Positions 1-64,000 of a stretch of 64,000 bases of DNA are shown one piece after another; the stretch's first letter is position 1; each line of letters begins with the position of its first letter. This DNA is from an uncultured Aequorivita sp. Its GTDB lineage: Bacteria > Bacteroidota > Bacteroidia > Flavobacteriales > Flavobacteriaceae. Location of the stretch: the NCBI GenBank assembly GCA_937125455.1, contig CAKZLK010000017.1, positions 62,001 to 126,000 on the forward strand. The letters run 5' to 3'. The notes under the pieces were generated by a model. The model searched no databases. It was given only the letters and a program-made list of their open reading frames with translations, and was not told where the DNA came from. A program made the translations under genes and the position numbers.

Positions 1-576
1 AAAACCTTCATCACTTGGTATAAAATTTTCTACAGAACCTAATTCGGTGCCTAAATATTCCTCAAAGGTTGATCCTTGGTTTGTGTAGTAATTTTGAAAT
101 TCCTGAAAACCTGTGGTTGGATCATACTCCCTTAAAAAGTAATTTGAGGCAAAAATGTTTATGTTTATGGGCGAACTGCCATAAATGGAATCTAAGTCAT
201 AAGTAGTCGTACTATCTACAGTAGTTGCAGTGCTATAAAAAGGAAGATAAACAAAAACACTATCCAATACGGCATTATCGCCAAAGGTTGGATTATTACT
301 TTGTAAAGTGAGCTGCGAAAGCATATTTATGGTTGATTTTCCATAAACGGGGTCGTTGTAAACACCAAGTTGGTATGCAGGCAACCTGTTGCTTTGCACA
401 GGCCCAAGTTTTCTGCTGTATGAAATAATGGTTTGTGAATCGTCCAAAATTCCGTTTGGAGTTTCATCTCCTAAAATTTCTGAGCCAATGGTGCTAGTTT
501 CCTTTTGACAAGAAGATAGAGCAACAATTATAAATAAAATAGCGCCAGCTATAGGCAACAAATTTTTAATTTTCAT
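1..576 (-). CDS. DUF4270 family lipoprotein (3' end outside window)
   Basis: The frame is open from an ATG read at 576-574 down to the window edge, giving 192 codons without the C-terminus. Residues 1-23 form a lipoprotein signal: KIKN, a hydrophobic stretch, then ALSSC with the lipidated Cys at 23, followed by QKETSTIGSEIL. The Ser/Thr/Tyr-rich, beta-looking sequence and the TIGSE start are typical of DUF4270 proteins, surface or periplasmic lipoproteins of unknown function in Bacteroidota. It lies just downstream of the GT5-like gene on the same strand, an order I know from many Flavobacteriaceae. Its role is unknown. The family call is from recognition of sequence and context. Confidence 0.8.
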   Translation of the reverse strand, partial: MKIKNLLPIAGAILFIIVALSSCQKETSTIGSEILGDETPNGILDDSQTIISYSRKLGPVQSNRLPAYQLGVYNDPVYGKSTINMLSQLTLQSNNPTFGDNAVLDSVFVYLPFYSTATTVDSTTTYDLDSIYGSSPININIFASNYFLREYDPTTGFQEFQNYYTNQGSTFEEYLGTELGSVENFIPSDEGF

Positions 577-639
577 TAGTTTTTTTATTGTTTAAAGGTG
601 AAATGTTAGGCTTGCATTTCATTTTTAATATTGCAGATT

Positions 640-1449
640 TTATTTTAAAACTTTTGCGCTGTAAAAATCTAAATATGCTTGCGAAAAATTTTCCATATTG
701 TGATATTTTAACACAGGTTTATCAATAGTGTTAAGATATTCCTCAAGTTCTTTTGGTATTTCTTCGGACCCGATAATTATTGCATCTGAATTTTTTATGG
801 CAATCTTCATTAAATTCACATAACTGGGCTCTTCGAGTTCTGAAATAACATCATCGTCAATGGCGTCAAACCTAATCTTGTCAATAGTATTTTTAGCTAA
901 CGTTCCTTCGAAGCCTTGATTGTATACAGAAGTAACTATTTTACTGTTTTCAAATAGAGGTTCGTTGCCATAATAATTACGAAGGTATAACGGCAGAAAA
1001 GAAGCTAGCCAACCGTGAACGTGAATTATATCTGGCGCCCAATTCAATTTTTTTACGGTTTCAATCACGCCTTTTGCAAAGAAAATGGCGCGTTCGTCAT
1101 TGTCTTTATAAAAATTACCTTCTTCATCGGCATAGGTCGCTTTTCTTTTAAAATAATCCTCATTATCAATAAAATAAACCTGTATACGCTCTTTTGGGAT
1201 GGAGGCCACTTTGATTATCAATGGCATGTCAAGATCGTTAATTACTAAGTTCATTCCAGAAAGGCGGATTACTTCGTGCAGTTGGTGCCTTCTTTCATTA
1301 ATATTGCCGTAACGAGGCATGAAAATACGTATTTGGCCGTCGTTATTGTTAATCATTCTCGGAGCTTCAAACGACATTGAAGAAATCTCGGTCTCAGGAA
1401 GATAAGGAATTACTTCAGAAGACACATACAAGACTCTTTTATCTTTCAT
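640..1449 (-). CDS. Glycogen/starch synthase-like protein, GT5 N-terminal domain only
   Basis: This 269-residue protein matches only the N-terminal Rossmann half of GT5 glycogen synthases: VLYVSSEVIPY at the start, then PDIIHVHGWLASFLPLYL around 140-160. A full GlgA is about 470-500 residues. Here the C-terminal, ADP-glucose-binding half is absent, and the KxGGL motif near the N-terminus is replaced by PETEISSMSFE. It is therefore unlikely to be a complete glycogen synthase by itself. Short versions beside panC are common in Flavobacteriaceae, so this looks like a family trait and not a local truncation. It is divergent from panC. Its actual substrate is unknown. Confidence 0.75.
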   Translation of the reverse strand: MKDKRVLYVSSEVIPYLPETEISSMSFEAPRMINNNDGQIRIFMPRYGNINERRHQLHEVIRLSGMNLVINDLDMPLIIKVASIPKERIQVYFIDNEDYFKRKATYADEEGNFYKDNDERAIFFAKGVIETVKKLNWAPDIIHVHGWLASFLPLYLRNYYGNEPLFENSKIVTSVYNQGFEGTLAKNTIDKIRFDAIDDDVISELEEPSYVNLMKIAIKNSDAIIIGSEEIPKELEEYLNTIDKPVLKYHNMENFSQAYLDFYSAKVLK

Positions 1450-1550
1450 CTATAGGTTTTTTAGGTTTTATTTGCAATTGACCCCAAAGTATCGAGGCGT
1501 TTAAAAACACGCAAAATTACGAAAATTTATGTAGATTGTCTTTAATATAT

Positions 1551-1558
1551 TAATTTTG
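1551..1558 (+). promoter_or_regulatory. -7 promoter element (TAnnTTTG) for panC
   Basis: TAATTTTG matches the Bacteroidota -7 consensus TAnnTTTG and lies 20 bases before the panC ATG, so the leader would be very short. No well-spaced TTG -33 box was found, so the call rests on the -7 element alone. Confidence 0.45.
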
Positions 1559-1578
1559 CCCGCTCTTAACCCAATTTT

Positions 1579-2424
1579 ATGGTAATACATACCCAGAAAA
1601 AATTACTGGTGCAGGCCTTGTCTTCCGCAAAAAAAAATGACAAAATAGGTTTTGTGCCAACGATGGGTGCATTACATAAAGGACATATTTCTCTGGTAAA
1701 GAAAGCTTTAGAAGAAAATGACCTTGTTGTGGTAAGCATTTTTGTAAATCCAACCCAGTTCAACAATAGCGCAGATCTTCAAAAATATCCACGAACTCCC
1801 GAAGATGATATTTCGCTATTAAAAAATTTGAATGGGAAAGTGATGGTGTATTTGCCAGAGATTTCAGATTTATATGAAGGCTCTGTTTCTGCAAAAAACT
1901 ATAATTTTGGCGGTCTTGAAAACGAAATGGAAGGCAAGCACCGAAAAGGACATTTTGATGGAGTGGGTACAATTGTAAACAAGCTTTTCAGAATTGTAAA
2001 GCCCGATGCGGCTTATTTTGGCGAAAAGGATTTTCAGCAATTGCAAATTGTAAAAAAATTAGCAACCATCGAAAAGCTTCCCATACGCATAGTAGGATGC
2101 CCCATTCTAAGAGAAAATAATGGGCTTGCAATGAGTTCTCGAAACAAACGACTAAGCGCAAAACAATTCGAGGAATCCGCAATTATTTATAAAACGTTGA
2201 AAGAAGTTCGGGAAAAATTCAATACTGCTTCCATTGCAGGTTTAAATGCACTGGTTGCGGAACGGTTTTTGCAAAACCCCAACTTTAAATTGGAATACTT
2301 TGAAATTGCAAACGAAAAAACCCTCAAAACGGCTAAGCGAAAAAACAAAGGTTCAAAATTCAGAGCTTTTATCGCGGTTTTTGCGGACGAAGTTCGGTTA
2401 ATAGATAATATACCTTTAAATTAA
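1579..2424 (+). CDS. panC: Pantoate--beta-alanine ligase
   Basis: The cytoplasmic enzyme joins D-pantoate and beta-alanine with ATP in the last step of pantothenate (coenzyme A precursor) synthesis. At 281 residues it has the usual family length. Visible motifs are VPTMGALHKGH near residue 27 (the HIGH-like nucleotidyl-transferase signature), FVNPTQF near 57 and FGEKDFQQL near 150. The ATG at 1579 gives the conserved N-terminus with no upstream extension. panD follows after 12 bases on the same strand, so the enzyme that makes beta-alanine and the one that uses it are adjacent. Confidence 0.96.
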   Translation: MVIHTQKKLLVQALSSAKKNDKIGFVPTMGALHKGHISLVKKALEENDLVVVSIFVNPTQFNNSADLQKYPRTPEDDISLLKNLNGKVMVYLPEISDLYEGSVSAKNYNFGGLENEMEGKHRKGHFDGVGTIVNKLFRIVKPDAAYFGEKDFQQLQIVKKLATIEKLPIRIVGCPILRENNGLAMSSRNKRLSAKQFEESAIIYKTLKEVREKFNTASIAGLNALVAERFLQNPNFKLEYFEIANEKTLKTAKRKNKGSKFRAFIAVFADEVRLIDNIPLN

Positions 2425-2432
2425 TATCTTTG
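2425..2432 (+). promoter_or_regulatory. -7 promoter element immediately upstream of panD
   Basis: TATCTTTG fits TAnnTTTG exactly and ends only four bases before the panD ATG. If used, transcription would start at or within a few bases of the start codon, giving a near-leaderless panD message. panD could also be read through from panC. No clear -33 TTG at normal spacing was seen. Confidence 0.4.
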
Positions 2433-2436
2433 CACC

Positions 2437-2787
2437 ATGCAAATACACGTAGTAAAATCTAAAATCCATAGGGTAAAAGTTACCGGCGCCGATTTAAATT
2501 ATATTGGCAGTATCACTATTGATGAGGATTTAATGGATGCCGCCAACATTATTGAAGGCGAAAAAGTCCAAATAGTAAACAACAACAATGGTGAACGTCT
2601 TGAAACTTACGCCATTCCAGGCCCTCGAAATAGTGGTGAAATCACTTTAAACGGTGCTGCGGCCAGACGTGTGGCCCCTGGCGATATTTTGATTCTTATC
2701 ACTTACGCCTTAATGGAGGTAGAAGAGGCAAAAGACTTTAAACCCGCTTTGGTTTTCCCAGATGAGGAAACGAACTTACTCCGCTAA
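2437..2787 (+). CDS. panD: Aspartate 1-decarboxylase (pyruvoyl-dependent)
   Basis: The 116-residue proenzyme converts L-aspartate to beta-alanine for pantothenate synthesis. The family self-cleaves at a Gly-Ser bond to make a pyruvoyl group; here this is YIGSITID at about residues 22-29, with Ser as the new N-terminus of the alpha chain. Other family sequences are [16 protein letters not shown] and the [11 protein letters not shown] loop near 73. Length is normal. It is the downstream partner of panC. Its 3' end overlaps the next gene by 26 bases in another frame, which suggests coupled translation. Confidence 0.95.
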
Positions 2788-3760
2788 TTTGGGCCGCTCC
2801 CTTTCAAAGTTTTTACAAATTGCAATTCCACTGGGGTTAGGGGTTTTCTTGATTTGGTATATCTACCAATCTTTTACGCCACAACAGTTGGAAGAAACCA
2901 AAAAATATTTTGCAGATGCAAACTATGGATTTGTGTTGCTTTCAGTTGCTTTTAGTGTGCTCAGTCATATTTCGCGGTCCTATCGCTGGAATTTTATGTT
3001 GGAACCTTTGGGCTATAAAACCAATTTAGCCAACAATTTTATGGCAATTTCTGTGGCATATTTAATGAATATTTTTATTCCAAAAAGCGGTGAGGTTTCC
3101 CGAGGTATTATTTTAGATAAATATGAAAGCGTACCATTTCAAAAAGGGTTTGGAACTATTATTTCCGAAAGAGTTGTCGATCTAATTTTTCTACTGTTCT
3201 TTACAGTTTTGGCGTTGGTAATTAAGTTTGATGTATTGTATGATTATGTTCTTGAAAGCATACCTTCCTCCATCCTTTACGTTTTAATTTTAGGAATTAT
3301 TCTCGTTACTGTCAGCATTCCACTTTATATGAAGTTTTCAAAATCGAACGTAAACAAAAAACTGAAAAACTTTATTATTGGTTTGAAAGAAGGCGTTTTC
3401 AGTATTTTGAAGATGAAGAAAAAAGGTGCTTTTCTATTTCATACATTTATCATTTGGGGACTATACCTCCTTTCTTTTTATACTGCTCTACACGCTTTAC
3501 CAGAAACCACGAATATTCCTTTTGGTACGATCATTATTACATTTGTGGTGGGCAGCTTTACTTTTGCTTTTACCAATAGTGGCTTTGGAACCTATCCAGC
3601 TGCCGTTGCTGGGATTTTAAGTGTTTTTGGTATTTTAAAAACGGTGGGGGTTGCCTTCGGTTGGATTGTTTGGATTTCAAATATAACCTCCATTGTATTT
3701 TTTGGTGTACTTTCACTTGTTTTACTTCCTATTTACAATAGAAAGCGCCTTAAATTGTAA
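2762..3760 (+). CDS. Lysylphosphatidylglycerol-synthase-TM / flippase-like membrane protein (UPF0104)
   Basis: The 332-residue integral membrane protein has about eight hydrophobic segments. The conserved region [29 protein letters not shown] (split here across about residues 92-121, with the P-x-x-x-GE core) is typical of the YbhN/UPF0104 family related to the flippase half of MprF. Family members are thought to move or bind lipids, but substrates are mostly unknown. The ATG at 2762 lies inside panD, and the overlap suggests translational coupling. The link to pantothenate synthesis may only be transcriptional. No enzyme domain is attached. Confidence 0.85.
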
Positions 3761-3839
3761 TTTTCTAGATTTATTTTTACTTCAGAAAAACCACAAATCC
3801 AAAAATTGTTATCTTTCCGAAGACAAAAATATCTGACCA

Positions 3840-4988
3840 ATGAAAAAATCCTTGCTTTTTGCAGCTTGCTTTTTACTTACATTAAGCTCCTTTTCCCAAA
3901 TTATTTATGAAGAATTCAACTCTAACAAACTCGGTGAATCCCGAAGGTTGAAAATCCAGCTTCCAAGGAATTACGAAACGAACACTGAAAAAAAATACCC
4001 AATCGTTTTAGTATTGGATGCCGACTATCTTTTTGAGCCAGTAGCTGGAAACGTTGATTATTTTAGCTATTGGGAAGATATGCCAGAATCTATAGTCGTT
4101 GGTATTATGCAGGGTGATAGTCGTTATGAAGATTGTTCTTATGACGAAGAAACCTTTATGCCCGGTGAAAAAGGCGCACAGTTTTTTGAGTTTATTGGAT
4201 TGGAACTGATGCCGTATATTGATAAAAAATATCGAACAGCAAAATTCATTATTGGTGTGGGCCACGATTTTACTGCAAACTTTCTTAACTATTATCTTTT
4301 TAAAGATCCCCCACTTTTAAATGGATATATAAACTTGAGCCCGGATATGGCGCCCATGATGGAAGAACGACTCGTGGAAAGAATACCGAAAATTCAAGGA
4401 AAAATATTTTACTATTTGGCCACGGGAACCGATGATATTAAAGGTTTAATGGAATCTACAGAAGCTTTGAATGCACAGCTAAGTGGACTGAAAAGCAAAT
4501 CTTTTAATTACTATTATGACAATTTTGATGGAGCAACCCATTATTCTTTAGGCGGACGGGGTATTCCGAACGCTTTGGAAAAAATATTTTCGGTATATAG
4601 GCCAATCAGCAAAAAGGAATTTTCGGAAGTATTGCTAAAAATGGACACGCCAATTAGTCAATATTTACTAGATAAATATAAGGTAATAGAAGATCTCTTT
4701 GGGATAACAAACAACATTCGTGTTAACGATTTTATAGCCACTGCAACTGCTGCTGAAAAAAGAAATCAATGGGAATCTTTACGCGAAATTGCAACACTTG
4801 CAAAAAAGCAATACCCAGACACAGTGTTGGGCGATTATTATTTGGGTCGCTATTATGAAGAAACTGGTGAACCAAAAAAGGCCATGAAGATTTTTCAGGG
4901 CGCTTACGATAAAGAAGAAGTAGATTTTATAACAATTGATAAATTGCTTGATAGGGCTGATAAAATAAAAACTGATTTTGGGTATTAA
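3840..4988 (+). CDS. Secreted esterase-D-fold protein lacking the serine nucleophile
   Basis: The protein has 382 residues with a signal peptide (KKSLLFAACFLLTLSSFSQ). Residues about 20-260 follow the esterase D / enterochelin-esterase-like alpha/beta hydrolase pattern: KKYPIVLVLDADYLF, then ELMPYIDKKYRT. The nucleophile elbow, normally GHSxGG, reads GVGHDFTAN near residue 140, so the catalytic Ser is Asp and the following glycines are missing. A late His is present in GATHYS. The C-terminal 100 residues contain a TPR-like helical pair (GDYYLGRYYEETGEPKKAMKI, shown in family context). The protein may bind rather than cleave. A near match to the -7 box (TATCTTTC) lies at 3810-3817. Confidence 0.75.
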   Translation: MKKSLLFAACFLLTLSSFSQIIYEEFNSNKLGESRRLKIQLPRNYETNTEKKYPIVLVLDADYLFEPVAGNVDYFSYWEDMPESIVVGIMQGDSRYEDCSYDEETFMPGEKGAQFFEFIGLELMPYIDKKYRTAKFIIGVGHDFTANFLNYYLFKDPPLLNGYINLSPDMAPMMEERLVERIPKIQGKIFYYLATGTDDIKGLMESTEALNAQLSGLKSKSFNYYYDNFDGATHYSLGGRGIPNALEKIFSVYRPISKKEFSEVLLKMDTPISQYLLDKYKVIEDLFGITNNIRVNDFIATATAAEKRNQWESLREIATLAKKQYPDTVLGDYYLGRYYEETGEPKKAMKIFQGAYDKEEVDFITIDKLLDRADKIKTDFGY

Positions 4989-4990
4989 GC

Positions 4991-5644
4991 TTACAGCTGT
5001 TTGATTACATTTTTATGATGATAAGCCCAGTTTGTAAGTGAGTTTGTGGTTGTATTTTCAATGTCAAGTTTCGTGATTATGTTGCTGCGATGTTTTTCAA
5101 CGGTGCGTGTTGAAATAAAAAGCGCTTCTGCTATTTCATTGCTGCTCATTTGCTGGGCCACCAGTTTTAAAATGGTTTTTTCAGAAGCCGTCAAGTGCTT
5201 TATCTTTTTCAGTTCTTCAGATACTGTTTGAAGCGATGCTGGTTCAAATGACTTGCTGAAACATATTTGATCATCTAAAACATTTTTAATACAACTTTCA
5301 ATTTCACAAAAAGAATCTTCTTTTAGCAAATAACCATTTATCTGAAGTGCTTTGGCCTGAGAAATGTATTCGTTTTCTTTGTGAAAGGATAAAACTACAA
5401 ATTTGGTACCTACCTGTTTTTCTTTAGCCATTTTTATTACCTCAAAACCTGTCAGTATTGGCATATCAATATCCAATAATGCAATGGTGGGGTTATAGGT
5501 CAAAATCATTTCTAATGCCTGCATCCCGTTAGCGGCTTGCCCAACAACATTATAACCGTTTGTTGTAAGTTCGTCGTTAAGCCCTTTGAGGATCATCGGA
5601 TGGTCATCAGCAATAACAATGGATATATTTCTTCTTTCGGGCAT
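4991..5644 (-). CDS. NarL/FixJ-type response regulator
   Basis: The 217-residue cytoplasmic regulator has an N-terminal receiver domain (acidic pair DDHPM at about 13-17, phospho-acceptor Asp in ALLDIDMP near 57, and a Lys near 107) and a C-terminal LuxR helix-turn-helix (LTASEKTILKLVA, then STRTVEKHRSNI). Its ATG directly follows the stop codon of the sensor kinase gene, so the two form a two-component pair made from one transcript. Phosphorylation by the kinase should alter DNA binding. Target genes cannot be read from the sequence. Confidence 0.93.
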   Translation of the reverse strand: MPERRNISIVIADDHPMILKGLNDELTTNGYNVVGQAANGMQALEMILTYNPTIALLDIDMPILTGFEVIKMAKEKQVGTKFVVLSFHKENEYISQAKALQINGYLLKEDSFCEIESCIKNVLDDQICFSKSFEPASLQTVSEELKKIKHLTASEKTILKLVAQQMSSNEIAEALFISTRTVEKHRSNIITKLDIENTTTNSLTNWAYHHKNVIKQL

Positions 5645-8509
5645 CTAAATTGGAATAGTAAGTATTACGGTTGTACCTTTATTAATTTGACTTTTAATTT
5701 CAATTTTTGAATGTAGTATTTTAGCACGCTCCAATAAAGTCTTCATTCCTAAACTATTACTGGTTTTTAATTTTTCTGAATTTTCAAAGCCTTTTCCGTT
5801 GTCGACAATAATAGCTTCAATAGTATTTTTCTTTTTTTCTATAGTTACCGATGCCGCTTTCGCTTCAGCGTGTTTCACCATATTGTTTAACACTTCTTGA
5901 ATAATTCTATACAAATGTAGCGATGCTTCTTTGCTTAAAAAAATATCTATGTCCTCAATTTCGTGAGTGAAGAAAATGGTAGTATTTGCATCTACCTCAT
6001 CAACCATATTTCTGATTGCAACCGTAGGCCCTAAACGCTCTAGTGTTGCAGGGTGAAGTCCTCTAGATATGGTACGCAATTCTTCCAAGGTGTTACATGC
6101 CAAAAATTCCATTTCGGGATTACCTGTGGCTTTTGTTTTTTTGGTCAAGAGCATCAATTTTTGCCCTACGCTGTCGTGAAGTTCACGTGCCACACGGGTA
6201 CGCTCGTCTTCTTGGGCTTTTATAAGGTTATGGGTATAGAGTTCGTTTCGCTTTCGTTCTCTTTTATTTTTAAAGTAATAAAAAAGGAAAACACTCAATG
6301 CTATTATGGATAATATGGAAGCCCAAAAGAACCAAGTCCGCCAAAATGGTACTTTTATCATAAATGAATAATGATAGGGTTGAGTTTGCCATACACCATC
6401 ACCATTGTCTGCAATAAATTCAAATGTGTATTCTCCTGGAGGTAGGTAAGAGAAAATGACATTGGGATCTTTTGTGGGTTTGGACCATTCTTTTCCATCA
6501 CGAAGTCCTATCATTCGATATTGATATTCTACTTCTTCTGGATTTGTATATGTTATAGCTTCCATCGAAAAACTTAAATAGTTTTTTTCATATGGGAGTA
6601 CGATGCCTTGTTTGGTTGTATATAAACTGTCTTCCAGCGGTTCGGAAAACAAAAGAATTTGTGAAATATCAAGATTTGGAGGTTGTGTGTTCGGTATAAA
6701 CTCTTTTTTATTAAACGCAAGCATGCCACTTAATGAAGCAGCCAAAACTGTTTTGTCTTTAGTTATTACAAGAGAGTTGAAGTCGATATCGTTCTCAAGG
6801 AAATGTGCTATAGTATTGAACTGGGTAGCTACAATACTGTCTTTTTTCAATAAAACACCTAGATCAACCTTTAAAAAAATATTGCGGCCCGCCAGCCACA
6901 AATTGTTTCCATCAACCTTTAATGCGCGAAAATGCTTTAAAGATCCAAAGCGATTCAAATCAAATGTTTGGACCTTAAAATCATTATCTGCTAGGCTGAT
7001 ATGGTATAATTTTTTTTCATTCCCGGCAATAACTTCATTTTTATTAATGGTATCGATACTTCTAAAATCAAAATGATTTAAAGGGCTCAAGCCAGGAATG
7101 GTATCTACTTTTGTGCCTTTTAATTGAAATAAACCCGCTATTTTGCAAAGAATATACCTATCGCCAATTGGTTTCATGGCAATTGACCTTCTAGTTTTTA
7201 TGAAATACGTGGAATCTTTCGCCAACACTTTAATTTGGTTAGTTTCAAAAAGAAATGTTTGATCGCCGTCTTTATACAAAAGATTATAATCGCCTTTATC
7301 AATCAACCTTGAGGGTTTATTTCTGGAGAGTTCTTGTACTTCTTCATCAGATGCATAAAGTAGATTATTTTCTGGCGTTACCAAAAGATTATTTATGGGC
7401 TTGTTTGGGGTAATTTGACTTATCTGTTTTTTATTGTCAATCGCAACTGCGCCACTTTCCGTGGCAACAATCCAATCTCCGTTCCACTCTACAATGCTAT
7501 TTACAGATTTTGACGGTAACCCTTGTGTGTCATCATAAATTTTAAACGCAGTATCTCTATAACGGATAATCCCTTCACCATAAGAAGTCATCCAATGATT
7601 GCCTTCCGTGTCTTTAATTATTCTGTAAATATATTTACTGGGAAGTCCTTGTGCTTCATTGATTACTTTTAAATCGCCTGTTTGCTTATTGAAAATTCCG
7701 AAACCATTGCCTTCAAAACTCAAATAGAATTCATTTTCGTTTTCTTCATAAATTCCATAAATACGGTTTTTGTCAAAATCCTCTGGTTTGAATTTAAACT
7801 TCGTGAGTGTCCCATCTGATATTTTATAAAGCTCGCCATAGGCACCCACCCATACATCCTTTTTGGCATCTATGAAAACCGAATAGCAAATGTTGTTTAT
7901 GCCTTCCTTTTCATTGTAAATGTTTTCAATTTTTAACGGATTGAGGGTCAATTTAAAAATACCCTTCTGTGACGATGCTAAGTATAGTGTATTACTGTCG
8001 TGCCAAGCAGCGTGTTGGAGACCAGAAATTTGATTTTCTGGAGTTCCTTTAATCAAGTACTCCAGTTTTCCGTTTTTATAGGTTACAATTCCTTTTACGA
8101 AAATGATATAAATAGTGCCGTCGCTGCCTTCCAAAATATAAGTAGCACTTCCCAAATCGTCAAAATCAACACCTTTTGGGTTTGTGATTTTTCCATTTTC
8201 AATAACACTTATGCCATTATCTAGAGTACCTACCCAAATACGTCCTTTAGAATCTTCAAAAATGCTGAAGCAAACATTAGAGACCAAGCCGTCTTCTGTA
8301 GTATAATTTTTAAAGGTTTTTCCGTTAAAACAACTTATTCCGCCTGTAGTGCTAACCCAAATTCTGTTTTTGCTATCCTGCATGATAGCATAAGTTTCGT
8401 TGTTTACAAGTCCTTCCTCAACCTTATATTTTTTGAATGGGTATTGCTGTGCGGTGATAACCAAAGAGCAAATACACAAAAAAATTAGTGTGAGGAATAA
8501 GCGTTTCAT
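5645..8509 (-). CDS. Beta-propeller sensor histidine kinase (Reg_prop / Y_Y_Y / HisKA_3)
   Basis: This 954-residue membrane kinase starts with a signal peptide (RLFLTLIFLCICSLVITAQQ). About 650 residues follow with repeated propeller blades of the form DSKNRIWVSTTGGI and DSKGRIWVGTLDNGI (Reg_prop). Next come a Y_Y_Y domain (YLPPGEYTFEFIADNGDG), one membrane helix at about 723-744, a HisKA_3 domain with the phosphorylated His in RELHDSVGQ (about 778), and a HATPase domain to the C-terminus (N box LNNMVKHAEA, G1 DNGKGF). The layout is like a hybrid two-component system without the fused receiver, whose role is taken by the adjacent regulator. The ligand is unknown. Such propellers often sense glycans, but no polysaccharide genes lie nearby. 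Confidence 0.93.
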   Translation of the reverse strand: MKRLFLTLIFLCICSLVITAQQYPFKKYKVEEGLVNNETYAIMQDSKNRIWVSTTGGISCFNGKTFKNYTTEDGLVSNVCFSIFEDSKGRIWVGTLDNGISVIENGKITNPKGVDFDDLGSATYILEGSDGTIYIIFVKGIVTYKNGKLEYLIKGTPENQISGLQHAAWHDSNTLYLASSQKGIFKLTLNPLKIENIYNEKEGINNICYSVFIDAKKDVWVGAYGELYKISDGTLTKFKFKPEDFDKNRIYGIYEENENEFYLSFEGNGFGIFNKQTGDLKVINEAQGLPSKYIYRIIKDTEGNHWMTSYGEGIIRYRDTAFKIYDDTQGLPSKSVNSIVEWNGDWIVATESGAVAIDNKKQISQITPNKPINNLLVTPENNLLYASDEEVQELSRNKPSRLIDKGDYNLLYKDGDQTFLFETNQIKVLAKDSTYFIKTRRSIAMKPIGDRYILCKIAGLFQLKGTKVDTIPGLSPLNHFDFRSIDTINKNEVIAGNEKKLYHISLADNDFKVQTFDLNRFGSLKHFRALKVDGNNLWLAGRNIFLKVDLGVLLKKDSIVATQFNTIAHFLENDIDFNSLVITKDKTVLAASLSGMLAFNKKEFIPNTQPPNLDISQILLFSEPLEDSLYTTKQGIVLPYEKNYLSFSMEAITYTNPEEVEYQYRMIGLRDGKEWSKPTKDPNVIFSYLPPGEYTFEFIADNGDGVWQTQPYHYSFMIKVPFWRTWFFWASILSIIALSVFLFYYFKNKRERKRNELYTHNLIKAQEDERTRVARELHDSVGQKLMLLTKKTKATGNPEMEFLACNTLEELRTISRGLHPATLERLGPTVAIRNMVDEVDANTTIFFTHEIEDIDIFLSKEASLHLYRIIQEVLNNMVKHAEAKAASVTIEKKKNTIEAIIVDNGKGFENSEKLKTSNSLGMKTLLERAKILHSKIEIKSQINKGTTVILTIPI

Positions 8510-8556
8510 TTTAGCGAAGGTTTGTAGCGTAAATATATTTAATTTAGCGGACTATT

Positions 8557-9918
8557 ATGGCCAAAACAAAAACCACATTTTTCTGCCAAAACTGCGGCGC
8601 ACAATATGCCAAATGGCAGGGGCAATGCAATTCCTGTAAAGAATGGAATACCATTGCTGAAGAAATAATCCAAAAAGCCGAAAAGGTAAGTTGGAAATCT
8701 GCTGATAATACTTCTAAAAGAGTTGCCAAGCCACAACGTATTTCAGAAATTTCAACGCAAGCCGAAGCCCGATTAAATACAAAAAACAATGAATTGAACC
8801 GTGTGCTTGGAGGCGGATTAGTCCCGGGATCATTGACCCTTTTGGGGGGTGAACCTGGAATAGGGAAAAGTACGTTGATGCTTCAAATTGCATTGCAGCT
8901 TCCCTATAAAACACTTTATGTTTCTGGTGAAGAAAGCGCGCAACAAATAAAAATGAGGGCCGAACGTATTCAGCCAATTTCAGAGAACTGTTTCATTCTT
9001 ACCGAAACAAAAACACAGAATATTTTCAGGAATATTGAAGAAATTGAACCAGATATTGTGGTGATTGACTCCATCCAAACACTGCATACTGATGCTATTG
9101 AAAGTACTGCCGGTAGTATTTCACAAATTCGTGAAACTACTGCAGAACTTATAAAATTTGCAAAAGAAACTGCTACACCAGTAATTCTTATTGGCCACAT
9201 CACCAAAGATGGAAATATCGCAGGGCCAAAAATTTTGGAGCATATGGTCGATACTGTTTTGCAGTTTGAAGGCGACCGAAATCATATTTACAGAATTTTG
9301 CGGGCCAACAAAAACCGTTTTGGAAGTACCAATGAATTGGGTATTTATGAAATGCAGGGCAGCGGCTTGCGCGAAGTTTCAAACCCTTCAGAAATATTGA
9401 TTTCGAAAAATGACGAAGATTTAAGCGGCACCGCAATTTCAGCAACCTTGGAAGGCATGCGCCCATTGATGATCGAAATTCAAGCTTTGGTAAGTAGTGC
9501 AGTTTATGGAACGCCACAGCGAAGCGCTACGGGATATAACGCAAAACGATTGAATATGATTCTTGCCGTGTTGGAAAAACGCGCAGGTTTCAAACTTGGC
9601 GCAAAAGATGTTTTTCTGAATGTAACCGGTGGAATCACCGTTGACGATCCCGCAATCGATTTGGCAGTAGTTGCCGCAGTACTTTCCTCAAATATCGATA
9701 TGGCCATTGACAAGCGCCTTTGTTTTGCTGCTGAGGTTGGTTTAGCGGGAGAAGTTAGACCAGTAACACGTGTAGAACAGCGAATTTTAGAAGCCGAAAA
9801 ACTTGGTTTTACTTCCATTGTTATTTCAAAATATTGCAAAATTCCAAAGAATAATTTTCACATAAATATCATTAAAGTGGCAAAAGTTCACGATGTGGTG
9901 CATCACCTTTTTGGATAG
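8557..9918 (+). CDS. radA: DNA repair protein RadA (Sms)
   Basis: The 453-residue RecA-related ATPase promotes branch migration during recombinational repair. Seen in order: a four-Cys zinc finger (C10, C13, C24, C27), Walker A GGEPGIGKST at about 98-107, Walker B VVIDSIQ, the RadA-specific KNRFGST near 255, and a C-terminal Lon-protease-like domain (GGITVDDPAIDLAV, GLAGEVRPV). Length and all motifs are standard. It is divergent from the sensor kinase and runs toward the acyl-CoA dehydrogenase gene, with 74 bases between the radA stop and the chosen start of that gene. Confidence 0.97.
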   Translation: MAKTKTTFFCQNCGAQYAKWQGQCNSCKEWNTIAEEIIQKAEKVSWKSADNTSKRVAKPQRISEISTQAEARLNTKNNELNRVLGGGLVPGSLTLLGGEPGIGKSTLMLQIALQLPYKTLYVSGEESAQQIKMRAERIQPISENCFILTETKTQNIFRNIEEIEPDIVVIDSIQTLHTDAIESTAGSISQIRETTAELIKFAKETATPVILIGHITKDGNIAGPKILEHMVDTVLQFEGDRNHIYRILRANKNRFGSTNELGIYEMQGSGLREVSNPSEILISKNDEDLSGTAISATLEGMRPLMIEIQALVSSAVYGTPQRSATGYNAKRLNMILAVLEKRAGFKLGAKDVFLNVTGGITVDDPAIDLAVVAAVLSSNIDMAIDKRLCFAAEVGLAGEVRPVTRVEQRILEAEKLGFTSIVISKYCKIPKNNFHINIIKVAKVHDVVHHLFG

Positions 9919-9992
9919 GTTTTTAACACTTTATTGTGCAACAAAGCTATGGATTGCTATTATCTTTAAAATGCAATTCTAAAAAAGCTGTT

Positions 9993-11357
9993 ATGTCCCT
10001 TTTTTCAAAAATCAAGCAAACCATTCATTTAATGAAAGACATCGATCTTGATGCCTTGGGAAAACTTTCGCAAAAAGTAGATCTTTCTGAAATCATGAAA
10101 ACCGTTGGCGAACTCGATGATCGTCAATTGCAAGGTTTAATGAAAATGTTGAAATATAAAAGTGGTAAAAGAGGCCAGCACAAATTACCGCCCATTGATG
10201 GCGATTTTTACGATCTGGCTTTAAAACTGAGTCCCGAACAACGCGAACTACAGCTAAAAGTTCGCAATTTTATGGAAGACGAAGTAAAGCCAATCGCCAA
10301 TGAATACTGGAACAAAGCTGAATTTCCATTTCAAATCATCCCTAAAATGGCAGAATTAAACATTTGCGGACTTACCTATGAGGGTTACGGAACACCAAAT
10401 GAAACCTACATAATGGAAGGGATAATAGCGATGGAACTTGCCCGTGTTGATGTTTCCATTTCTACCTTTTTTGGGGTGCACAGCGGTCTTGCAATGGGTT
10501 CAATATATATCTGCGGAAGTGAGGAACAAAAACAGGAATGGCTCCCCAAGATGGCCAGAATGGAGCTTATTGGCGCCTTTGGCCTTACCGAACCCGATGT
10601 GGGTTCAGCAGTCGCAGGTGGAATGAGAACCACTTGCAGGCAAGAGGGTGATGAATGGGTTTTGAACGGACAGAAAAAATGGATTGGGAATGCCACATTT
10701 GCCGATGTTATTATTATATGGGCACGCGATGAAGCTTCCGATCAAGTAAAAGGATTCCTAATTCGAAAAGGAAATCCAGGCTTTAAAGCTGAAAAAATTG
10801 AAAACAAAATGGCGCTTCGTACCGTGCAAAATGCGCTGATAACTTTGACGGACTGCCGCATTCCCGAAAGTGACCGTCTTCAAAAATGTGATTCGTTTAA
10901 AGATACGGCAAAGGTATTGCGAATGACCCGTGCCGGAGTAGCTTGGCAAGCGGTGGGTTGTGCAAGAGGTGCTTATGAAGCAGCCTTGAAATACACAAAA
11001 AAGCGCGAACAGTTTGGAAAACCAATTGCTTCTTTTCAATTGGTTCAAAATCATTTGGTAGAAATGGTAGCAAATTTAACCGCAATGCAAACCATGTGTT
11101 TCCGACTTTCGGAATTACAGGATGAAGGTTTGTTGACTGATGAACACGCTTCACTAGCAAAAGTATTCTGTAGTATGCGAACCCGCGATGTAGTTAGTCA
11201 GGCACGCGAAGTTATGGGCGGAAACGGAATTTTACTCGAATATGACGTTGCCCGTTTTGTTGCCGATGCCGAAGCAATTTATAGCTACGAAGGAACCAAA
11301 GAAATCAACTCGCTGATTGTGGGTCGTGCGATTACGGGGTACAGTGCTTTTGTTTAA
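9993..11357 (+). CDS. Acyl-CoA dehydrogenase, glutaryl-CoA dehydrogenase-like
   Basis: The 454-residue flavoprotein should oxidise an acyl-CoA and pass electrons to ETF. The C-terminal motif YEGTKEINSLIVGRAITG closely resembles glutaryl-CoA dehydrogenase, including the catalytic Glu in YEGT. FGLTEPDVGS and WIGNATFADV are FAD/substrate-loop motifs. An N-terminal helical extension of about 60 residues precedes the first acyl-CoA dehydrogenase helix (LSPEQRELQLKVRNF). I chose the ATG at 9993, because the GTG at 9936 would add an unconserved-looking leader. A role in lysine/tryptophan breakdown is possible, as a saccharopine-dehydrogenase-like gene lies at 60004, but the substrate is unproven. 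Confidence 0.85.
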   Translation: MSLFSKIKQTIHLMKDIDLDALGKLSQKVDLSEIMKTVGELDDRQLQGLMKMLKYKSGKRGQHKLPPIDGDFYDLALKLSPEQRELQLKVRNFMEDEVKPIANEYWNKAEFPFQIIPKMAELNICGLTYEGYGTPNETYIMEGIIAMELARVDVSISTFFGVHSGLAMGSIYICGSEEQKQEWLPKMARMELIGAFGLTEPDVGSAVAGGMRTTCRQEGDEWVLNGQKKWIGNATFADVIIIWARDEASDQVKGFLIRKGNPGFKAEKIENKMALRTVQNALITLTDCRIPESDRLQKCDSFKDTAKVLRMTRAGVAWQAVGCARGAYEAALKYTKKREQFGKPIASFQLVQNHLVEMVANLTAMQTMCFRLSELQDEGLLTDEHASLAKVFCSMRTRDVVSQAREVMGGNGILLEYDVARFVADAEAIYSYEGTKEINSLIVGRAITGYSAFV

Positions 11358-11358
11358 T

Positions 11359-11423
11359 GTCCCCTCCCGCCTACCCAAAGGGGAGGAGTTATCCAACGTT
11401 TCCCCTTTGGGGGCAAGGGGGAC
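11359..11423. repeat. 65-bp inverted pair of GC-rich palindromic repeats
   Basis: The element starts with GTCCCCTCC and ends with AAGGGGGAC, so its ends are inverted repeats. Each half also has an internal C4..G4 hairpin (CCCAAAGGGG on the left, CCCCTTTGGGGG on the right). The right half shares 22 identical bases with 55926-55947 inside leuS. It exactly fills the gap between the converging acyl-CoA dehydrogenase and aldo/keto reductase genes and supplies the TAG stop of the latter. It could act as a two-way terminator. It looks like a nuclease-free form of the bracket around the leuS insertion. Confidence 0.8.
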
Positions 11424-12460
11424 TAAGGTGCCGGATTTGGAATTTGATAGTGAACCATATCAATTTCCTTTAAAATTTCTTTTGAAAGCGAAATATTGAT
11501 ACTTTCAATATTTTCAGAAAGTTGGGTAATTGAAGTTGCGCCAATAATTGGAGCAGTTACAAACTTCTTCTGAAGAATAAATGCTAAAGACATTTGCGCA
11601 AAATTTAGGTTGTGCTTTTTGGCAATTTCATAATATTGTTGTGTTGCTTCCAAAGCAGGTTTGCTGCTGTAACGAGTATATTGTTTGAATTGATTGATTC
11701 GGGAATTTCCAGTGGCTATTCCATTTAAATATTTTCCAGTGAGTGTTCCAAAGCCTAAGGGCGAATACGCTAAATAGCCAATATTTTCACGTTGAAGAAT
11801 TTCCGAAAGACCAATTTCGTCTTTTCTATTCACCAAATTATATGGATTTTGAATCGAAACGATTTTTAACTTTCCTTTTCGCGATTCTTCCATACAACGC
11901 ATTGCGCCAAAAGGGGTTTCATTTGAAAGTCCGATATGGCGAATTTTTCCCGCTTTCACGAAATCTTTCAAATTTTCTAACACTTCAGCAAAATTATCTT
12001 TCCAAACTTCGTTTTCTTTGTGCGTATAATCAAGTTGGCCGAAATAATTGGTGTTTCGCTCTGGCCAATGCAGCTGATATAAATCAATGTAATCTGTCTG
12101 TAAACGTTTCAAGCTGTTATTAATTGAGTCTTCCAAAGATTTTTTACTGAAATCCAACGGCTTCCGAATATGATCCATATTTCGACTTGGCCCAGCAATT
12201 TTTGAAGTGATGATCAAATCTTTGCGATTCTTCTTTTTGGCCAACCAATTGCCAATATAAGTTTCCGTGCTCCCCTGCGTTTTTGGGTTTGCGGGAACGG
12301 GATACATTTCGGCACAATCAATAAAATTAATTCCTTTATCAATGGCGAAATCGAGCTGTTCGTGGGCTTCTGCTTCAGTGTTCTGTTGACCCCAAGTCAT
12401 GGTGCCGAGGCAGAGTTTACTGATTTTTAAATCTGTATTTGGGAGGGTTGTGTATTTCAT
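11423..12460 (-). CDS. Aldo/keto reductase
   Basis: The 345-residue NADPH-dependent TIM-barrel oxidoreductase of the Tas/YajO-like group has LGTMTWGQQN near residue 18, the catalytic Asp/Tyr region INFIDCAEMYP near 50-56, a Lys in IITSKIAG, and the barrel His in LYQLHWPER. SPLGFGTLTGKY and the C-terminal IIGATSITQL cofactor region are also typical. The substrate is unknown. The stop codon lies inside the repeat at 11359-11423, so the last residues (NPAP) may be shaped by that insertion. The start overlaps the exonuclease III gene by four bases, indicating an operon. Confidence 0.93.
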   Translation of the reverse strand: MKYTTLPNTDLKISKLCLGTMTWGQQNTEAEAHEQLDFAIDKGINFIDCAEMYPVPANPKTQGSTETYIGNWLAKKKNRKDLIITSKIAGPSRNMDHIRKPLDFSKKSLEDSINNSLKRLQTDYIDLYQLHWPERNTNYFGQLDYTHKENEVWKDNFAEVLENLKDFVKAGKIRHIGLSNETPFGAMRCMEESRKGKLKIVSIQNPYNLVNRKDEIGLSEILQRENIGYLAYSPLGFGTLTGKYLNGIATGNSRINQFKQYTRYSSKPALEATQQYYEIAKKHNLNFAQMSLAFILQKKFVTAPIIGATSITQLSENIESINISLSKEILKEIDMVHYQIPNPAP

Positions 12461-13227
12461 TTTTGGAATTCAAGTTCTACCAAATGCGGGCAATGGTCAC
12501 TGTGCATCGCCTCTGGCAAAATAACTGCTCTTTTTAAATTTTCCAACAACGGCTCCGAAACCAAATTGTAATCTATTCGCCAACCTTTGTTGTTGTTTCG
12601 TGCATTGGCGCGATAACTCCACCACGTATAATTGTCCGGTTCTTTATTAAAATGGCGGAAACTGTCTATAAAACCACTTTTCAAGAAGGCATCAAGCCAT
12701 TCCCTTTCAACGGGTAAAAATCCGGAAACGTTTTTGTTACGAACAGGGTCGTGAATATCGATGGCTTCGTGACAAATGTTGTAATCGCCGCAGATAACCA
12801 AATTTGGAATTTCATTTTTCAGATTGTCAACATATTTCTGAAAATCGTCCATATACTTGAATTTGTGTTCAAGGCGGTCAATGTTTGTGCCGCTAGGTAA
12901 ATACAAACTCATCACGGAAACATCATCAAAATCTACGCGGATATTTCTTCCTTCGGCATCCATATATTCAATGCCAGTGCCGTATTCAATGTGATTGGGC
13001 TTTATTTTTGAAAGAATTGCAACACCGCTATACCCTTTTTTTACCGCACTGAACCAGTAATGATATGGATAACCGGCTTTTTCAATTTCCTCGATTTCCA
13101 CTTGGTCAAAGTTGGCTTTTGTTTCTTGAATACATATTACATCGGGGTTTGCAGCTTTTAACCAATCAATAAATCCTTTGCGCATTGCAGCTCGAATTCC
13201 GTTTACGTTGTATGAAATAATTTTCAT
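12457..13227 (-). CDS. xth: Exodeoxyribonuclease III (AP endonuclease family)
   Basis: The 256-residue enzyme of the EEP fold cuts DNA at abasic sites and degrades 3' ends in base-excision repair. Motifs seen are ISYNVNGIRAA at the N-terminus, ICIQETKA (metal-binding Glu) near 33, GDYNICHEAIDI near 148 (catalytic Asp/Asn), WWSYRANARNNNKGWRIDY, and the terminal HSDHCPH with catalytic Asp-His. Length is normal. It is first in a two-gene operon with the aldo/keto reductase (four-base overlap) and is divergent from the large outer-membrane gene. Confidence 0.95.
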   Translation of the reverse strand: MKIISYNVNGIRAAMRKGFIDWLKAANPDVICIQETKANFDQVEIEEIEKAGYPYHYWFSAVKKGYSGVAILSKIKPNHIEYGTGIEYMDAEGRNIRVDFDDVSVMSLYLPSGTNIDRLEHKFKYMDDFQKYVDNLKNEIPNLVICGDYNICHEAIDIHDPVRNKNVSGFLPVEREWLDAFLKSGFIDSFRHFNKEPDNYTWWSYRANARNNNKGWRIDYNLVSEPLLENLKRAVILPEAMHSDHCPHLVELEFQK

Positions 13228-13348
13228 TGTAAGAAGCGTTTGTTAAAGGCCACTAAGTTAATTAACATTGTATTTTTACACAGCTCGTGCCCGTAAAGAT
13301 TTTCATAATATATTCACAAAATATAATACGCTACATTCAGTTATATTG

Positions 13349-16300
13349 ATGATGAAGTTTTACCTGCTAGTTTCTTTCCTTTTTATTGCGGCCATTGGTC
13401 ATGCACAGGATATTTCTTCAAACTACCGCGAAAAGAAAGTTGCGTTGCAAGACACTGTGGTTATAGACAGCGTGAGCATTAATCCAAAAAGGTTTGCCAT
13501 TCTCGACAAAGATGGAAATTCACCAGATCCTTTTAGCTATCTGATGGATTTTAAAAAAGGCATTATTATCTTTTCCGAAGAATTGCAACAGCAGCAGGAT
13601 TCGCTAACGATTCAATACCTGAGGTATCCAGATTTTTTAACGCGGGATTACTTCGCCCTAGACCCTAAAATTATTGTTGAAAATACAGGTAATATTGATA
13701 AATTATATTCTCTTCAAGAAAGTACGAATCAAAGTACCTTCACACCTTTTGATGGATTGAACACTTCTGGAAGCATTTCACGTGGCATTACTATTGGGAA
13801 TAACCAAAACGCAGTGGTAAATAGTGAGCTGAATCTTCAAATTACTGGAAAACTTAGCGATAAGGTTTCTATTCGCGCTTCTATTCAAGATGCAAACATT
13901 CCTACCCAAGAAGGTGGATATTCACAAAGTTTAAATGAATTTGACCAGATTTTTATAGAGCTTTTTGGTGAAAATTGGAACATCCGCGCAGGTGATATTG
14001 ATCTTCAAAACAACAACAGTTACTTCGGAAGATTTACTAAAAAAGTGCAAGGAATTTCGCTTGGCGGAACTTTTAATAATGAAGATGGTTCCAAAATTTC
14101 GGCATTTGCTTCAGGCGCTTTGGTGCGTGGTGTTTTTTCTAAAAGTGAATTTGTTGGACAGGAAGGAAACCAAGGGCCGTATAAATTGGTTGGCCCCAAT
14201 GGCGAACTATATATTTTAGTAGTTTCTGGTAGCGAGCGGGTTTATGTTAATGGTTTACTTTTAAATAGAGGCGAAAACGAAGATTATGTAATTGATTATA
14301 ACGCAGGCGAAATAAAATTCAATCCAACCTATCCCATCACCAGCAATATGCGGATAACGGTGGAATATCAATATACCGATAGAAGTTACACGCGTTTTAT
14401 TGGTTATGGCGGTGGAAATTATACAAGCGATAATCTGGATTTGGGTGTATATATTTATTCTGAAAATGACGCAAAAAACCAACCCCTTCAACAAAACCTT
14501 ACCGAAGAGCAAGTAGCAATTTTAAAAGCTGCAGGCGATGATAAGGACTTAATGACAGCCCCTTCAGCCGTTCCCGACACCTATTCTGAAAATAAAATTC
14601 TTTATAAAAAGGAAAGCATAAACGGGGAATATATTTTCGTGTTTTCAAGCAATCCCGATGACGAACTTTTCAGTGTCCGATTTTCACTTGTCGGTAACAA
14701 TAATGGTGATTATGTGATAAGTGATACTAATGCTATCAGCCGTATTTTTGAGTATGTGGCTCCAGTTAACGGAGTAAAGCAGGGTAATTATGAACCCATT
14801 ATTCGCCTAAATGCTCCTATAAAAATTCAAGTTGGTGGCTTAAATGGAAGCTTTCATCCTTCTGAAAAATCACGGATTGATTTTGAAGTTGCGGGTAGCA
14901 AAAACGACCTGAATCTTTTTAGTGATATAAATGATGGAAACAATGATGGTTTTGCAGGAAGATTGGTTTTTAAACAACGGGTTTTGACAACTGCAGACAC
15001 ACTAAAAGTGGATGCTTTCGGCTCTTTGGATTTTGTTCAAAAAGATTTTAGAACTATTGAAAGGCTTTATAATATCGAGTTTAATCGAGATTGGAATCTT
15101 GTTAACCCTATGGGGAATCAAAGTTTCGTGATTTCCGGAGTTGAAGTTTCGCACCCAAAAATTGGCGGTGGTCGTTATGAATTTCAAAGTTTGAATTATT
15201 CCGAAAATTTTAATGGCACACGTCATGTAGTCGCTTCTGAAATAAAACTGAAAAAACTAAGATTGTTTACTTACGGAAGTTTTTTGAACAGCAAAGCCGA
15301 TTCTATTTCTTCTAAATTTTTCAGACTGAATAATACCACAACTTATTCCTTCGAAAAAGCTTGGGTGGGTGGAAAAGTAGCTCTGGAGGACAATCAAATA
15401 AAAGATATTTTGCGCGATAGTATTTCTCCTGTCAGTCAAAAATTTAGTTCTTTTGAAGTGTTTTCGGGTGTTGGCGACAGTACTAAAGTTTTTGTTGAAG
15501 CGGGCTATCAGTTTCGGGTGAATGATAGCGTTCGTAACAATTTGCTTCAAAAAGTGAATTCGTCCAATACTTATTATTTAAAATCAAGACTAATAAATAC
15601 TGAAAACACACAGCTGTCAGCCTTTGCGAATTACAGAACCTTGAAATACGAGCCCAAACCTGGAACTGGGTTTGATCCCAACGATTCTCTTCCAATAACC
15701 ATTGATAAGCGTGAAACGGAGCGCTCTTTGAACTCAAGAATTTTGTACAATCAGTCTTTGTTTGATGGTGGTGTTCGTTGGAATACGGCTTTGGAATCTA
15801 ATAACGGAGTAATTCCGCAACAGGAATTTACCTATGTAAAAACCGAACCTGGACAAGGCGTTTACACCTGGATTGATTATAACAATAATGGAATTCAAGA
15901 ACTTGAAGAATTTGAAGTTGCTCAGTTTCAAGATCAAGCGGAGTATATTCGGGTATTGCTTCCCAATCAAGTATTTATAAAAATCAGACAGAATAAATTT
16001 AGTCAGATTCTCACATTGAACCCACAAAATTGGTCGAATAAGGAAGGGTTTAAAAAAGTGCTTTCTCATTTTTACAATCAAACGTCATATGTCCTGGATC
16101 GGAAAGTGAAACGAAAAAACGATGGCTTCAACATAAATCCTTTTGATGATGGTGGCGAAGACCAGTTGGGGCTCACACTTAATTTCAGGAACGCTTTGTT
16201 TTTCAATCGCGGAAAACAGCATTTAACCACGAGTTATACCTTTATTTCTTCTTCCAGCGACAATTTGCTCGCCACGGGTTTACAGCGAAGCGATTTGAAG

Positions 16301-16816
16301 AGCCATCAATTGAACTTTAATCACAAGTTCTGGGAAAGTTGGTTGCTGAATTTAAAAGGCGCTACAGGCAGTAATGAAAGTCTTTCGGAGAATTTTGCAA
16401 ACCGAAATTATCGTTTGGATTCGTATGAATTTAATCCGAAGATTTCCTATTTGCTCAGCCAACAAACGCGTTTTGATGTTTTTTATCAATTTAAAAACCA
16501 AGACAACCAATTGGGCGATATGGAAATGCTAAACCAGCAAACCTTAGGCTTTTCTTTTGCATATACAAATGCCGAAAAAGTTTCAATAAATGGAGAATTC
16601 AATTATATAGATAACAAATTTGAGGGCAGTGCTTTTTCACCTGTGGCTTATCAAATGTTGGAAGGTTTGCAGCCTGGAACCAATTTTACATGGCGATTAC
16701 TTTTTCAGAAACGAATAACAAAATATTTGGATGCCAACCTTTCATATTTTGGAAGAAAAAGCGAAACTACCAAAACAGTGCATACTGGAAGTATTCAATT
16801 GCGTGCGTATTTTTAA
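13349..16816 (+). CDS. Large outer-membrane beta-rich protein, function unknown
   Basis: The 1155-residue protein has a signal peptide (FYLLVSFLFIAAIGHAQ). Its start is set at the ATG at 13349; another ATG at 13352 is equally possible, and the upstream TTG frame lacks a signal. After about 110 residues comes SISRGITIGNNQNAVVNSELNL, then alternating polar/hydrophobic strands to an aromatic C-terminus (GSIQLRAYF), as expected of a beta-barrel ending in Phe. Proteins with this SRGI..GNNQN region recur across Bacteroidota without a named function. Weak similarity to surface assembly proteins is possible. No enzymatic motif is seen. Confidence 0.75.
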   Translation: MMKFYLLVSFLFIAAIGHAQDISSNYREKKVALQDTVVIDSVSINPKRFAILDKDGNSPDPFSYLMDFKKGIIIFSEELQQQQDSLTIQYLRYPDFLTRDYFALDPKIIVENTGNIDKLYSLQESTNQSTFTPFDGLNTSGSISRGITIGNNQNAVVNSELNLQITGKLSDKVSIRASIQDANIPTQEGGYSQSLNEFDQIFIELFGENWNIRAGDIDLQNNNSYFGRFTKKVQGISLGGTFNNEDGSKISAFASGALVRGVFSKSEFVGQEGNQGPYKLVGPNGELYILVVSGSERVYVNGLLLNRGENEDYVIDYNAGEIKFNPTYPITSNMRITVEYQYTDRSYTRFIGYGGGNYTSDNLDLGVYIYSENDAKNQPLQQNLTEEQVAILKAAGDDKDLMTAPSAVPDTYSENKILYKKESINGEYIFVFSSNPDDELFSVRFSLVGNNNGDYVISDTNAISRIFEYVAPVNGVKQGNYEPIIRLNAPIKIQVGGLNGSFHPSEKSRIDFEVAGSKNDLNLFSDINDGNNDGFAGRLVFKQRVLTTADTLKVDAFGSLDFVQKDFRTIERLYNIEFNRDWNLVNPMGNQSFVISGVEVSHPKIGGGRYEFQSLNYSENFNGTRHVVASEIKLKKLRLFTYGSFLNSKADSISSKFFRLNNTTTYSFEKAWVGGKVALEDNQIKDILRDSISPVSQKFSSFEVFSGVGDSTKVFVEAGYQFRVNDSVRNNLLQKVNSSNTYYLKSRLINTENTQLSAFANYRTLKYEPKPGTGFDPNDSLPITIDKRETERSLNSRILYNQSLFDGGVRWNTALESNNGVIPQQEFTYVKTEPGQGVYTWIDYNNNGIQELEEFEVAQFQDQAEYIRVLLPNQVFIKIRQNKFSQILTLNPQNWSNKEGFKKVLSHFYNQTSYVLDRKVKRKNDGFNINPFDDGGEDQLGLTLNFRNALFFNRGKQHLTTSYTFISSSSDNLLATGLQRSDLKSHQLNFNHKFWESWLLNLKGATGSNESLSENFANRNYRLDSYEFNPKISYLLSQQTRFDVFYQFKNQDNQLGDMEMLNQQTLGFSFAYTNAEKVSINGEFNYIDNKFEGSAFSPVAYQMLEGLQPGTNFTWRLLFQKRITKYLDANLSYFGRKSETTKTVHTGSIQLRAYF

Positions 16817-16854
16817 AATTTGTATATTCATACTTCATTTAGAATTACTTAATC

Positions 16855-17232
16855 ATGGGTTCAAAAATAATAATTGCATTTTTAACTTTTGTAGTGTTTT
16901 CCTGCGGAACAATTGATAATCGATCTCAAAATGTTGAAACCAATAGTCCTGCTGAGATAGAAGCCAAGAAAATTGCTGCAAAAGAAAAGATGGATGCTGG
17001 TTATTTGCCGGGAAGAATAATTTATTCTGAAGAAGCTGACGATTGTGAATATACAATTCAGTTAAAAGGCGGAGAAAGAGATTTTTATTATGTCGACCCA
17101 ATAAATTTAGACGAAAAATTTCATACTGATGGCCAAACTGTTTGGGTAAAATATGCAGGGCTTAATAGGATGAATCGATGTGAAAAAGCTGCTCCTGTAA
17201 GCATTATAGAAATTGAAAATCGCGATGAATAA
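16855..17232 (+). CDS. Small lipoprotein, sister of the next gene
   Basis: The 125-residue protein has a lipoprotein signal ending VVFSCGT (Cys at about 17). After a short polar linker comes a conserved core: GYLPGRIIYSEEADDCEYTIQ, YYVDPINLDEKF, GQTVWVKYAGLNRMNRCEKA. Two Cys in the core (DDC and NRC) may pair. The core is shared with the neighbour at 17353, so the pair is a tandem duplication. I do not recognise a named family. It probably sits on the inner or outer membrane facing the periplasm. Confidence 0.75.
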   Translation: MGSKIIIAFLTFVVFSCGTIDNRSQNVETNSPAEIEAKKIAAKEKMDAGYLPGRIIYSEEADDCEYTIQLKGGERDFYYVDPINLDEKFHTDGQTVWVKYAGLNRMNRCEKAAPVSIIEIENRDE

Positions 17233-17352
17233 AAGTTTAAATATTGAAAAATAGTTCCTAATAAAAGAGCTTTTTTCTTCTCAAAAAAAATGCTAAAATA
17301 TTCTAGAAGAATATAGTTTTTGTATCTTCAAAATCAATTTAAACCAAACAAA

Positions 17353-17736
17353 ATGTTTTTAAAAATAGGACTTGCAATCTTTTCAACCTTAATTCTTTCC
17401 TGTGGCACCACAGAAAAGCAAACCCAAACCACTTCTACTACTGAAACAACTTCGGAAACCACTTCAAACACAGAAACAATAGATCCCCAAAAAATGATGG
17501 TAGCAGGCTACTTACTGGGCACTATTATATATTCTGATAAAGAAGGCGATTGTCCGTACACGATACAAATGCCAGGAGACAAGATGGAGTTTTATTATTT
17601 AGATCCAATAAATTTGGAAGAAACCTATAAAAAAGATGGACAAAAAGTTTGGATTAAGTTCAACGGTTTACGCCGAATGAATCGTTGCGATAAAGCTACT
17701 CCCGCGGAAATTACAGATATAAAAAAAGGAGGATAA
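17353..17736 (+). CDS. Small lipoprotein, tandem paralogue
   Basis: The 127-residue lipoprotein has the signal LIFSTLILSCGT-like (Cys near 17), a Thr/Ser/Glu-rich linker (TTEKQTQTTSTTETTSETT) and the same core as the preceding gene: AGYLLGTIIYSDKEGDCPYTIQ, FYYLDPINLEE, KVWIKFNGLRRMNRCDKATP. The ATG at 17353 is preferred over the TTG at 17320 because it starts directly with the signal peptide. A TATCTTC sequence upstream, a near -7 box, suggests its own promoter. The linker differs strongly from its twin while the core is kept. Function unknown. Confidence 0.78.
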   Translation: MFLKIGLAIFSTLILSCGTTEKQTQTTSTTETTSETTSNTETIDPQKMMVAGYLLGTIIYSDKEGDCPYTIQMPGDKMEFYYLDPINLEETYKKDGQKVWIKFNGLRRMNRCDKATPAEITDIKKGG

Positions 17737-17755
17737 ATAAATATCCCCCCCTTTT
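17721..17755. terminator. Hairpin between converging genes
   Basis: GGAGGATA pairs with TATCCCCC with one mismatch, flanked by A7 on the left and TTTT on the right. It overlaps the end of the lipoprotein gene and precedes the 3' end of glyS, so it could stop transcription in either direction. Confidence 0.5.
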
Positions 17756-17783
17756 CAAAATATAGAATTAACCACTTAAAATT

Positions 17784-19319
17784 TTAGGAGAGCCAGTTTT
17801 TGTATGAAATGGTCTCCTTCATTTTTTCTGAAATTTCATCAATAGAAATTCGTTCCTGTTCCATCGTGTCGCGATAGCGGATGGTTACGGTATTGTCTTC
17901 AATAGTTTGATGATCAACGGTGATGCAGAATGGCGTTCCAGCGGCATCTTGGCGACGGTAACGTCTTCCAACAGCATCTTTTTCGTCATAAATTACGTTG
18001 TAATCCCATTGCAGATCATCAATTATTTTTTGTGCGATTTCTGGTAAACCGTCTCTTTTTATCAATGGCAGAACAGCTGCTTTTACAGGAGCCAAAATTG
18101 CTGGTATTTTTAACACGGTCCGAACGCTTCCATCTTCCAAAGTTTCATCCTGTAGCGAATTGCTCAAAACAGCGAGGAACATTCTGTCCAGTCCGATGGA
18201 GGTTTCAACTACGTATGGCACATAGCTTTCATTTAGTTCTGGATCGAAGAATTGCAATTTTTTTCCAGAGAATTTTTCGTGTGCTTTTAAATCGAAATCG
18301 GTTCTGGAATGAATTCCTTCCAATTCTTTGAAGCCGAATGGGAAATTAAATTCAATATCTGCTGCGGCATTGGCGTAATGTGCCATTTTTTCGTGGTCGT
18401 GAAAACGGTAATTTTCTTCTCCCATTCCAAGGGAAAGGTGCCATTTTAAACGGGTTTCTTTCCAGTATTCGTACCATTTAAGTTCTTCGCCCGGGCGAAC
18501 GAAAAATTGCATTTCCATCTGCTCAAACTCACGCATACGGAAGATAAACTGTCGTGCAACAATTTCATTACGGAAAGCCTTTCCGGTTTGTGCAATTCCG
18601 AAAGGAATTTTCATCCGTCCGCTTTTTTGCACGTTCAAAAAGTTCACAAAAATACCTTGGGCAGTTTCTGGACGCAGGTAAAGATCCATCGCGCTATCTG
18701 CTGAAGCACCCAATTTTGTTCCAAACATTAGGTTGAACTGTCGCACTTCGGTCCAGTTTTTTGACCCTGTATCGGGATCGGCAATTCCAAGCTCTTCAAT
18801 CAAAGCTTTTACGTCTGCTAAGTCTTCTTTTTCTAGGGAACGGGCCATTCGTTCCAAAACGGAACGCTGTTCCTCAAGATATCTAACAACACGTGGATTG
18901 GTGCTTACAAATTGTTCTTCATCAAAACTATCTCCAAAACGCCCTTTGGCTTTTTCAATTTCTTTTTGTGCTTTTTGGTATAGCTTTTCGGCATAATCTT
19001 CAATAAGCACATCGGCGCGGTAACGCTTTTTAGAATCTTTGTTATCTATCAGTGGGTCGTTAAAAGCATCAACGTGGCCGGAAGCCTTCCAAGTTGTGGG
19101 GTGCATCAATATTGCGGAATCAATTCCCACTATATTTTGGTGCATATACACCATGCTTCGCCACCAATATTCTCGAATGTTTTTCTTTAATTCTACACCG
19201 TTTTGGGCGTAGTCGTATACAGCGCTAAGGCCATCATAAATTTCGCTGGATGCAAAAATATAACCATACTCCTTTGCGTGAGATACTACTTTTTTGAATT
19301 GATCTTCGTTGTTTGCCAT
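17784..19319 (-). CDS. glyS: Glycine--tRNA ligase (dimeric, eukaryote/archaeal-like type)
   Basis: The 511-residue class II synthetase attaches glycine to tRNA-Gly. It is the single-chain alpha2 form: HAKEYGYIFASSEIYDGLSAVYDYAQNG at the N-terminus (given here for residues about 15-42), then LRPETAQGIFVNF (motif 2 region), FRNEIVARQFIFRMREFEQME, and GLDRMF (motif 3). The C-terminal anticodon-binding domain includes RYRRQDAAGTPFCITVD. The ATG at 19319 (MANNEDQF) is chosen because the longer frame adds twelve unconserved residues overlapping a terminator. It faces the paired lipoproteins tail to tail. Confidence 0.96.
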   Translation of the reverse strand: MANNEDQFKKVVSHAKEYGYIFASSEIYDGLSAVYDYAQNGVELKKNIREYWWRSMVYMHQNIVGIDSAILMHPTTWKASGHVDAFNDPLIDNKDSKKRYRADVLIEDYAEKLYQKAQKEIEKAKGRFGDSFDEEQFVSTNPRVVRYLEEQRSVLERMARSLEKEDLADVKALIEELGIADPDTGSKNWTEVRQFNLMFGTKLGASADSAMDLYLRPETAQGIFVNFLNVQKSGRMKIPFGIAQTGKAFRNEIVARQFIFRMREFEQMEMQFFVRPGEELKWYEYWKETRLKWHLSLGMGEENYRFHDHEKMAHYANAAADIEFNFPFGFKELEGIHSRTDFDLKAHEKFSGKKLQFFDPELNESYVPYVVETSIGLDRMFLAVLSNSLQDETLEDGSVRTVLKIPAILAPVKAAVLPLIKRDGLPEIAQKIIDDLQWDYNVIYDEKDAVGRRYRRQDAAGTPFCITVDHQTIEDNTVTIRYRDTMEQERISIDEISEKMKETISYKNWLS

Positions 19320-19330
19320 AGCGCAAAAAT

Positions 19331-19363
19331 AAAAAAACCGCAGTGATAAGTTCACGGCGGTTT
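19331..19363 (-). terminator. Terminator downstream of the coiled-coil protein gene
   Basis: AAACCGC.GTGA pairs with TCACGGCGGTTT around a short loop. Read on the minus strand the stem is followed by a run of T. It lies between the gene starting at 20294 and glyS, so the two are probably separate transcripts. Confidence 0.75.
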
Positions 19364-19406
19364 CATTTATTTTATAATTATAACCTACTATTATTATAAA
19401 ATAAGC

Positions 19407-20294
19407 TTATTTAAGTTCCATAGTGGTAGTTGCAACTTGGTTAGGCCCGTCAAAAAGGTTGATAGTGTATCTGCCTTCAACAAGATTAGTTTCAGAAGCA
19501 TTTACAAGAATACAAACATCCAATTCCTCATTTTCATAGAACACATTTGTGGATGCGCTATAGTTTAGGTTTTTATCCTCAAACTGCTTTACTACGTTAT
19601 CTCCCATCATTTTATTTTTTGGGTTTATAACTTGCAGATAAAGAATTCGATCTCCCTTTTGGGCGATAGCGTTGGGTGCTAAGGTAAAACAAGCTCTAAT
19701 TTTATCGGCTCTACTTGAACGTTTAGTGTCTACAACTTTACCACTGTTCCTTATGATAACTGCCTCTCCACGAAGATCTGTAGCTTTAACAATAGATCCT
19801 TTTTTAATGGTTTCGTTCATCGCCATGTTTTCTTGGCTTACTGAATCAACAACCATTCGGGTGTTGTTAAGCTCAGTGGAAGTACTGTCTCGTTCCATTG
19901 CAAGTTGTCTGTTGGCTGCAATCAAGCTATCAGCTCGCTTAAAGAGCATGGCGCGCTCTTGCTTAAGTCTTCCAACCTCAGCTTTGTATCTTTCGATCAA
20001 TCCAATATTGGCTTTTGCATCTTTTACGGAATCCAATAGTACTGTAATTCTTTCACGGGCAGCAAGCAAGTCTTTGTCTTTAAGCTCATTGTCCTTGATT
20101 ACTTCGTCATAATTTGCAATCAAGCCTTCCAATTCCTGCTCAATATCTGCTTTTTGTGTTTCAAGATTTGAAATTGTAGATTTATTGTCATTAAACAATG
20201 TTACGGTATAAACCGCTAGTGCAATCAGCAAAACTGAAAGGACCCCAATCAGAATCTTAAATTTGCCACTATTATTTTCGTTTTCAGTGCTCAT
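19407..20294 (-). CDS. Membrane-anchored coiled-coil protein, unknown function
   Basis: The 295-residue protein has one N-terminal membrane helix (ILIGVLSVLLIALAVYTVTL, about 14-33), then a coiled coil of about 110 residues rich in Glu, Lys and Leu (ISNLETQKADIEQELEGL, LKQERAMLFKRADSLIAA). A compact C-terminal domain (about 165-295) contains TKRSSRADKIRACFTLAPN and ILYLQVINPKNKMMG, and ends in beta strands (GRYTINLFDG). This order is common in conserved hypothetical proteins of Flavobacteriaceae. It is probably anchored in the inner membrane with the bulk in the periplasm. No catalytic motif is seen. Confidence 0.8.
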   Translation of the reverse strand: MSTENENNSGKFKILIGVLSVLLIALAVYTVTLFNDNKSTISNLETQKADIEQELEGLIANYDEVIKDNELKDKDLLAARERITVLLDSVKDAKANIGLIERYKAEVGRLKQERAMLFKRADSLIAANRQLAMERDSTSTELNNTRMVVDSVSQENMAMNETIKKGSIVKATDLRGEAVIIRNSGKVVDTKRSSRADKIRACFTLAPNAIAQKGDRILYLQVINPKNKMMGDNVVKQFEDKNLNYSASTNVFYENEELDVCILVNASETNLVEGRYTINLFDGPNQVATTTMELK

Positions 20295-20377
20295 AATTAA
20301 TAAGTTAAGTTTAGTTGGTAAATGTAGTTAGGTATTTCTTTAACAAACGTTTACAAAATGGTAAAAATTCTTAAAGT

Positions 20378-21040
20378 ATGTTAAATATTCTTTTTCCGAA
20401 AGTCTGTGTTGGTTGTAAAAAACAGCTTCTTAAAGCGGAGGATATACTTTGCTTAGAATGTATTCACTCTCTTCCAATAGCCTGTTTCCACAAAACCGGC
20501 AGTGAAATGTTGAAGAATAAATTTTATGGAAGATTTTTATTAAAAAATGCCACAGCACTTATCTATTTTCAAAAAAGAGGGTTAACCCAGCGGTTGTTAC
20601 ACAATTTAAAGTACCGTAAAAGAGAAGAAATAAGTGCTTTCTTTGGAAAATGGTTGGGTGCAGAATTAGCTGAAAACAATTCCTATAAAGAAATAGAAAT
20701 GGTAATTCCCGTGCCACTGCACAAACAGAAACTGAAAAAACGCGGATATAACCAAGTGGAAGGGTTTGGAAAGGAAATAGCCTTAGCTTTAAACGTTCCG
20801 TATAGAGATGATGTTTTGATAAAAATTTCCAAAACAGGATCGCAGGCTTTTAAAACAAGAATTCTGCGTTTTGAGACCGAGGAAGTTTTCTCCATTCAAA
20901 ATTTGGACGAAATTCAAAATAAGCACGTTTTGCTTGTGGACGATATTATAACCACTGGCGCCACACTGGAAAAATGTGCATTGCAGTTGCTGAAAGGCGA
21001 AAACGTAAGTATTAGCGTTGCTACTATTGCAACAACCTAA
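20378..21040 (+). CDS. ComF family phosphoribosyltransferase-like protein
   Basis: The 220-residue protein has an N-terminal four-Cys zinc finger (CVGC at about 10-13, CLEC at about 26-29) and a C-terminal type I PRTase domain. The domain includes VIPVPLHKQKLKKRGYNQVEGF-like sequence (split at about 110-130) and the PRPP loop LLVDDIITTGAT near 187-198. ComF proteins act in DNA uptake in naturally competent bacteria and are associated with replication-restart factors. In Bacteroidota the role is not settled. Length is normal. It is divergent from the coiled-coil gene and followed by the Big_5 lipoprotein on the same strand. Confidence 0.92.
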   Translation: MLNILFPKVCVGCKKQLLKAEDILCLECIHSLPIACFHKTGSEMLKNKFYGRFLLKNATALIYFQKRGLTQRLLHNLKYRKREEISAFFGKWLGAELAENNSYKEIEMVIPVPLHKQKLKKRGYNQVEGFGKEIALALNVPYRDDVLIKISKTGSQAFKTRILRFETEEVFSIQNLDEIQNKHVLLVDDIITTGATLEKCALQLLKGENVSISVATIATT

Positions 21041-21122
21041 AGTAATTTCGAAATAGTAATTGGTTATTGTTTATTTTTGAGCACTTAAACCCAGTGTCCA
21101 AGTAATTTTTTAAAAATATTAA

Positions 21123-22727
21123 GTGAAACACCGCCTTCTTTATATACCAATCGCATTTCTATTTATGCTTTCTTTTGTAGACTGTGCAAAAAAAGGAACG
21201 CCTTCCGGCGGACCTCGTGATACCATTCCGCCAGTAATTGTTAGAAGTGTTCCGGAAAATTATAATACAAACTTTACAGGCAACGAAATTGAAATTCGTT
21301 TTGATGAATATATCAAATTGAAAGATCTAAACAAAGAGCTCATCATTTCGCCGCCGATGAAGTTCACTCCAGTGATAACGCCACTCAGTACTTCAAAAAC
21401 ATTAAAAATTAAATTATTAGATACCTTAAAACCCAATACAACTTATTCTTTCAATTTTGGAAAAAGTATTGTGGACAATAATGAAGGGAACGAGTTTGAG
21501 TATTTCAAATATATTTTCTCTACAGGAAGCTATATCGACAGTTTGAAAATTTCAGGAAAAGTGAAAGATGCACAACTTGTTGCTCCGGAAATTCCAACAA
21601 CCGTAATGCTTTATGAAGCTACCGAAACATTTAATGACTCCTTGGTTTATTCAGAAAAGCCAACCTATATAACCGTTACAAAAGACAGCACAGGTACTTT
21701 TGAACTCACTAATTTAAAGGAAGGAAAATACTTGTTGCTTGCTCTAAAAGAAAAAAACAATGACTACATTTTTCAACCTCAAAACGATAAAATAGGGTTT
21801 GTAAAACAGCTGATTTCTGTTCCCTCAGATTCTACGTATTCCTTGACGCTTTTCAAAGAAGTTCCAGATTATAAACTTGCGAGGCCAAGCCAACTTGGAA
21901 AAAACCACATTGCTTTTGGGTATGAAGGACGTGCGGATAGTTTAAGTATTGAATTGCTGTCCCAAGTACCGGAAGATTACGTTTCAACAGTCTTTAAAGA
22001 CGAAAAGAAAGACACGCTCCACTATTGGTTTAAACCTGCTTTAGAAACCGATTCCTTAACTTTTAAAGTCACGAACCGAAATAAAATTGATACAACTACG
22101 ATTCGCTTGCGGGAACTGTATAAAGATTCGCTTAATATTTCGGCAGTAAAAGCAGGGGTGCTCAAATTAAAGGATACTTTTAAATTACGCGCAAATACGC
22201 CTCTGGTTTCTTTTGATGCTGAAAAAATCCAGGTAATGGCGAAGGATTCTTCATTGGTACATGCAACGATAAAGTTGAACAAAAAATTTAACTGGGCCGA
22301 GGTGTTTTTTCCGAAACAAGAGGACCAAAGTTATAGCATCCAACTTCAGCCGGGAGCACTGACAGATTTTTTTGAAAAAAGCAATGACACGCTTCAATTT
22401 AATGTAAATACAAAATTGTCCTCAGAATATGGAACACTGAGCTTGACCTTGGTAAATGTGAACCGTTTCCCTATAATTGTTCAACTTGTTGACAGCAAGT
22501 ACAATGTTGTTTCTAAAGAATATTTAAGCGAAAACAAAACCGTTTTCTTTGACGAACTTTCTCCAGACAAATATTTTCTGCGAATTATTTACGACGATAA
22601 TGATAATGGAAGATGGGATTCGGGAAATTTCTTAAGCCGAATAGAACCAGAAAAAATAATCTATTATCCCAAACAAATCGAAGTCCGGGGCAATTGGAGC
22701 TTGAATGAAACTTTTACGTTAAAGTAA
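21123..22727 (+). CDS. Big_5 (Ig-like) domain lipoprotein
   Basis: The 534-residue protein starts at a GTG at 21123, which gives a proper lipoprotein signal: LLYIPIAFLFMLSFVDCAKK with the Cys near 21. The linker KGTPSGGPRDTIPP leads into a Big_5 domain at about 35-140 (VPENYNTNF, EIRFDEYIKL, KPNTTYSFNFGKSIVDNNEGN). The rest is beta-rich, with a C-terminal IYDDNDNGRWDSGNF motif like a calcium-binding or starch-binding loop. It is conserved in Bacteroidota as a surface lipoprotein of unknown function. Its stop overlaps the 3' end of the converging amidase gene by 14 bases. Confidence 0.82.
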   Translation: MKHRLLYIPIAFLFMLSFVDCAKKGTPSGGPRDTIPPVIVRSVPENYNTNFTGNEIEIRFDEYIKLKDLNKELIISPPMKFTPVITPLSTSKTLKIKLLDTLKPNTTYSFNFGKSIVDNNEGNEFEYFKYIFSTGSYIDSLKISGKVKDAQLVAPEIPTTVMLYEATETFNDSLVYSEKPTYITVTKDSTGTFELTNLKEGKYLLLALKEKNNDYIFQPQNDKIGFVKQLISVPSDSTYSLTLFKEVPDYKLARPSQLGKNHIAFGYEGRADSLSIELLSQVPEDYVSTVFKDEKKDTLHYWFKPALETDSLTFKVTNRNKIDTTTIRLRELYKDSLNISAVKAGVLKLKDTFKLRANTPLVSFDAEKIQVMAKDSSLVHATIKLNKKFNWAEVFFPKQEDQSYSIQLQPGALTDFFEKSNDTLQFNVNTKLSSEYGTLSLTLVNVNRFPIIVQLVDSKYNVVSKEYLSENKTVFFDELSPDKYFLRIIYDDNDNGRWDSGNFLSRIEPEKIIYYPKQIEVRGNWSLNETFTLK

Positions 22728-23493
22728 AAGTATCCCGGTCATTCAAAAACTGCAGATGTTTTCGGTTGTTTTGAATGTGCTCTTTTTCCATAATCACCGT
22801 TTCAGTAAATTCTTTTTCAAAGGAATTTTTAGAAATCTGTTTTCCCAATGTATCATAAACTGCAGAATGACCAATATATTCATGGTTATTGCCGTCTAGC
22901 CCAACTCGGTTTACACCAATGCAATACGCCATGTTTTCAATAGCACGAGCACGAAGCAAAGTATCCCAAGCTAAGGTGCGGACTTTGGGCCAATTAGCAA
23001 CATAGATTAATACATCATAATCTTCAGTATTTCTAGCCCAAACGGGGAAACGGAGGTCATAACAAACCAATGGACAAATTCTCCAGCCCCTATAATCAAC
23101 AATCAAACGCTCGCTTCCAGCGGCATAAGTTTCGTTTTCCTTTGCTAAAGTGAATGTGTGTTTTTTGTCATATTTTTTAAAGCTACCATCAGGAAAAACA
23201 AAAAATAACCGATTGTAAAAATGGTTATCTTCAGAAATAATGACACTTCCGGTAATAGCACAATTATTCTTTTTTGCCTCGGAAATCATCCATTGTAATG
23301 TTTCGCCATCATTTGGTTCACTGAGTTTTTCAGCATTCATTGAAAATCCTGTAGTAAACATCTCGGGCAGAACAATCAAATCTGTTTTGGATTCAATAAG
23401 GCGTATTTTTTCAGAAAACATTTTAAGATTGGCTGTTGCGTTTTCCCAATGCAACTCGCTTTGAATAATTGTCGTTTTTAAAATTTCTTCCAC
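22714..23493 (-). CDS. Nitrilase-family omega-amidase (YafV-like)
   Basis: The 259-residue cytoplasmic hydrolase has the nitrilase catalytic triad: Glu in IVLPEMFTTGFSM (about 43), Lys in YDKKHTF (about 111) and Cys in CPLVCYDLRFPVW (about 144). The TGFSM and NWPKVRTLAWDTLLRARAIEN sequences point to the YafV/NIT2 omega-amidase group, which hydrolyses 2-oxoglutaramate or 2-oxosuccinamate left after transamination. The methionine/glutamine transaminase-like gene at 26457 would be a logical partner but is 3 kb away. It is followed upstream by the ankyrin gene on the same strand. Confidence 0.88.
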   Translation of the reverse strand: MEEILKTTIIQSELHWENATANLKMFSEKIRLIESKTDLIVLPEMFTTGFSMNAEKLSEPNDGETLQWMISEAKKNNCAITGSVIISEDNHFYNRLFFVFPDGSFKKYDKKHTFTLAKENETYAAGSERLIVDYRGWRICPLVCYDLRFPVWARNTEDYDVLIYVANWPKVRTLAWDTLLRARAIENMAYCIGVNRVGLDGNNHEYIGHSAVYDTLGKQISKNSFEKEFTETVIMEKEHIQNNRKHLQFLNDRDTFTLT

Positions 23494-23504
23494 ACCTATT
23501 TTCT

Positions 23505-23972
23505 TTAAGCTTCTAATAATTCCACCATTTCTCGTATTCCCTGCATTTTTGCGTGATCTGCAGCTGTAAGGCCTTTGTCGTCTTTTAGTGATTTGTCTGC
23601 GCCTTTATCCAAAAGCATTTCAGCAATTCCTTTTCGTCCAAAAGTAGCTGCATATATTAAGGCAGTTGCGCCATTAAAATTTGTGACGTTTGGATTGGCT
23701 CCGTTTTCTAGTAATAACCTGACGATATTATCAAAACCTTTAAAGCAAACACCCATTAAGGCTGTGTTGCCCGAAGCATCCTGTTCATCCAAGTTTTGAG
23801 GATACTGCAAAAGAGCTTCTGAAATTTCATAAAGCCCATAATAAGTTGCTAATAGCAAAGGTGTTGAGCCTCTTGAATCTTTAGTTGAAATTAATTCTGG
23901 TGAATTATTCACAAGTTTTTTAACTTCAGCCAAGTTCTCCTGTCTTATGGCATTAAAAAGTTGTTCTTTCAT
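23505..23972 (-). CDS. Ankyrin repeat protein
   Basis: The 155-residue cytoplasmic-looking protein has no signal peptide and is built of about four ankyrin repeats (GSTPLLLATYYGLYEISEALL, GNTALMGVCFKGFDNIVRLLLENGA-like, GATALIYAATFGRKGIAEMLL, and KGLTAADHAKMQG; each listed short of a full repeat). Ankyrin repeats bind other proteins. It lies downstream of katG on the same strand, separated by a terminator. In Pseudomonas aeruginosa an ankyrin gene (ankB) next to katB is needed for full catalase activity, so a similar helper role is an attractive guess. Confidence 0.88.
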   Translation of the reverse strand: MKEQLFNAIRQENLAEVKKLVNNSPELISTKDSRGSTPLLLATYYGLYEISEALLQYPQNLDEQDASGNTALMGVCFKGFDNIVRLLLENGANPNVTNFNGATALIYAATFGRKGIAEMLLDKGADKSLKDDKGLTAADHAKMQGIREMVELLEA

Positions 23973-23985
23973 TTGTTATAAAAGT

Positions 23986-24020
23986 AAAAAAACAGAGCCA
24001 CATACGCTGCAACTCTGTTT
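23986..24020 (-). terminator. katG terminator
   Basis: AAACAGAG and CTCTGTTT pair around a 15-base loop, and the minus-strand copy ends in a run of T. It sits just after the katG stop and before the ankyrin gene. Confidence 0.8.
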
Positions 24021-24046
24021 GATTTATAAAAAAAATTACATTTCGA

Positions 24047-26335
<2,289 letters not shown>

Positions 26336-26456
26336 TTAAAATGTACATTACGAAAATAACAATTAAAAAAGCTTAACCTTTAAAAACTAATCGGTTGTTT
26401 AAATCTATTAATTGATAAAACTTATAGTTGTGTGATAAAAATATAAGTTTTCACAA

Positions 26457-27596
26457 TTAAAACTGCTTTAAAATTTGTGCAGCTTCAGCTAATGTTTCAT
26501 CTGTTTTAGCAAAACATACGCGAATTTGTTTAAAATCCTTTTTTCCTTCATTAAATACAGAAGTCGGGATTGTGGCAATTTTGAATTCCTTGGTAAGCCT
26601 TTCTGCGAAAACGATATCACTTTCCTTGGAAACTTCAGAAAAATCAAGCATTTGAAAATACGTGCCTTTTGAAGGAATTATTTTGAAATTAGACTCCTTC
26701 ATTAAATGCAAAAAGAAATCGCGTTTTTGCTGATAAAAATCTGAAAGCTTTAAATAATGTTCGGGGCTTTTGAGATAAGTGGCCAATGCTTTTTGAATGG
26801 GATGGTTCACACAAAAAACGACGAATTGATGTACTTTTTGAAACTCTTTCATCATACGCTTTGGTGCTGCGCAGTATCCCATTTTCCAGCCAGTATTGTG
26901 AAATGTTTTTCCAAAAGAAGCAGTAATAAAACTTCGATCTGCCAAGGCTTCAAATCTGGAAGCGCTTTGGTGAACATTTCCATCAAAAATAATATGTTCG
27001 TAGACTTCATCGCTTAAAACAAAAAGATCATGTTTATCTGCCAAATCCTGCAACTGATACATATCTTCTTCAGAAAAAAGCATTCCGGTTGGATTGTGAG
27101 GACTATTGATGATTATCATTTTTGTTTTTGAAGAAATCTTATCTGCAACTTCTTGCCAATCCACTTTATAAAAAGGTGGTTTCAATTGAACTGGAACAAT
27201 TTTTCCACCAAATAATTCCACCGTTGGTGCATAACAATCATAGGCTGGAGTGAAAATAATTACTTCATCGCCTTTGCTTATAGTAGCCGCAATTATTGTG
27301 AAAATTGCTTGCGTTGCTCCAGCAGTTATTGTGATTTCCGTTTCAGGATTGTAGAAATGATTATGAAGATTTTCAATCTTTTTTGAAATTTCCATCCGAA
27401 GTTCAAAATCTCCTGGCATTGGGGCGTATTGGTTAAATCCATCGCTCATTGCCTGATCCACTAAAGCATTCAAAGCGGGATCGCTGGGAAAATTTGGAAA
27501 CCCTTGCGAAAGGTTTAATGCATTGTGGTCAGCCGCCATTTTGCTCATTTTGGCGAAGATGGAGGTTTCTATGTTTGGGAGTTTGGAGTTAATCAT
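26457..27596 (-). CDS. Pyridoxal-phosphate aminotransferase (methionine/kynurenine type)
   Basis: The 379-residue fold-type I aminotransferase resembles YbdL/methionine aminotransferase. NLSQGFPNFPSDP and QYAPMPGDFELR lie near the N-terminus, INSPHNPTGMLFS contains the conserved Asn-Pro, and the PLP lysine is in SFGKTFHNTGWKMGYC near 235. The C-terminal arginine is in FKQIRVCFAK. It probably transfers the amino group of methionine or glutamine to a 2-oxo acid, as in methionine salvage. Its start overlaps the Vsr-like gene by eight bases. The nitrilase at 22714 could remove the resulting 2-oxo amide. Confidence 0.9.
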   Translation of the reverse strand: MINSKLPNIETSIFAKMSKMAADHNALNLSQGFPNFPSDPALNALVDQAMSDGFNQYAPMPGDFELRMEISKKIENLHNHFYNPETEITITAGATQAIFTIIAATISKGDEVIIFTPAYDCYAPTVELFGGKIVPVQLKPPFYKVDWQEVADKISSKTKMIIINSPHNPTGMLFSEEDMYQLQDLADKHDLFVLSDEVYEHIIFDGNVHQSASRFEALADRSFITASFGKTFHNTGWKMGYCAAPKRMMKEFQKVHQFVVFCVNHPIQKALATYLKSPEHYLKLSDFYQQKRDFFLHLMKESNFKIIPSKGTYFQMLDFSEVSKESDIVFAERLTKEFKIATIPTSVFNEGKKDFKQIRVCFAKTDETLAEAAQILKQF

Positions 27597-28059
27597 TTTG
27601 TCCTGTGTTTATGTACACCAAAATATCGTTGATGCATTTGTTGAGGTTGTTCTTTATTTCGTTGGTCCAAAACCGAAAGACGGTAAAACCCATTTCTTCA
27701 AGTTGATGGTTCACTTCCCGGTCGCGCTGCATATTGCGCTCAATCTTTGGAATCCAAAAACCACGATTGCTTTTTAAGACTTCTTTTCGTTCCGGCCAAT
27801 TGTAACCGTGCCAAAATTCGCCATCAATGAAAATGGCAAGTTTGTATTTTATGATGGAAATATCCGGTTTTCCGGGCAGTTTTTTGCTGTCCACGCGATA
27901 ACGGATGCCTTTTTTCCAAAGGGCTTTTCGGAAAAGCAATTCAGGCTTTGTATTTTTCCCACGGATTTTGCTCATAATTTTTGAGCGTTTTTTTGTGGTG
28001 TAGAAACCGGAATCTTCACTGAATCTTGGAACTTTTATTATTTCCTCCTCATAAATCAT
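27589..28059 (-). CDS. Vsr-like very short patch repair endonuclease
   Basis: The 156-residue protein has the Vsr core: MSKIRGKNTKPELLFRKALW, PGKPDISIIKYKLAIFIDGEFWHGYN and FWIPKIERNMQRDREV, each given in part. The catalytic Asp in KPD and the FWHG motif are kept. The zinc-binding His/Cys residues usual around HGCFWHGHDC are not seen (DGEFWHGYNW). The first 28 residues are an extension, and translation might instead start at the internal Met at 27975. Classical Vsr nicks T:G mismatches at Dcm sites, but no cytosine methylase lies in this window. It overlaps the aminotransferase gene by eight bases. Confidence 0.85.
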   Translation of the reverse strand: MIYEEEIIKVPRFSEDSGFYTTKKRSKIMSKIRGKNTKPELLFRKALWKKGIRYRVDSKKLPGKPDISIIKYKLAIFIDGEFWHGYNWPERKEVLKSNRGFWIPKIERNMQRDREVNHQLEEMGFTVFRFWTNEIKNNLNKCINDILVYINTGQND

Positions 28060-28111
28060 TCATTTAAAGTAAGAATAATCTTTGCTTTTTAAAAGTTAAA
28101 TGTTTTCCAAC

Positions 28112-28140
28112 AAAAAACCCTTACATCACTGCAAGGGTTT
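28112..28140 (-). terminator. ahcY terminator
   Basis: AAACCCTT pairs with AAGGGTTT around a ten-base loop, followed on the minus strand by six T. It lies about 50 bases after the ahcY stop. Confidence 0.8.
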
Positions 28141-28154
28141 AATTATTTGAAAAG

Positions 28155-28180
28155 ACCCTTCGACTGAGCTCAGGGTGGCA
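28155..28180. repeat. Short palindromic repeat of the CCTTCGACTGAGCTCAGGG type
   Basis: The sequence has CCCT..AGGG ends around a GAGCTC centre. Strings of this kind are scattered in many bacterial intergenic regions. Only one copy was seen in this window, between the ahcY stop and its terminator, so the repeat status rests on recollection, not on a count here. Confidence 0.45.
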
Positions 28181-28189
28181 TTTCGGTTT

Positions 28190-29506
28190 TTAATATCTGT
28201 AATATTCAGGCTTAAAAGGCCCTTCAACAGTTACGCCAATATATTCTGCTTGTTCTTCAGAAAGCTCAGTAAGCTCAACCCCAATTTTTTCAAGGTGAAG
28301 TTTCGCTACTTTTTCATCCAAATGCTTTGGAAGCATATACACTTCGTTTTCATAGTTTTCACCATTTTTCCAAAGCTCGATCTGTGCCAAAGTTTGGTTA
28401 GTAAAACTGTTACTCATTACAAAACTTGGGTGACCAGTGGCGCAACCAAGGTTTACTAAACGGCCTTCAGCCAAAAGGATGATGTCTTTTCCGTCGATAG
28501 TATATTTGTCAACCTGTGGCTTGATTTCAACGTGGGTGTTTCCGTGGTTTTTCTTCAACCAAGCTACCGCAATTTCATTGTCAAAATGCCCAATGTTACA
28601 AACAATTGTTTTGTCTTTCATCGCTTCAAAATGCTCTCCGCGAACGATATCTTTGTTTCCGGTTGTAGTAATTACGATATCTGCATTGCCAACAACGGTT
28701 TCTAGTTTTTTTACTTCAAAACCGTCCATTGCAGCTTGTAATGCACAAATTGGGTCAATTTCGGTAACAGTAACGATACTTCCAGCTCCTTTAAAAGAAG
28801 CGGCAGTTCCTTTACCAACATCGCCATAGCCACAAACAACAACACGTTTTCCAGCCATCATTATGTCTGTTGCACGACGTACTGCATCCACGGCACTTTC
28901 ACGGCAACCGTATTTGTTGTCGAATTTACTTTTCGTAACACTATCGTTTATGTTGATAGCCGGCATTGGCAAGGTGCCTTTTTTCATACGCTCGTATAGA
29001 CGGTGAACACCAGTAGTTGTTTCTTCAGAAATACCTTTTACGCCAGCGGCAAGCTCTGGATATTTATCCAAAACCATATTTGTTAAATCGCCACCATCAT
29101 CAAGAATCATATTTAACGGTTTGCGCTCTTCGCCAAAGAAAAGTGTTTGCTCAATACACCAGTCAAACTCCTCTTCGGTCATTCCTTTCCATGCGTATAC
29201 TGGGATTCCTGCATCAGCAATTGCTGCGGCAGCGTGGTCTTGAGTAGAAAAAATATTACAAGAACTCCAAGTAACTTCAGCACCCAAAGCTTTTAAAGTT
29301 TCAATAAGTACGGCAGTTTGGATGGTCATGTGAAGACATCCAGCAATGCGCGCACCTTTTAAAGGCTGCTCGTTTCCGTATTCTTCTCGCAGTGACATAA
29401 GCCCAGGCATTTCCGCTTCAGCAAGCTCAATTTCTTTTCTTCCCCAGTCTGCCAGGGAAATATCTTTTACTTTAAACGCCGTGTAAGGCACAGTTTTCGT
29501 TGACAT
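28190..29506 (-). CDS. ahcY: Adenosylhomocysteinase
   Basis: The 438-residue cytoplasmic NAD-dependent enzyme splits S-adenosylhomocysteine into adenosine and homocysteine in the activated methyl cycle. Motifs include [19 protein letters not shown] (substrate site), the NAD-binding [22 protein letters not shown] and the C-terminal PFKPEYYRY. The ATG at 29506 ([12 protein letters not shown]) is chosen, because the upstream frame adds eleven residues with no conserved character. A TAGTTTTG -7 box lies about 66 bases upstream on the minus strand. Its terminator is at 28112-28140. Confidence 0.97.
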
Positions 29507-29571
29507 ATTTATTATATTTATACCCGCAAAAGCGGACATTTATTAAAATTAATTTTTTGGTTTTAAGTCTG

Positions 29572-29579
29572 CAAAACTA
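29572..29579 (-). promoter_or_regulatory. -7 promoter element for ahcY
   Basis: The minus-strand sequence TAGTTTTG fits TAnnTTTG. The predicted leader of about 60 bases contains a small CCGC-TTTT-GCGG hairpin (29523-29535) but no SAH riboswitch that I recognise. Confidence 0.5.
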
Positions 29580-29600
29580 CGAAATATCCTTTGAAAGTTT

Positions 29601-30239
29601 ATGCCACTTTACAAAACTATAACAGTAAACCCCAACACTAAAGTCTTCATTTGGAAGATTGAAGAGTCTTTTGAAGCACTTTCCGAGGGGATAAGTCTTA
29701 CCGAAAATTGTTCAAATAGGGTGCTGAATATGAAAAGCGACCTTCATCGCCGAGGGTTTATGAGTATTCGTCATCTGATGGCATTAGAAGGTTACACCGA
29801 TCACGATTTATATTACGACGAAAATGGTAAACCGCATTTAACAGACGACAAGCACATCTCTATTACACATTCCTTTCATTTTACTGCAATTATCATTAGT
29901 GATACCGAAGTGGGAATTGACATTGAAATGCAACGTCATAAAATTTTGCGTATTGCACATAAATTTACTCCTTTAAAAGCGTATAAAATTTTCGCAAATG
30001 AGGATGCTTTAATGCGAAAACTTACTATTGTTTGGTGCGCTAAAGAATCGCTTTATAAAAGTTTTGCCGAAAAAGGGGTGAGCTTTTTGGAAAATATTCA
30101 CGTTGAAGAATTCATGTTAGACGATTGCAAAACAACCGCAACCGTCACTTTTGAAGACAAAAAGGAAAAATATAACGTTGATTACCTTGAATTTGAAGGG
30201 TTCACATGTGCTTATGCCCTTATTTCTGAAAAAAAATAG
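29601..30239 (+). CDS. 4'-phosphopantetheinyl transferase (Sfp type)
   Basis: The 212-residue enzyme transfers the phosphopantetheine arm of coenzyme A to carrier proteins. Motifs are ISITHSFHFTAIII, EVGIDIEMQR (metal-binding Asp and Glu near 112-114) and WCAKESLYKSF near 153-163, the Sfp-family signature. Its stop codon is directly followed by the ATG of the GGGP synthase gene, so the two are co-transcribed. It may serve fatty-acid acyl carrier protein, as no NRPS or PKS genes are seen nearby. Confidence 0.92.
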   Translation: MPLYKTITVNPNTKVFIWKIEESFEALSEGISLTENCSNRVLNMKSDLHRRGFMSIRHLMALEGYTDHDLYYDENGKPHLTDDKHISITHSFHFTAIIISDTEVGIDIEMQRHKILRIAHKFTPLKAYKIFANEDALMRKLTIVWCAKESLYKSFAEKGVSFLENIHVEEFMLDDCKTTATVTFEDKKEKYNVDYLEFEGFTCAYALISEKK

Positions 30240-30935
30240 ATGGAAGGAATTTTTTACAAAACTTTCCTAAAATCAGTTGTAGAAAAAGAAAAGCAACTTG
30301 CCATTTTAATTGATCCCGATAAGTTTGATATTTCTCAAACGAAATTCTTTTTACAGAAAATCCCCAAAAATACAACACATCTATTTGTAGGTGGAAGCAC
30401 AGTGGCAAACGGCGAAACCGAGGAAGTGGTAAAAGCGTTGAAAACAGAATCCAAACTTCCCATTTTTCTATTTCCAGGAGATCATTCACACATAACACAT
30501 TTGGCTGATGCACTTTTGTTTTTAACGTTGCTTTCGGGACGGAATGCAGAATATTTGATCGGCCAACAGATAAAATCCATTTCGAAATTAAAAAACTCGG
30601 CTTTGGAAATTATTTCCACAGGCTATATTTTGATTGATGGTGGAACTGATTCTTCAGTCTCAAAAGTGACAAAAACGGAACCACTTCCACAAGATAATAT
30701 TGAATTAGTCATTAACACTGCGCTTGCAGGCCAATTTATGGGCGCAAAATTGATTTATTTGGAAGCGGGCAGCGGTGCAAAATTTCCTATAAAAACTGAA
30801 ATCATTTCCGAAGTAAAAAAAGCAATCAACATTCCATTGATTGTTGGAGGCGGTATAAAAACAACCTCTCAAAAACAAAACGCATACAATTCAGGTGCCG
30901 ATATGGTGGTGATGGGAACAGCGTTCGAAACCTAA
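30240..30935 (+). CDS. Geranylgeranylglyceryl phosphate synthase family protein (PcrB/GGGPS-like)
   Basis: The 231-residue TIM-barrel prenyltransferase transfers a polyprenyl chain to glycerol-1-phosphate. Seen are LAILIDPDKFD (metal-binding Asp), LFVGGSTVANGE, PIFLFPGDHSHI, YLEAGSGA, and PLIVGGGIKT followed by GADMVVMGTAFE (phosphate-binding loops). The family is known from archaea, from Firmicutes (PcrB) and, as group II enzymes, from Bacteroidota. The chain length and lipid product are not readable here. It starts at the base after the stop of the phosphopantetheinyl transferase gene. Confidence 0.92.
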   Translation: MEGIFYKTFLKSVVEKEKQLAILIDPDKFDISQTKFFLQKIPKNTTHLFVGGSTVANGETEEVVKALKTESKLPIFLFPGDHSHITHLADALLFLTLLSGRNAEYLIGQQIKSISKLKNSALEIISTGYILIDGGTDSSVSKVTKTEPLPQDNIELVINTALAGQFMGAKLIYLEAGSGAKFPIKTEIISEVKKAINIPLIVGGGIKTTSQKQNAYNSGADMVVMGTAFET

Positions 30936-31006
30936 AACACCAAATAATAAATCCCAAACCCCAAAAACTGCCCACTGCTACTGCCAACTGAATACTTTTA
31001 TAATTG

Positions 31007-31014
31007 TAACTTTG
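31007..31014 (+). promoter_or_regulatory. -7 promoter element for the thiamine operon
   Basis: TAACTTTG fits TAnnTTTG, 20 bases before the ATG at 31034. The upstream spacer holds a short repetitive run of CTGC/ACTG words (30968-30990). No TPP riboswitch is visible, and the distance is too short for one. Confidence 0.5.
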
Positions 31015-31033
31015 AAGCTAAAATTACATAGCT

Positions 31034-31294
31034 ATGAAAATTTCGGTTGAACTTACCCTCACCCCATTACAGGACGACTATGAACCCGCAATTATCAATT
31101 TTATAAAAAGCCTGCGGAATTCCGGACTCACAGTTTTGGAAAACCCTCTGAGCACCCAAGTTTACGGGGAGTATGACGAAGTGATGAATCTGCTTCAAAA
31201 GGAGATGAAAATCGCTTTGGAAGCCGTGGAGAGAGGATTGCTTTATATAAAAATTGTAAAATCAGACAGAAGCGATTATGAGCCCCATTTTTGA
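31034..31294 (+). CDS. YkoF/MTH1187-like thiamine-binding protein
   Basis: The 86-residue ferredoxin-fold protein has the family sequence MKISVELTLTPLQDDYEPAI, FIKSLRNSGLTVLENPLSTQVYGEYDEV (split) and KIVKSDRSDYEP. Related domains (DUF77/MTH1187, YkoF) bind thiamine or its pyrimidine part. It overlaps the PnuC-type permease gene by 17 bases, so a joint role in thiamine capture is likely. No signal peptide is seen, so it acts in the cytoplasm. Family call is strong; ligand is inferred. Confidence 0.85.
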   Translation: MKISVELTLTPLQDDYEPAIINFIKSLRNSGLTVLENPLSTQVYGEYDEVMNLLQKEMKIALEAVERGLLYIKIVKSDRSDYEPHF

Positions 31295-31916
31295 TTGGTT
31301 TTTTGCTCAGTACAAAGACATTCCAACATATTTAATAGTGCTGGAATTGCTTGGGGTATTCTTTGGATTTTTGAGCGTTTGGTTCAGCAAACAAGATAAT
31401 ATTTTAGTCTATCCCACCGGAATTATTAGCACGGCAATTTTCGTCTACATTCTCGCTATTTACGGGCTTTTAGGAGATATGATGATTAATGGGTATTACT
31501 TCATAATGAGTATTTACGGCTGGTATATATGGACTCGAAAAGTAGATGCAACACATTATACACCAATTACCAAAACCACGAAAATGGAAAACAAACAGTC
31601 AATCTACATTTTTATAGCAACGCTTATTTTCATTTTCGCACTCTATGAATATTTCGAAAAATGGAACAATTGGACTGCTTACGTTGACACGATTACCACC
31701 GCAATTTTCTTTGTGGGAATGTGGCTGATGGCGAAAAAGAAACTCGAAAACTGGATCTATTGGATTATTGGGGATGTCATATCGGTGCCGCTATACCTTT
31801 ATAAAGGGCTCGTGTTTACTTCCTTCCAATACTTATTATTTACTATTATTGCCATATACGGCTATCGCGCTTGGAAGAAAAACTTGAACATACCCGAAAC
31901 CAGCCTACTGAATTGA
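31278..31916 (+). CDS. pnuT: PnuC-family vitamin permease, probably thiamine (PnuT)
   Basis: The 212-residue membrane protein has about seven helices and PnuC signatures: FGFLSVWFSKQDNILVYPTG and YYFIMSIYGWYIWTRK (the aromatic W-x-x-W ligand motif). Family members carry nicotinamide riboside (PnuC), thiamine (PnuT) or riboflavin (PnuX) by facilitated diffusion, with intracellular phosphorylation trapping the substrate. The overlapping thiamine-binding gene before it and the kinase gene after it favour thiamine. It overlaps the kinase gene by 46 bases. Confidence 0.82.
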   Translation: MSPIFDWFFAQYKDIPTYLIVLELLGVFFGFLSVWFSKQDNILVYPTGIISTAIFVYILAIYGLLGDMMINGYYFIMSIYGWYIWTRKVDATHYTPITKTTKMENKQSIYIFIATLIFIFALYEYFEKWNNWTAYVDTITTAIFFVGMWLMAKKKLENWIYWIIGDVISVPLYLYKGLVFTSFQYLLFTIIAIYGYRAWKKNLNIPETSLLN

Positions 31917-32446
31917 TAAAAGTAGTACTATACGGTCCCGAATCTACGGGGAAAACTACTTTGGCTAAACAATTGGCGAAGCATTACACTACACTTTGGG
32001 TACCCGAATTTATGCGCGAATACCTTCAGAAAAAGTGGGATTCCGAAAATAAATTAGTTGAAAAAGAAGATTTAATCCCAATTGCAAAAGGTCAATTGAA
32101 ACTAGAAAATGAAACTTCGCAACAAGTTGAAAGTCTGTTAATTTGCGATACAAATTTGCTCGAATTGAAAGTGTACTCCGAATATTATTACAACGGTTTT
32201 TGCCCTTCGGAAATAAAAACCGAAGCAACCAAAAATAATTACAGCATCTACCTATTAACCTATATTGATACACCTTGGGAAGCGGACGATTTACGTGACA
32301 GGCCAAACAATCGCGAGGAAATGTTTCGTATTTTCGAGGCCGAATTGAAAGAACAGGATTTCCAGTATGAGATCTTGAAAGGAAATGAAAAAGAAAGATT
32401 TGAAAACGCTGTCAAAATTATTGACGCATTGCTGAAGAAGAATTAA
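31871..32446 (+). CDS. NadR-like P-loop kinase (possible thiamine kinase)
   Basis: The 191-residue AAA/P-loop kinase has Walker A YGPESTGKTTLAKQL near 20-34, PEFMREYLQKKW, a Walker-B-like LLICDTNLLE and TPWEADDLRDRPNNREEMF, all as in the ribosylnicotinamide kinase domain of NadR. No NMN-adenylyltransferase or DNA-binding domain is attached. There is no ATG before Walker A, so it probably starts at the TTG at 31871, inside the permease gene. Its position after a PnuT-like permease suggests it phosphorylates the imported vitamin. Thiamine is the first guess and nicotinamide riboside the alternative. Confidence 0.8.
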   Translation: MEEKLEHTRNQPTELIKVVLYGPESTGKTTLAKQLAKHYTTLWVPEFMREYLQKKWDSENKLVEKEDLIPIAKGQLKLENETSQQVESLLICDTNLLELKVYSEYYYNGFCPSEIKTEATKNNYSIYLLTYIDTPWEADDLRDRPNNREEMFRIFEAELKEQDFQYEILKGNEKERFENAVKIIDALLKKN

Positions 32447-32447
32447 A

Positions 32448-33974
32448 ATGTTTACAGAAAAAAACCTGCAACAAATAAAGAATCACGGTCTTTCTGAGGC
32501 CAAATTAGTAAAGCAACTACAAATTTTTGAGGAAGGAATTCCTTTCGCTAATATTGTGGAACCCGCTTCTGCCGATAATGGAATCAAAGTGTTATCAGAA
32601 AAGGAGCAACAACATTTTGCAAATCTTTTTGAATCCGAAAAAGATAAACTCGATTTACTCAAATTTGTTCCAGCTTCAGGCGCAGCTACTCGCATGTTTA
32701 AGTTTTTGCATCAATTCTTGGAGAATTTTAATTTTGAAAATGATGACATTGCAGCATTACTTCAAAAAGAAGAAAACCAGAATTTGAGAATATTCTTTAA
32801 CGCTATTGAAAAATTTGCTTTTTCAGCTTTGGTGAGTGAAAAATTGGGGAAAAAATATTCCGATTATGATAATTTTGAGAAAGGAAAAAAATACTATTTC
32901 TTCGTCAAGGAAATGTTGGAAGAAACAGGATTGAATTTCAGTAATACCCCCAAAGGGCTTGTTCCATTTCATAAATACGGAGAAAATTATGTAACCGCTT
33001 TTGGCGAACAATTATATGAAGCCGCATTTTATGCAACTACAAACGGCGTGGCCAATCTTCATTTTACAGTTTCCGAAGGCCACGAGAAAAAATTTAAAAA
33101 ACGCTTTGACGAAGTAAAGCATATTGTAGAAAAGAAGACAGGAGTGCGTTTTAATATTTCGTACTCGTTTCAAAAAAAGGAAACCGATACTATCGCCGTA
33201 ACCCCAAAAAATGATTTATTTTTTGGTGAAAACGGAGATTTGCTTTTCCGTCCGTCTGGACACGGTGCGTTATTGGAAAACCTGAATGATGTTGATGCTG
33301 ATATAATTTTTATTAAAAATATCGACAATGTCGTTTCTGAAAATTATATGGAGATTATCGCTTTTCAGAAAAAAGTGCTCGCAGGAAAATTAATTTTTCT
33401 GCAGACGAAAATATTTGAATTTATAAAAAAACTACAATCTGAAAATCCTTCGGATGAAGTACTTAAAAATGCTTCTGAATTTATTTCCGAAGAACTGAAA
33501 ATTCATAATAATCCGGTAGAAAAAGAAACACTTTTAAACATTTTGGAACGTCCCATCCGTGTTTGTGGTGTGGTAGAAAATACAGGGGCTCCAGGCGGTG
33601 GACCATTTCTTCTAAAAGATAAAAACGGAAATCTTTCCTATCAAATTGTAGAGATGTCCCAAATTGACACCAACAATCCACAACAAAAAGCTTTGGTTGA
33701 CAAAGCCACGCATTTCAATCCAGTTGATTTGGTTTGCGGTGTGCGAAACTATAAAGGTGAAAAATTTAACCTTTTAGATTTTTCTGACCCGGACGCAGGT
33801 TTTATTTCGAATAAATCCTATCAAGGAAAACCCATAAAAGCATTGGAACTCCCTGGACTTTGGAACGGAGCAATGGCAAATTGGAACACTGTTTTTGTAG
33901 AAGTTCCGCTCATCACTTTCAACCCAGTGAAAACAGTAAACGATCTTTTAAACGAAGTGCACCAACCGAAATGA
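32448..33974 (+). CDS. DUF4301 family protein
   Basis: The 508-residue protein is typical of DUF4301: FVPASGAATRMFKFLHQFLE near 78-97 looks like a nucleotidyltransferase-type phosphate loop, and GHGALLENLNDVDADIIFIKNIDNV (split) and VCGVVENTGAPGGGPFLLKD are conserved blocks. The SGAATRMF sequence recalls sugar-phosphate nucleotidyltransferases, so a sugar or nucleotide role is possible, but none is established to my knowledge. It starts one base after the kinase stop and overlaps the next ATG by four bases (ATGA). Confidence 0.85.
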   Translation: MFTEKNLQQIKNHGLSEAKLVKQLQIFEEGIPFANIVEPASADNGIKVLSEKEQQHFANLFESEKDKLDLLKFVPASGAATRMFKFLHQFLENFNFENDDIAALLQKEENQNLRIFFNAIEKFAFSALVSEKLGKKYSDYDNFEKGKKYYFFVKEMLEETGLNFSNTPKGLVPFHKYGENYVTAFGEQLYEAAFYATTNGVANLHFTVSEGHEKKFKKRFDEVKHIVEKKTGVRFNISYSFQKKETDTIAVTPKNDLFFGENGDLLFRPSGHGALLENLNDVDADIIFIKNIDNVVSENYMEIIAFQKKVLAGKLIFLQTKIFEFIKKLQSENPSDEVLKNASEFISEELKIHNNPVEKETLLNILERPIRVCGVVENTGAPGGGPFLLKDKNGNLSYQIVEMSQIDTNNPQQKALVDKATHFNPVDLVCGVRNYKGEKFNLLDFSDPDAGFISNKSYQGKPIKALELPGLWNGAMANWNTVFVEVPLITFNPVKTVNDLLNEVHQPK

Positions 33975-34375
33975 ACACGGAAGTATTAATTTCTGAACTC
34001 AAATTTAAAGCCATCCGCAGTAGTGGACCGGGCGGGCAGCATGTGAATAAAACGGCTTCAAAAGTTGAGGTTTCATTTCATTTGGATGCTTCCCAAGCAC
34101 TTTCAGAATCTGAAAAAGAAAGACTTCGCAACAAGCTATCTTCAAAAATCTCTTCTGAAGGATTTATTACACTTCAATGCGGTGAAACCCGAAGCCAGCA
34201 TCGCAATAAAGGCATTGTGATTGAAAGGTTGATTACATTACTTCAGCAAAATCTAAAAGTTGCAAAACCACGAAAAAAAACAAAACCTTCAAGAGGTGCA
34301 ATTGAAAGACGTTTGAAATCCAAAAAAGAGAACGCTTTAAAAAAATCCAATCGCAAACCTCCAAAAATTGAGTAG
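33971..34375 (+). CDS. arfB: Alternative ribosome-rescue factor ArfB (YaeJ-like)
   Basis: The 134-residue protein has the peptidyl-tRNA hydrolase motif SSGPGGQHVNKTASKVE at about 17-33, with GGQ, and a basic C-terminal tail (KPRKKTKPSRGAIERRLKSK, continuing to KKSNRKPPK) that in ArfB enters the empty mRNA channel of stalled ribosomes. The ATG at 33971 overlaps the DUF4301 stop as ATGA, and the longer upstream frame is out of frame with family sequence. It frees ribosomes that lack a stop codon. Confidence 0.92.
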   Translation: MNTEVLISELKFKAIRSSGPGGQHVNKTASKVEVSFHLDASQALSESEKERLRNKLSSKISSEGFITLQCGETRSQHRNKGIVIERLITLLQQNLKVAKPRKKTKPSRGAIERRLKSKKENALKKSNRKPPKIE

Positions 34376-34588
34376 TGTTTATACAGAAACTGTGTAATTT
34401 TTATACAACTGTTCTTTTCATTATACACTTTTCTTGAAATTCAAAATATCCGAACATTCTTTAAATCGCTATTTTATAGTTGTTTATGGGTTTGTTCTGT
34501 TCCTTTTTTTCTGTGGCACTACTTTTTCTATATACAAGACCACAAACAAACTTAGAAACGAATAAATAATTTTTAAAAACAAAAAAAG

Positions 34589-34981
34589 ATGAAAAAGTTA
34601 ATTTTAAGCACAGCAATCGTATTAGGAGGTTTAACCGCTGCAACTGCACAAACTACCGACAAAGAACCAACCGCAATGAATGAGCAAAAGCAAACTGCTG
34701 TTGAAGCACAAGTTGAAAGCAGAATAGACGCTGCACAAGATGCTGAAACCGCTGTTGTTGCAGAGCCAGTTCAAGATTATAAAGAAGTAAAGACTTCTGA
34801 GGTGCCACAAACCGTTCAAGATGCCGTAACTAAGGATTTTAGCGGTGCCACTATTTCAAAGGCTTATGTGAATGCCAATGGAGAATATAAAATTCAACTT
34901 GCCACTGCAGACAAAAAAGCTGCAACTGTTTATGCAAATGCAAAAGGTGAGTGGATTAAAAACGATATGAAGAAGCAGTAA
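34589..34981 (+). CDS. Small secreted protein, unknown function
   Basis: The 130-residue protein has a signal peptide (KKLILSTAIVLGGLTAATAQ), an acidic Gln/Ala/Glu-rich stretch, then a C-terminal domain: VKTSEVPQTVQDAVTKDFSG, AYVNANGEYKIQLATADKK, VYANAKGEWIKND (given in part). The YVNANGEYKI..VYANAKGEW repeat resembles the PepSY-like/BLIP fold of small periplasmic proteins in Bacteroidota, which is only a suggestion. It stands alone with a strong terminator after it. Confidence 0.72.
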   Translation: MKKLILSTAIVLGGLTAATAQTTDKEPTAMNEQKQTAVEAQVESRIDAAQDAETAVVAEPVQDYKEVKTSEVPQTVQDAVTKDFSGATISKAYVNANGEYKIQLATADKKAATVYANAKGEWIKNDMKKQ

Positions 34982-35014
34982 GCTGCAGGTATTTTTAGAT
35001 TCAATACTTCTGAG

Positions 35015-35045
35015 AAAGGCGTCCATTTTTGGACGCCTTTTTTTT
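35015..35045 (+). terminator. Rho-independent terminator
   Basis: AAAGGCGTCC and GGACGCCTTT form a perfect ten-base stem around ATTTTT, followed by five more T. It ends the transcript of the small secreted protein. Confidence 0.92.
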
Positions 35046-35106
35046 GTGATAAATTTAAAGTTTGCCCAGCTATATACTTACTATTTTTACGTTCTCAGAA
35101 AAAGAA

Positions 35107-36486
35107 ATGGCGCAGCGAATACATATAGTTGAAGATGACGTGGCTTTTGGAAAAATGCTTACCTCTTTTTTGGAAAGAAAAGGATTTCAGGTTTCTGTTT
35201 CACTTACTGGTGAAAATGCACGAAAAACGATTACTGAAAATAGTTTTGATCTGCTCATTACTGATTTAAAACTTCCAGACGATTCTGGTCTGGAGTTGCT
35301 TGAATTTTCCCAGAAAACTTCTCCAAAGACAAAAGTGATTTTAATGACTGGCTATGCCGAAGTTGATACAGCGGTAAAGGCCATTAAAAAAGGCGCTTTG
35401 GATTATATCTCGAAACCTTTTCGGCCTGAGGAATTGTTGATGATTATTGAAGAGGATTTTCAAAATATTGAAGCTTCAGAAATTATTTCTTCGGAAAGTT
35501 CAACTTTAGAAACTAATGAAGAAAAAAAAACAACTACCCCAAAAACTACTTCTGAAAAACCCCAATTTGTTATGGGAATCAGCGAATCTTCAAAAAAATT
35601 CAATGAATATTTAAAACTCGTCGGTCCAACAGATATGTGTGTGTTGATTCAAGGTGAAAGTGGAACAGGAAAGGAAGTCGCTGCAAAAGCCATTCACAAA
35701 TATAGTTCGCGAAGAGACCAAAATTTTGTAGCTGTAGATTGTGGCGCTATTCCGAAAGAGATTGCCGCCAGCGAATTTTTCGGTCACGTAAAGGGAAGTT
35801 TTACGGGCGCGGTAAATGACAAAAAAGGCCATTTTGAAGCTGCCGATGGCGGAACTCTTTTTTTGGATGAAGTTGGAAATCTTTCTTATGAAAACCAAAT
35901 TCAATTACTTCGTGCTTTGCAGGAAAGACGAATAAAACCCGTGGGCAGCAATACTGAAATTGACGTGGATGTACGGATACTTTCCGCAACGAATGAAGAC
36001 ATGCTGAAGGCCGTTTCCGAGGGAAAATTCCGAGAGGATTTATACCATCGATTGAATGAATTTTCAATCCACATTCCATCGCTGCACGAACGAAAAGAAG
36101 ATCTTTTTCTGTTTATTGAATATTTTTTAAACGAAGCGAACAAATCTTTGGGAAAGGAAGTAATCGGACTTTCCAAAGAAGTGGAGGAAGCGTTTAAAAA
36201 CTACGTTTGGCCGGGAAATCTTCGAGAGTTGAAAAACGTAATCAAACGTTCCGTTTTGTTGACCAATTCACAATTGATTCCGTTGGAAGTGATTCCACGC
36301 GAAGTTTTGTTTGCTGAAAAAACGAAAAAGGAAACCGTTGATTTTTCAAAAGAAAGCAATGAAAAGCAACTTATTTTAAACGCTCTAAAAGAAGCGGATT
36401 TCAATAAAACCAAAGCCGCAAAACTGCTGAACATTACCCGAAAAACGCTTTATAACAAACTGGAGCATTATCAAATAGATTTGTAA
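35107..36486 (+). CDS. Sigma-54-dependent response regulator (NtrC type)
   Basis: The 459-residue activator has a receiver domain (EDDVAFGKML; phospho-Asp in DLLITDLKLPDDSG), an AAA+ domain with Walker A GESGTGKEVAAKA, the sigma-54 contact loop GSFTGA, GGTLFLDEVGNL and NEFSIHIPSLHERKED, and a C-terminal Fis-type helix-turn-helix (NKTKAAKLLNITRKTLYNKL). The ATG at 35107 (MAQRIHIVEDD) is chosen over a TTG at 35062. It converges on the hybrid kinase gene with two bases between stops, so the kinase may be its partner. Confidence 0.95.
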   Translation: MAQRIHIVEDDVAFGKMLTSFLERKGFQVSVSLTGENARKTITENSFDLLITDLKLPDDSGLELLEFSQKTSPKTKVILMTGYAEVDTAVKAIKKGALDYISKPFRPEELLMIIEEDFQNIEASEIISSESSTLETNEEKKTTTPKTTSEKPQFVMGISESSKKFNEYLKLVGPTDMCVLIQGESGTGKEVAAKAIHKYSSRRDQNFVAVDCGAIPKEIAASEFFGHVKGSFTGAVNDKKGHFEAADGGTLFLDEVGNLSYENQIQLLRALQERRIKPVGSNTEIDVDVRILSATNEDMLKAVSEGKFREDLYHRLNEFSIHIPSLHERKEDLFLFIEYFLNEANKSLGKEVIGLSKEVEEAFKNYVWPGNLRELKNVIKRSVLLTNSQLIPLEVIPREVLFAEKTKKETVDFSKESNEKQLILNALKEADFNKTKAAKLLNITRKTLYNKLEHYQIDL

Positions 36487-36488
36487 AA

Positions 36489-38933
36489 TTATCTATTAGA
36501 AAGCGCATTTTGTAAATCCCGAATGTTCAAAATAAGCTTTTCAAAATCGATCTTCAATTCCACAGGTTCAATTGTTTCGGCAGTGTAATCCTCCATTTTT
36601 TCAAGGATGGGAATCACTTCTTTCGCCTTTAATTGGCGGAACATCGTCAACATTCTGTGGGCGATTTCAGAAATAGTCTTTGTCTCATTTTCAGCAATTA
36701 AATTTTTAATTTGCTTCAGATCTTTTTCGGTTTGTGTGTTGAAAACCTCCACTACTTCTTCCAAGGCTTCGGGCGTATTTAAAAAGGATTTTAAAAGGGA
36801 AAGGTCAAATTTTCCGTTAGCTGAGGAATTTGATTTGAAGATTTCATCCGTATTATTTTCTTCCGAAAAATTCATTCGGTTTGGGAAAATGCGCTCCAAA
36901 ACCGTAACAAGTTCATGTTTTGAAAAGGGTTTTGGAAGCATTTCAGTGAATCCTTTATTTAAATAGAAATCGCGCGCATGTTCACGACTTCCCGTCATTG
37001 CTATAATTGGCTGATTTTTATAGGAATTTATTTCGCCATTTTTCAATTTTTCCAAAACAGTAAAACCGTCGGTTTTTGGCATTTGAATATCTGTTAAAAC
37101 GAAATCGAAATCCGAACCGGTTCGAAAACTCTCATAACTTTGAAATGCTTCCGAAGCAATATTCATCTGCTCAAAAATTTCCTGCAAAAGAGCGCGCATC
37201 GCCTCATCATCGTCAATAATTACAGCTTTTAAACCCTTAAATGAATTGGATTCTTTCGGAATGGGTTTGGTCAAGACCCGTTCTGAATTTCTCAGCGGAA
37301 ACGTCAATATAAAGTTGCTTCCTTTCCCTAAAACACTTTCCACTTTTATAGTTCCACCCAAAAGCTCGGTGAGTTTTTTTGAAATGGCAAGTCCCAAACC
37401 GCTGCCGCCAAACTTGTGTGCAATTTCAGTTTCGGCCTGCGTAAATTCATTGAAAATGAGCTGCTGTTTTTCTTCGGAAATGCCAATTCCAGTATCGATT
37501 ACCGAAATTTGAACCGTTGAGATTTTATTATATTTTTCAACTTCCTTTACCTTTATTTCAACACTTCCCGTTTCGGTAAATTTAAAAGCATTGCCGACAA
37601 GATTATTTATAATCTGCCTAATTCGCAATGGATCACTTTCAAAAATTCGGTCATTCAGAGTTTCTGAAATCGAAATTTTCAACGCTACGGGCTTTTGAAG
37701 GAACACTTGTTTTGCTGCGTTTCCGGCTTCTCTAATTATATTTTCAAGAGAAAAAGGAATACTTTCCAAAGGTAATTTTCCCGCTTCCAATTTTGAAAAA
37801 TCCAACAAGTCATCAACCAAATGCGAAATGAAATGCGAGCTAGAAGTAATCTGTGCCAAATAGTATTTTTGTTTTTCAGATAGATTTGAATTTTCGAACA
37901 ATTCTGCATATCCGCTGATAGTATTCAATGGTGTTTTCAGATCGTGGCTTACTGTGGAAATAAGTTGTTCGCGACTTTTTAGAAGCGATTCAGCATAATT
38001 TTTCGATTCTTCTAAATTCTTTTTAAAACGTTCTGCCCGAAAAAAGTCTGAAAGGATGAAATAGGAAAATAATAAAACCACAATACCGCCCAAAATTCCT
38101 GCAAACTTCAAAATCTGTTTGGTTCGCTCCATCGATTCCGAGCGTTGTTGCTTTTCTAAATTATTGTTCTTTGAAATTTCACGATCAAAACTGGCAATTA
38201 TTTCACGCAAACGTTCAGAAATATTGAGGTCGTTGCGGATCAATTCATTCTCCTTTTGCATCAAAGATTCCCTGATTCTCGAGTTTTCCTTTTTCGCTTC
38301 GGCAACAATATAACGTGAAGCCGTAAGCATAGAATCTACGGTTTTCGACTTGACGGTAGAAGTATCACGCGTAACATCTCTATTGAGGTAGTCTGCGTAA
38401 TTTTGCCAGACTTTAAGCTCTTTATTACTCAGCTTTGAGGGATCTCGAATTAGTGATTCCACGGAGTTCAACCCGACAGAAGCTTCCAGTTTTCGCACTT
38501 CGCGCATAATATCGTCCAACGAAGTATCCTTTTGGTTTGTGAGCCGCAAGATCCGAAGTTGCTCAATATTTCGGTTTTTTTCTTTTAGCAGTGAATTCAC
38601 ACTGTCTAATTGTTTTACTTGAAACTTGTTATTGGTGAGCGATTTAATCTGTTCAATTTTTCGAAAAAGCGAATCAGTTTTGACCATGTATTTTTCAAAG
38701 TCGTCATCGCTTTCGGTTAAAAGCGCGAGCCTTGAAAATCCGTCTGTTTCATAAACTAGATTGATGAGTGTTCCAGTTTCTATAAATTTTTTTTCACCTG
38801 TAGTTTCAGCGGATTCGGCAGTAAATTTTTTAAATTCTGAATACAAAAAAAAGCCTACTAATACAGCTAAAGCACTCAAAACAAGATAGCTGAGGATAAT
38901 CTTAAAAGTGAATTTGTTTTTTGACGTGGCCAT
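36489..38933 (-). CDS. Hybrid sensor histidine kinase with receiver and Hpt-like domain
   Basis: The 814-residue membrane protein has helix 1 at about 12-31, a roughly 245-residue helical periplasmic region, helix 2 at about 278-298, a HisKA domain (His in STVSHDLKTPLNTISG, about 332), HATPase (IINNLVGNAFKFTETG, DTGIGISEEKQ, FGGSGLGLAI), a receiver (DDDEAMRALL, phospho-Asp in DFVLTDIQMP) and a C-terminal four-helix Hpt-like segment with a candidate His in EIAHRMLTMFRQL. This gives a full phosphorelay in one chain, which could end on the convergent NtrC-type regulator. The signal is unknown. Confidence 0.92.
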   Translation of the reverse strand: MATSKNKFTFKIILSYLVLSALAVLVGFFLYSEFKKFTAESAETTGEKKFIETGTLINLVYETDGFSRLALLTESDDDFEKYMVKTDSLFRKIEQIKSLTNNKFQVKQLDSVNSLLKEKNRNIEQLRILRLTNQKDTSLDDIMREVRKLEASVGLNSVESLIRDPSKLSNKELKVWQNYADYLNRDVTRDTSTVKSKTVDSMLTASRYIVAEAKKENSRIRESLMQKENELIRNDLNISERLREIIASFDREISKNNNLEKQQRSESMERTKQILKFAGILGGIVVLLFSYFILSDFFRAERFKKNLEESKNYAESLLKSREQLISTVSHDLKTPLNTISGYAELFENSNLSEKQKYYLAQITSSSHFISHLVDDLLDFSKLEAGKLPLESIPFSLENIIREAGNAAKQVFLQKPVALKISISETLNDRIFESDPLRIRQIINNLVGNAFKFTETGSVEIKVKEVEKYNKISTVQISVIDTGIGISEEKQQLIFNEFTQAETEIAHKFGGSGLGLAISKKLTELLGGTIKVESVLGKGSNFILTFPLRNSERVLTKPIPKESNSFKGLKAVIIDDDEAMRALLQEIFEQMNIASEAFQSYESFRTGSDFDFVLTDIQMPKTDGFTVLEKLKNGEINSYKNQPIIAMTGSREHARDFYLNKGFTEMLPKPFSKHELVTVLERIFPNRMNFSEENNTDEIFKSNSSANGKFDLSLLKSFLNTPEALEEVVEVFNTQTEKDLKQIKNLIAENETKTISEIAHRMLTMFRQLKAKEVIPILEKMEDYTAETIEPVELKIDFEKLILNIRDLQNALSNR

Positions 38934-38990
38934 CGTTCAAATGTAAAGAGTATTGAAAAGGGGAAGTATTAAGAATATGATAAAAAAATC

Positions 38991-39014
38991 GAAACCGAAA
39001 TCGAAATCGAAAAC
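38991..39014. repeat. Short tandem GAAAYC-type hexamers
   Basis: Four hexamers in a row read GAAACC, GAAATC, GAAATC, GAAAAC, just upstream of the promoter of the riboswitch transcript. It is low-complexity sequence and a possible site of copy-number change. Confidence 0.6.
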
Positions 39015-39026
39015 GATGCCAAAGTA

Positions 39027-39059
39027 TTGGAAGAAATTGAAAAAAGAAATGTACTTTTG
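39027..39059 (+). promoter_or_regulatory. Promoter of the TPP-riboswitch transcript
   Basis: TTG at 39027-39029 and TACTTTTG at 39052-39059 (perfect TAnnTTTG) are 22 bases apart, the normal Bacteroidota -33/-7 spacing. The start point would be at about 39065, right before the first base of the riboswitch. Confidence 0.75.
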
Positions 39060-39068
39060 CCGAACATC

Positions 39069-39208
39069 TCAAAGGGGTGCTTTTGGAAGTACGAAATTGG
39101 AAATACGAGTTACGAAACTTTTTCGTCGCTCGTCGCTCAAAATTCCAACTTCAAAAGGCTGAGATTATACCCAAAGAACCTGGGCGGGTAATGCTGCCAA
39201 GGGATAAC
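39069..39208 (+). promoter_or_regulatory. TPP (thi-box) riboswitch with extended P3 arm
   Basis: The thi-box core is visible: AAAGGGGTGC (39071), CTGAGATTATACCC (39159), AAAGAACCTG (39173), GGGTAATGCTGCCAAGGGA (39186). Between the 5' and 3' halves the P3 arm is long, about 70 bases: CTTTTGGAAGT pairs with ACTTCAAAAG, and inside it ACGAG pairs with CTCGT and CGAAA with TTTCG. The element senses thiamine pyrophosphate. A terminator (39220-39260) follows, so binding of TPP should stop transcription before the TonB receptor gene. Confidence 0.93.
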
Positions 39209-39219
39209 TAATAGGAACC

Positions 39220-39260
39220 CCCTGTTATAATGCAAGACGCATTGTATTCAGGGTTTTTTT
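39220..39260 (+). terminator. Attenuator terminator of the riboswitch
   Basis: CCCTG pairs with CAGGG and, inside, AATGC pairs with GCATT, followed by seven T. It lies 12 bases after the riboswitch and 64 before the receptor ATG, as expected for the expression platform. Confidence 0.85.
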
Positions 39261-39324
39261 ATGTAACCATTTAACGAACCAAGAATAACGCCCCTTTTAT
39301 TCGTATAATTTAAAATTAGTACGA

Positions 39325-41517
39325 ATGAAAAAGTTATTGATTTCCGCATTTTTTACTTCACTCTTTTTAACGGTTTCCGCGCAACAAACACCACAGGAAA
39401 AAAAGCAAGATTCAACTAAAATTGAATCCTTGGATGAAGTTTTGGTGAAAGCCGTCCGTGTAGAGGCAGATTCGCCAATTACGCACTCCAACCTCGACAA
39501 AGAGGAACTTGAAAAACGGAACCTAGGGCAGGACATTCCGTATATGCTCAATTACCTTCCGTCGGTTGTTACAACGAGCGATGCCGGAGCAGGTGTGGGT
39601 TATACCTATATTCGTGTTCGGGGGAGCGATGCATCACGAGTTAATGTTACACTTAATGGAATTCCGTATAACGACTCCGAAAGCCAGGGAACCTTTTGGG
39701 TGAATTTGCCCGATTTTACTTCTTCGGTGCAAAGTTTGCAACTACAGCGTGGCGTTGGAACTTCTACCAACGGTTCGGGTGCTTTTGGCGCGAGCTTGAA
39801 TTTGCTGAGCGATGCCGTTTCAAACGAAGCGTACGGCGAAATTGCAAATTCCTTCGGAAGTTATAACACACATAAACACAACGTCAAGTTCAGCACTGGC
39901 TTGCTTTCCGATCATTTTGAATTAGCGGGAAGGTTGTCAACTATTCAATCCGATGGTTATATTGACCGGGCCAGTTCCGACTTGAAATCGTATTTTCTCC
40001 AAGGAGCGTTTGTAGATAGAAATACTCTAATTAAAGCATTAGTTTTTGGAGGAAGGGAAGAAACCTATCAGTCGTGGAACGGTTTAGAAGATCCTGAAAA
40101 ACTTGAAAATGATAGAACCTACAACACCGTTGGAGAGTACACTGATGAAGATGGAAACATTCAGTTTTATGATAATGAAGTAGATAATTATGCGCAAGAT
40201 CATTATCAATTGCTTTGGAACCAGCGTTTCAACAATAATTGGAGTACGAACGTGTCCTTTAATTACACAAATGGAGAAGGTTATTTTGAGCAATACAAAG
40301 AAGACGAAGATTTTGAAACTTACAATTTTGAACCGATTACAATTGGTGGTGATACCATAAATACAACCGATTTAATCCGTCGCCGATGGTTGGACAACGA
40401 TTTTTACGCAGCAAATGCGAATGTAAATTATAAAAACGATAAAATTGATTTTACTGGTGGAGCTTTTTACAGCTATTACACAGGCGACCATTATGGCGAA
40501 GTAATTTGGGCTCGCTACGCCAGCAATTCTGAAATTCGGGATCGGTATTACGAAGGAAATGGTGAGAAAAGTGAATTTACCGTTTTTTCAAAAGCAACCT
40601 ACAGAATCAATGATCAATTAAGTTTTTTCGGCGATTTGCAGGGCAGGTTTTTGAATTATAATACTTCGGGAATTACTTCAGATTTGTTGCCGTTGAATGT
40701 TGATGAAAACTATTCCTTTTTCAACCCAAAAGCAGGTTTGACTTATAAGTTGAATACTTCAAATCAATTTTATTTCTCTTACGGAAAAGCGCATCGCGAA
40801 CCTTCACGAAATGATTATGAACAAGGAATCGTTACTCCAGAAAAGCTAGATGATTATGAACTTGGCTGGCGTTTTGCTTCAGAAAAGACAAAGTTAAGCA
40901 CCAACATTTATTATATGAATTACAAAGATCAATTGGTGCTTTCTGGTGAGCTTAATGATGTTGGGGCTGCCTTAAGAACCAGCAGTGGAAAAAGTTATCG
41001 TTTGGGATTGGAAATTGATGCTGAAATTCAACTTTTGAAAAACTTGAGAACTATACCAAACATAGCTTTGAGCACTAATAAAAACGTAGATTTTGTAAGC
41101 TCCCGCGATGGTGAATTGGTGAATTTGGGCAACACGAGTATTTCGTTTTCGCCTTCTGTAGTAGCAGGGAATATGCTAGAATATACACTAATCAAAAAAC
41201 TGCAATTAGGTTTTCTTTCAAAATTTGTAGGGGAGCAGTATATGGGAAATATTGATAGCGAAGCTTCGAAACTGGACAGTTACTTCATCAATGATTTGAA
41301 TATCGTTTACACTTTGGACAATCTCCCGTTGGTAAGAGAAGTGGTTTTTTCGGCCTTGGTAAACAATATTTTCAACGTAAAATATATCTCGAATGGATAT
41401 TTTTATACCTATGATGATGATTTCAGTAATCCAGGAACTGTTACCACTGTTGAAGGTGCTGGTTATTATCCGCAGGCAACCATCAATTTTTTGGTTGGAG
41501 CGACTGTAAAGTTTTAA
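39325..41517 (+). CDS. TonB-dependent outer-membrane receptor, probably for thiamine
   Basis: The 730-residue receptor has a signal peptide (LLISAFFTSLFLTVSAQ), a TonB-box-like region (SLDEVLVKAVR, about 33-43), a plug domain (LNYLPSVVTTSDAGAG, IRVRGSDASRVNVTLNGIPYNDS, split) and a 22-strand barrel ending in VGATVKF with terminal Phe. It is controlled by a TPP riboswitch and attenuator. In Bacteroidota, thi-box-controlled TonB receptors take up thiamine, and in Bacteroides the genes sit with pnuT. Here the pnuT-like gene is 7 kb upstream. Substrate is therefore inferred from regulation, not from the barrel. Confidence 0.9.
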   Translation: MKKLLISAFFTSLFLTVSAQQTPQEKKQDSTKIESLDEVLVKAVRVEADSPITHSNLDKEELEKRNLGQDIPYMLNYLPSVVTTSDAGAGVGYTYIRVRGSDASRVNVTLNGIPYNDSESQGTFWVNLPDFTSSVQSLQLQRGVGTSTNGSGAFGASLNLLSDAVSNEAYGEIANSFGSYNTHKHNVKFSTGLLSDHFELAGRLSTIQSDGYIDRASSDLKSYFLQGAFVDRNTLIKALVFGGREETYQSWNGLEDPEKLENDRTYNTVGEYTDEDGNIQFYDNEVDNYAQDHYQLLWNQRFNNNWSTNVSFNYTNGEGYFEQYKEDEDFETYNFEPITIGGDTINTTDLIRRRWLDNDFYAANANVNYKNDKIDFTGGAFYSYYTGDHYGEVIWARYASNSEIRDRYYEGNGEKSEFTVFSKATYRINDQLSFFGDLQGRFLNYNTSGITSDLLPLNVDENYSFFNPKAGLTYKLNTSNQFYFSYGKAHREPSRNDYEQGIVTPEKLDDYELGWRFASEKTKLSTNIYYMNYKDQLVLSGELNDVGAALRTSSGKSYRLGLEIDAEIQLLKNLRTIPNIALSTNKNVDFVSSRDGELVNLGNTSISFSPSVVAGNMLEYTLIKKLQLGFLSKFVGEQYMGNIDSEASKLDSYFINDLNIVYTLDNLPLVREVVFSALVNNIFNVKYISNGYFYTYDDDFSNPGTVTTVEGAGYYPQATINFLVGATVKF

Positions 41518-41519
41518 AA

Positions 41520-41957
41520 TTAATTAGTGATAATAATATTATTGCCATTGCGTTCTGCACGATATTGCTGCATTGGATATTTGGTGCCAGGTTCAGTAGT
41601 GTGCTGGCCAGAAGTTATAAAATATTTATTGTCATCATTCGGACAGGGGCAAGTTGCAATTACGCCATCAAGTTCCATTCGTGAGCAGTCACTGGGAGCG
41701 TGATTAGGGTCAGTAAGGTCAAACGCTAAATATTGGGTTTCACTGGCGCAATAAACCACGATTCCCTTGATTCCTTGACCTGTAACAATATAGTTTCCGG
41801 GAAATTTCAAAGGATTATATTCTGGTAGGTTAAGGTTTAAATTTAGGCTTACCACAGGATCTGTTAAATAAGGATTGCGTTGTTGCTTTTCGTCACTTTT
41901 TGAACACGAAAATATCAAAACACCAACCAAAAGGAAAAGAAATTTATTTTTCATCAA
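41520..41957 (-). CDS. Rieske-like lipoprotein with degenerate cluster site
   Basis: The 145-residue lipoprotein has the signal FLFLLVGVLIFSCSKSD (Cys near 18). The core (YLAFDLTDPNHAPSDCSRM, GVIATCPCPNDDNKYFITSGQ, then YRAERNGNNIIITN) resembles the small Rieske-type lipoproteins of Flavobacteriaceae. True Rieske proteins bind 2Fe-2S through CxH and CxxH. Here no such pair is clean: PNH and C-P-C remain but the ligand spacing is broken. It may keep the fold without iron. It converges on the TonB receptor gene, stops two bases apart. Confidence 0.65.
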   Translation of the reverse strand: MMKNKFLFLLVGVLIFSCSKSDEKQQRNPYLTDPVVSLNLNLNLPEYNPLKFPGNYIVTGQGIKGIVVYCASETQYLAFDLTDPNHAPSDCSRMELDGVIATCPCPNDDNKYFITSGQHTTEPGTKYPMQQYRAERNGNNIIITN

Positions 41958-42014
41958 AGCAATTAAATTTTAAGGGCGAAATTACAACAAATTACGCAAG
42001 AAGTAAATTTTTAG

Positions 42015-42022
42015 TATATTTG
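42015..42022 (+). promoter_or_regulatory. -7 promoter element for greA
   Basis: TATATTTG fits TAnnTTTG. A start near 42028 would put both T-tailed hairpins at 42031-42056 and 42071-42094 in the greA leader. Confidence 0.55.
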
Positions 42023-42030
42023 TTAAACAC

Positions 42031-42056
42031 AATCCCGTCACAGTATGGGATTTTTT
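42031..42056 (+). terminator. Leader hairpin 1 upstream of greA
   Basis: AATCCC pairs with GGGATT around a ten-base loop, followed by a T run (six bases). It is closely similar to hairpin 2 at 42071, so one copy probably arose from the other. It sits between divergent genes, where no upstream gene needs an end, apart from read-through of the TonB receptor. Confidence 0.65.
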
Positions 42057-42070
42057 CAATTTATTAAGTG

Positions 42071-42094
42071 AGTCCCGCCACGAGTCGGGATTTT
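42071..42094 (+). terminator. Leader hairpin 2 upstream of greA
   Basis: TCCCG pairs with CGGGA around an eight-base loop, followed by TTTT. The sequence repeats hairpin 1 with a few changes. The greA ATG follows 48 bases later. Confidence 0.6.
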
Positions 42095-42141
42095 GTTATA
42101 TTAAAGAATACGTATGTTCTGCATACACAAACGATGAAGTT

Positions 42142-42618
42142 ATGAGTAAAGTATCTTATTATACTGCCGAAGGATTAAAAAAATTAAGAGATGAAGTAGA
42201 TCACCTACGCGACGTAGAACGACCAAAGGCCTCTAATGCAATTGCAGAAGCCCGTGATAAAGGTGATTTGAGTGAAAATGCCGAATATGATGCCGCTAAA
42301 GAAGCTCAGGGAATGTTGGAGATGCGAATTGCTAAATTAGAAGAAGTACTTGCAAATGCCCGTTTGATAGATGAATCACAATTGGATATGAGCAAGGTTT
42401 TGGTTCACTCCACCGTGAAAATTAAAAATCAAAATAACGGAATGGAGATGACTTATAAATTAGTTGCGCAAAGCGAAGCTGATCTTAAAACAGGGAAAAT
42501 TTCTGTAGATTCTCCAATTGGTCATGGCCTCTTGGGTAAAGAAGTAGGACAAGTTGCAGAAATAAAAGTACCCAACGGAGTGCTTAAATTCGAAATACTG
42601 GAAATTTCAAGAAATTAA
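42142..42618 (+). CDS. greA: Transcription elongation factor GreA
   Basis: The 158-residue factor enters the secondary channel of RNA polymerase and helps cleave backtracked RNA. The N-terminal coiled-coil hairpin carries the tip acidic pair in DLSENAEYDAAKEAQ (Asp and Glu at about 42-45), and the C-terminal FKBP-like domain has KTGKISVDSPIGHGLLGKEVGQ (split). Length is normal. The stop is followed by two bases and then the HIT gene, so they form an operon. The leader has two hairpins that could attenuate it. Confidence 0.97.
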   Translation: MSKVSYYTAEGLKKLRDEVDHLRDVERPKASNAIAEARDKGDLSENAEYDAAKEAQGMLEMRIAKLEEVLANARLIDESQLDMSKVLVHSTVKIKNQNNGMEMTYKLVAQSEADLKTGKISVDSPIGHGLLGKEVGQVAEIKVPNGVLKFEILEISRN

Positions 42619-42620
42619 TT

Positions 42621-43016
42621 ATGGCGTCGATTTTCACACAAATAATTGAAGGCGAAATACCGTGTTACAAAGTAGCCGAAGATGACAATTTTATTGCTTT
42701 TTTGGATATAAATCCAAATGCTAAAGGTCATACGCTGTGTGTGCCTAAAGAAGAAATCGATAAGATTTTTGATATGGGCGAACATATGTACCTGCAATTG
42801 ATGCAGTTTTCTCGAAAAGTTGCCCGAGCACTTGAAAAAACAGTTCCGTGCAAACGTGTTGGAATGGCTGTTGTAGGTTTGGAAGTGCCTCATGTTCATG
42901 TGCATCTCATTCCTTTGAATGAAATGGACGATATGCGTTTTACCAAAAAAGTAAAAATGACTTCAGAAGAATTTGAAATTTTGGCAGAAAAAATTTCTGA
43001 AAAACTTAAAGCGTAG
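42621..43016 (+). CDS. HIT family nucleotide-binding protein
   Basis: The 131-residue protein has the HIT triad HVHVHLIP at about 91-98 and ASIFTQIIEGEIPCYKVAED at the N-terminus, typical of the PKCI/HinT branch that hydrolyses AMP-linked substrates. Cys in EIPCYKV may be a zinc ligand, but the second Cys pair is missing. It follows greA after two bases. Its 3' end overlaps the converging zinc-ribbon gene by 11 bases. Confidence 0.94.
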   Translation: MASIFTQIIEGEIPCYKVAEDDNFIAFLDINPNAKGHTLCVPKEEIDKIFDMGEHMYLQLMQFSRKVARALEKTVPCKRVGMAVVGLEVPHVHVHLIPLNEMDDMRFTKKVKMTSEEFEILAEKISEKLKA

Positions 43017-43353
43017 GAATCAAAAGATATACAACTGCGGCAACCAAAACAATAGCCACAACGATTAAGATATAAAATAGCGGTTTCACCTTTAAATATT
43101 GTTTATTGGTTTCCGCTATTTTTTTATTATAGTCAAAAACACGCTCAATATCCTCCGTCCAGTTTACAGGATAAATAGTGTTGTTGCAGGTATGGCAATA
43201 TAGTTTTTCGTCTATTTGTGTTGCTGGTTTTTTAAAAAGAGGCGTTTCTTTCTCTTCTTGTGTAAAAGTAATTTCAAGGCCGTCCGTTCCAAAACAAGTT
43301 GGGCAATTATTTTTTAAACGTGCCGTGTGTAGCGTATGTGTTTTATTACTCAT
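43006..43353 (-). CDS. Zinc-ribbon protein with C-terminal membrane helix
   Basis: The 115-residue protein has CPTC near residues 18-21 and CHTC near 53-56, which could form a zinc ribbon, and a single C-terminal helix (FYILIVVAIVLVAAVVYLLI), so it is probably tail-anchored with the ribbon in the cytoplasm. I do not recognise a named family. It starts at the last base of the sensor kinase gene, so translation is coupled. Whether it takes part in signalling is not known. Confidence 0.75.
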   Translation of the reverse strand: MSNKTHTLHTARLKNNCPTCFGTDGLEITFTQEEKETPLFKKPATQIDEKLYCHTCNNTIYPVNWTEDIERVFDYNKKIAETNKQYLKVKPLFYILIVVAIVLVAAVVYLLIPTL

Positions 43354-44510
43354 TATGTATTTTCAGTCTTTAGGGCTATTTCCATGGTGGTTCCTTGGTT
43401 TGGTATGCTTTTCTGAACGCGAATTTTCCCGTTGTGATATTCTTCAATAATACGTTTTGCAAGCGAAAGACCAAGGCCCCAACCGCGTTTTTTGGTTGTA
43501 TGGCCTGGTGTGAAAATTTTACGGAATTCACTTTTTGTGAGCCCTTTTCCAGTATCGGTTATATGCACCAAGGCATATTTTGAATTCTGCTCTATAGCGA
43601 TTGTTATTTTGCCTTTTCCCTTCATGGCATCAATACCATTTTTTACCAAATTCTCAATAGTCCAGCTAAAAAGTTGCGGGTTCATTTGAACATAAATTGG
43701 TTTTTCGGGAACATTGAGCTGAAAATTAATGAGTTTTGAAGTGCGTTTTTGCAAGTAATAAAAAGTAGCTTTTGTTTCTTCAACCAAATCATGCTGCTCA
43801 AGCTTTGGTATTGATCCAATTTTTGAAAAACGGTCTGTAATGGTTTCTAGGCGAGAAATGTCTTTCTCCATTTCAACAACGTATTCCTGATTGACATTTT
43901 CAGTTTTTAAAATTTCGGCCCAGCCCACCAATGAAGAAAGCGGTGTTCCTATTTGGTGTGCAGTTTCCTTTGCCATACCAGCCCAAAGCCTATTTTGCTC
44001 GGCAGATTTGGAAGTTTTGTAAAAAAGATAGACTGCCAAAATGAAGAGGAATAATATTAAAATTAAAAATGCCGGATAGTATTTTAGCTTGTTTATAATT
44101 GGAGAATTTCCGTAATAAATTGTTGACAATAATTCATTGTCATTTCTAATTTCAATAGGTGTATACTCTGATGAAAACTGCTTAATTAAATTCTGTTTTT
44201 TTTCAAGTGTGTTTACCTCAGTTGAGTCAATATTGCGGTCTGTGTATGATTTCTCTTTTATGGTATAAAGAATCATTGGAGTCGTTCTATTGCTTTGAAT
44301 AACAGACAATACTAGATCTCCAACAGTAGGGTCATCGCTCGTATTTTTTTGCTGCAACTCTTGGTAAGCAGAAGCCCAAATTACCATTTTGGTACGTTCG
44401 TTTTCCTTCAATTGGTTGAAGAAAATATACGTATTCCACAAAATAAGACTGATGATTAAAAGAGAAGCCAATATAAAAGCCCAACGGGAGAACGTTTTTT
44501 TCCGAAGCAT
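43353..44510 (-). CDS. Sensor histidine kinase
   Basis: The 385-residue inner-membrane kinase has helix 1 at about 11-31 and helix 2 at about 145-165 around a small periplasmic domain. The HisKA motif is KETAHQIGTPLSSLVGWAE (His near 187), and the HATPase has LVKNGIDAMKG (N box), DTGKGLTKSEF and GWGLGLSLAKRI. No receiver is attached and no response regulator gene is next to it, so its partner is elsewhere. The zinc-ribbon gene overlaps it by one base. Confidence 0.92.
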   Translation of the reverse strand: MLRKKTFSRWAFILASLLIISLILWNTYIFFNQLKENERTKMVIWASAYQELQQKNTSDDPTVGDLVLSVIQSNRTTPMILYTIKEKSYTDRNIDSTEVNTLEKKQNLIKQFSSEYTPIEIRNDNELLSTIYYGNSPIINKLKYYPAFLILILFLFILAVYLFYKTSKSAEQNRLWAGMAKETAHQIGTPLSSLVGWAEILKTENVNQEYVVEMEKDISRLETITDRFSKIGSIPKLEQHDLVEETKATFYYLQKRTSKLINFQLNVPEKPIYVQMNPQLFSWTIENLVKNGIDAMKGKGKITIAIEQNSKYALVHITDTGKGLTKSEFRKIFTPGHTTKKRGWGLGLSLAKRIIEEYHNGKIRVQKSIPNQGTTMEIALKTENT

Positions 44511-44594
44511 AAAGATTATTTTTCCAGTTTAAATATAAAGCAAATATGTTGATATTATTGTACAATCATGTTTTTACAAGCTATAATCTTTGGG

Positions 44595-44602
44595 TACATT
44601 TG
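44595..44602 (+). promoter_or_regulatory. -7 element directly before the flavin reductase gene
   Basis: TACATTTG fits TAnnTTTG and ends six bases before the ATG at 44609, so the message would be leaderless or nearly so. Confidence 0.45.
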
Positions 44603-44608
44603 CAAGCA

Positions 44609-45484
44609 ATGATTTCTATTGAACCACACGAATTATCTACCGGAAAACTGCACGCCTATCTTTTAGGCGCAGTTTCGCCAAGGCCAATATGCTTTGCAAG
44701 TACCGTAGACAGTGAAGGAAACGTGAATCTTTCACCTTTCAGTTTTTTTAATGTTTTTAGCGCAAAACCTCCAATCTTAGTTTTCTCACCTGCAAGACGT
44801 GGTCGCGACAACACCACCAAGCATACTTATGAAAATGTTTTGGAAGTGCCCGAAGTGGTTATTAACATTGTGAATTTTGAAATGGTGCAGCAAATGTCCC
44901 TTTCCTCCACAGAATATGCAAAAGGCGTAAACGAATTTAAGAAAGCAGGCTTTACTGAAATGACCTCCGAAATGGTAAAACCACCGCGCGTGGCCGAAGC
45001 ACCGGTACAATTTGAATGCAAGGTGAACGAAGTTATTGCGCTCGGTACAGAAGGTGGTGCGGGAAATTTAGTGATTTGTGAAGTGGTGAAAATTCATATA
45101 AAAGAAGAAATACTGGGCGAAGACGGAAGCATCGATCCTTTTAAAATCGATACGGTTTCAAGACTTGGCGGCAACTGGTACAGCCGTGCCAAAGAAGGTC
45201 TTTTTGAAGTGCCAAAACCTCTAACAACATTGGGAATGGGCATAGATATGCTTCCCGAAGAAATTCGAAGTAGTAACGTATTGACAGGAAATGATTTAGG
45301 AATGTTGGGCAACGTAGAAAATTTCCCGAATTCAGAAGAAATTAATACCTTTATAAATGCTTCCGATGAATTGAAATGGTTGCGGGAAGAGGGCAATACT
45401 TTAGAAATCCATAAGAAAGCACAAGACTTTTTGTGCGAAGGAAAAATTGACGAAGCCTGGATGGTACTTTTAAGTAAAAAATAG
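44609..45484 (+). CDS. Flavin reductase-like FMN-binding protein
   Basis: The 291-residue protein of the split-barrel flavin reductase family has AVSPRPICFASTVDSEGNVNLSPFSFFN (split) near the N-terminus, which binds FMN, and VFSPARRGRDNTTKHTYEN. The C-terminal 90 residues (SDELKWLREEGNTLEIHKKA) are an extension common in Bacteroidota versions. The ATG at 44609 (MISIEPHEL) is chosen, since the longer frame lacks family similarity and runs through the promoter. Electron donor and acceptor are unknown. Confidence 0.88.
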   Translation: MISIEPHELSTGKLHAYLLGAVSPRPICFASTVDSEGNVNLSPFSFFNVFSAKPPILVFSPARRGRDNTTKHTYENVLEVPEVVINIVNFEMVQQMSLSSTEYAKGVNEFKKAGFTEMTSEMVKPPRVAEAPVQFECKVNEVIALGTEGGAGNLVICEVVKIHIKEEILGEDGSIDPFKIDTVSRLGGNWYSRAKEGLFEVPKPLTTLGMGIDMLPEEIRSSNVLTGNDLGMLGNVENFPNSEEINTFINASDELKWLREEGNTLEIHKKAQDFLCEGKIDEAWMVLLSKK

Positions 45485-45522
45485 AACGAGAAACAATAAA
45501 GATTAAACAATTAAGCAAGAAA

Positions 45523-45900
45523 ATGGAACTACAAGGAAAAATTAAAATGATAGATGAAACTAAAACCTACGGAAACAACGGTTTTAGAAAACGTGAGCTG
45601 GTAATTACTACTGAAGAGCAATATCCACAACATATATTGATTGAGTTTGTACAGGACAAGACTGATTTGCTGAACAATTATAAAGTAGGGCAGGATGTAA
45701 AAGTGAGCATCAACGTCCGTGGACGTGAATGGGTGAACCCACAAGGCGAAACCAAATATTTTAACAGTATCCAAGGATGGCGAGTTGAAAATTTATCACA
45801 AGCACAGGCAAGTGGCGATATGCCGCCAATGCCTCCAGCAGAAGCTTTTGAACCTGCAAACGATTTTAATGAAGAGGAACACGACGATCTTCCCTTTTAA
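45523..45900 (+). CDS. DUF3127 family protein (single-strand-DNA-binding-like)
   Basis: The 125-residue protein matches DUF3127: MELQGKIKMIDETKTYGNNGFRKRELVITTEEQYPQ (split), then DVKVSINVRGREWVNPQG, and an acidic C-terminal tail (EEEHDDLPF). The OB-like strands and the acidic tail resemble single-stranded DNA-binding proteins, so binding of nucleic acid is plausible. It has its own strong terminator. No operon partner is obvious. Confidence 0.85.
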   Translation: MELQGKIKMIDETKTYGNNGFRKRELVITTEEQYPQHILIEFVQDKTDLLNNYKVGQDVKVSINVRGREWVNPQGETKYFNSIQGWRVENLSQAQASGDMPPMPPAEAFEPANDFNEEEHDDLPF

Positions 45901-45935
45901 TTAAGGGGGTTAACCATTCCCATGGTTTAAAAGGC

Positions 45936-45971
45936 CTCGAAGAAAAAATTGGTTTTCTTCGAGTTTTTTTT
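45936..45971 (+). terminator. Rho-independent terminator
   Basis: CTCGAAGAAAA and TTTTCTTCGAG form an eleven-base stem around a six-base loop, followed by eight T. It ends the DUF3127 transcript. Confidence 0.92.
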
Positions 45972-45996
45972 ATGTGAAAATTTTCACCAATTTTGA

Positions 45997-46638
45997 ATGA
46001 TGCATTATCTAACCGAAAAGCTTTGGTTTCCTGCTCCTTCGGAGGCTACCCTTGATGGTTTGCTAGCCATTGGCGGCGATCTTTCGGTGGAACGGTTACT
46101 ACTTGCCTATAATTCTGGAATTTTCCCGTGGTTTGAAGATGATCAGCCCACTCTTTGGTGGAGTCCAGACCCGCGGATGGTTTTGTTTCCAGAAAAATTT
46201 AATGTTTCCAAGAGTCTTCGGAAAACTTTAAAAAAAGGAAAATTCAAAATTACTTTCAACCAAAATTTTTCAGAAGTCATTAAGAAATGTGCTACAGTTC
46301 CGCGAAAAGGACAAGCAGGAACTTGGATTACCAAAGAAATGCAACGGGCATATATTGCTTTACATAAGGCTTGGGTCGCTGTTTCGGTTGAGGTTTGGGA
46401 AAATGATAAACTTGTTGGCGGGCTTTACGGAATTGATCTTCCCCAGAAAAAAGTGTTTTGTGGTGAAAGCATGTTTAGCTTGGTGAGCGATGCTTCAAAA
46501 GTGGCGTTTTACCACCTTTCAGAATATGCAAAAGCTAATAATTATAAATTTATAGATTGTCAGATTTATAATGAACATTTGGAAAGTTTGGGTGCTGAGG
46601 AAATTGGGAGAGGAAGTTTTTTGGCGCTCCTCCAGTAG
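45997..46638 (+). CDS. aat: Leucyl/phenylalanyl-tRNA--protein transferase
   Basis: The 213-residue enzyme adds Leu or Phe to proteins with N-terminal Arg or Lys, marking them for ClpAP degradation (N-end rule). Motifs are LLAIGGDLSVERLLLAYNSGIFPWF (split), WWSPDPRMVL, LVGGLYGIDL, and GESMFSLVSDASKVAFYHL (split), all typical. Length is slightly under E. coli Aat (234). The ATG at 45997 is followed by a second ATG, so starting at 46000 is also possible. Confidence 0.95.
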   Translation: MMHYLTEKLWFPAPSEATLDGLLAIGGDLSVERLLLAYNSGIFPWFEDDQPTLWWSPDPRMVLFPEKFNVSKSLRKTLKKGKFKITFNQNFSEVIKKCATVPRKGQAGTWITKEMQRAYIALHKAWVAVSVEVWENDKLVGGLYGIDLPQKKVFCGESMFSLVSDASKVAFYHLSEYAKANNYKFIDCQIYNEHLESLGAEEIGRGSFLALLQ

Positions 46639-46721
46639 GTTACTTCATAATAAACTCTTTCTGACATATTTATCAAAACAATTAAAAACTATATCTTCGT
46701 ATTCCACAATTCGCTATTTTT

Positions 46722-48470
46722 ATGAAAAATAACTACACAAAATACCTCTTGGTACTGTTGATGGCTTTGCAAACCGTTTTCGCCATTTCACAAGAGAAAC
46801 CAATACTTCCACATAACCTAGCCGAGACCGAAAAAGGTCTGGTTTCGGAATTTCAATTTAAAAGTCCACAGATTACCTTACCGCCCTCAGGCCCTGTTCG
46901 CGCTGCCGCAGAGTGGGAAGAGGTGGAATATTTATTGGTAACTTGGCAGCCTTCTTATCCAAATATTCTTCGCCAAATAGTACAGGCTGGAGTTCAGGAA
47001 TGTAAGGTTATTATCACTACCCAAAACGAAGCGTCGGTTTCAAATTATTTAACCACCAATGGCGTGGATCTGACCAATGTAATATTTCTAGATGTACCTT
47101 GGGATAGCATCTGGATTCGCGATTATGCCGGAAACACCATCTATTCAGACGATGTGGGTGAACTTGCTTTGACTGATTGGATTTATAACAGACCCCGCCC
47201 TAATGACGATGTAATGCCAATAGCCCATGCAGCGCAAGCGGGCATTCCCCTTTATTCTACGAATACCGGAACTAACGATTTAGTGAATACGGGCGGAAAC
47301 TATATGAGTGATGGTATGGGCAACGCGTTTGCATCAAATTTAATCTTAAACGAAAACGCAGCGGGAAATCCTTATGGAGTAAGTGTTAAAACAGAATCGG
47401 AAATAGACGGAATTATGCAGGAATATATGGGCATCAACCGTTTTGTAAAAATGAATACGTTGCCATATGACGTTATTCATCATATTGATATGCATATGAA
47501 ATTGCTTGATGAAGAAACGATTTTGGTGAGCAGGTATCCTCCTGGAGTGGCCGATGGCCCACAGATTGAAGCAAATATTCAGTATGTATTGGACAATTTT
47601 CAATCACCTTTTGGCACCCCATATGATATAGAATGGATAGATGCGCCGCCAAGTACTAACGGTAATTATCCAAACACAGGAGGCCCATATAATACATTTA
47701 GTAATGCTGTTTTCGTTAACAAAACCATTATGGTTCCTACCTACCGTCCAGAAGTTGATGCCCCAGCATTGGCTAGATACCAAGAATTGTTGCCCGGCTA
47801 TCATGTAGTCGGGATTGATGTGGATGAGCCTGATGAAAACTTAATTATTTCTAAAGGAGCCATTCACTGTATAACCCACACAATTGGTGTTGCAGACCCA
47901 CTTTGGATTGTGCACCAACCCATTGATGCTGCAAATGCGGGAAGTACAATAACTGTTGATGCTATGATAAAGCATATTTCAGGGGTGGCGCAAGCCAAGC
48001 TTTTTTGGAGGGAAGAAGGCACAACTACCTACAACGAAATTGAAATGTCCCCGTCTAATGGAGATAATTGGACAGCAGATTTAACCATTCCAAATGCACC
48101 TGTAAATATTGAATATTACATTTGGGCAAAAGCAATTTCTGGGAAGGAACTTAATCGTCCCATTGTAGCGCCTGAAGGTTATTGGACCATTCATGTAGAA
48201 ACCCTTTCAGTAGACCAGTGGGCACAAAACCATATTTCTGGAGCTTATCCAAACCCGACAACGGGCGAAGTATCATTTAATTTAAATGCTATCCAAGGCC
48301 CTGTAACTGTTGAAATTCATAATCTTTTGGGTCAAAAGTTATATGAAGCAAATGTTGAAAATGGGGATGGAAAAATAACATTAAATCTTAATCAAAACTG
48401 GCAGGGAACATTGCTTATTACTTTTGAAGGTGACTTTGGAAAAGTCCATAAAAAAGTTATTAAGCTGTAA
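46722..48470 (+). CDS. Secreted peptidylarginine-deiminase-like protein with T9SS tail
   Basis: The 582-residue protein has a signal peptide (KYLLVLLMALQTVFAISQ), an agmatine/peptidylarginine-deiminase domain at about 55-400, an Ig-like domain at about 400-500, and a type IX C-terminal sorting domain (AYPNPTTGEVSFNL near 507, then KVHKKVIKL). Active-site residues of the fold are seen: WIRDYAG (Asp), HHIDMHMK (His and Asp) and AIHCITHTIG (nucleophilic Cys). The layout equals that of Porphyromonas gingivalis PPAD. It could citrullinate or deiminate guanidino groups outside the cell; the substrate is not provable here. Confidence 0.88.
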   Translation: MKNNYTKYLLVLLMALQTVFAISQEKPILPHNLAETEKGLVSEFQFKSPQITLPPSGPVRAAAEWEEVEYLLVTWQPSYPNILRQIVQAGVQECKVIITTQNEASVSNYLTTNGVDLTNVIFLDVPWDSIWIRDYAGNTIYSDDVGELALTDWIYNRPRPNDDVMPIAHAAQAGIPLYSTNTGTNDLVNTGGNYMSDGMGNAFASNLILNENAAGNPYGVSVKTESEIDGIMQEYMGINRFVKMNTLPYDVIHHIDMHMKLLDEETILVSRYPPGVADGPQIEANIQYVLDNFQSPFGTPYDIEWIDAPPSTNGNYPNTGGPYNTFSNAVFVNKTIMVPTYRPEVDAPALARYQELLPGYHVVGIDVDEPDENLIISKGAIHCITHTIGVADPLWIVHQPIDAANAGSTITVDAMIKHISGVAQAKLFWREEGTTTYNEIEMSPSNGDNWTADLTIPNAPVNIEYYIWAKAISGKELNRPIVAPEGYWTIHVETLSVDQWAQNHISGAYPNPTTGEVSFNLNAIQGPVTVEIHNLLGQKLYEANVENGDGKITLNLNQNWQGTLLITFEGDFGKVHKKVIKL

Positions 48471-48501
48471 ATCTTTAACAGGGAAAATAAAATTTCTTTT
48501 A

Positions 48502-48528
48502 AAAACCCACGATTTATTGTGGGTTTTT
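48502..48528 (+). terminator. Terminator after the deiminase gene
   Basis: AACCCAC pairs with GTGGGTT around an eight-base loop, followed by T. Stem and position (32 bases after the stop) are clear. Confidence 0.85.
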
Positions 48529-48609
48529 TTGTTTTTTTACATTAATAACCTACGCAAATGGCTGTAACCTACAAAAAATACAGCGATTTGTATTTAAATT
48601 TAGCCCCAA

Positions 48610-48945
48610 ATGAAATCCAAGTCTAACCTGCTTGCATTCCTGTTATGCGCAGGAATCACTGCCTTCTCCTTTTCACAAACCCCTACTAAAACCGATGTCA
48701 ATAAAGATATTGATGTGGTTCGCGTTTACGAACAAGTTGTTCAGGAGGGCTATGGTACGCCATTTATTTATAAAAATTTGGCAAATGCATACTATTTCAA
48801 GAGTGAATATAAAAAAGCGTTAATCTGGTTCGAAAAGCTTTTTGCAGCCGAAAAAAATACAGATCCTGAAATTGCACAACGTTATAAACAAACACTAAAA
48901 GCTGTAAAGGCTAACAAAACTTCCGGCGCAGTAGTTAAAATTTAA
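48610..48945 (+). CDS. Small secreted TPR-like protein, first of a tandem pair
   Basis: The 111-residue protein has a signal peptide (LLAFLLCAGITAFSFSQ) and one TPR-like unit: VNKDIDVVRVYEQVVQEGYG, FIYKNLANAYYFKSEYKKAL, IWFEKLFAAEKNTDPE (pieces). It closely matches the start of large flavobacterial OmpA-family proteins with TPR and beta-propeller regions, but the OmpA part is missing, so this may be a stand-alone derivative. It is duplicated at 49093. Function unknown. Confidence 0.72.
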   Translation: MKSKSNLLAFLLCAGITAFSFSQTPTKTDVNKDIDVVRVYEQVVQEGYGTPFIYKNLANAYYFKSEYKKALIWFEKLFAAEKNTDPEIAQRYKQTLKAVKANKTSGAVVKI

Positions 48946-49092
48946 AAGTTCGTTTTTTAAACAATATCAAACCTCAATTTTGTTAAATATTTAGAGGCTG
49001 GCAATATATTAGTTATTTTTTTGTTTCTTGAATAACAAACCTCACGAACAACTGCAATTCCGTTAAAACTGCAAACGTTCGCTTTAAATTTT

Positions 49093-49449
49093 GTGCCCCC
49101 AATGATTACTATGCAAAACTTATTTGCCCTTTTACTATTCACAAGTATTTCAACCTTTTCTTTTTCACAAACAAGCTCCCATAAAACCGATGTCAATAAA
49201 GATATTGACATTGTTCGTGTATATGAACAAGTGGTTGTTGAAGGCTACGGAACGCCTTTTATTTATAAAAAATTGGCTACTGCGTATTATTTTAAAAGTG
49301 AGTATGGAAAAGCATTGGCTTGGTTTAAAAAATTATATGCTACTGAAAAAAATACAGATCCTGAACTTGCCCATCAATATAATCAAACACTAAAGGCAGT
49401 TACAGCTGAAAATTCTAGTAATTCAGAAAAAGCTTCTTTCTTAAAATAA
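49093..49449 (+). CDS. Small secreted TPR-like protein, tandem paralogue
   Basis: The 118-residue protein has a signal peptide (NLFALLLFTSISTFSFSQ) and a core close to the protein at 48610: KTDVNKDIDIVRVYEQVVVE, FIYKKLATAYYFKSEYGKAL, WFKKLYATEKNTDPELA (pieces). The signals differ more than the cores. The stop is directly next to the stop of tag on the other strand. The duplicate is recent enough that most core residues are identical. Function unknown. Confidence 0.72.
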   Translation: MPPMITMQNLFALLLFTSISTFSFSQTSSHKTDVNKDIDIVRVYEQVVVEGYGTPFIYKKLATAYYFKSEYGKALAWFKKLYATEKNTDPELAHQYNQTLKAVTAENSSNSEKASFLK

Positions 49450-50019
49450 TTACACTTCACGATAGCGAAAACAGCTTTCAATGTGGTCATTGACCATGCC
49501 CGTTGCCTGCATATGCGCATAAACAACGGTGCTGCCAACAAACTTGAATCCACGTTTTTTTAAATCTTTGCTTAAGGCATCGCTTTCTGCAGTTGTTGCG
49601 GGGGCATCCGTATGTGTTGTCCACACATTTTGAATTGGTTTGTGGTTAACAAAACGCCATATATAATTACTGAAGCTGCCAAATTCCTTTTGGATTTCCA
49701 TAAATAGCTTTGCGTTCGTAACGGCTGAATGAATTTTCAATTTATTGCGAATAATGCCTTCGTTTTGAAGCAATGAATCAATTTTTGACTGCTTGTATTC
49801 TGCTATTTTTTTATAATCGAAATCATCAAATGCTTTTCTGAAATTTTCCCGTTTACGAAGAATGGTTATCCAACTCAATCCAGCTTGAAAGGTTTCCAAA
49901 ATTAAAAATTCAAATAGCGTTTTATCATCTCTTACAGGCACACCCCATTCCTCATCGTGATATTTTACATAGAGGGGGTCGGTACCACACCAACCACAGC
50001 GCATTTTTTCTGAACTCAT
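49450..50019 (-). CDS. tag: DNA-3-methyladenine glycosylase I
   Basis: The 189-residue base-excision enzyme removes 3-methyladenine. The zinc-binding N-terminus RCGWCGTDPLYVKYHDEEWGVP (split) has the two Cys of the family, and FEFLILETFQAGLSWITILRKR (split) and GFKFVGSTVVYAHMQATGMV (split) are further signatures. A His and a Cys near the C-terminus (NDHIESC) complete the zinc snap. Length matches E. coli Tag. It lies at the end of a minus-strand gene set with truB and uppP. Confidence 0.96.
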   Translation of the reverse strand: MSSEKMRCGWCGTDPLYVKYHDEEWGVPVRDDKTLFEFLILETFQAGLSWITILRKRENFRKAFDDFDYKKIAEYKQSKIDSLLQNEGIIRNKLKIHSAVTNAKLFMEIQKEFGSFSNYIWRFVNHKPIQNVWTTHTDAPATTAESDALSKDLKKRGFKFVGSTVVYAHMQATGMVNDHIESCFRYREV

Positions 50020-50040
50020 AATTTTATTTCTAACTAAAGA

Positions 50041-50766
50041 TTACTGTTGCCCCGGAAAATTAAATGTAATTGTGCCTAGCTGTTTCGCTTTTGAAGCATC
50101 GGTATTAAAACGCGCTTGTTCTGAATATTCCAGAGCTGCCTCAACTAAACATTCATTGGAAGTGGTGGAAGCGGTTTTGTTGAAAGAATTCTTCACTACT
50201 TTCCCGAGATTATTAACTTCAATATTGATAACCACTTTTCCAAACCCATAGCATGTATAAACCGGATTGGGCAGATCCATATCTTTTCTGTTTACTAATT
50301 GATAGCTGATGGTTGTGTTCCGATTACCACTTTTTACAACAGCTTCGTTTTCTTTGCCACTTTCGCTGTTGGAAAATTTAGTCTTTTTTTCCTTTTTGGT
50401 TTTTGGCGTAATAGAAGCTCCAATACCGCTATTGTTGTTCTTGGAATCTTCCATCGCCTCATTCATTTCTTGAAGTTTTCCCTCAGTTGTTTCAGTTTCT
50501 TCTTGATTTTCATTTTCAACCGAGGAAATAAATTTTTCGGCTTCGTTATAAGCACGATTGGTTTCAATTTTTACTTTTTCAGGCGTAAGCTCAGCAAAAG
50601 CGAGGTCTTCGGGAACCAATTCTTCAGGAGCCATAACTAAATCATAGGTTTCCTCATCGGGTTCAACTTTCTCTTTTGATAGCTTAACGCTGAAAAGAAA
50701 AAGGACCAAAATGCCCGTAAGAAGGGAGGTAATAAGAAAAGCTTTATATGAATAATTGAAATTCAT
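50041..50766 (-). CDS. TonB-like periplasmic protein
   Basis: The 241-residue protein has a short N-terminal anchor (FLITSLLTGILVLFLFSVKL), a long Glu/Lys-rich linker and a C-terminal beta-alpha domain (GFGKVVINIEVNNLGKVVKN, then EQARFNTDASKAKQLGTITF). The GKVVI...G.V...F pattern is that of the TonB C-terminal domain. The linker is Glu/Asn-rich where TonB usually has Pro. The ATG at 50766 (MNFNYSYK) is chosen over an upstream one at 50793. ExbB/ExbD are not nearby. It may transmit energy to outer-membrane receptors or have another envelope role. Confidence 0.75.
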   Translation of the reverse strand: MNFNYSYKAFLITSLLTGILVLFLFSVKLSKEKVEPDEETYDLVMAPEELVPEDLAFAELTPEKVKIETNRAYNEAEKFISSVENENQEETETTEGKLQEMNEAMEDSKNNNSGIGASITPKTKKEKKTKFSNSESGKENEAVVKSGNRNTTISYQLVNRKDMDLPNPVYTCYGFGKVVINIEVNNLGKVVKNSFNKTASTTSNECLVEAALEYSEQARFNTDASKAKQLGTITFNFPGQQ

Positions 50767-50837
50767 AATTGCAAGTACCGAAATTTTGTGCAAAATTCCA
50801 CAAAACTGCTGAAAATTAAGATGGGATTAGCGTTATT

Positions 50838-51527
50838 TTAACTTGGCAGTGAGGCTTCAAAGGCTTCAATTCCTACAGCATTTTCCACAGAAAAATCACC
50901 AATTTTTGTTCTTCGCAGAGCGAAAAGATGCGCGCCGTTATTCAATGCTTTTCCAAAATCATTCGCCAAGGAGCGAATATAGGTGCCTTTACTGCAAACT
51001 ACCCGAAAGTCTATTTTTGGAAGTTCAATATTTGTTATTTCAAATTCTAAAATAGTTACCGTTCTAAAGGGAATTTCAACCTCTTCGCCACTTCTAGCAA
51101 ATTCATACAAGCGTTTTCCATCTTTTTTTAAGGCCGAAAAAACCGGTGGTTGTTGCTGTATTTCGCCTAAAAACTGCTTGGTAGCTTCGTGTATCTTTTC
51201 AGATGTGATTTCTGAAATATCAAAAGTTTGATCAATATCGGTTTCCAGGTCGTAACTGGGTGTTGTGGCTCCCAACGTGAACGTTCCAGTATATTCCTTT
51301 TCCTGAGCTTGAAAAGTGTCTATTTTTTTGGTGAACTTGCCTGTACATATTATCAAAAGCCCAGTTGCCAAGGGATCAAGTGTGCCGGCGTGACCTACTT
51401 TTATTTTTTTTATTCGAAAGGATTTCTTGATTAGCCAACGAACTTTGTTAACCGCTTGAAAAGATGTCCATTCCAGAGGTTTGTCTATTAAAATTACTTG
51501 GCCTTCTTTGTAGTCTTCTTCAGTCAT
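50838..51527 (-). CDS. truB: tRNA pseudouridine(55) synthase
   Basis: The 229-residue enzyme makes pseudouridine 55 in the T-loop of tRNAs. The catalytic Asp is in KVGHAGTLDPLATGLLIIC (about 41-59), and YTGTFTLGATTPSYD, QQPPVFSALKKDGKRLYEFAR (split) and CSKGTYIRSLANDFG are family blocks. A PUA domain is absent, as in many Bacteroidota copies. Its start shares one base with the uppP stop, so it is translationally coupled. Confidence 0.96.
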   Translation of the reverse strand: MTEEDYKEGQVILIDKPLEWTSFQAVNKVRWLIKKSFRIKKIKVGHAGTLDPLATGLLIICTGKFTKKIDTFQAQEKEYTGTFTLGATTPSYDLETDIDQTFDISEITSEKIHEATKQFLGEIQQQPPVFSALKKDGKRLYEFARSGEEVEIPFRTVTILEFEITNIELPKIDFRVVCSKGTYIRSLANDFGKALNNGAHLFALRRTKIGDFSVENAVGIEAFEASLPS

Positions 51528-52312
51528 TAAATCACCGTAAGTTCTTGAATGAAAAAGTGAATCAACAAAACTGCAATTCCGGCGATAATCCTATAGTAAC
51601 CGAATATTTTAAAACCGTTTTTGCTTAAATAGTCGATAAATGACTTTATTGCGATCAATGCTACCACAAAACCAACCACATTTCCAATAATTAAAAGATT
51701 TACTTGTTCTGAAGAAATCTGGAAGCCAGCTTCGTAATAATCATAACTTTTTTTCACGGTAGCGCCCAACATCGTGGGAATTGCCAAAAAGAAAGAAAAT
51801 TCAGCAGCTACAGTACGTGATAGTTTTTGGCTCATACCACCTACAATACTTGCACCGCTACGCGAAACGCCTGGTATCATAGCCAAACATTGAAAGAAAC
51901 CAATTTTTAAAGCCGTTAGGTATGAAATTTCCGTCTGCTCGCCGTCACCAAACCAATCGTCTACTTTTAATAGTATAAATCCACCAATTATTAATGAAAC
52001 AGCAACTGTGATTGGGTTTTCCAAAAGGCTGTCAATAAAATCACTTAAAAGTAATCCCAAAAAAACCGCAGGAAGAAATGCAACAAAAAGCTTGTAGTAA
52101 AAATCCATACTCTGGAAGAAACGTTTAAAGTATAAAACCACAACGCTCATTATGGTTCCGAGCTGGATTACTATAGTAAAAAGTTTGGTAAAATCATCAC
52201 CCGCAATCCCAAAAAAGGAGGAGGCAATTATCATATGTCCTGTGGAAGAAACGGGAAGAAATTCTGTTAAACCTTCAATAATTGCAAGGACAATAGCTTG
52301 TAAAGTATCCAC
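51527..52312 (-). CDS. uppP: Undecaprenyl-diphosphatase (UppP/BacA)
   Basis: The 261-residue inner-membrane enzyme recycles undecaprenyl diphosphate for peptidoglycan and other glycans. Seen are [20 protein letters not shown] (catalytic Glu-Glu-rich and PVSSTGH motif) at about 10-29 and [16 protein letters not shown] (the second phosphatase motif) near 143. Eight membrane helices are likely. It shares one base each with truB and the DUF3098 gene, giving a tightly coupled set. Confidence 0.96.
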
Positions 52313-52575
52313 TAATTTTCTTTTTTGCTATCTGGTTTTAATAAAATGGCGTAAACTTCAATTGCAAAACCAAGAAGCACCATAGCAGGAGCCAAACGAA
52401 TGCGTTGCCAGTTGTAAATTGCGGGATTGAAAACATTCGGGTCATCGCTTCCACCACCCATCATCAAGATAAAACCTAGGGCGATAAATACGACGCCAAT
52501 CAACATGAACTTGTAGTTTTTTCTTTCAAAAACAAATTCTGGTTTGTGTTCTTCTTTTCTTTTTTTTTCTCCCAT
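52312..52575 (-). CDS. DUF3098 family small membrane protein
   Basis: The 87-residue protein has two membrane helices ([20 protein letters not shown] and [15 protein letters not shown]) with the [17 protein letters not shown] loop between them, characteristic of DUF3098. Bacteroidota carry it between ftsX and uppP, which suggests an envelope or division role, but none is established. It shares a base with uppP. Confidence 0.88.
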
Positions 52576-52640
52576 TATTACGTTACGGTTTCAGATTTCG
52601 GATTCAAAGTTACTAGTTTTAAATCTTTTAGATAAATCAA

Positions 52641-53519
52641 TTAATAGTATAAATCGTCAGTGCGAAGATTTAAAAAACGCTGTGTGGCAATAAAAGTGCT
52701 TATCCAAGTAATTACTATTCCCATTAAAAGTATGAAAACAAAAAGCACAGTGAGCAAAACAGGGTCGCCCAACAATTGCAGTTGTGGAAAGCTTTGGTTT
52801 AGGTAATAAAGCACCAGAGCCATGCCGATCATGGCAACTGCGGCTCCCACAATCCCTAAACGAACGCTTCTCCAAACAAAGGGTTGACGTATAAACTTTT
52901 TAGTTGCCCCTACCATCTGCATTGTTTTTATAGTGAATCGTTTAGCATAAATGGAAAGACGAATACTACTGTTTATAAGCAATACGGCAATAAAAGTAAA
53001 GATTCCGCTAATTACCAAAACCCAAAAACTAATGCGTTTCACATTTTCGGTGAGCTGGGCAATTAAAGGTTTGTCATAAATTACATCGTCCACAAAATCT
53101 TTGCTTTTTAGTTCGGTGGTTATTTCCGCCATTTTTTGTGGAGTTACATAATCAGCCAAAATATAGACATCAATACTATTCTGTAGCGGGTTTTCACCCA
53201 AGTATTCTATAAAATTTTCACCTAATGTTTCCTGATGTTCCTTAGCGGCATCTTCTTTTGAAACGAAAGTGGCAGACTTGGTATATTCCGCCAAAGCAAG
53301 GCTTTGTTTTAATTGGGTGATTTCAACTTCTTTCGCCGTGTCTTTTAAAAAAACGGTTATCGCAATTTGTTCCTTAAAATAATCGGCTACTTTTTTTGAA
53401 TTCAAAACCAACAATCCCAATAATCCCAATAGAAAAAGTACCAGCGAAATACTGATGACTACTGAAAAATAGGAAGAAATCAACCTGCGTTTTTGATATT
53501 TTTCAAAAGAAGAACTCAT
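52641..53519 (-). CDS. ftsX: Cell-division protein FtsX
   Basis: The 292-residue inner-membrane protein has a first helix at about 17-39, a periplasmic domain, and three C-terminal helices, the topology of the FtsX/MacB permease fold. RRLISSYFSVVISISLVLFL, FTIKTMQMVGATKKFIRQPF and the hydrophobic C-terminus are typical. With FtsE it regulates peptidoglycan hydrolases at division. ftsE is not in the window. The set ftsX, DUF3098, uppP, truB and TonB-like protein is conserved in Flavobacteriaceae. Confidence 0.92.
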   Translation of the reverse strand: MSSSFEKYQKRRLISSYFSVVISISLVLFLLGLLGLLVLNSKKVADYFKEQIAITVFLKDTAKEVEITQLKQSLALAEYTKSATFVSKEDAAKEHQETLGENFIEYLGENPLQNSIDVYILADYVTPQKMAEITTELKSKDFVDDVIYDKPLIAQLTENVKRISFWVLVISGIFTFIAVLLINSSIRLSIYAKRFTIKTMQMVGATKKFIRQPFVWRSVRLGIVGAAVAMIGMALVLYYLNQSFPQLQLLGDPVLLTVLFVFILLMGIVITWISTFIATQRFLNLRTDDLYY

Positions 53520-53552
53520 AGGATTTGACGAATTTTGCCGTAAAAATACAAG

Positions 53553-53560
53553 TAATTTTG
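53553..53560 (+). promoter_or_regulatory. -7 promoter element for the UbiA-like gene
   Basis: TAATTTTG fits TAnnTTTG, in the gap between divergent ftsX and the prenyltransferase gene. A start near 53566 would leave about 75 bases of leader to the conserved N-terminus. Confidence 0.45.
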
Positions 53561-53639
53561 CATCTTGTGTTAAACAACGCCGAAAGTTTCCAATTTGTTA
53601 TAATAAGATTAAATTTGAAGTGCCTTAAATTTAATTGCT

Positions 53640-54512
53640 ATTTTAAAAAACATACTGAAATATCTAAAAATTTCTCGTCCGGGACTTTGGTTTCCAACAA
53701 TTTGGATTTATTTGGTCTCTTTTGACCTTTCTTCAGATTTTTGGGAAAAATCACTTTTTTGGGTTGGTCTCTTATATGTTACGTTTCCTTTGAATTTCTT
53801 AGTTTATGGATTAAACGATTTTACAGATGGCAAAGCAGATTCATTAAATCCACGAAAAGGCAATTATTTATTTGGAGCTAAACTGAATAAAGAAGAATTA
53901 AAATCGGTTCCATGGTATATTCTTATCGTAACGGTACCTTTTCTAGCCTATTTCTCTTACGTTGGTGGTGGAGAACTATTTATTTTACTGTTGTTTATGA
54001 TTGTTATTAATATTATATACAACTACAAACCTTTCCGACTTAAACGGCGGCCGCCTTTTGATGTTTTAATGCAAATTGGCTATGTTTTTACAGCTCTCTT
54101 TAGCATTCTTTTGAATGATTTGGAAATGCTTCCATGGCAAACCCTGCTTTATCTCACACTTTTTGCATTCCAAGCGCACATCGCCGGAGAAATTATGGAT
54201 ATTGAGCCCGATATTTTAGCTAAAAAGAAAACCACGGCAGTTTTAATGGGAAGAAAAAAAGCAAAGTTTTTAATGTTCTTCCTACTGTTGTTTGAAGCCT
54301 ATATTTTGAAATTTTGGTTTGATGATTGGGTGCTTTCATCATTTTTGGCCGCTTTTGCCTTTTGGTTGCTTTTAGATGTTTTCATCTTTTTCAAAAATAA
54401 ACCGTATACCGTTCCACAAATGAAACTTTTCGGAATTGCAATGAATGTTGCAGCAATTCTTTCAATGGTTTGGGTGCTTTATTCCGGAAATCTACTCCAT
54501 CCAAATTTTTAA
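53640..54512 (+). CDS. UbiA-family prenyltransferase, no standard start codon for the full frame
   Basis: The membrane enzyme has the metal/diphosphate motif NDFTDGKAD (NDxxDxxxD) and a second Asp site in GEIMDIEPD, on about eight helices, typical of UbiA prenyltransferases. The first usual start is TTG at 53712, but the same frame upstream encodes [20 protein letters not shown], the usual UbiA N-terminus. No ATG, GTG or TTG lies between the stop at 53616 and 53712 in this frame. I therefore place the start at the ATT at 53640, with ATA or CTG at 53652-53657 as alternatives. The prenyl acceptor is unknown. Confidence 0.75.
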
Positions 54513-54543
54513 ATTATAGGGTTTTACTTCTTCCAATAAACCT

Positions 54544-54551
54544 TAAATTTG
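54544..54551 (+). promoter_or_regulatory. -7 promoter element for leuS
   Basis: TAAATTTG fits TAnnTTTG, 56 bases before the leuS ATG at 54608. The leader contains a small inverted repeat AAGGAA..TTCCTT. Confidence 0.5.
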
Positions 54552-54607
54552 CCATCGTGTTCCGAAGTCTAGGCGAAGGAACTTCCTTTTTTCAGAAAAA
54601 AATTATA

Positions 54608-57600
54608 ATGAGCAAATATCACTTCAACGAAATAGAAGATAAGTGGCAGCAAATCTGGCGCGAGAGAAAAACTTTTAAAGCTGAAAACAAAAGCGAAAAA
54701 CCAAAATATTACGTTTTGGATATGTTTCCCTATCCTTCCGGTGCGGGCTTGCACGTTGGGCACCCGCTCGGGTATATTGCCAGTGATATCTACGCCCGCT
54801 ACAAACGCCATCAAGGTTTTAATGTGTTGCATCCGCAGGGCTATGATTCTTTTGGACTTCCGGCGGAACAATACGCTATCCAAACTGGGCAGCATCCAGC
54901 AAAAACTACCGAAGAGAACATTGCGCGTTACCGTGAACAGCTTGACAAACTAGGTTTTTCATTTGATTGGAGCCGCGAAGTTCGTACTTCAAATCCTGAA
55001 TATTACAGATGGACGCAGTGGATTTTCCTGCAGCTTTTTGATAGCTGGTATGATAAAGACCAAAATAAAGCGCGTGCAATTGAAGAATTGCGTGTTATTT
55101 TTTCTTCGGAAGGAAATGTACACGTAAACGCGGTTTGTGATGAAGGGATTGCACATTTCACCGCTTCAGAGTGGCTTGATTTTTCAGAAACAAAAAAACA
55201 GGAAATTCTTTTAAAATATAGATTGACCTATTTGGCCGAAACCGAAGTAAACTGGTGTCCGCAACTTGGAACTGTTTTGGCAAATGACGAAATAGTAAAC
55301 GGCGTTTCCGAACGTGGTGGCTATCCCGTGGTTCGAAAAAAGATGAAACAGTGGAGTATGCGAATTACTGCCTACGCCCAACGTTTGCTTGATGGACTCG
55401 ATAAAATAGACTGGCCACAACCCTTGAAAGATTCTCAAACCAATTGGATAGGGCGGAGTAAGGGAGCGACTGTGGAATTCAAAGTCCTTCCCCCAGCCCC
55501 TTCCGAAGGAAGGGGAGCAGATAGTGCTGGATATTTAACAGGAAATTCCAAAATAATAGGCACTTTACTTTCGCGAGCTAAAGAAATGCGTAAAAATCCA
55601 ACAAAAGCAGAATCTGTTTTATGGAACGAATTACGAACAAAAAAAGTAGGTTTCAAATTTCGTCAACAACATCCAATCGATAATTATATAGTTGATTTTG
55701 TTTGTCTTTCGAAAAGATTAATAATTGAAGTTGATGGTGAAATACACCAATATCAATTGGAAAAAGATGGTGAAAGAGAATTGTTGCTAAAAGAGAAAAA
55801 AGGATTCAAAATTTTACGTTTCACTAATGATGAAGTTATAAATAATCTTGAAACGGTACTTTCAAAAATTGAACAAACTTTAAAGATTCTCCCATCAATA
55901 GAGGATTCAGAACAGCCCCAAATCCCCCCTTTGGGGGCAAGGGGGACAATCCCTGTATTTACAACGCGCCCCGATACTATCTTCGGTGTAAGCTTTATGA
56001 CCTTGGCTCCGGAACACGATTTGGTATCAAAAATCACAACTCCTGAACAAAAAGAAGCTGTTGAAAATTATATTGAAGCTACTGCAAAACGAAGCGAGCG
56101 CGAACGAATGGCCGATGTAAAAACCATTACCGGCGTTTTCACAGGCGCGTATGCAGAACATCCTTTTACGGGTGATTCCATTCCAATTTGGATTGGCGAT
56201 TACGTTTTGGCAGGCTACGGAACGGGTGCTGTAATGAGCGTTCCCTGCGGTGATCAGCGTGATTATGATTTTGCAAAACATTTCAATCTGCCCATCCCGA
56301 ATATTTTTAAGGATGCTGATATTTCTGAGGAAGCTTATTCCGATAAGGACAATACAATCATTACCAACAGCGATTTTTTAAATGATTTAAATTATCAGCA
56401 AGCAACGGAAAAAATTATCGCTGCATTGGAAGAAAAAGGCGTTGGCGAAGGCAAAATAAACTACCGTTTGCGCGATGCCGTTTTCAGTCGTCAGCGGTAT
56501 TGGGGCGAACCGTTCCCTATTTATTACAAAGATGAAATGCCGCACCCAATCCCGACGGAATGTTTGCCGTTGCGTCTTCCCGAAGTTGAAAAATACCTTC
56601 CCACGGAAGAAGGCGAACCCCCTTTGGGCCGCGCCTCAAAATGGTATTGGAACGAAAAAAATAATGAGGTTGTCTCCCCTCCTTTGGAGGGGCAGGGGGA
56701 GGACATTTATCCACTTGAATTAAATACGATGCCGGGTTGGGCGGGAAGCAGTTGGTATATGTTCCGATATATGGAAGATGCAAAGCGCGACGAAGTTTTC
56801 GCCTCAAAAGAAGCGTTGAACTATTGGAAAAATGTGGATTTGTACATTGGCGGAAGCGAGCACGCAACTGGACATTTGTTGTACAGCCGTTTTTGGGTAA
56901 AATTTATGCACGACCGCGGCTTGGTTCCGGTTGAAGAGCCTTTTAAAAAGCTGATAAACCAAGGGATGATTTTGGGGGAGAGTGCGTTTATACAACGTAT
57001 TGAACGAATATACTTTGAAACTAAAGTTGATGGCAAACCTTTTGGATATTTCTCTATAGATAAAACGGTATTCATATCAGATAAAATCTTTGAAAAAGGT
57101 GAGATAGGAAAAGAAATATTGAAAGATAATCTACCACTTAGAGAACTAGATCAAAAAAGTAATGAATATATTATTCAGAACATTGATTCGTATCGTGTAA
57201 AAATAATTGTAAATAATATTCATGCTGATGTATCATTTGTAAATATTCATAACGAATTAGACATCGAAGCTTTCAAAAACTGGCGAGAAGAATATAAAAA
57301 CGCAGAATTTATTACCGAAGAAGATGACTCTTTCAAAGTTTCCCGCGAAGTAGAAAAAATGTCAAAAAGCAAATACAACGTGGTAAACCCCGATGACATT
57401 TGCAATCAATACGGCGCCGATACGTTGCGAATGTACGAAATGTTCCTCGGCCCGCTGGAACAAGCAAAACCGTGGAATACCGCCGGAATTACTGGTGTGC
57501 ACGGCTTCCTAAAAAAACTTTGGAAACTCTACCATTCAGGCCCAAATGATTCATTTTACGTTACTGACACCCCTCCTTCGGAGGGGCTGGGGGAGGCCTT

Positions 57601-58051
57601 GAAAACCCTTCACAAAACCATTAAAAAAACGCAGGAAGATATTGAGCATTTCAGTTTCAATACTTCGGTTTCGTCTTTTATGATTGCTGTGAATGAGCTT
57701 ACTTCCCAAAACTGTAATTCTCGCGAAGTTTTGGAACCGTTGGCAATTCTTATTTCGCCTTACGCGCCACACATTGCCGAAGAACTTTGGCAGAAATTGG
57801 GGCATTCGGAAAGTATTTCCACTGCGCCTTTTCCAAAATTTGAACAGCAATATTTGGTTGAAAGCAGCAAGGAATATCCAATCTCCTTCAACGGAAAAAT
57901 GCGATTTACATTGGAACTTCCGTTGGATTTAAGTAAAGATGAAATAGAATCTGCCGTAATGGCACATGAAAAGACAGCCCAGTATTTAGAGGGGCGCACG
58001 CCGAAAAAGGTAATTATCGTACCTGGAAAAATCGTGAATATTGTAGGTTAA
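54608..58051 (+). CDS. leuS: Leucine--tRNA ligase with an inserted DUF559 nuclease domain and palindrome-derived segments
   Basis: The 1147-residue class I synthetase should be about 930-950 residues in this group. Catalytic parts are intact: HIGH-type [16 protein letters not shown] at about 39-54, KMSKS at about 918-922, and the editing-domain TTRPDTIFG after residue 450. Three in-frame additions are seen. Residues about 294-447 (between EFKV and PVFTTRPD) hold a full DUF559 endonuclease domain flanked by repeats. Residues 689-699 and 987-997 are 33-bp palindromic repeats read as eleven codons each. All keep the frame, so a single long protein is likely made. The ATG at 54608 ([13 protein letters not shown]) is chosen over upstream starts. 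Confidence 0.95.
55487..55515 (-). repeat. Left palindromic bracket of the leuS insertion
   Basis: The hairpin CCCCTTCCGAAGGAAGGGG is preceded by CTTCCCCCAG. It is the inverted form of the copies at 56672 and 57566. In the protein it reads [11 protein letters not shown]. Confidence 0.85.
55926..55947 (+). repeat. Right palindromic bracket of the leuS insertion
   Basis: CCCC-TTT-GGGGG followed by CAAGGGGGAC is a short-hairpin variant of the family, matching 11402-11423 base for base. In the protein it falls within IPPLGARGT. Confidence 0.85.
56672..56704 (+). repeat. 33-bp in-frame palindromic repeat inside leuS
   Basis: The copy starts GTCTCCCCTCC and ends GGGGGAGGAC around a TTTGG centre and reads [11 protein letters not shown] in leuS. 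It lies just before [17 protein letters not shown], a conserved block, so it is an addition in a loop. Confidence 0.85.
57566..57598 (+). repeat. 33-bp in-frame palindromic repeat inside leuS, second copy
   Basis: The copy starts GACACCCCTCC and ends GGGGGAGGCC around TTCGG and reads [11 protein letters not shown]. It matches the 56672 copy in nearly all central bases. It lies between LWKLYHSG and [10 protein letters not shown], a loop in the anticodon-binding part. Confidence 0.85.
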
Positions 58052-58105
58052 AAATTAGCACGCTTTTTGATTAAATTTGAAGTAAGAATTTAAAAACGAA
58101 ATAAA

Positions 58106-58801
58106 ATGTTTGGATACTATATAATTGCAGGGATCTTCTTTTTGGTAAGTTGGTACGTTAGCAACAAATTGAAAAGTAAGTTTAAAGAATATTCGCAAGT
58201 CCATCTTCAAAATGGAATGAGCGGAAAAGAAATTGCCGAAAAAATGTTGGCAGATAATGGAATCACTGATGTAAAAGTGGTTTCGGTAGCAGGTAAATTG
58301 ACGGATCATTACAATCCAGCAGACAAAACCGTAAACTTAAGCGAGCCTGTCTATATGCAGCGGAACGCAGCAGCTGCAGCTGTTGCCGCTCACGAATGTG
58401 GGCACGCCGTGCAACACGCCACTGCGTATAGTTGGTTGAAAATGCGTTCGGCGATTGTTCCCGCGGTTGGAGTTGCTAGTAAATTGTCAAACTTTGTGAT
58501 TATGGCAGGTTTGATAATGACAGCGATGAATATTATGGGTGCCTTGGGAAATGTTGTATTCTTTATAGGAATACTCCTTTTTGCTGCAACTACCGCTTTC
58601 GCCTTTATTACTTTACCTGTGGAATACGATGCTAGCAATAGAGCATTAGCTTGGTTGGAAAGCAGTAATATGGTAACGCCACAGGAACATGACGGAGCAA
58701 AAGATGCCTTAAAATGGGCGGCGAGAACCTATGTGGTTGCAGCGCTTGGCTCATTGGCAACCTTACTTTATTTCATTTCCATTTTTATGGGAAGACGATA
58801 A
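58106..58801 (+). CDS. Neutral zinc metallopeptidase (YugP family)
   Basis: The 231-residue membrane protein has a start helix (GYYIIAGIFFLVSWYVS), the zinc motif HECGH in VAAHECGHAVQHA at about 92-104, and three to four later helices. MSGKEIAEKMLADNGITDVKV and LPVEYDASNRALAWLE (with the third metal ligand region) are typical of YugP. Substrates are unknown. It follows leuS after 54 bases and ends before a two-way terminator. Confidence 0.92.
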   Translation: MFGYYIIAGIFFLVSWYVSNKLKSKFKEYSQVHLQNGMSGKEIAEKMLADNGITDVKVVSVAGKLTDHYNPADKTVNLSEPVYMQRNAAAAAVAAHECGHAVQHATAYSWLKMRSAIVPAVGVASKLSNFVIMAGLIMTAMNIMGALGNVVFFIGILLFAATTAFAFITLPVEYDASNRALAWLESSNMVTPQEHDGAKDALKWAARTYVVAALGSLATLLYFISIFMGRR

Positions 58802-58843
58802 AAGGATTTATGATATTAGATTGACGATGTCGATTTTTGAATA

Positions 58844-58875
58844 AAACAAAACCCGCAAATTTGCGGGTTTTGTTT
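58844..58875. terminator. Bidirectional terminator
   Basis: A perfect 16-base palindrome (AAACAAAACCCGCAAA and its complement) with T on both sides lies between the converging metallopeptidase and Omp28-like genes and overlaps the stop codon of the latter. Confidence 0.88.
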
Positions 58876-59962
58876 ATTTAACTACCAATTTCTTTGTTAA
58901 TGAATGATTACGGGTTCGAGTTGTAACGTAATATACTCCTTTTGATAAGTTTTCTACAGAAACCTGTATTGCTTGGTTTCCTATAGGAAAGGTGCCCGAA
59001 GCTATTTTTTTCACCTCCTGGCCCAATTGGTTATACATTATGATATCGGCTGTTATAGTTTCTTTTAAGTTTAAATTTAGTGTAAATTGATTATTTGTTG
59101 GGTTTGGCGAAATGGAAAGTGAACCAAATAAATCTTCTTTTTCTATCGATAATACTTCCGACAACAGCTTTTGATCTGCATTTAAAATTTCACGCTGTCC
59201 AACTTCAGGAACACTGAAAGCTAAAAATCCAACCACTGAAATTTTCGTTTCATCGTAGTTAGCTGGCAATACATAAGTAAAGGTTTCAGAATATACTGAT
59301 CCGGCACTAACGGTTGATGGAATGATTCCTGCGTTTCCATAAACACCTGGCAAATTTGCGCGCAGAACATGTTTATGATTGTATCCAATAATCGGATTTC
59401 CGGCTCCGTAAAATGGATGCCCTGGGCTATTATTATAATAATTCGTTTGGTCGAAATCAGGGCCAGTCTCAGTTACGCCATCTTCTACTACACTCATTAC
59501 AAAACGCATATCTCCACTAGCAGAATCAATAAACTCTGCAGTTACAGTACTTGTAATTGTCCGAGTTGCGGAATCATAATTAAGTGTCACACCAACTTCT
59601 GCGGGTGTATAGCTAGTCACTTGTTCTCCTACATAATTCATCCAATCATTACGACCTACTATCTCATTAGATTTACCAGCAAATTTTTTTCTATCTATCA
59701 TTCCAACTGGGGAATCCCCATTAGAGAATTCAGGTTCAATCCCATTATTATAGGCCATTCCATCAAGACTATGTATAGAAATGCCAATTACATTCTCAGG
59801 ATATTGTGTAAGAATGTTTTCCATGATAAAATCTGAATCTGGACAGTAACCGTTCCAAGCTCCATTGAATTGTTCTAAGACAACTTTTTTTGTAGCTACT
59901 GTCTGAGAAAAACCAAAATTCGCCACCAGTATTATAAAGAATAGCAATATAATTTTCTTCAT
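58874..59962 (-). CDS. Omp28-like secreted protein with T9SS sorting domain
   Basis: The 362-residue protein has a signal peptide (ILLFFIILVANFGFSQ). Residues about 25-120 resemble Omp28: VVLEQFNGAWNGYCPDSDF, where the usual CxxC is reduced to one Cys, then IGISIHSLDGMAYNNG. A type IX C-terminal domain starts near 285 (LSISPNPTNNQFTLNLN) and ends GVYYVTTRTRNHSLTKKLVVK (split). It is exported by the T9SS to the surface or medium. Function is unknown. The single Cys suggests it lost any thioredoxin-like activity. Confidence 0.85.
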   Translation of the reverse strand: MKKIILLFFIILVANFGFSQTVATKKVVLEQFNGAWNGYCPDSDFIMENILTQYPENVIGISIHSLDGMAYNNGIEPEFSNGDSPVGMIDRKKFAGKSNEIVGRNDWMNYVGEQVTSYTPAEVGVTLNYDSATRTITSTVTAEFIDSASGDMRFVMSVVEDGVTETGPDFDQTNYYNNSPGHPFYGAGNPIIGYNHKHVLRANLPGVYGNAGIIPSTVSAGSVYSETFTYVLPANYDETKISVVGFLAFSVPEVGQREILNADQKLLSEVLSIEKEDLFGSLSISPNPTNNQFTLNLNLKETITADIIMYNQLGQEVKKIASGTFPIGNQAIQVSVENLSKGVYYVTTRTRNHSLTKKLVVK

Positions 59963-60003
59963 ATTACGTGTATGATTTTAATATTTGTTATTATCTGCTA
60001 CTA

Positions 60004-61371
60004 TTAGTGCATATTATCGGGATTATACCCCAAATATTTCACTTCTTCTTCTCTGAAAATTATGCCATTTTCTTCTAGTTCTTTTAAGATTGGTTCATAA
60101 ACCTCTTTAGCAATGGGGCGTTGAACTCCGGGTGTGCTAATATCGCCATTTAGAATTTTTACCGCGGCAATTGCTACCGGTAACCCCACTGTTTTAGCCA
60201 TTGCTGTGTGAGTCTGGTCTTCACCAATCAAGGCCATATGGCTATCTATTTGGTGTTTTTTACCATCTATTTCGTAACCGAATTTGTGATACATCACAAT
60301 CATATCCTTATCCTCCGGCGCCAAGGTCCATTTTTCCTCCAATATTTTTTGGAGTGCCATAGCTGGTGTTGCATTCTTGATGCCAATGGTTTTTTTACTA
60401 TTGAAAATATCTAATTCTTCCAATTTTTCCCACATCAAATCGTCTTGATCTATTTTTAGTGCGTAGCGAAGTTTAAGCTCCACGGTATCTGTTGGCGAAT
60501 AGGCCAAAAATAAGTTCACAAACTCACGATACGTCAGATTTTCAGAATTTGGAATTGTATAGGTATCATCAGTCATTCCTAATTGAACAAACATATTCCA
60601 AGCTTTGCTAAAGCCAACTCTTCGGATGGTACCACGGTATAGGGTAAGGATATTTTCAAGTCCGTAAACGGATTGATATTGTAAGGAGTTTCTATTGGCT
60701 AATACTTCAAATTTTCCATAACCTTCAATATTGATGAATTCTGTTCTACGGAAAAGTCTGTGATACGGAATGTATTTAAACTTCCCTTCCTGTATAAATT
60801 CGGCAGCACCGCCTTGGCCAGCTAACACAACGTTACGTGGGTTCCAGGTAAATTTATAATTCCAAAGGTTGTTGTCACTTTCGGGAGCGATCAAGCCGCC
60901 ACAAAAGGATTCGAAAAGTAGCATTTTGCCACCTTTAGCACGTATTCTGTCTATCACTTGCATAGCGCTCATGTGGTCTATTCCCGGATCAAGGCCTATT
61001 TCATTCATAAAGACCAAACCTTTTGATTCCGCTTTGTGGTTAAGCGCCTGCATTTCCTTACTTACATAAGATGCGGTTACCATATGTTTTCCAAACTCAA
61101 TACAATCCTTTGCTACTTCTACATGATAGCGTGCCGGGAGCATTGAGATTACCAAATCGCTATTTTCAACGGCTTCTTTTCGCTGTACGTCATTAAAAAC
61201 ATCGAGCATAATTCCTCGAGCATTTGGATGGTCCTGGGTGAATTTTTGTGCCGATTGTATCGAAAGATCTCCAATGGTTATAAAAAGTTCTTCTTCTTCG
61301 CTTTTGTCCAGCAAATAACGAATCAAACTTGAAGCAGATCTGCCGGCACCGATAATTAATATGTTTCTCAT
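60004..61371 (-). CDS. Saccharopine dehydrogenase family protein
   Basis: The 455-residue NAD(P)-dependent enzyme has a Rossmann N-terminus (ILIIGAGRSASSLIRYLLDK, GDLSIQSAQKF) and a C-terminal domain of the saccharopine reductase group (EIGLDPGIDHMSAMQ, SFCGGLIAPESDNNLWNYKF, split). In other organisms it forms or cleaves saccharopine in lysine metabolism, and some members have other roles. The glutaryl-CoA-dehydrogenase-like gene at 9993 would fit the same pathway. Substrate is unproven. Confidence 0.88.
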   Translation of the reverse strand: MRNILIIGAGRSASSLIRYLLDKSEEEELFITIGDLSIQSAQKFTQDHPNARGIMLDVFNDVQRKEAVENSDLVISMLPARYHVEVAKDCIEFGKHMVTASYVSKEMQALNHKAESKGLVFMNEIGLDPGIDHMSAMQVIDRIRAKGGKMLLFESFCGGLIAPESDNNLWNYKFTWNPRNVVLAGQGGAAEFIQEGKFKYIPYHRLFRRTEFINIEGYGKFEVLANRNSLQYQSVYGLENILTLYRGTIRRVGFSKAWNMFVQLGMTDDTYTIPNSENLTYREFVNLFLAYSPTDTVELKLRYALKIDQDDLMWEKLEELDIFNSKKTIGIKNATPAMALQKILEEKWTLAPEDKDMIVMYHKFGYEIDGKKHQIDSHMALIGEDQTHTAMAKTVGLPVAIAAVKILNGDISTPGVQRPIAKEVYEPILKELEENGIIFREEEVKYLGYNPDNMH

Positions 61372-61440
61372 TGAGGAGTTTTTGTTAACTTTGAAGTGTA
61401 ATTTTGTGAACCACGAAATTACTAAATCTACATTTTAAAA

Positions 61441-61839
61441 ATGACGGTTTTTGATAAAAATATAGCAGCAACAGGATCATTTATTATGGCTTTGACCATA
61501 GCAATTGGGGCTTTTGGAGCCCATGGATTGAAAGCGATGCTGGATACGGCAGCACTTAGCACCTTTGAAGTTGGTGTTCGCTACCAAATGTACCACGGAC
61601 TGGCAATTTTAATTTTGGGGCTTGCTCCTTCAATTCCAGAAAACTTGAAGAAAAAAGTTTTTTTGTTTTTTATAATAGGAATTCTATTTTTTTCAGGTTC
61701 AATTTATTTACTCTCAATGAACTCAATCCTTCCTTTTGATGCTACGGTTATAGGTTTTGTAACACCAATTGGAGGTTTGTTATTTATAATTGGCTGGTTT
61801 TTGATGGCTTATGGAATACTTAAGTTAAAGAAGCGATAA
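61441..61839 (+). CDS. DUF423 family membrane protein
   Basis: The 132-residue protein has four membrane helices and the DUF423/YgdD sequence: FIMALTIAIGAFGAHGLKAML, VRYQMYHGLAILILG, FSGSIYLL and FVTPIGGLLFIIGWFLMAYG (pieces). Role is unknown, probably in the inner membrane. Two TAnnTTTG boxes (TAACTTTG at 61386-61393, TAATTTTG at 61399-61406) lie in the divergent region upstream. Confidence 0.92.
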   Translation: MTVFDKNIAATGSFIMALTIAIGAFGAHGLKAMLDTAALSTFEVGVRYQMYHGLAILILGLAPSIPENLKKKVFLFFIIGILFFSGSIYLLSMNSILPFDATVIGFVTPIGGLLFIIGWFLMAYGILKLKKR

Positions 61840-61875
61840 TTTTTTTTTTAATTCCGAAGTCTGTCTAAGATTTGC

Positions 61876-61883
61876 TATTTTTG
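61876..61883 (+). promoter_or_regulatory. -7 promoter element for pckA
   Basis: TATTTTTG fits TAnnTTTG, 24 bases before the pckA ATG at 61908. It lies after the end of the DUF423 gene, so pckA can be transcribed alone. Confidence 0.5.
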
Positions 61884-61907
61884 TACACTTCAAAACTAAA
61901 ACAAGTT

Positions 61908-63509
61908 ATGGTGGGTAATAACCAAACTAAAAAAACGATTTCCGTTGAAAAATACGGGATCAACAACGCAAAAGTTAAGTATCAACTTTCTTCAGAACAA
62001 CTTCACGACGAAACATTAGAAAAAGGCCAAGGAAAAGAGGCCGCTAGCGGTGCGCTTGCAGTAGACACAGGAGAATTTACAGGAAGATCTCCCAAAGACA
62101 GGTTTATTGTTAAAGATGATGTTACGCGTGATAAAGTATGGTGGGGAAATATAAACATTCCATTTCCGCCCAATATGTTCGATGCGCTTTATGACAAAGT
62201 AATGGACTATCTTTCTGGGAAGGAAGTTTATGTTCGTGATAGCTATGCCTGTGCTGATGAAAATTACAAACTGAACATTCGTGTAATTACTGAAACACCT
62301 TGGTCCAATATGTTTGCCTTCAATATGTTTCTTAGACCTAATGAAGAGGAACTGGCGACATTCGATCCAGAATGGCTTATTGTAAACGCCCCTGGATTTA
62401 TTGCAAATCCAGAGATTGATGGAACACGTCAACATAATTTTGCAATCCTCAATTTCACTAAAAAGATTGCTTTAATTGGTGGAACTGGTTACACAGGTGA
62501 AATTAAAAAAGGTATTTTTTCTGCATTAAATTTTATCTTACCAGTTTATAAGAACACAATGCCAATGCACTGTTCTGCAAATGTGGGCGATAACGGGGAA
62601 ACTGCCATTTTCTTTGGACTTTCGGGAACTGGGAAAACTACACTTTCCGCAGATCCAGCACGTAAATTGATTGGTGATGATGAACATGGATGGACACCTG
62701 ACAATACCATCTTCAATTTTGAAGGGGGTTGTTATGCAAAAGTGATAAATCTTACTGAAGAACACGAACCGGACATTTTTAACGCTATAAAACCAGGAGC
62801 AATTCTTGAAAATGTAGTGATGGATGAAAACGGAGAAGTAGATTTTGCAGATACTTCCATCACCCAAAACACGCGTGTGAGTTACCCTATTTATCACATA
62901 AAAAATATTCAGGTGCCTTCTATTGGCCACAATCCAAAAAATATTTTCTTTTTAACGGCAGATGCTTTTGGTGTTTTGCCTCCTATTTCAAAATTGACTC
63001 CAGGACAGGCTGCTTATCATTTCATTAGTGGCTATACCGCAAAAGTTGCTGGGACTGAAGAAGGCATCAACGAACCAACTCCAAACTTTTCAGCATGTTT
63101 TGGAGCTCCCTTTATGCCACTTCATCCAACAGAATATGCTGAAATGTTAAGCAAGAAAATGAAAGATGCAGGTGTAAATGTTTGGTTGATAAATACTGGC
63201 TGGACTGGCGGTCCTTACGGCGTTGGAAGCCGAATGAAACTGAAATACACCCGAGCAATGATTGCAGCGGCTTTGGAAGGAAAATTAAAAGATGTGGAAT
63301 TTGAAAGGCATCCTATTTTTAATTTGATGATGCCAAAATCCTGCCCAGATGTTCCTAATGAAGTGTTGAATCCAAGAGAAACATGGAAGAATAAAAAGGC
63401 TTATGATATTCAAGCTAATGAACTTTCAAATTCCTTTAAGGAAAACTTTAAAAAGTTTGAAGCTTATGCAAATGATGAAATTCTTTCGGGAGCTCCAGCT
63501 TCAGAATAG
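61908..63509 (+). CDS. pckA: Phosphoenolpyruvate carboxykinase (ATP)
   Basis: The 533-residue enzyme interconverts oxaloacetate and phosphoenolpyruvate with ATP, in gluconeogenesis. Motifs are TGEFTGRSPKDRFIV near the N-terminus, MHCSANVG, the kinase-1a loop FFGLSGTGKTTLSADP at about 237-252, IGDDEHGW and the C-terminal LINTGWTGGPYGVGSRM. The ATG at 61908 is preferred over the TTG at 61872, which overlaps the promoter box. Length is normal. A long terminator follows. Confidence 0.97.
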   Translation: MVGNNQTKKTISVEKYGINNAKVKYQLSSEQLHDETLEKGQGKEAASGALAVDTGEFTGRSPKDRFIVKDDVTRDKVWWGNINIPFPPNMFDALYDKVMDYLSGKEVYVRDSYACADENYKLNIRVITETPWSNMFAFNMFLRPNEEELATFDPEWLIVNAPGFIANPEIDGTRQHNFAILNFTKKIALIGGTGYTGEIKKGIFSALNFILPVYKNTMPMHCSANVGDNGETAIFFGLSGTGKTTLSADPARKLIGDDEHGWTPDNTIFNFEGGCYAKVINLTEEHEPDIFNAIKPGAILENVVMDENGEVDFADTSITQNTRVSYPIYHIKNIQVPSIGHNPKNIFFLTADAFGVLPPISKLTPGQAAYHFISGYTAKVAGTEEGINEPTPNFSACFGAPFMPLHPTEYAEMLSKKMKDAGVNVWLINTGWTGGPYGVGSRMKLKYTRAMIAAALEGKLKDVEFERHPIFNLMMPKSCPDVPNEVLNPRETWKNKKAYDIQANELSNSFKENFKKFEAYANDEILSGAPASE

Positions 63510-63521
63510 TTTCAAAAATAT

Positions 63522-63571
63522 AATTGCACTAAAAAAGGCTTGCCACATGGCAAGCCTTTTTTAGTGCAATT
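63522..63571. terminator. Bidirectional terminator with 24-base stem
   Basis: The sequences AATTGCACTAAAAAAGG..GCCA and its complement form a nearly perfect 24-base stem. It lies between pckA and the converging hemD. Confidence 0.92.
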
Positions 63572-63579
63572 ATTAAAGT

Positions 63580-64000
63580 TTATTTCTTATTGTTTACTTC
63601 TTTTATATATTTCTCCAAAGCCATTGTCATAGAAGGTGTTTCTGGAGTTGGAGCTTGTATATCTACACGTAGGCCTTGTTCTGTTGCAGCCTTTACAGTA
63701 GTGTTACCAAATACAGCTATTCGGGTATCCTTTTGATCGAAATCTGGAAAGTTTTCAAATAAAGACTCAATTCCACTTGGGCTAAAAAACACCAAAATAT
63801 CGTAATAAACATCCCGCAAATCTGAAAGATCGCTGATTACGGTTTTGTAAAAAGTGGCTTCTTTCCAATCTACTTTCAGCTCATTAAGAACAAGTGGCAC
63901 TTCGGGTTTCAATTTATCTGAAGTTGGAAGCAGGAATTTTTCGTTTTTATATTTTTTGATCAATGGGGCCAGTTCTGAAAAAGTTCTTTTACCCACATAA
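63580..64000 (-). CDS. hemD: Uroporphyrinogen-III synthase (5' end outside window)
   Basis: About 140 C-terminal codons are present: YVGKRTFSELAPLIKKYKNE, FLLPTSDKLKPEVPL, DILVFFSPSGIESLFENFPDF (split), RIAVFGNTTVKAATEQGL and APTPETPSMTMAL are the C-terminal half of the HemD fold. The enzyme cyclises hydroxymethylbilane to uroporphyrinogen III in haem synthesis. The frame is open to the window edge, and the codon at 63996 is not a start but GTG (Val) within YVGKR. The missing part should lie beyond 64000. Confidence 0.9.
   Translation of the reverse strand, partial: YVGKRTFSELAPLIKKYKNEKFLLPTSDKLKPEVPLVLNELKVDWKEATFYKTVISDLSDLRDVYYDILVFFSPSGIESLFENFPDFDQKDTRIAVFGNTTVKAATEQGLRVDIQAPTPETPSMTMALEKYIKEVNNKK

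Follow-up and report, generated by a model that had tools for sequence, protein, structure and literature searches.

An in-frame DUF559 nuclease domain between palindromic ends in a leucyl-tRNA synthetase of Aequorivita: a probable selfish element of the homing type

The leucyl-tRNA synthetase (LeuRS) gene of an uncultured Aequorivita species contains an in-frame insert that, judged from its sequence, is probably a selfish DNA element of the homing type, consisting of a DUF559 nuclease gene bounded by inverted palindromes of G/C runs and associated with neither an intron nor an intein. The presence of related inserts in many unrelated proteins suggests, again from sequence comparisons, a mobile element adapted to life inside proteins.

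Host gene, insert and palindromic ends

The gene lies in a window of 64,000 nucleotides, which is the whole stretch of DNA that was analysed, and it is the sole LeuRS match at E 1e-30 in the genome searched. The features of the window that concern the element are the following:

54608-58051, + strand: leuS, leucyl-tRNA synthetase, the host gene, a single open frame of 1147 aa
55484-55947, + strand: whole element, 464 bp, GTCC...GGAC, in the CP1/editing-domain hairpin loop of LeuRS
55484-55517, + strand: left terminal palindrome, a C-rich tail and the hairpin 55497-55515; encodes 11 residues
55571-55882, + strand: DUF559 domain (Vsr-like / EDxHD-type), LeuRS residues 322-425
55923-55947, + strand: right terminal palindrome, the hairpin CCCCC-TTT-GGGGG and a G-rich tail; translated as IPPLGARG
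56676-56702, + strand: solo palindrome unit 1, in frame, in the second LeuRS loop (hairpin 56676-56692); encodes 10 residues
57570-57596, + strand: solo palindrome unit 2, in frame, in the third LeuRS loop past KMSKS (hairpin 57570-57586); encodes 10 residues
11359-11423, no strand assigned: mini-element, intergenic, 65 bp, GTCCCC...GGGGGAC, with both terminal palindromes and no nuclease

The original prediction of a DUF559 nuclease carried in frame within leuS is borne out by the open frame of 1147 aa and by a match of PF04480 (DUF559) to LeuRS residues 322-425 (Pfam; E 9.9e-34, 115.9 bits against a curated cut-off of 20.6), with the editing-domain family starting at residue 446. The remainder of the enzyme, as had also been claimed, retains HVGH, TTRPDT and KMSKS in a frame without a stop. 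The predicted coordinates, 55484-55947, agree to the base with the element ends (GTCC begins with its G at 55484, and GGAC finishes with its C at 55947), whereas the accompanying estimate of about 154 extra codons was too high. In an insert-free allele from the same genus (L139) the site is preceded by GAATTCAAA and followed by AATCCCTGT, both matching the window flanks, and only 20 nt of loop stand where the window leuS has the 464-bp element; whichever of the two states is the older, the net difference is 444 nt, or 148 codons. The nearest named loci for the insert are those of Aequorivita lipolytica and A. todarodis, with an insert identity of 93%. Within the element Pfam searches recovered DUF559 and its relative MTES_1575 and no other gene.

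An artefact of assembly or annotation, or else an intein or intron that escaped recognition and by which the insert is lost on the way to the finished enzyme, is an exceedingly improbable explanation, for which only the oddity of the arrangement speaks. The same arrangement is present in 33 named contigs (L010-L042), some of them from isolates and one from a complete genome, and at least 15 of the 299 family genomes have it (14 recognised by the flanking protein and G215 by coordinates, a count that leaves out three further long frames). An intein or intron was rejected because no intein family was found in LeuRS at E 0.01 (Pfam) and no intron family over 54500-58100 at E 1 (Rfam).

The palindromic ends, the two solo palindromes in leuS and the many other host genes are additions to the first reading of this DNA. 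The right terminal palindrome is inverted relative to the left one, so that a hairpin with a C/G-run tail is found at each end of the element, and both palindromes are free of stops in all six frames. Given the open frame and these stop-free palindromes, LeuRS is predicted to carry an extra domain. The whole window has just three GC-rich hairpins (stem of at least 6, loop of 3-5), namely 55497-55515, 56676-56692 and 57570-57586, all of them in leuS; the right element end, with its five-base stem, is missed by this filter. In two other Bacteroidota (L187 and L191) the LeuRS loop that corresponds to solo unit 1 contains a complete DUF559 insert. At the third loop the hairpin recurs in other species, 9 of 11 hairpins past KMSKS lying 71 residues behind that motif. 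The 65-bp mini-element is likely to be a non-autonomous relative of the leuS element. The exact palindrome has 4 matches within 3 mismatches in this genome and is thus not a high-copy repeat there.

Such hairpins are found in other LeuRS genes as well. The 39 insert-bearing LeuRS frames other than the window copy contain 24 hairpins outside the insert loop, spread over 16 of the 39, against 3 hairpins in 144.9 kb of DNA around these frames. The 20 insert-free LeuRS genes yielded three hairpins, and the one in L218 does not belong to the C/G-run kind. Restricted to full-length genes, a hairpin is present in 13 of 28 with the insert and in 3 of 20 without it (p 0.031), and solo palindromes likewise occur in leuS genes that have no insert (L213, L214).

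Nuclease domain, distribution and exchange

The DUF559 domain taken alone models at pLDDT 84.8, and the best solved match of this model is 3hrl, a putative endonuclease-like protein (Foldseek, E 1e-7), followed by the catalytic domain of I-Bth0305I (3r3p; E 4.6e-5 and 1.7e-4). Profile searches rank the same two first (3hrl, E 3.3e-33; 3r3p, E 2e-7), and the Foldseek matches to Vsr are weak (1cw0, E 0.05; 1vsr, E 0.22). On the basis of the model, the nearest functionally characterised fold is that of the homing endonuclease I-Bth0305I. A model of LeuRS residues 230-642 is of modest quality (pLDDT 69.9, pTM 0.51) and was used solely for placing the domain, which lies in it between two strands formed by model residues 52-64 and 218-223. 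A weak match of the domain alone to SspH (E 0.0067) was taken as general nuclease similarity.

The nuclease domain had been described as apparently complete, and it does retain the conserved E, Q, D, E-x-D and H, which from the family are inferred to be catalytic. All 43 leuS inserts, and at least 141 of the 142 domains overall, keep residues E16, D44, E55, D57 and H61. Degraded copies are under-sampled in these counts, the leuS inserts having been collected by similarity and the 142 domains having passed a filter (E below 1e-12, at least 85 residues, no stop). In 17 chosen close pairs a simple Nei-Gojobori count gives dN/dS of 0.02-0.19 for the insert, with a median of 0.04; the values for the leuS host are 0.02-0.09 in 16 of the 17 and undefined in one. 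Going by these counts, the core of the insert is intact and under strong purifying selection. A neutral insertion that is tolerated in a surface loop and slowly decays is accordingly very unlikely: the LeuRS loop does tolerate many different fillers, but a passive passenger should decay, and the invariant core residues together with the low dN/dS tell against one. The tolerated passenger, one of the two interpretations offered at the outset, is thus disfavoured.

The other of these interpretations, a homing-like selfish element, is favoured over it by the distribution of the insert. The same LeuRS loop is occupied in 47 of the 87 LeuRS rows examined (43 distinct, four rows being repeats), which excludes chance; the 40 insert-free rows were chosen as probably empty, so that this proportion is not a frequency. 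Two genomes of the same genus (L139, L140) are without the insert, and A. todarodis, with it, is adjacent in the LeuRS tree to G027, without it (support 85). On the best tree of the 87 rows the presence of the insert needs 17 changes, of which 7, counted for the empty state, are forced by supported (starred) branches; if the two insert types (A and B) at this loop are distinguished, the changes rise to 21. As reconstructed on this tree, presence in leuS is patchy even within a genus. The original prediction had noted that recent mobility would be weakened if all close relatives had the insert as a fixed family feature; this is rejected by the same-genus empty alleles and by the 17 state changes.

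The insert also has a history of exchange apart from leuS. Synonymous divergence is mostly saturated over all pairs, and for this reason close pairs alone were used. Between two Arenibacter sequences (L019/L023) the insert differs at 5 of 63 synonymous sites (pS 0.08), as compared to a pS of 0.39-0.52 in each of six other leuS segments (p 3.7e-10). Among 13 pairs the insert is clearly lower in 7 (p 1.1e-10 to 3.5e-3), one pair has p 0.016, and five, which include the window pairs, have no difference; five of the 7 lower pairs are among four Muricauda-type sequences and are thus not independent. When all 903 pairs of the 43 inserts are considered, most of which are uninformative, the insert is less diverged in 6 and more diverged in 18 at Bonferroni significance. 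The 17 listed of the 18 higher pairs all have a host pS of at least 0.69, near saturation; of the 5 listed of the 6 lower pairs, two are saturated (L024/L064, L015/L064) and three are not, these being L019/L023, with the p value given above, L024/L029 (1.0e-6) and L038/L039 (1.6e-6). The low pS of the insert in these three unsaturated pairs points to a recent exchange of the insert, but not of the DNA around it, in no fewer than three species pairs.

The mobile unit and other host proteins

The limits of the mobile unit are defined by genome G215, which has two DUF559 copies in a single metH gene (L066) that are sisters in the domain tree (support 80). The two copies align from palindrome to palindrome, that is from AGCCCCCC(nn)CCCCCAAAGGGGGAG to CCCCTTTGGGGGCGGGGGGGGCT, and not beyond, their flanking sequences being unrelated. 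When related MetH loci are set beside them (L220-L238, among which L228 and L237 have long site-1 inserts of their own), neither copy shows a target duplication, and the metH loops appear to have been replaced rather than split, a comparison that is between genera and hence approximate. The element does not class as an insertion sequence, there being no transposase family in it (Pfam) and no target duplication at the metH copies.

When the left flank of a DUF559 copy is compared with the reverse complement of its own right flank, the mean score over 142 distinct copies is 20.6, against 12.8 for flanks of different loci, and 28 of the 142 reach the 99th percentile of this mismatched-flank control. 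Around RecG copies the inverted ends are weak (mean 13.9 vs 10.9). Within 170 nt of the domain the 43 leuS copies have a hairpin on the left in 25 cases, on the right in 20 and on both sides in 16, the background rate being 0.02. For the other classes the hairpins beside the domain number 7 left and 14 right in 27 solo copies, 4 and 5 in 14 MetH copies, 1 and 4 in 8 RecG copies, 2 and 1 in 8 HemD copies, 2 and 1 in 5 HsdR copies, and none in 3 MTase copies. Taken together, the end scores and hairpin counts indicate that some copies have clear palindromic ends and that in the others these ends are eroded.

In samples drawn from the family and from the phylum, 121 of 299 and 184 of 395 genomes, respectively, have a PF04480 match at E 1e-5; a few weak matches are probably Vsr relatives. 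Host frames were read around the DUF559 matches with fetched loci, and the host family was assigned by HMM search. By this means 17 protein families of Bacteroidota (NCBIfam/Pfam) were seen to carry DUF559, either within their frame or as a fusion. The hosts with HMM support are LeuRS (at two sites), MetH, RecG, IleRS, HemD, HisD, UDP-galactopyranose mutase (Glf), HsdR, HsdM, an Eco57I-type methylase, His_biosynth (HisF-like), RNase H, coproporphyrinogen oxidase (HemF), M23 peptidase, PurL-type GATase_5, N-formylglutamate amidohydrolase and a type ISP enzyme. Among the 18 proteins of the host-family HMM searches, L115 alone yielded no host family. The domain is internal in LeuRS, IleRS, MetH, RecG, Glf, HsdR, HsdM and the methylases, and terminal in HemD, HisD, HisF, RNase H, HemF, FGase and PurL, its position in the M23 peptidase not being placed. 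The terminal cases are weaker examples because the nuclease could be read there from an internal start. Three sites are used in MetH: 11 copies precede the cobalamin domain, 2 lie in the activation domain and 1 occupies a third site.

The tree of 142 domains (108 columns, with 61 of 139 inner branches unresolved) clusters strongly by insertion site, needing 28 label changes as against 84.5 with shuffled labels, and none of 200 shuffles was as low. One starred group of 75 rows unites the inserts of LeuRS, MetH, RecG, IleRS and Glf and also takes in a few others and two solo copies; the HemD, HsdR, methylase, HisF, HemF and RNase H copies lie outside it.

These hosts bear on the proposal that the domain is domesticated, i.e. 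that the nuclease was recruited for useful work in LeuRS, such as cleavage of tRNA or phage DNA or tethering repair, and is kept by host selection. The dN/dS of the insert, which is as low as that of the host enzyme, and the retention of the core residues in all 43 inserts would be in keeping with such a role, as would the occurrence of DUF559 in HsdR, HsdM and Eco57I-type methylases, where a nuclease could aid defence. We nevertheless regard domestication as unlikely: presence is patchy even within a genus, hosts such as RecG, MetH, HemD, HisD, HemF and the PurL-type GATase are unrelated and have no common function, PADLOC assigns no defence family to the LeuRS protein, and in three pairs the insert was exchanged more recently than leuS itself.

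The pattern CCYTCYTTYGRAGRGG of the palindrome occurs in 48 of the 299 family genomes, and a reversed control pattern in 10, once each, so that some of the 48 are to be ascribed to chance. DUF559 is present in 32 of the 48 palindrome-positive genomes and in 89 of the 251 others (p 8.9e-5, relatedness uncontrolled), and in 13 of the 14 genomes with at least two palindrome matches as compared to 108 of the remaining 285 (p 4.7e-5, relatedness likewise uncontrolled). Counting nine genomes with weak DUF559 matches as negative gives 30/48 vs 82/251 (p 1.5e-4) and 13/14 vs 99/285 (p 1.7e-5). As the palindromes lie partly beside the nuclease itself and relatedness is uncontrolled, the association amounts to support and not proof; genome G263 clearly departs from it, having eight palindromes but no DUF559.

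It could be argued that the palindromes are mobile units moved by another enzyme, with DUF559 as a hitch-hiker trapped between two of them, or as a resolvase that works on them, and not the driver of the insertions. Solo palindromes in leuS, purL and intergenic DNA, some of them in genomes without a DUF559 match, fit this proposal, as do quite different repeat families that fill the same LeuRS and MetH loops without any nuclease. It is made quite improbable by the occurrence of DUF559 in nearly all genomes with two or more palindrome matches, by the want of any second gene in the leuS element, and by the inverted ends that, on average, flank DUF559 in 8 cyanobacterial and 2 Firmicute copies too.

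Proposed mechanism and relation to known systems

Under the favoured reading of a selfish homing-type element, its life cycle might be as follows. The starting point is a discrete palindrome-ended unit, which the sequences show at the same leuS loop in many but not all species; DUF559 domains recur in loops or at the ends of many other proteins. Translation of the open frame is predicted to yield a LeuRS with an additional domain placed in a hairpin on its surface. Either this LeuRS-nuclease fusion or a piece of it might then cut element-free alleles, sequence-specifically or at palindromes, and repair from the occupied allele would copy the element in; the original loop would be lost in the process, and no target duplication would arise. 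Once established, the element would be shielded from loss, since an essential gene would be destroyed if the insert were deleted or frameshifted; renewed homing between species may also take place and would explain why the nucleases seen were all intact. The single palindromes in leuS, purL and intergenic DNA could represent non-autonomous derivatives or footprints of the element.

A fuller version of this proposal, which we put forward tentatively as a possibility, is that these elements are splice-free analogues of inteins: selfish homing nucleases whose palindromic ends double as stop-free linker peptides. Such nucleases could spread by copying into the surface loops of essential enzymes, would become one more domain of the enzyme on translation, and would be protected from deletion because the host cannot do without that enzyme. 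The palindromes would then be both the recognition ends and the source of small in-frame palindromic repeats in Bacteroidota proteins. Homing nucleases are usually harmless because they are located in a splicing element or between genes; the DUF559 nuclease appears to escape doing harm by being a well-behaved protein domain with stop-free DNA ends. If correct, the proposal would supply a natural inventory of the loops in proteins into which a domain of 150 residues can fit, and would make the spread of selfish DNA through coding sequence directly testable in a simple assay. No report of a splice-free, in-frame homing-type nuclease with palindromic ends in an essential enzyme was found in the full-text literature searched, which includes only a minority of subscription papers. 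As far as this literature goes, the combination of homing-type nuclease, essential-enzyme frame, lack of splicing and palindromic ends appears to be new, and the DUF559-EDxHD link and the in-frame palindromes of Rickettsia are known.

Inteins with homing endonuclease domains carry a nuclease in frame inside conserved proteins and are horizontally mobile. The DUF559 nuclease is similarly carried in frame inside a conserved protein, but, unlike in inteins, no splicing domain was found (Pfam), the ends are palindrome-derived peptides, and the insert should stay in the mature enzyme. In the REPtrons, the RAYT is a tyrosine (HUH) transposase. The REP/REPIN sequences with RAYT (a passage of PMC3733652) resemble the present elements in having a gene between inverted palindromes and scattered solo palindromes; the enzyme of the latter is instead a Vsr-like nuclease with no HUH tyrosine transposase, and many copies are inside coding sequence.

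Another parallel is provided by the Rickettsia palindromic elements (RPE), which, as described in passages of PMC10969869, are palindromic DNA of about 150 bp that is found in frame in unrelated metabolic genes and encodes a short conserved peptide; a passage of PMC3733652 adds that the products of RPE-bearing genes are likely functional and that RPE have CGTC at one end. The DUF559 elements are likewise palindromic elements in frame in coding sequence, but they differ in encoding a nuclease and in ending in GTCC..GGAC or AGCC..GGCT. For the CGTC repeats, a class of small palindromic repeats inside proteins, a dedicated mover has not been found according to PMC3733652, and the present proposal would tie small palindromic repeats inside proteins to a specific nuclease family.

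With homing endonuclease elements the leuS insert shares the occupation of the same site in some relatives and its vacancy in others, as well as horizontal movement apart from the host gene (the three unsaturated pairs); it departs from the usual carriers of such enzymes in being neither in an intron or intein nor free-standing, but inside an open frame. The fold and profile matches given above relate it to EDxHD homing endonucleases of the I-Bth0305I type, and PMC9403480, in a part devoted to inteins, places a DUF559-containing gene in the EDxHD homing family. I-Bth0305I, according to a passage of PMC3943268, is an enzyme of mobile group I introns whose DNA-binding structure is long and multi-domain, whereas the leuS nuclease is a bare domain of about 110 residues within the host frame, with inverted palindromic ends and no intron or intein found. 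The Vsr enzymes and VsrA of Caulobacter, which contains a DUF559 domain (a passage of PMC12907096), belong to the same nuclease superfamily as the leuS insert and, unlike it, are free-standing enzymes proposed for very short patch repair.

DUF559 copies and their flanking repeats

Three matches to DUF559 lie above the cut-off in this Aequorivita genome, namely the copy inserted in leuS, one gene resembling the very short patch repair (Vsr) endonucleases, and a free-standing copy. The loci other than leuS that are relevant here are:

Contig C43, 386727-387041: L002, the free-standing DUF559 copy, interrupted by an internal TGA and flanked on both sides by palindromes
Window 27610-27738, minus strand: L003, by eye a Vsr-like endonuclease frame, which gives a partial match to PF04480 (E 1.7e-6)

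The nuclease superfamily of the Vsr-like frame is shared with DUF559. Free-standing DUF559 genes of cyanobacteria and Firmicutes (L052, L058, L062 and L063) are likewise flanked by inverted repeats, and therefore the architecture, with DUF559 enclosed within such repeats, may extend beyond Bacteroidota.

Palindromic units without a nuclease

The window also contains a short intergenic unit:

Window 11359-11423: mini-element of 65 bp, with terminal palindromes at both ends (GTCCCC..GGGGGAC)

The open frame immediately before it, with its end at 11357, resembles an acyl-CoA dehydrogenase (named by eye). The mini-element itself is probably related to the leuS element as a non-autonomous form.

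One of the solo palindromes (single in-frame units lacking the nuclease) coincides with a sub-threshold match to the Rfam whalefall-1 RNA (RF01762; window 56673-56704; 23.9 bits vs a threshold of 37, E 0.0042). Whale-fall DNA is the only reported source of this RNA family (PMC2864571). The whalefall-1 family may also represent palindromic repeats of the leuS-element kind.

A further in-frame palindrome of this kind occurs elsewhere in the same genome (contig C59, L008 1501-1527), in a frame (KLPSLGGVGGGRPK) that by eye resembles purL.

Other occupants of the LeuRS and MetH loops

In Flavobacteriaceae, the LeuRS CP1 loop (L139-L178) and the MetH loops (L228, L237) seem to serve small repeats generally as insertion sites, because when devoid of the nuclease they are often occupied in frame by very different short repeats. 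The types encountered are TTCAGAATTCAG repeats, GTCACTTCGAGCGCAGTCGAGAAG, ATTGCGAGCGAAGCGAAGCAATC and CATGCTGAGCTTGTCGAAGC.
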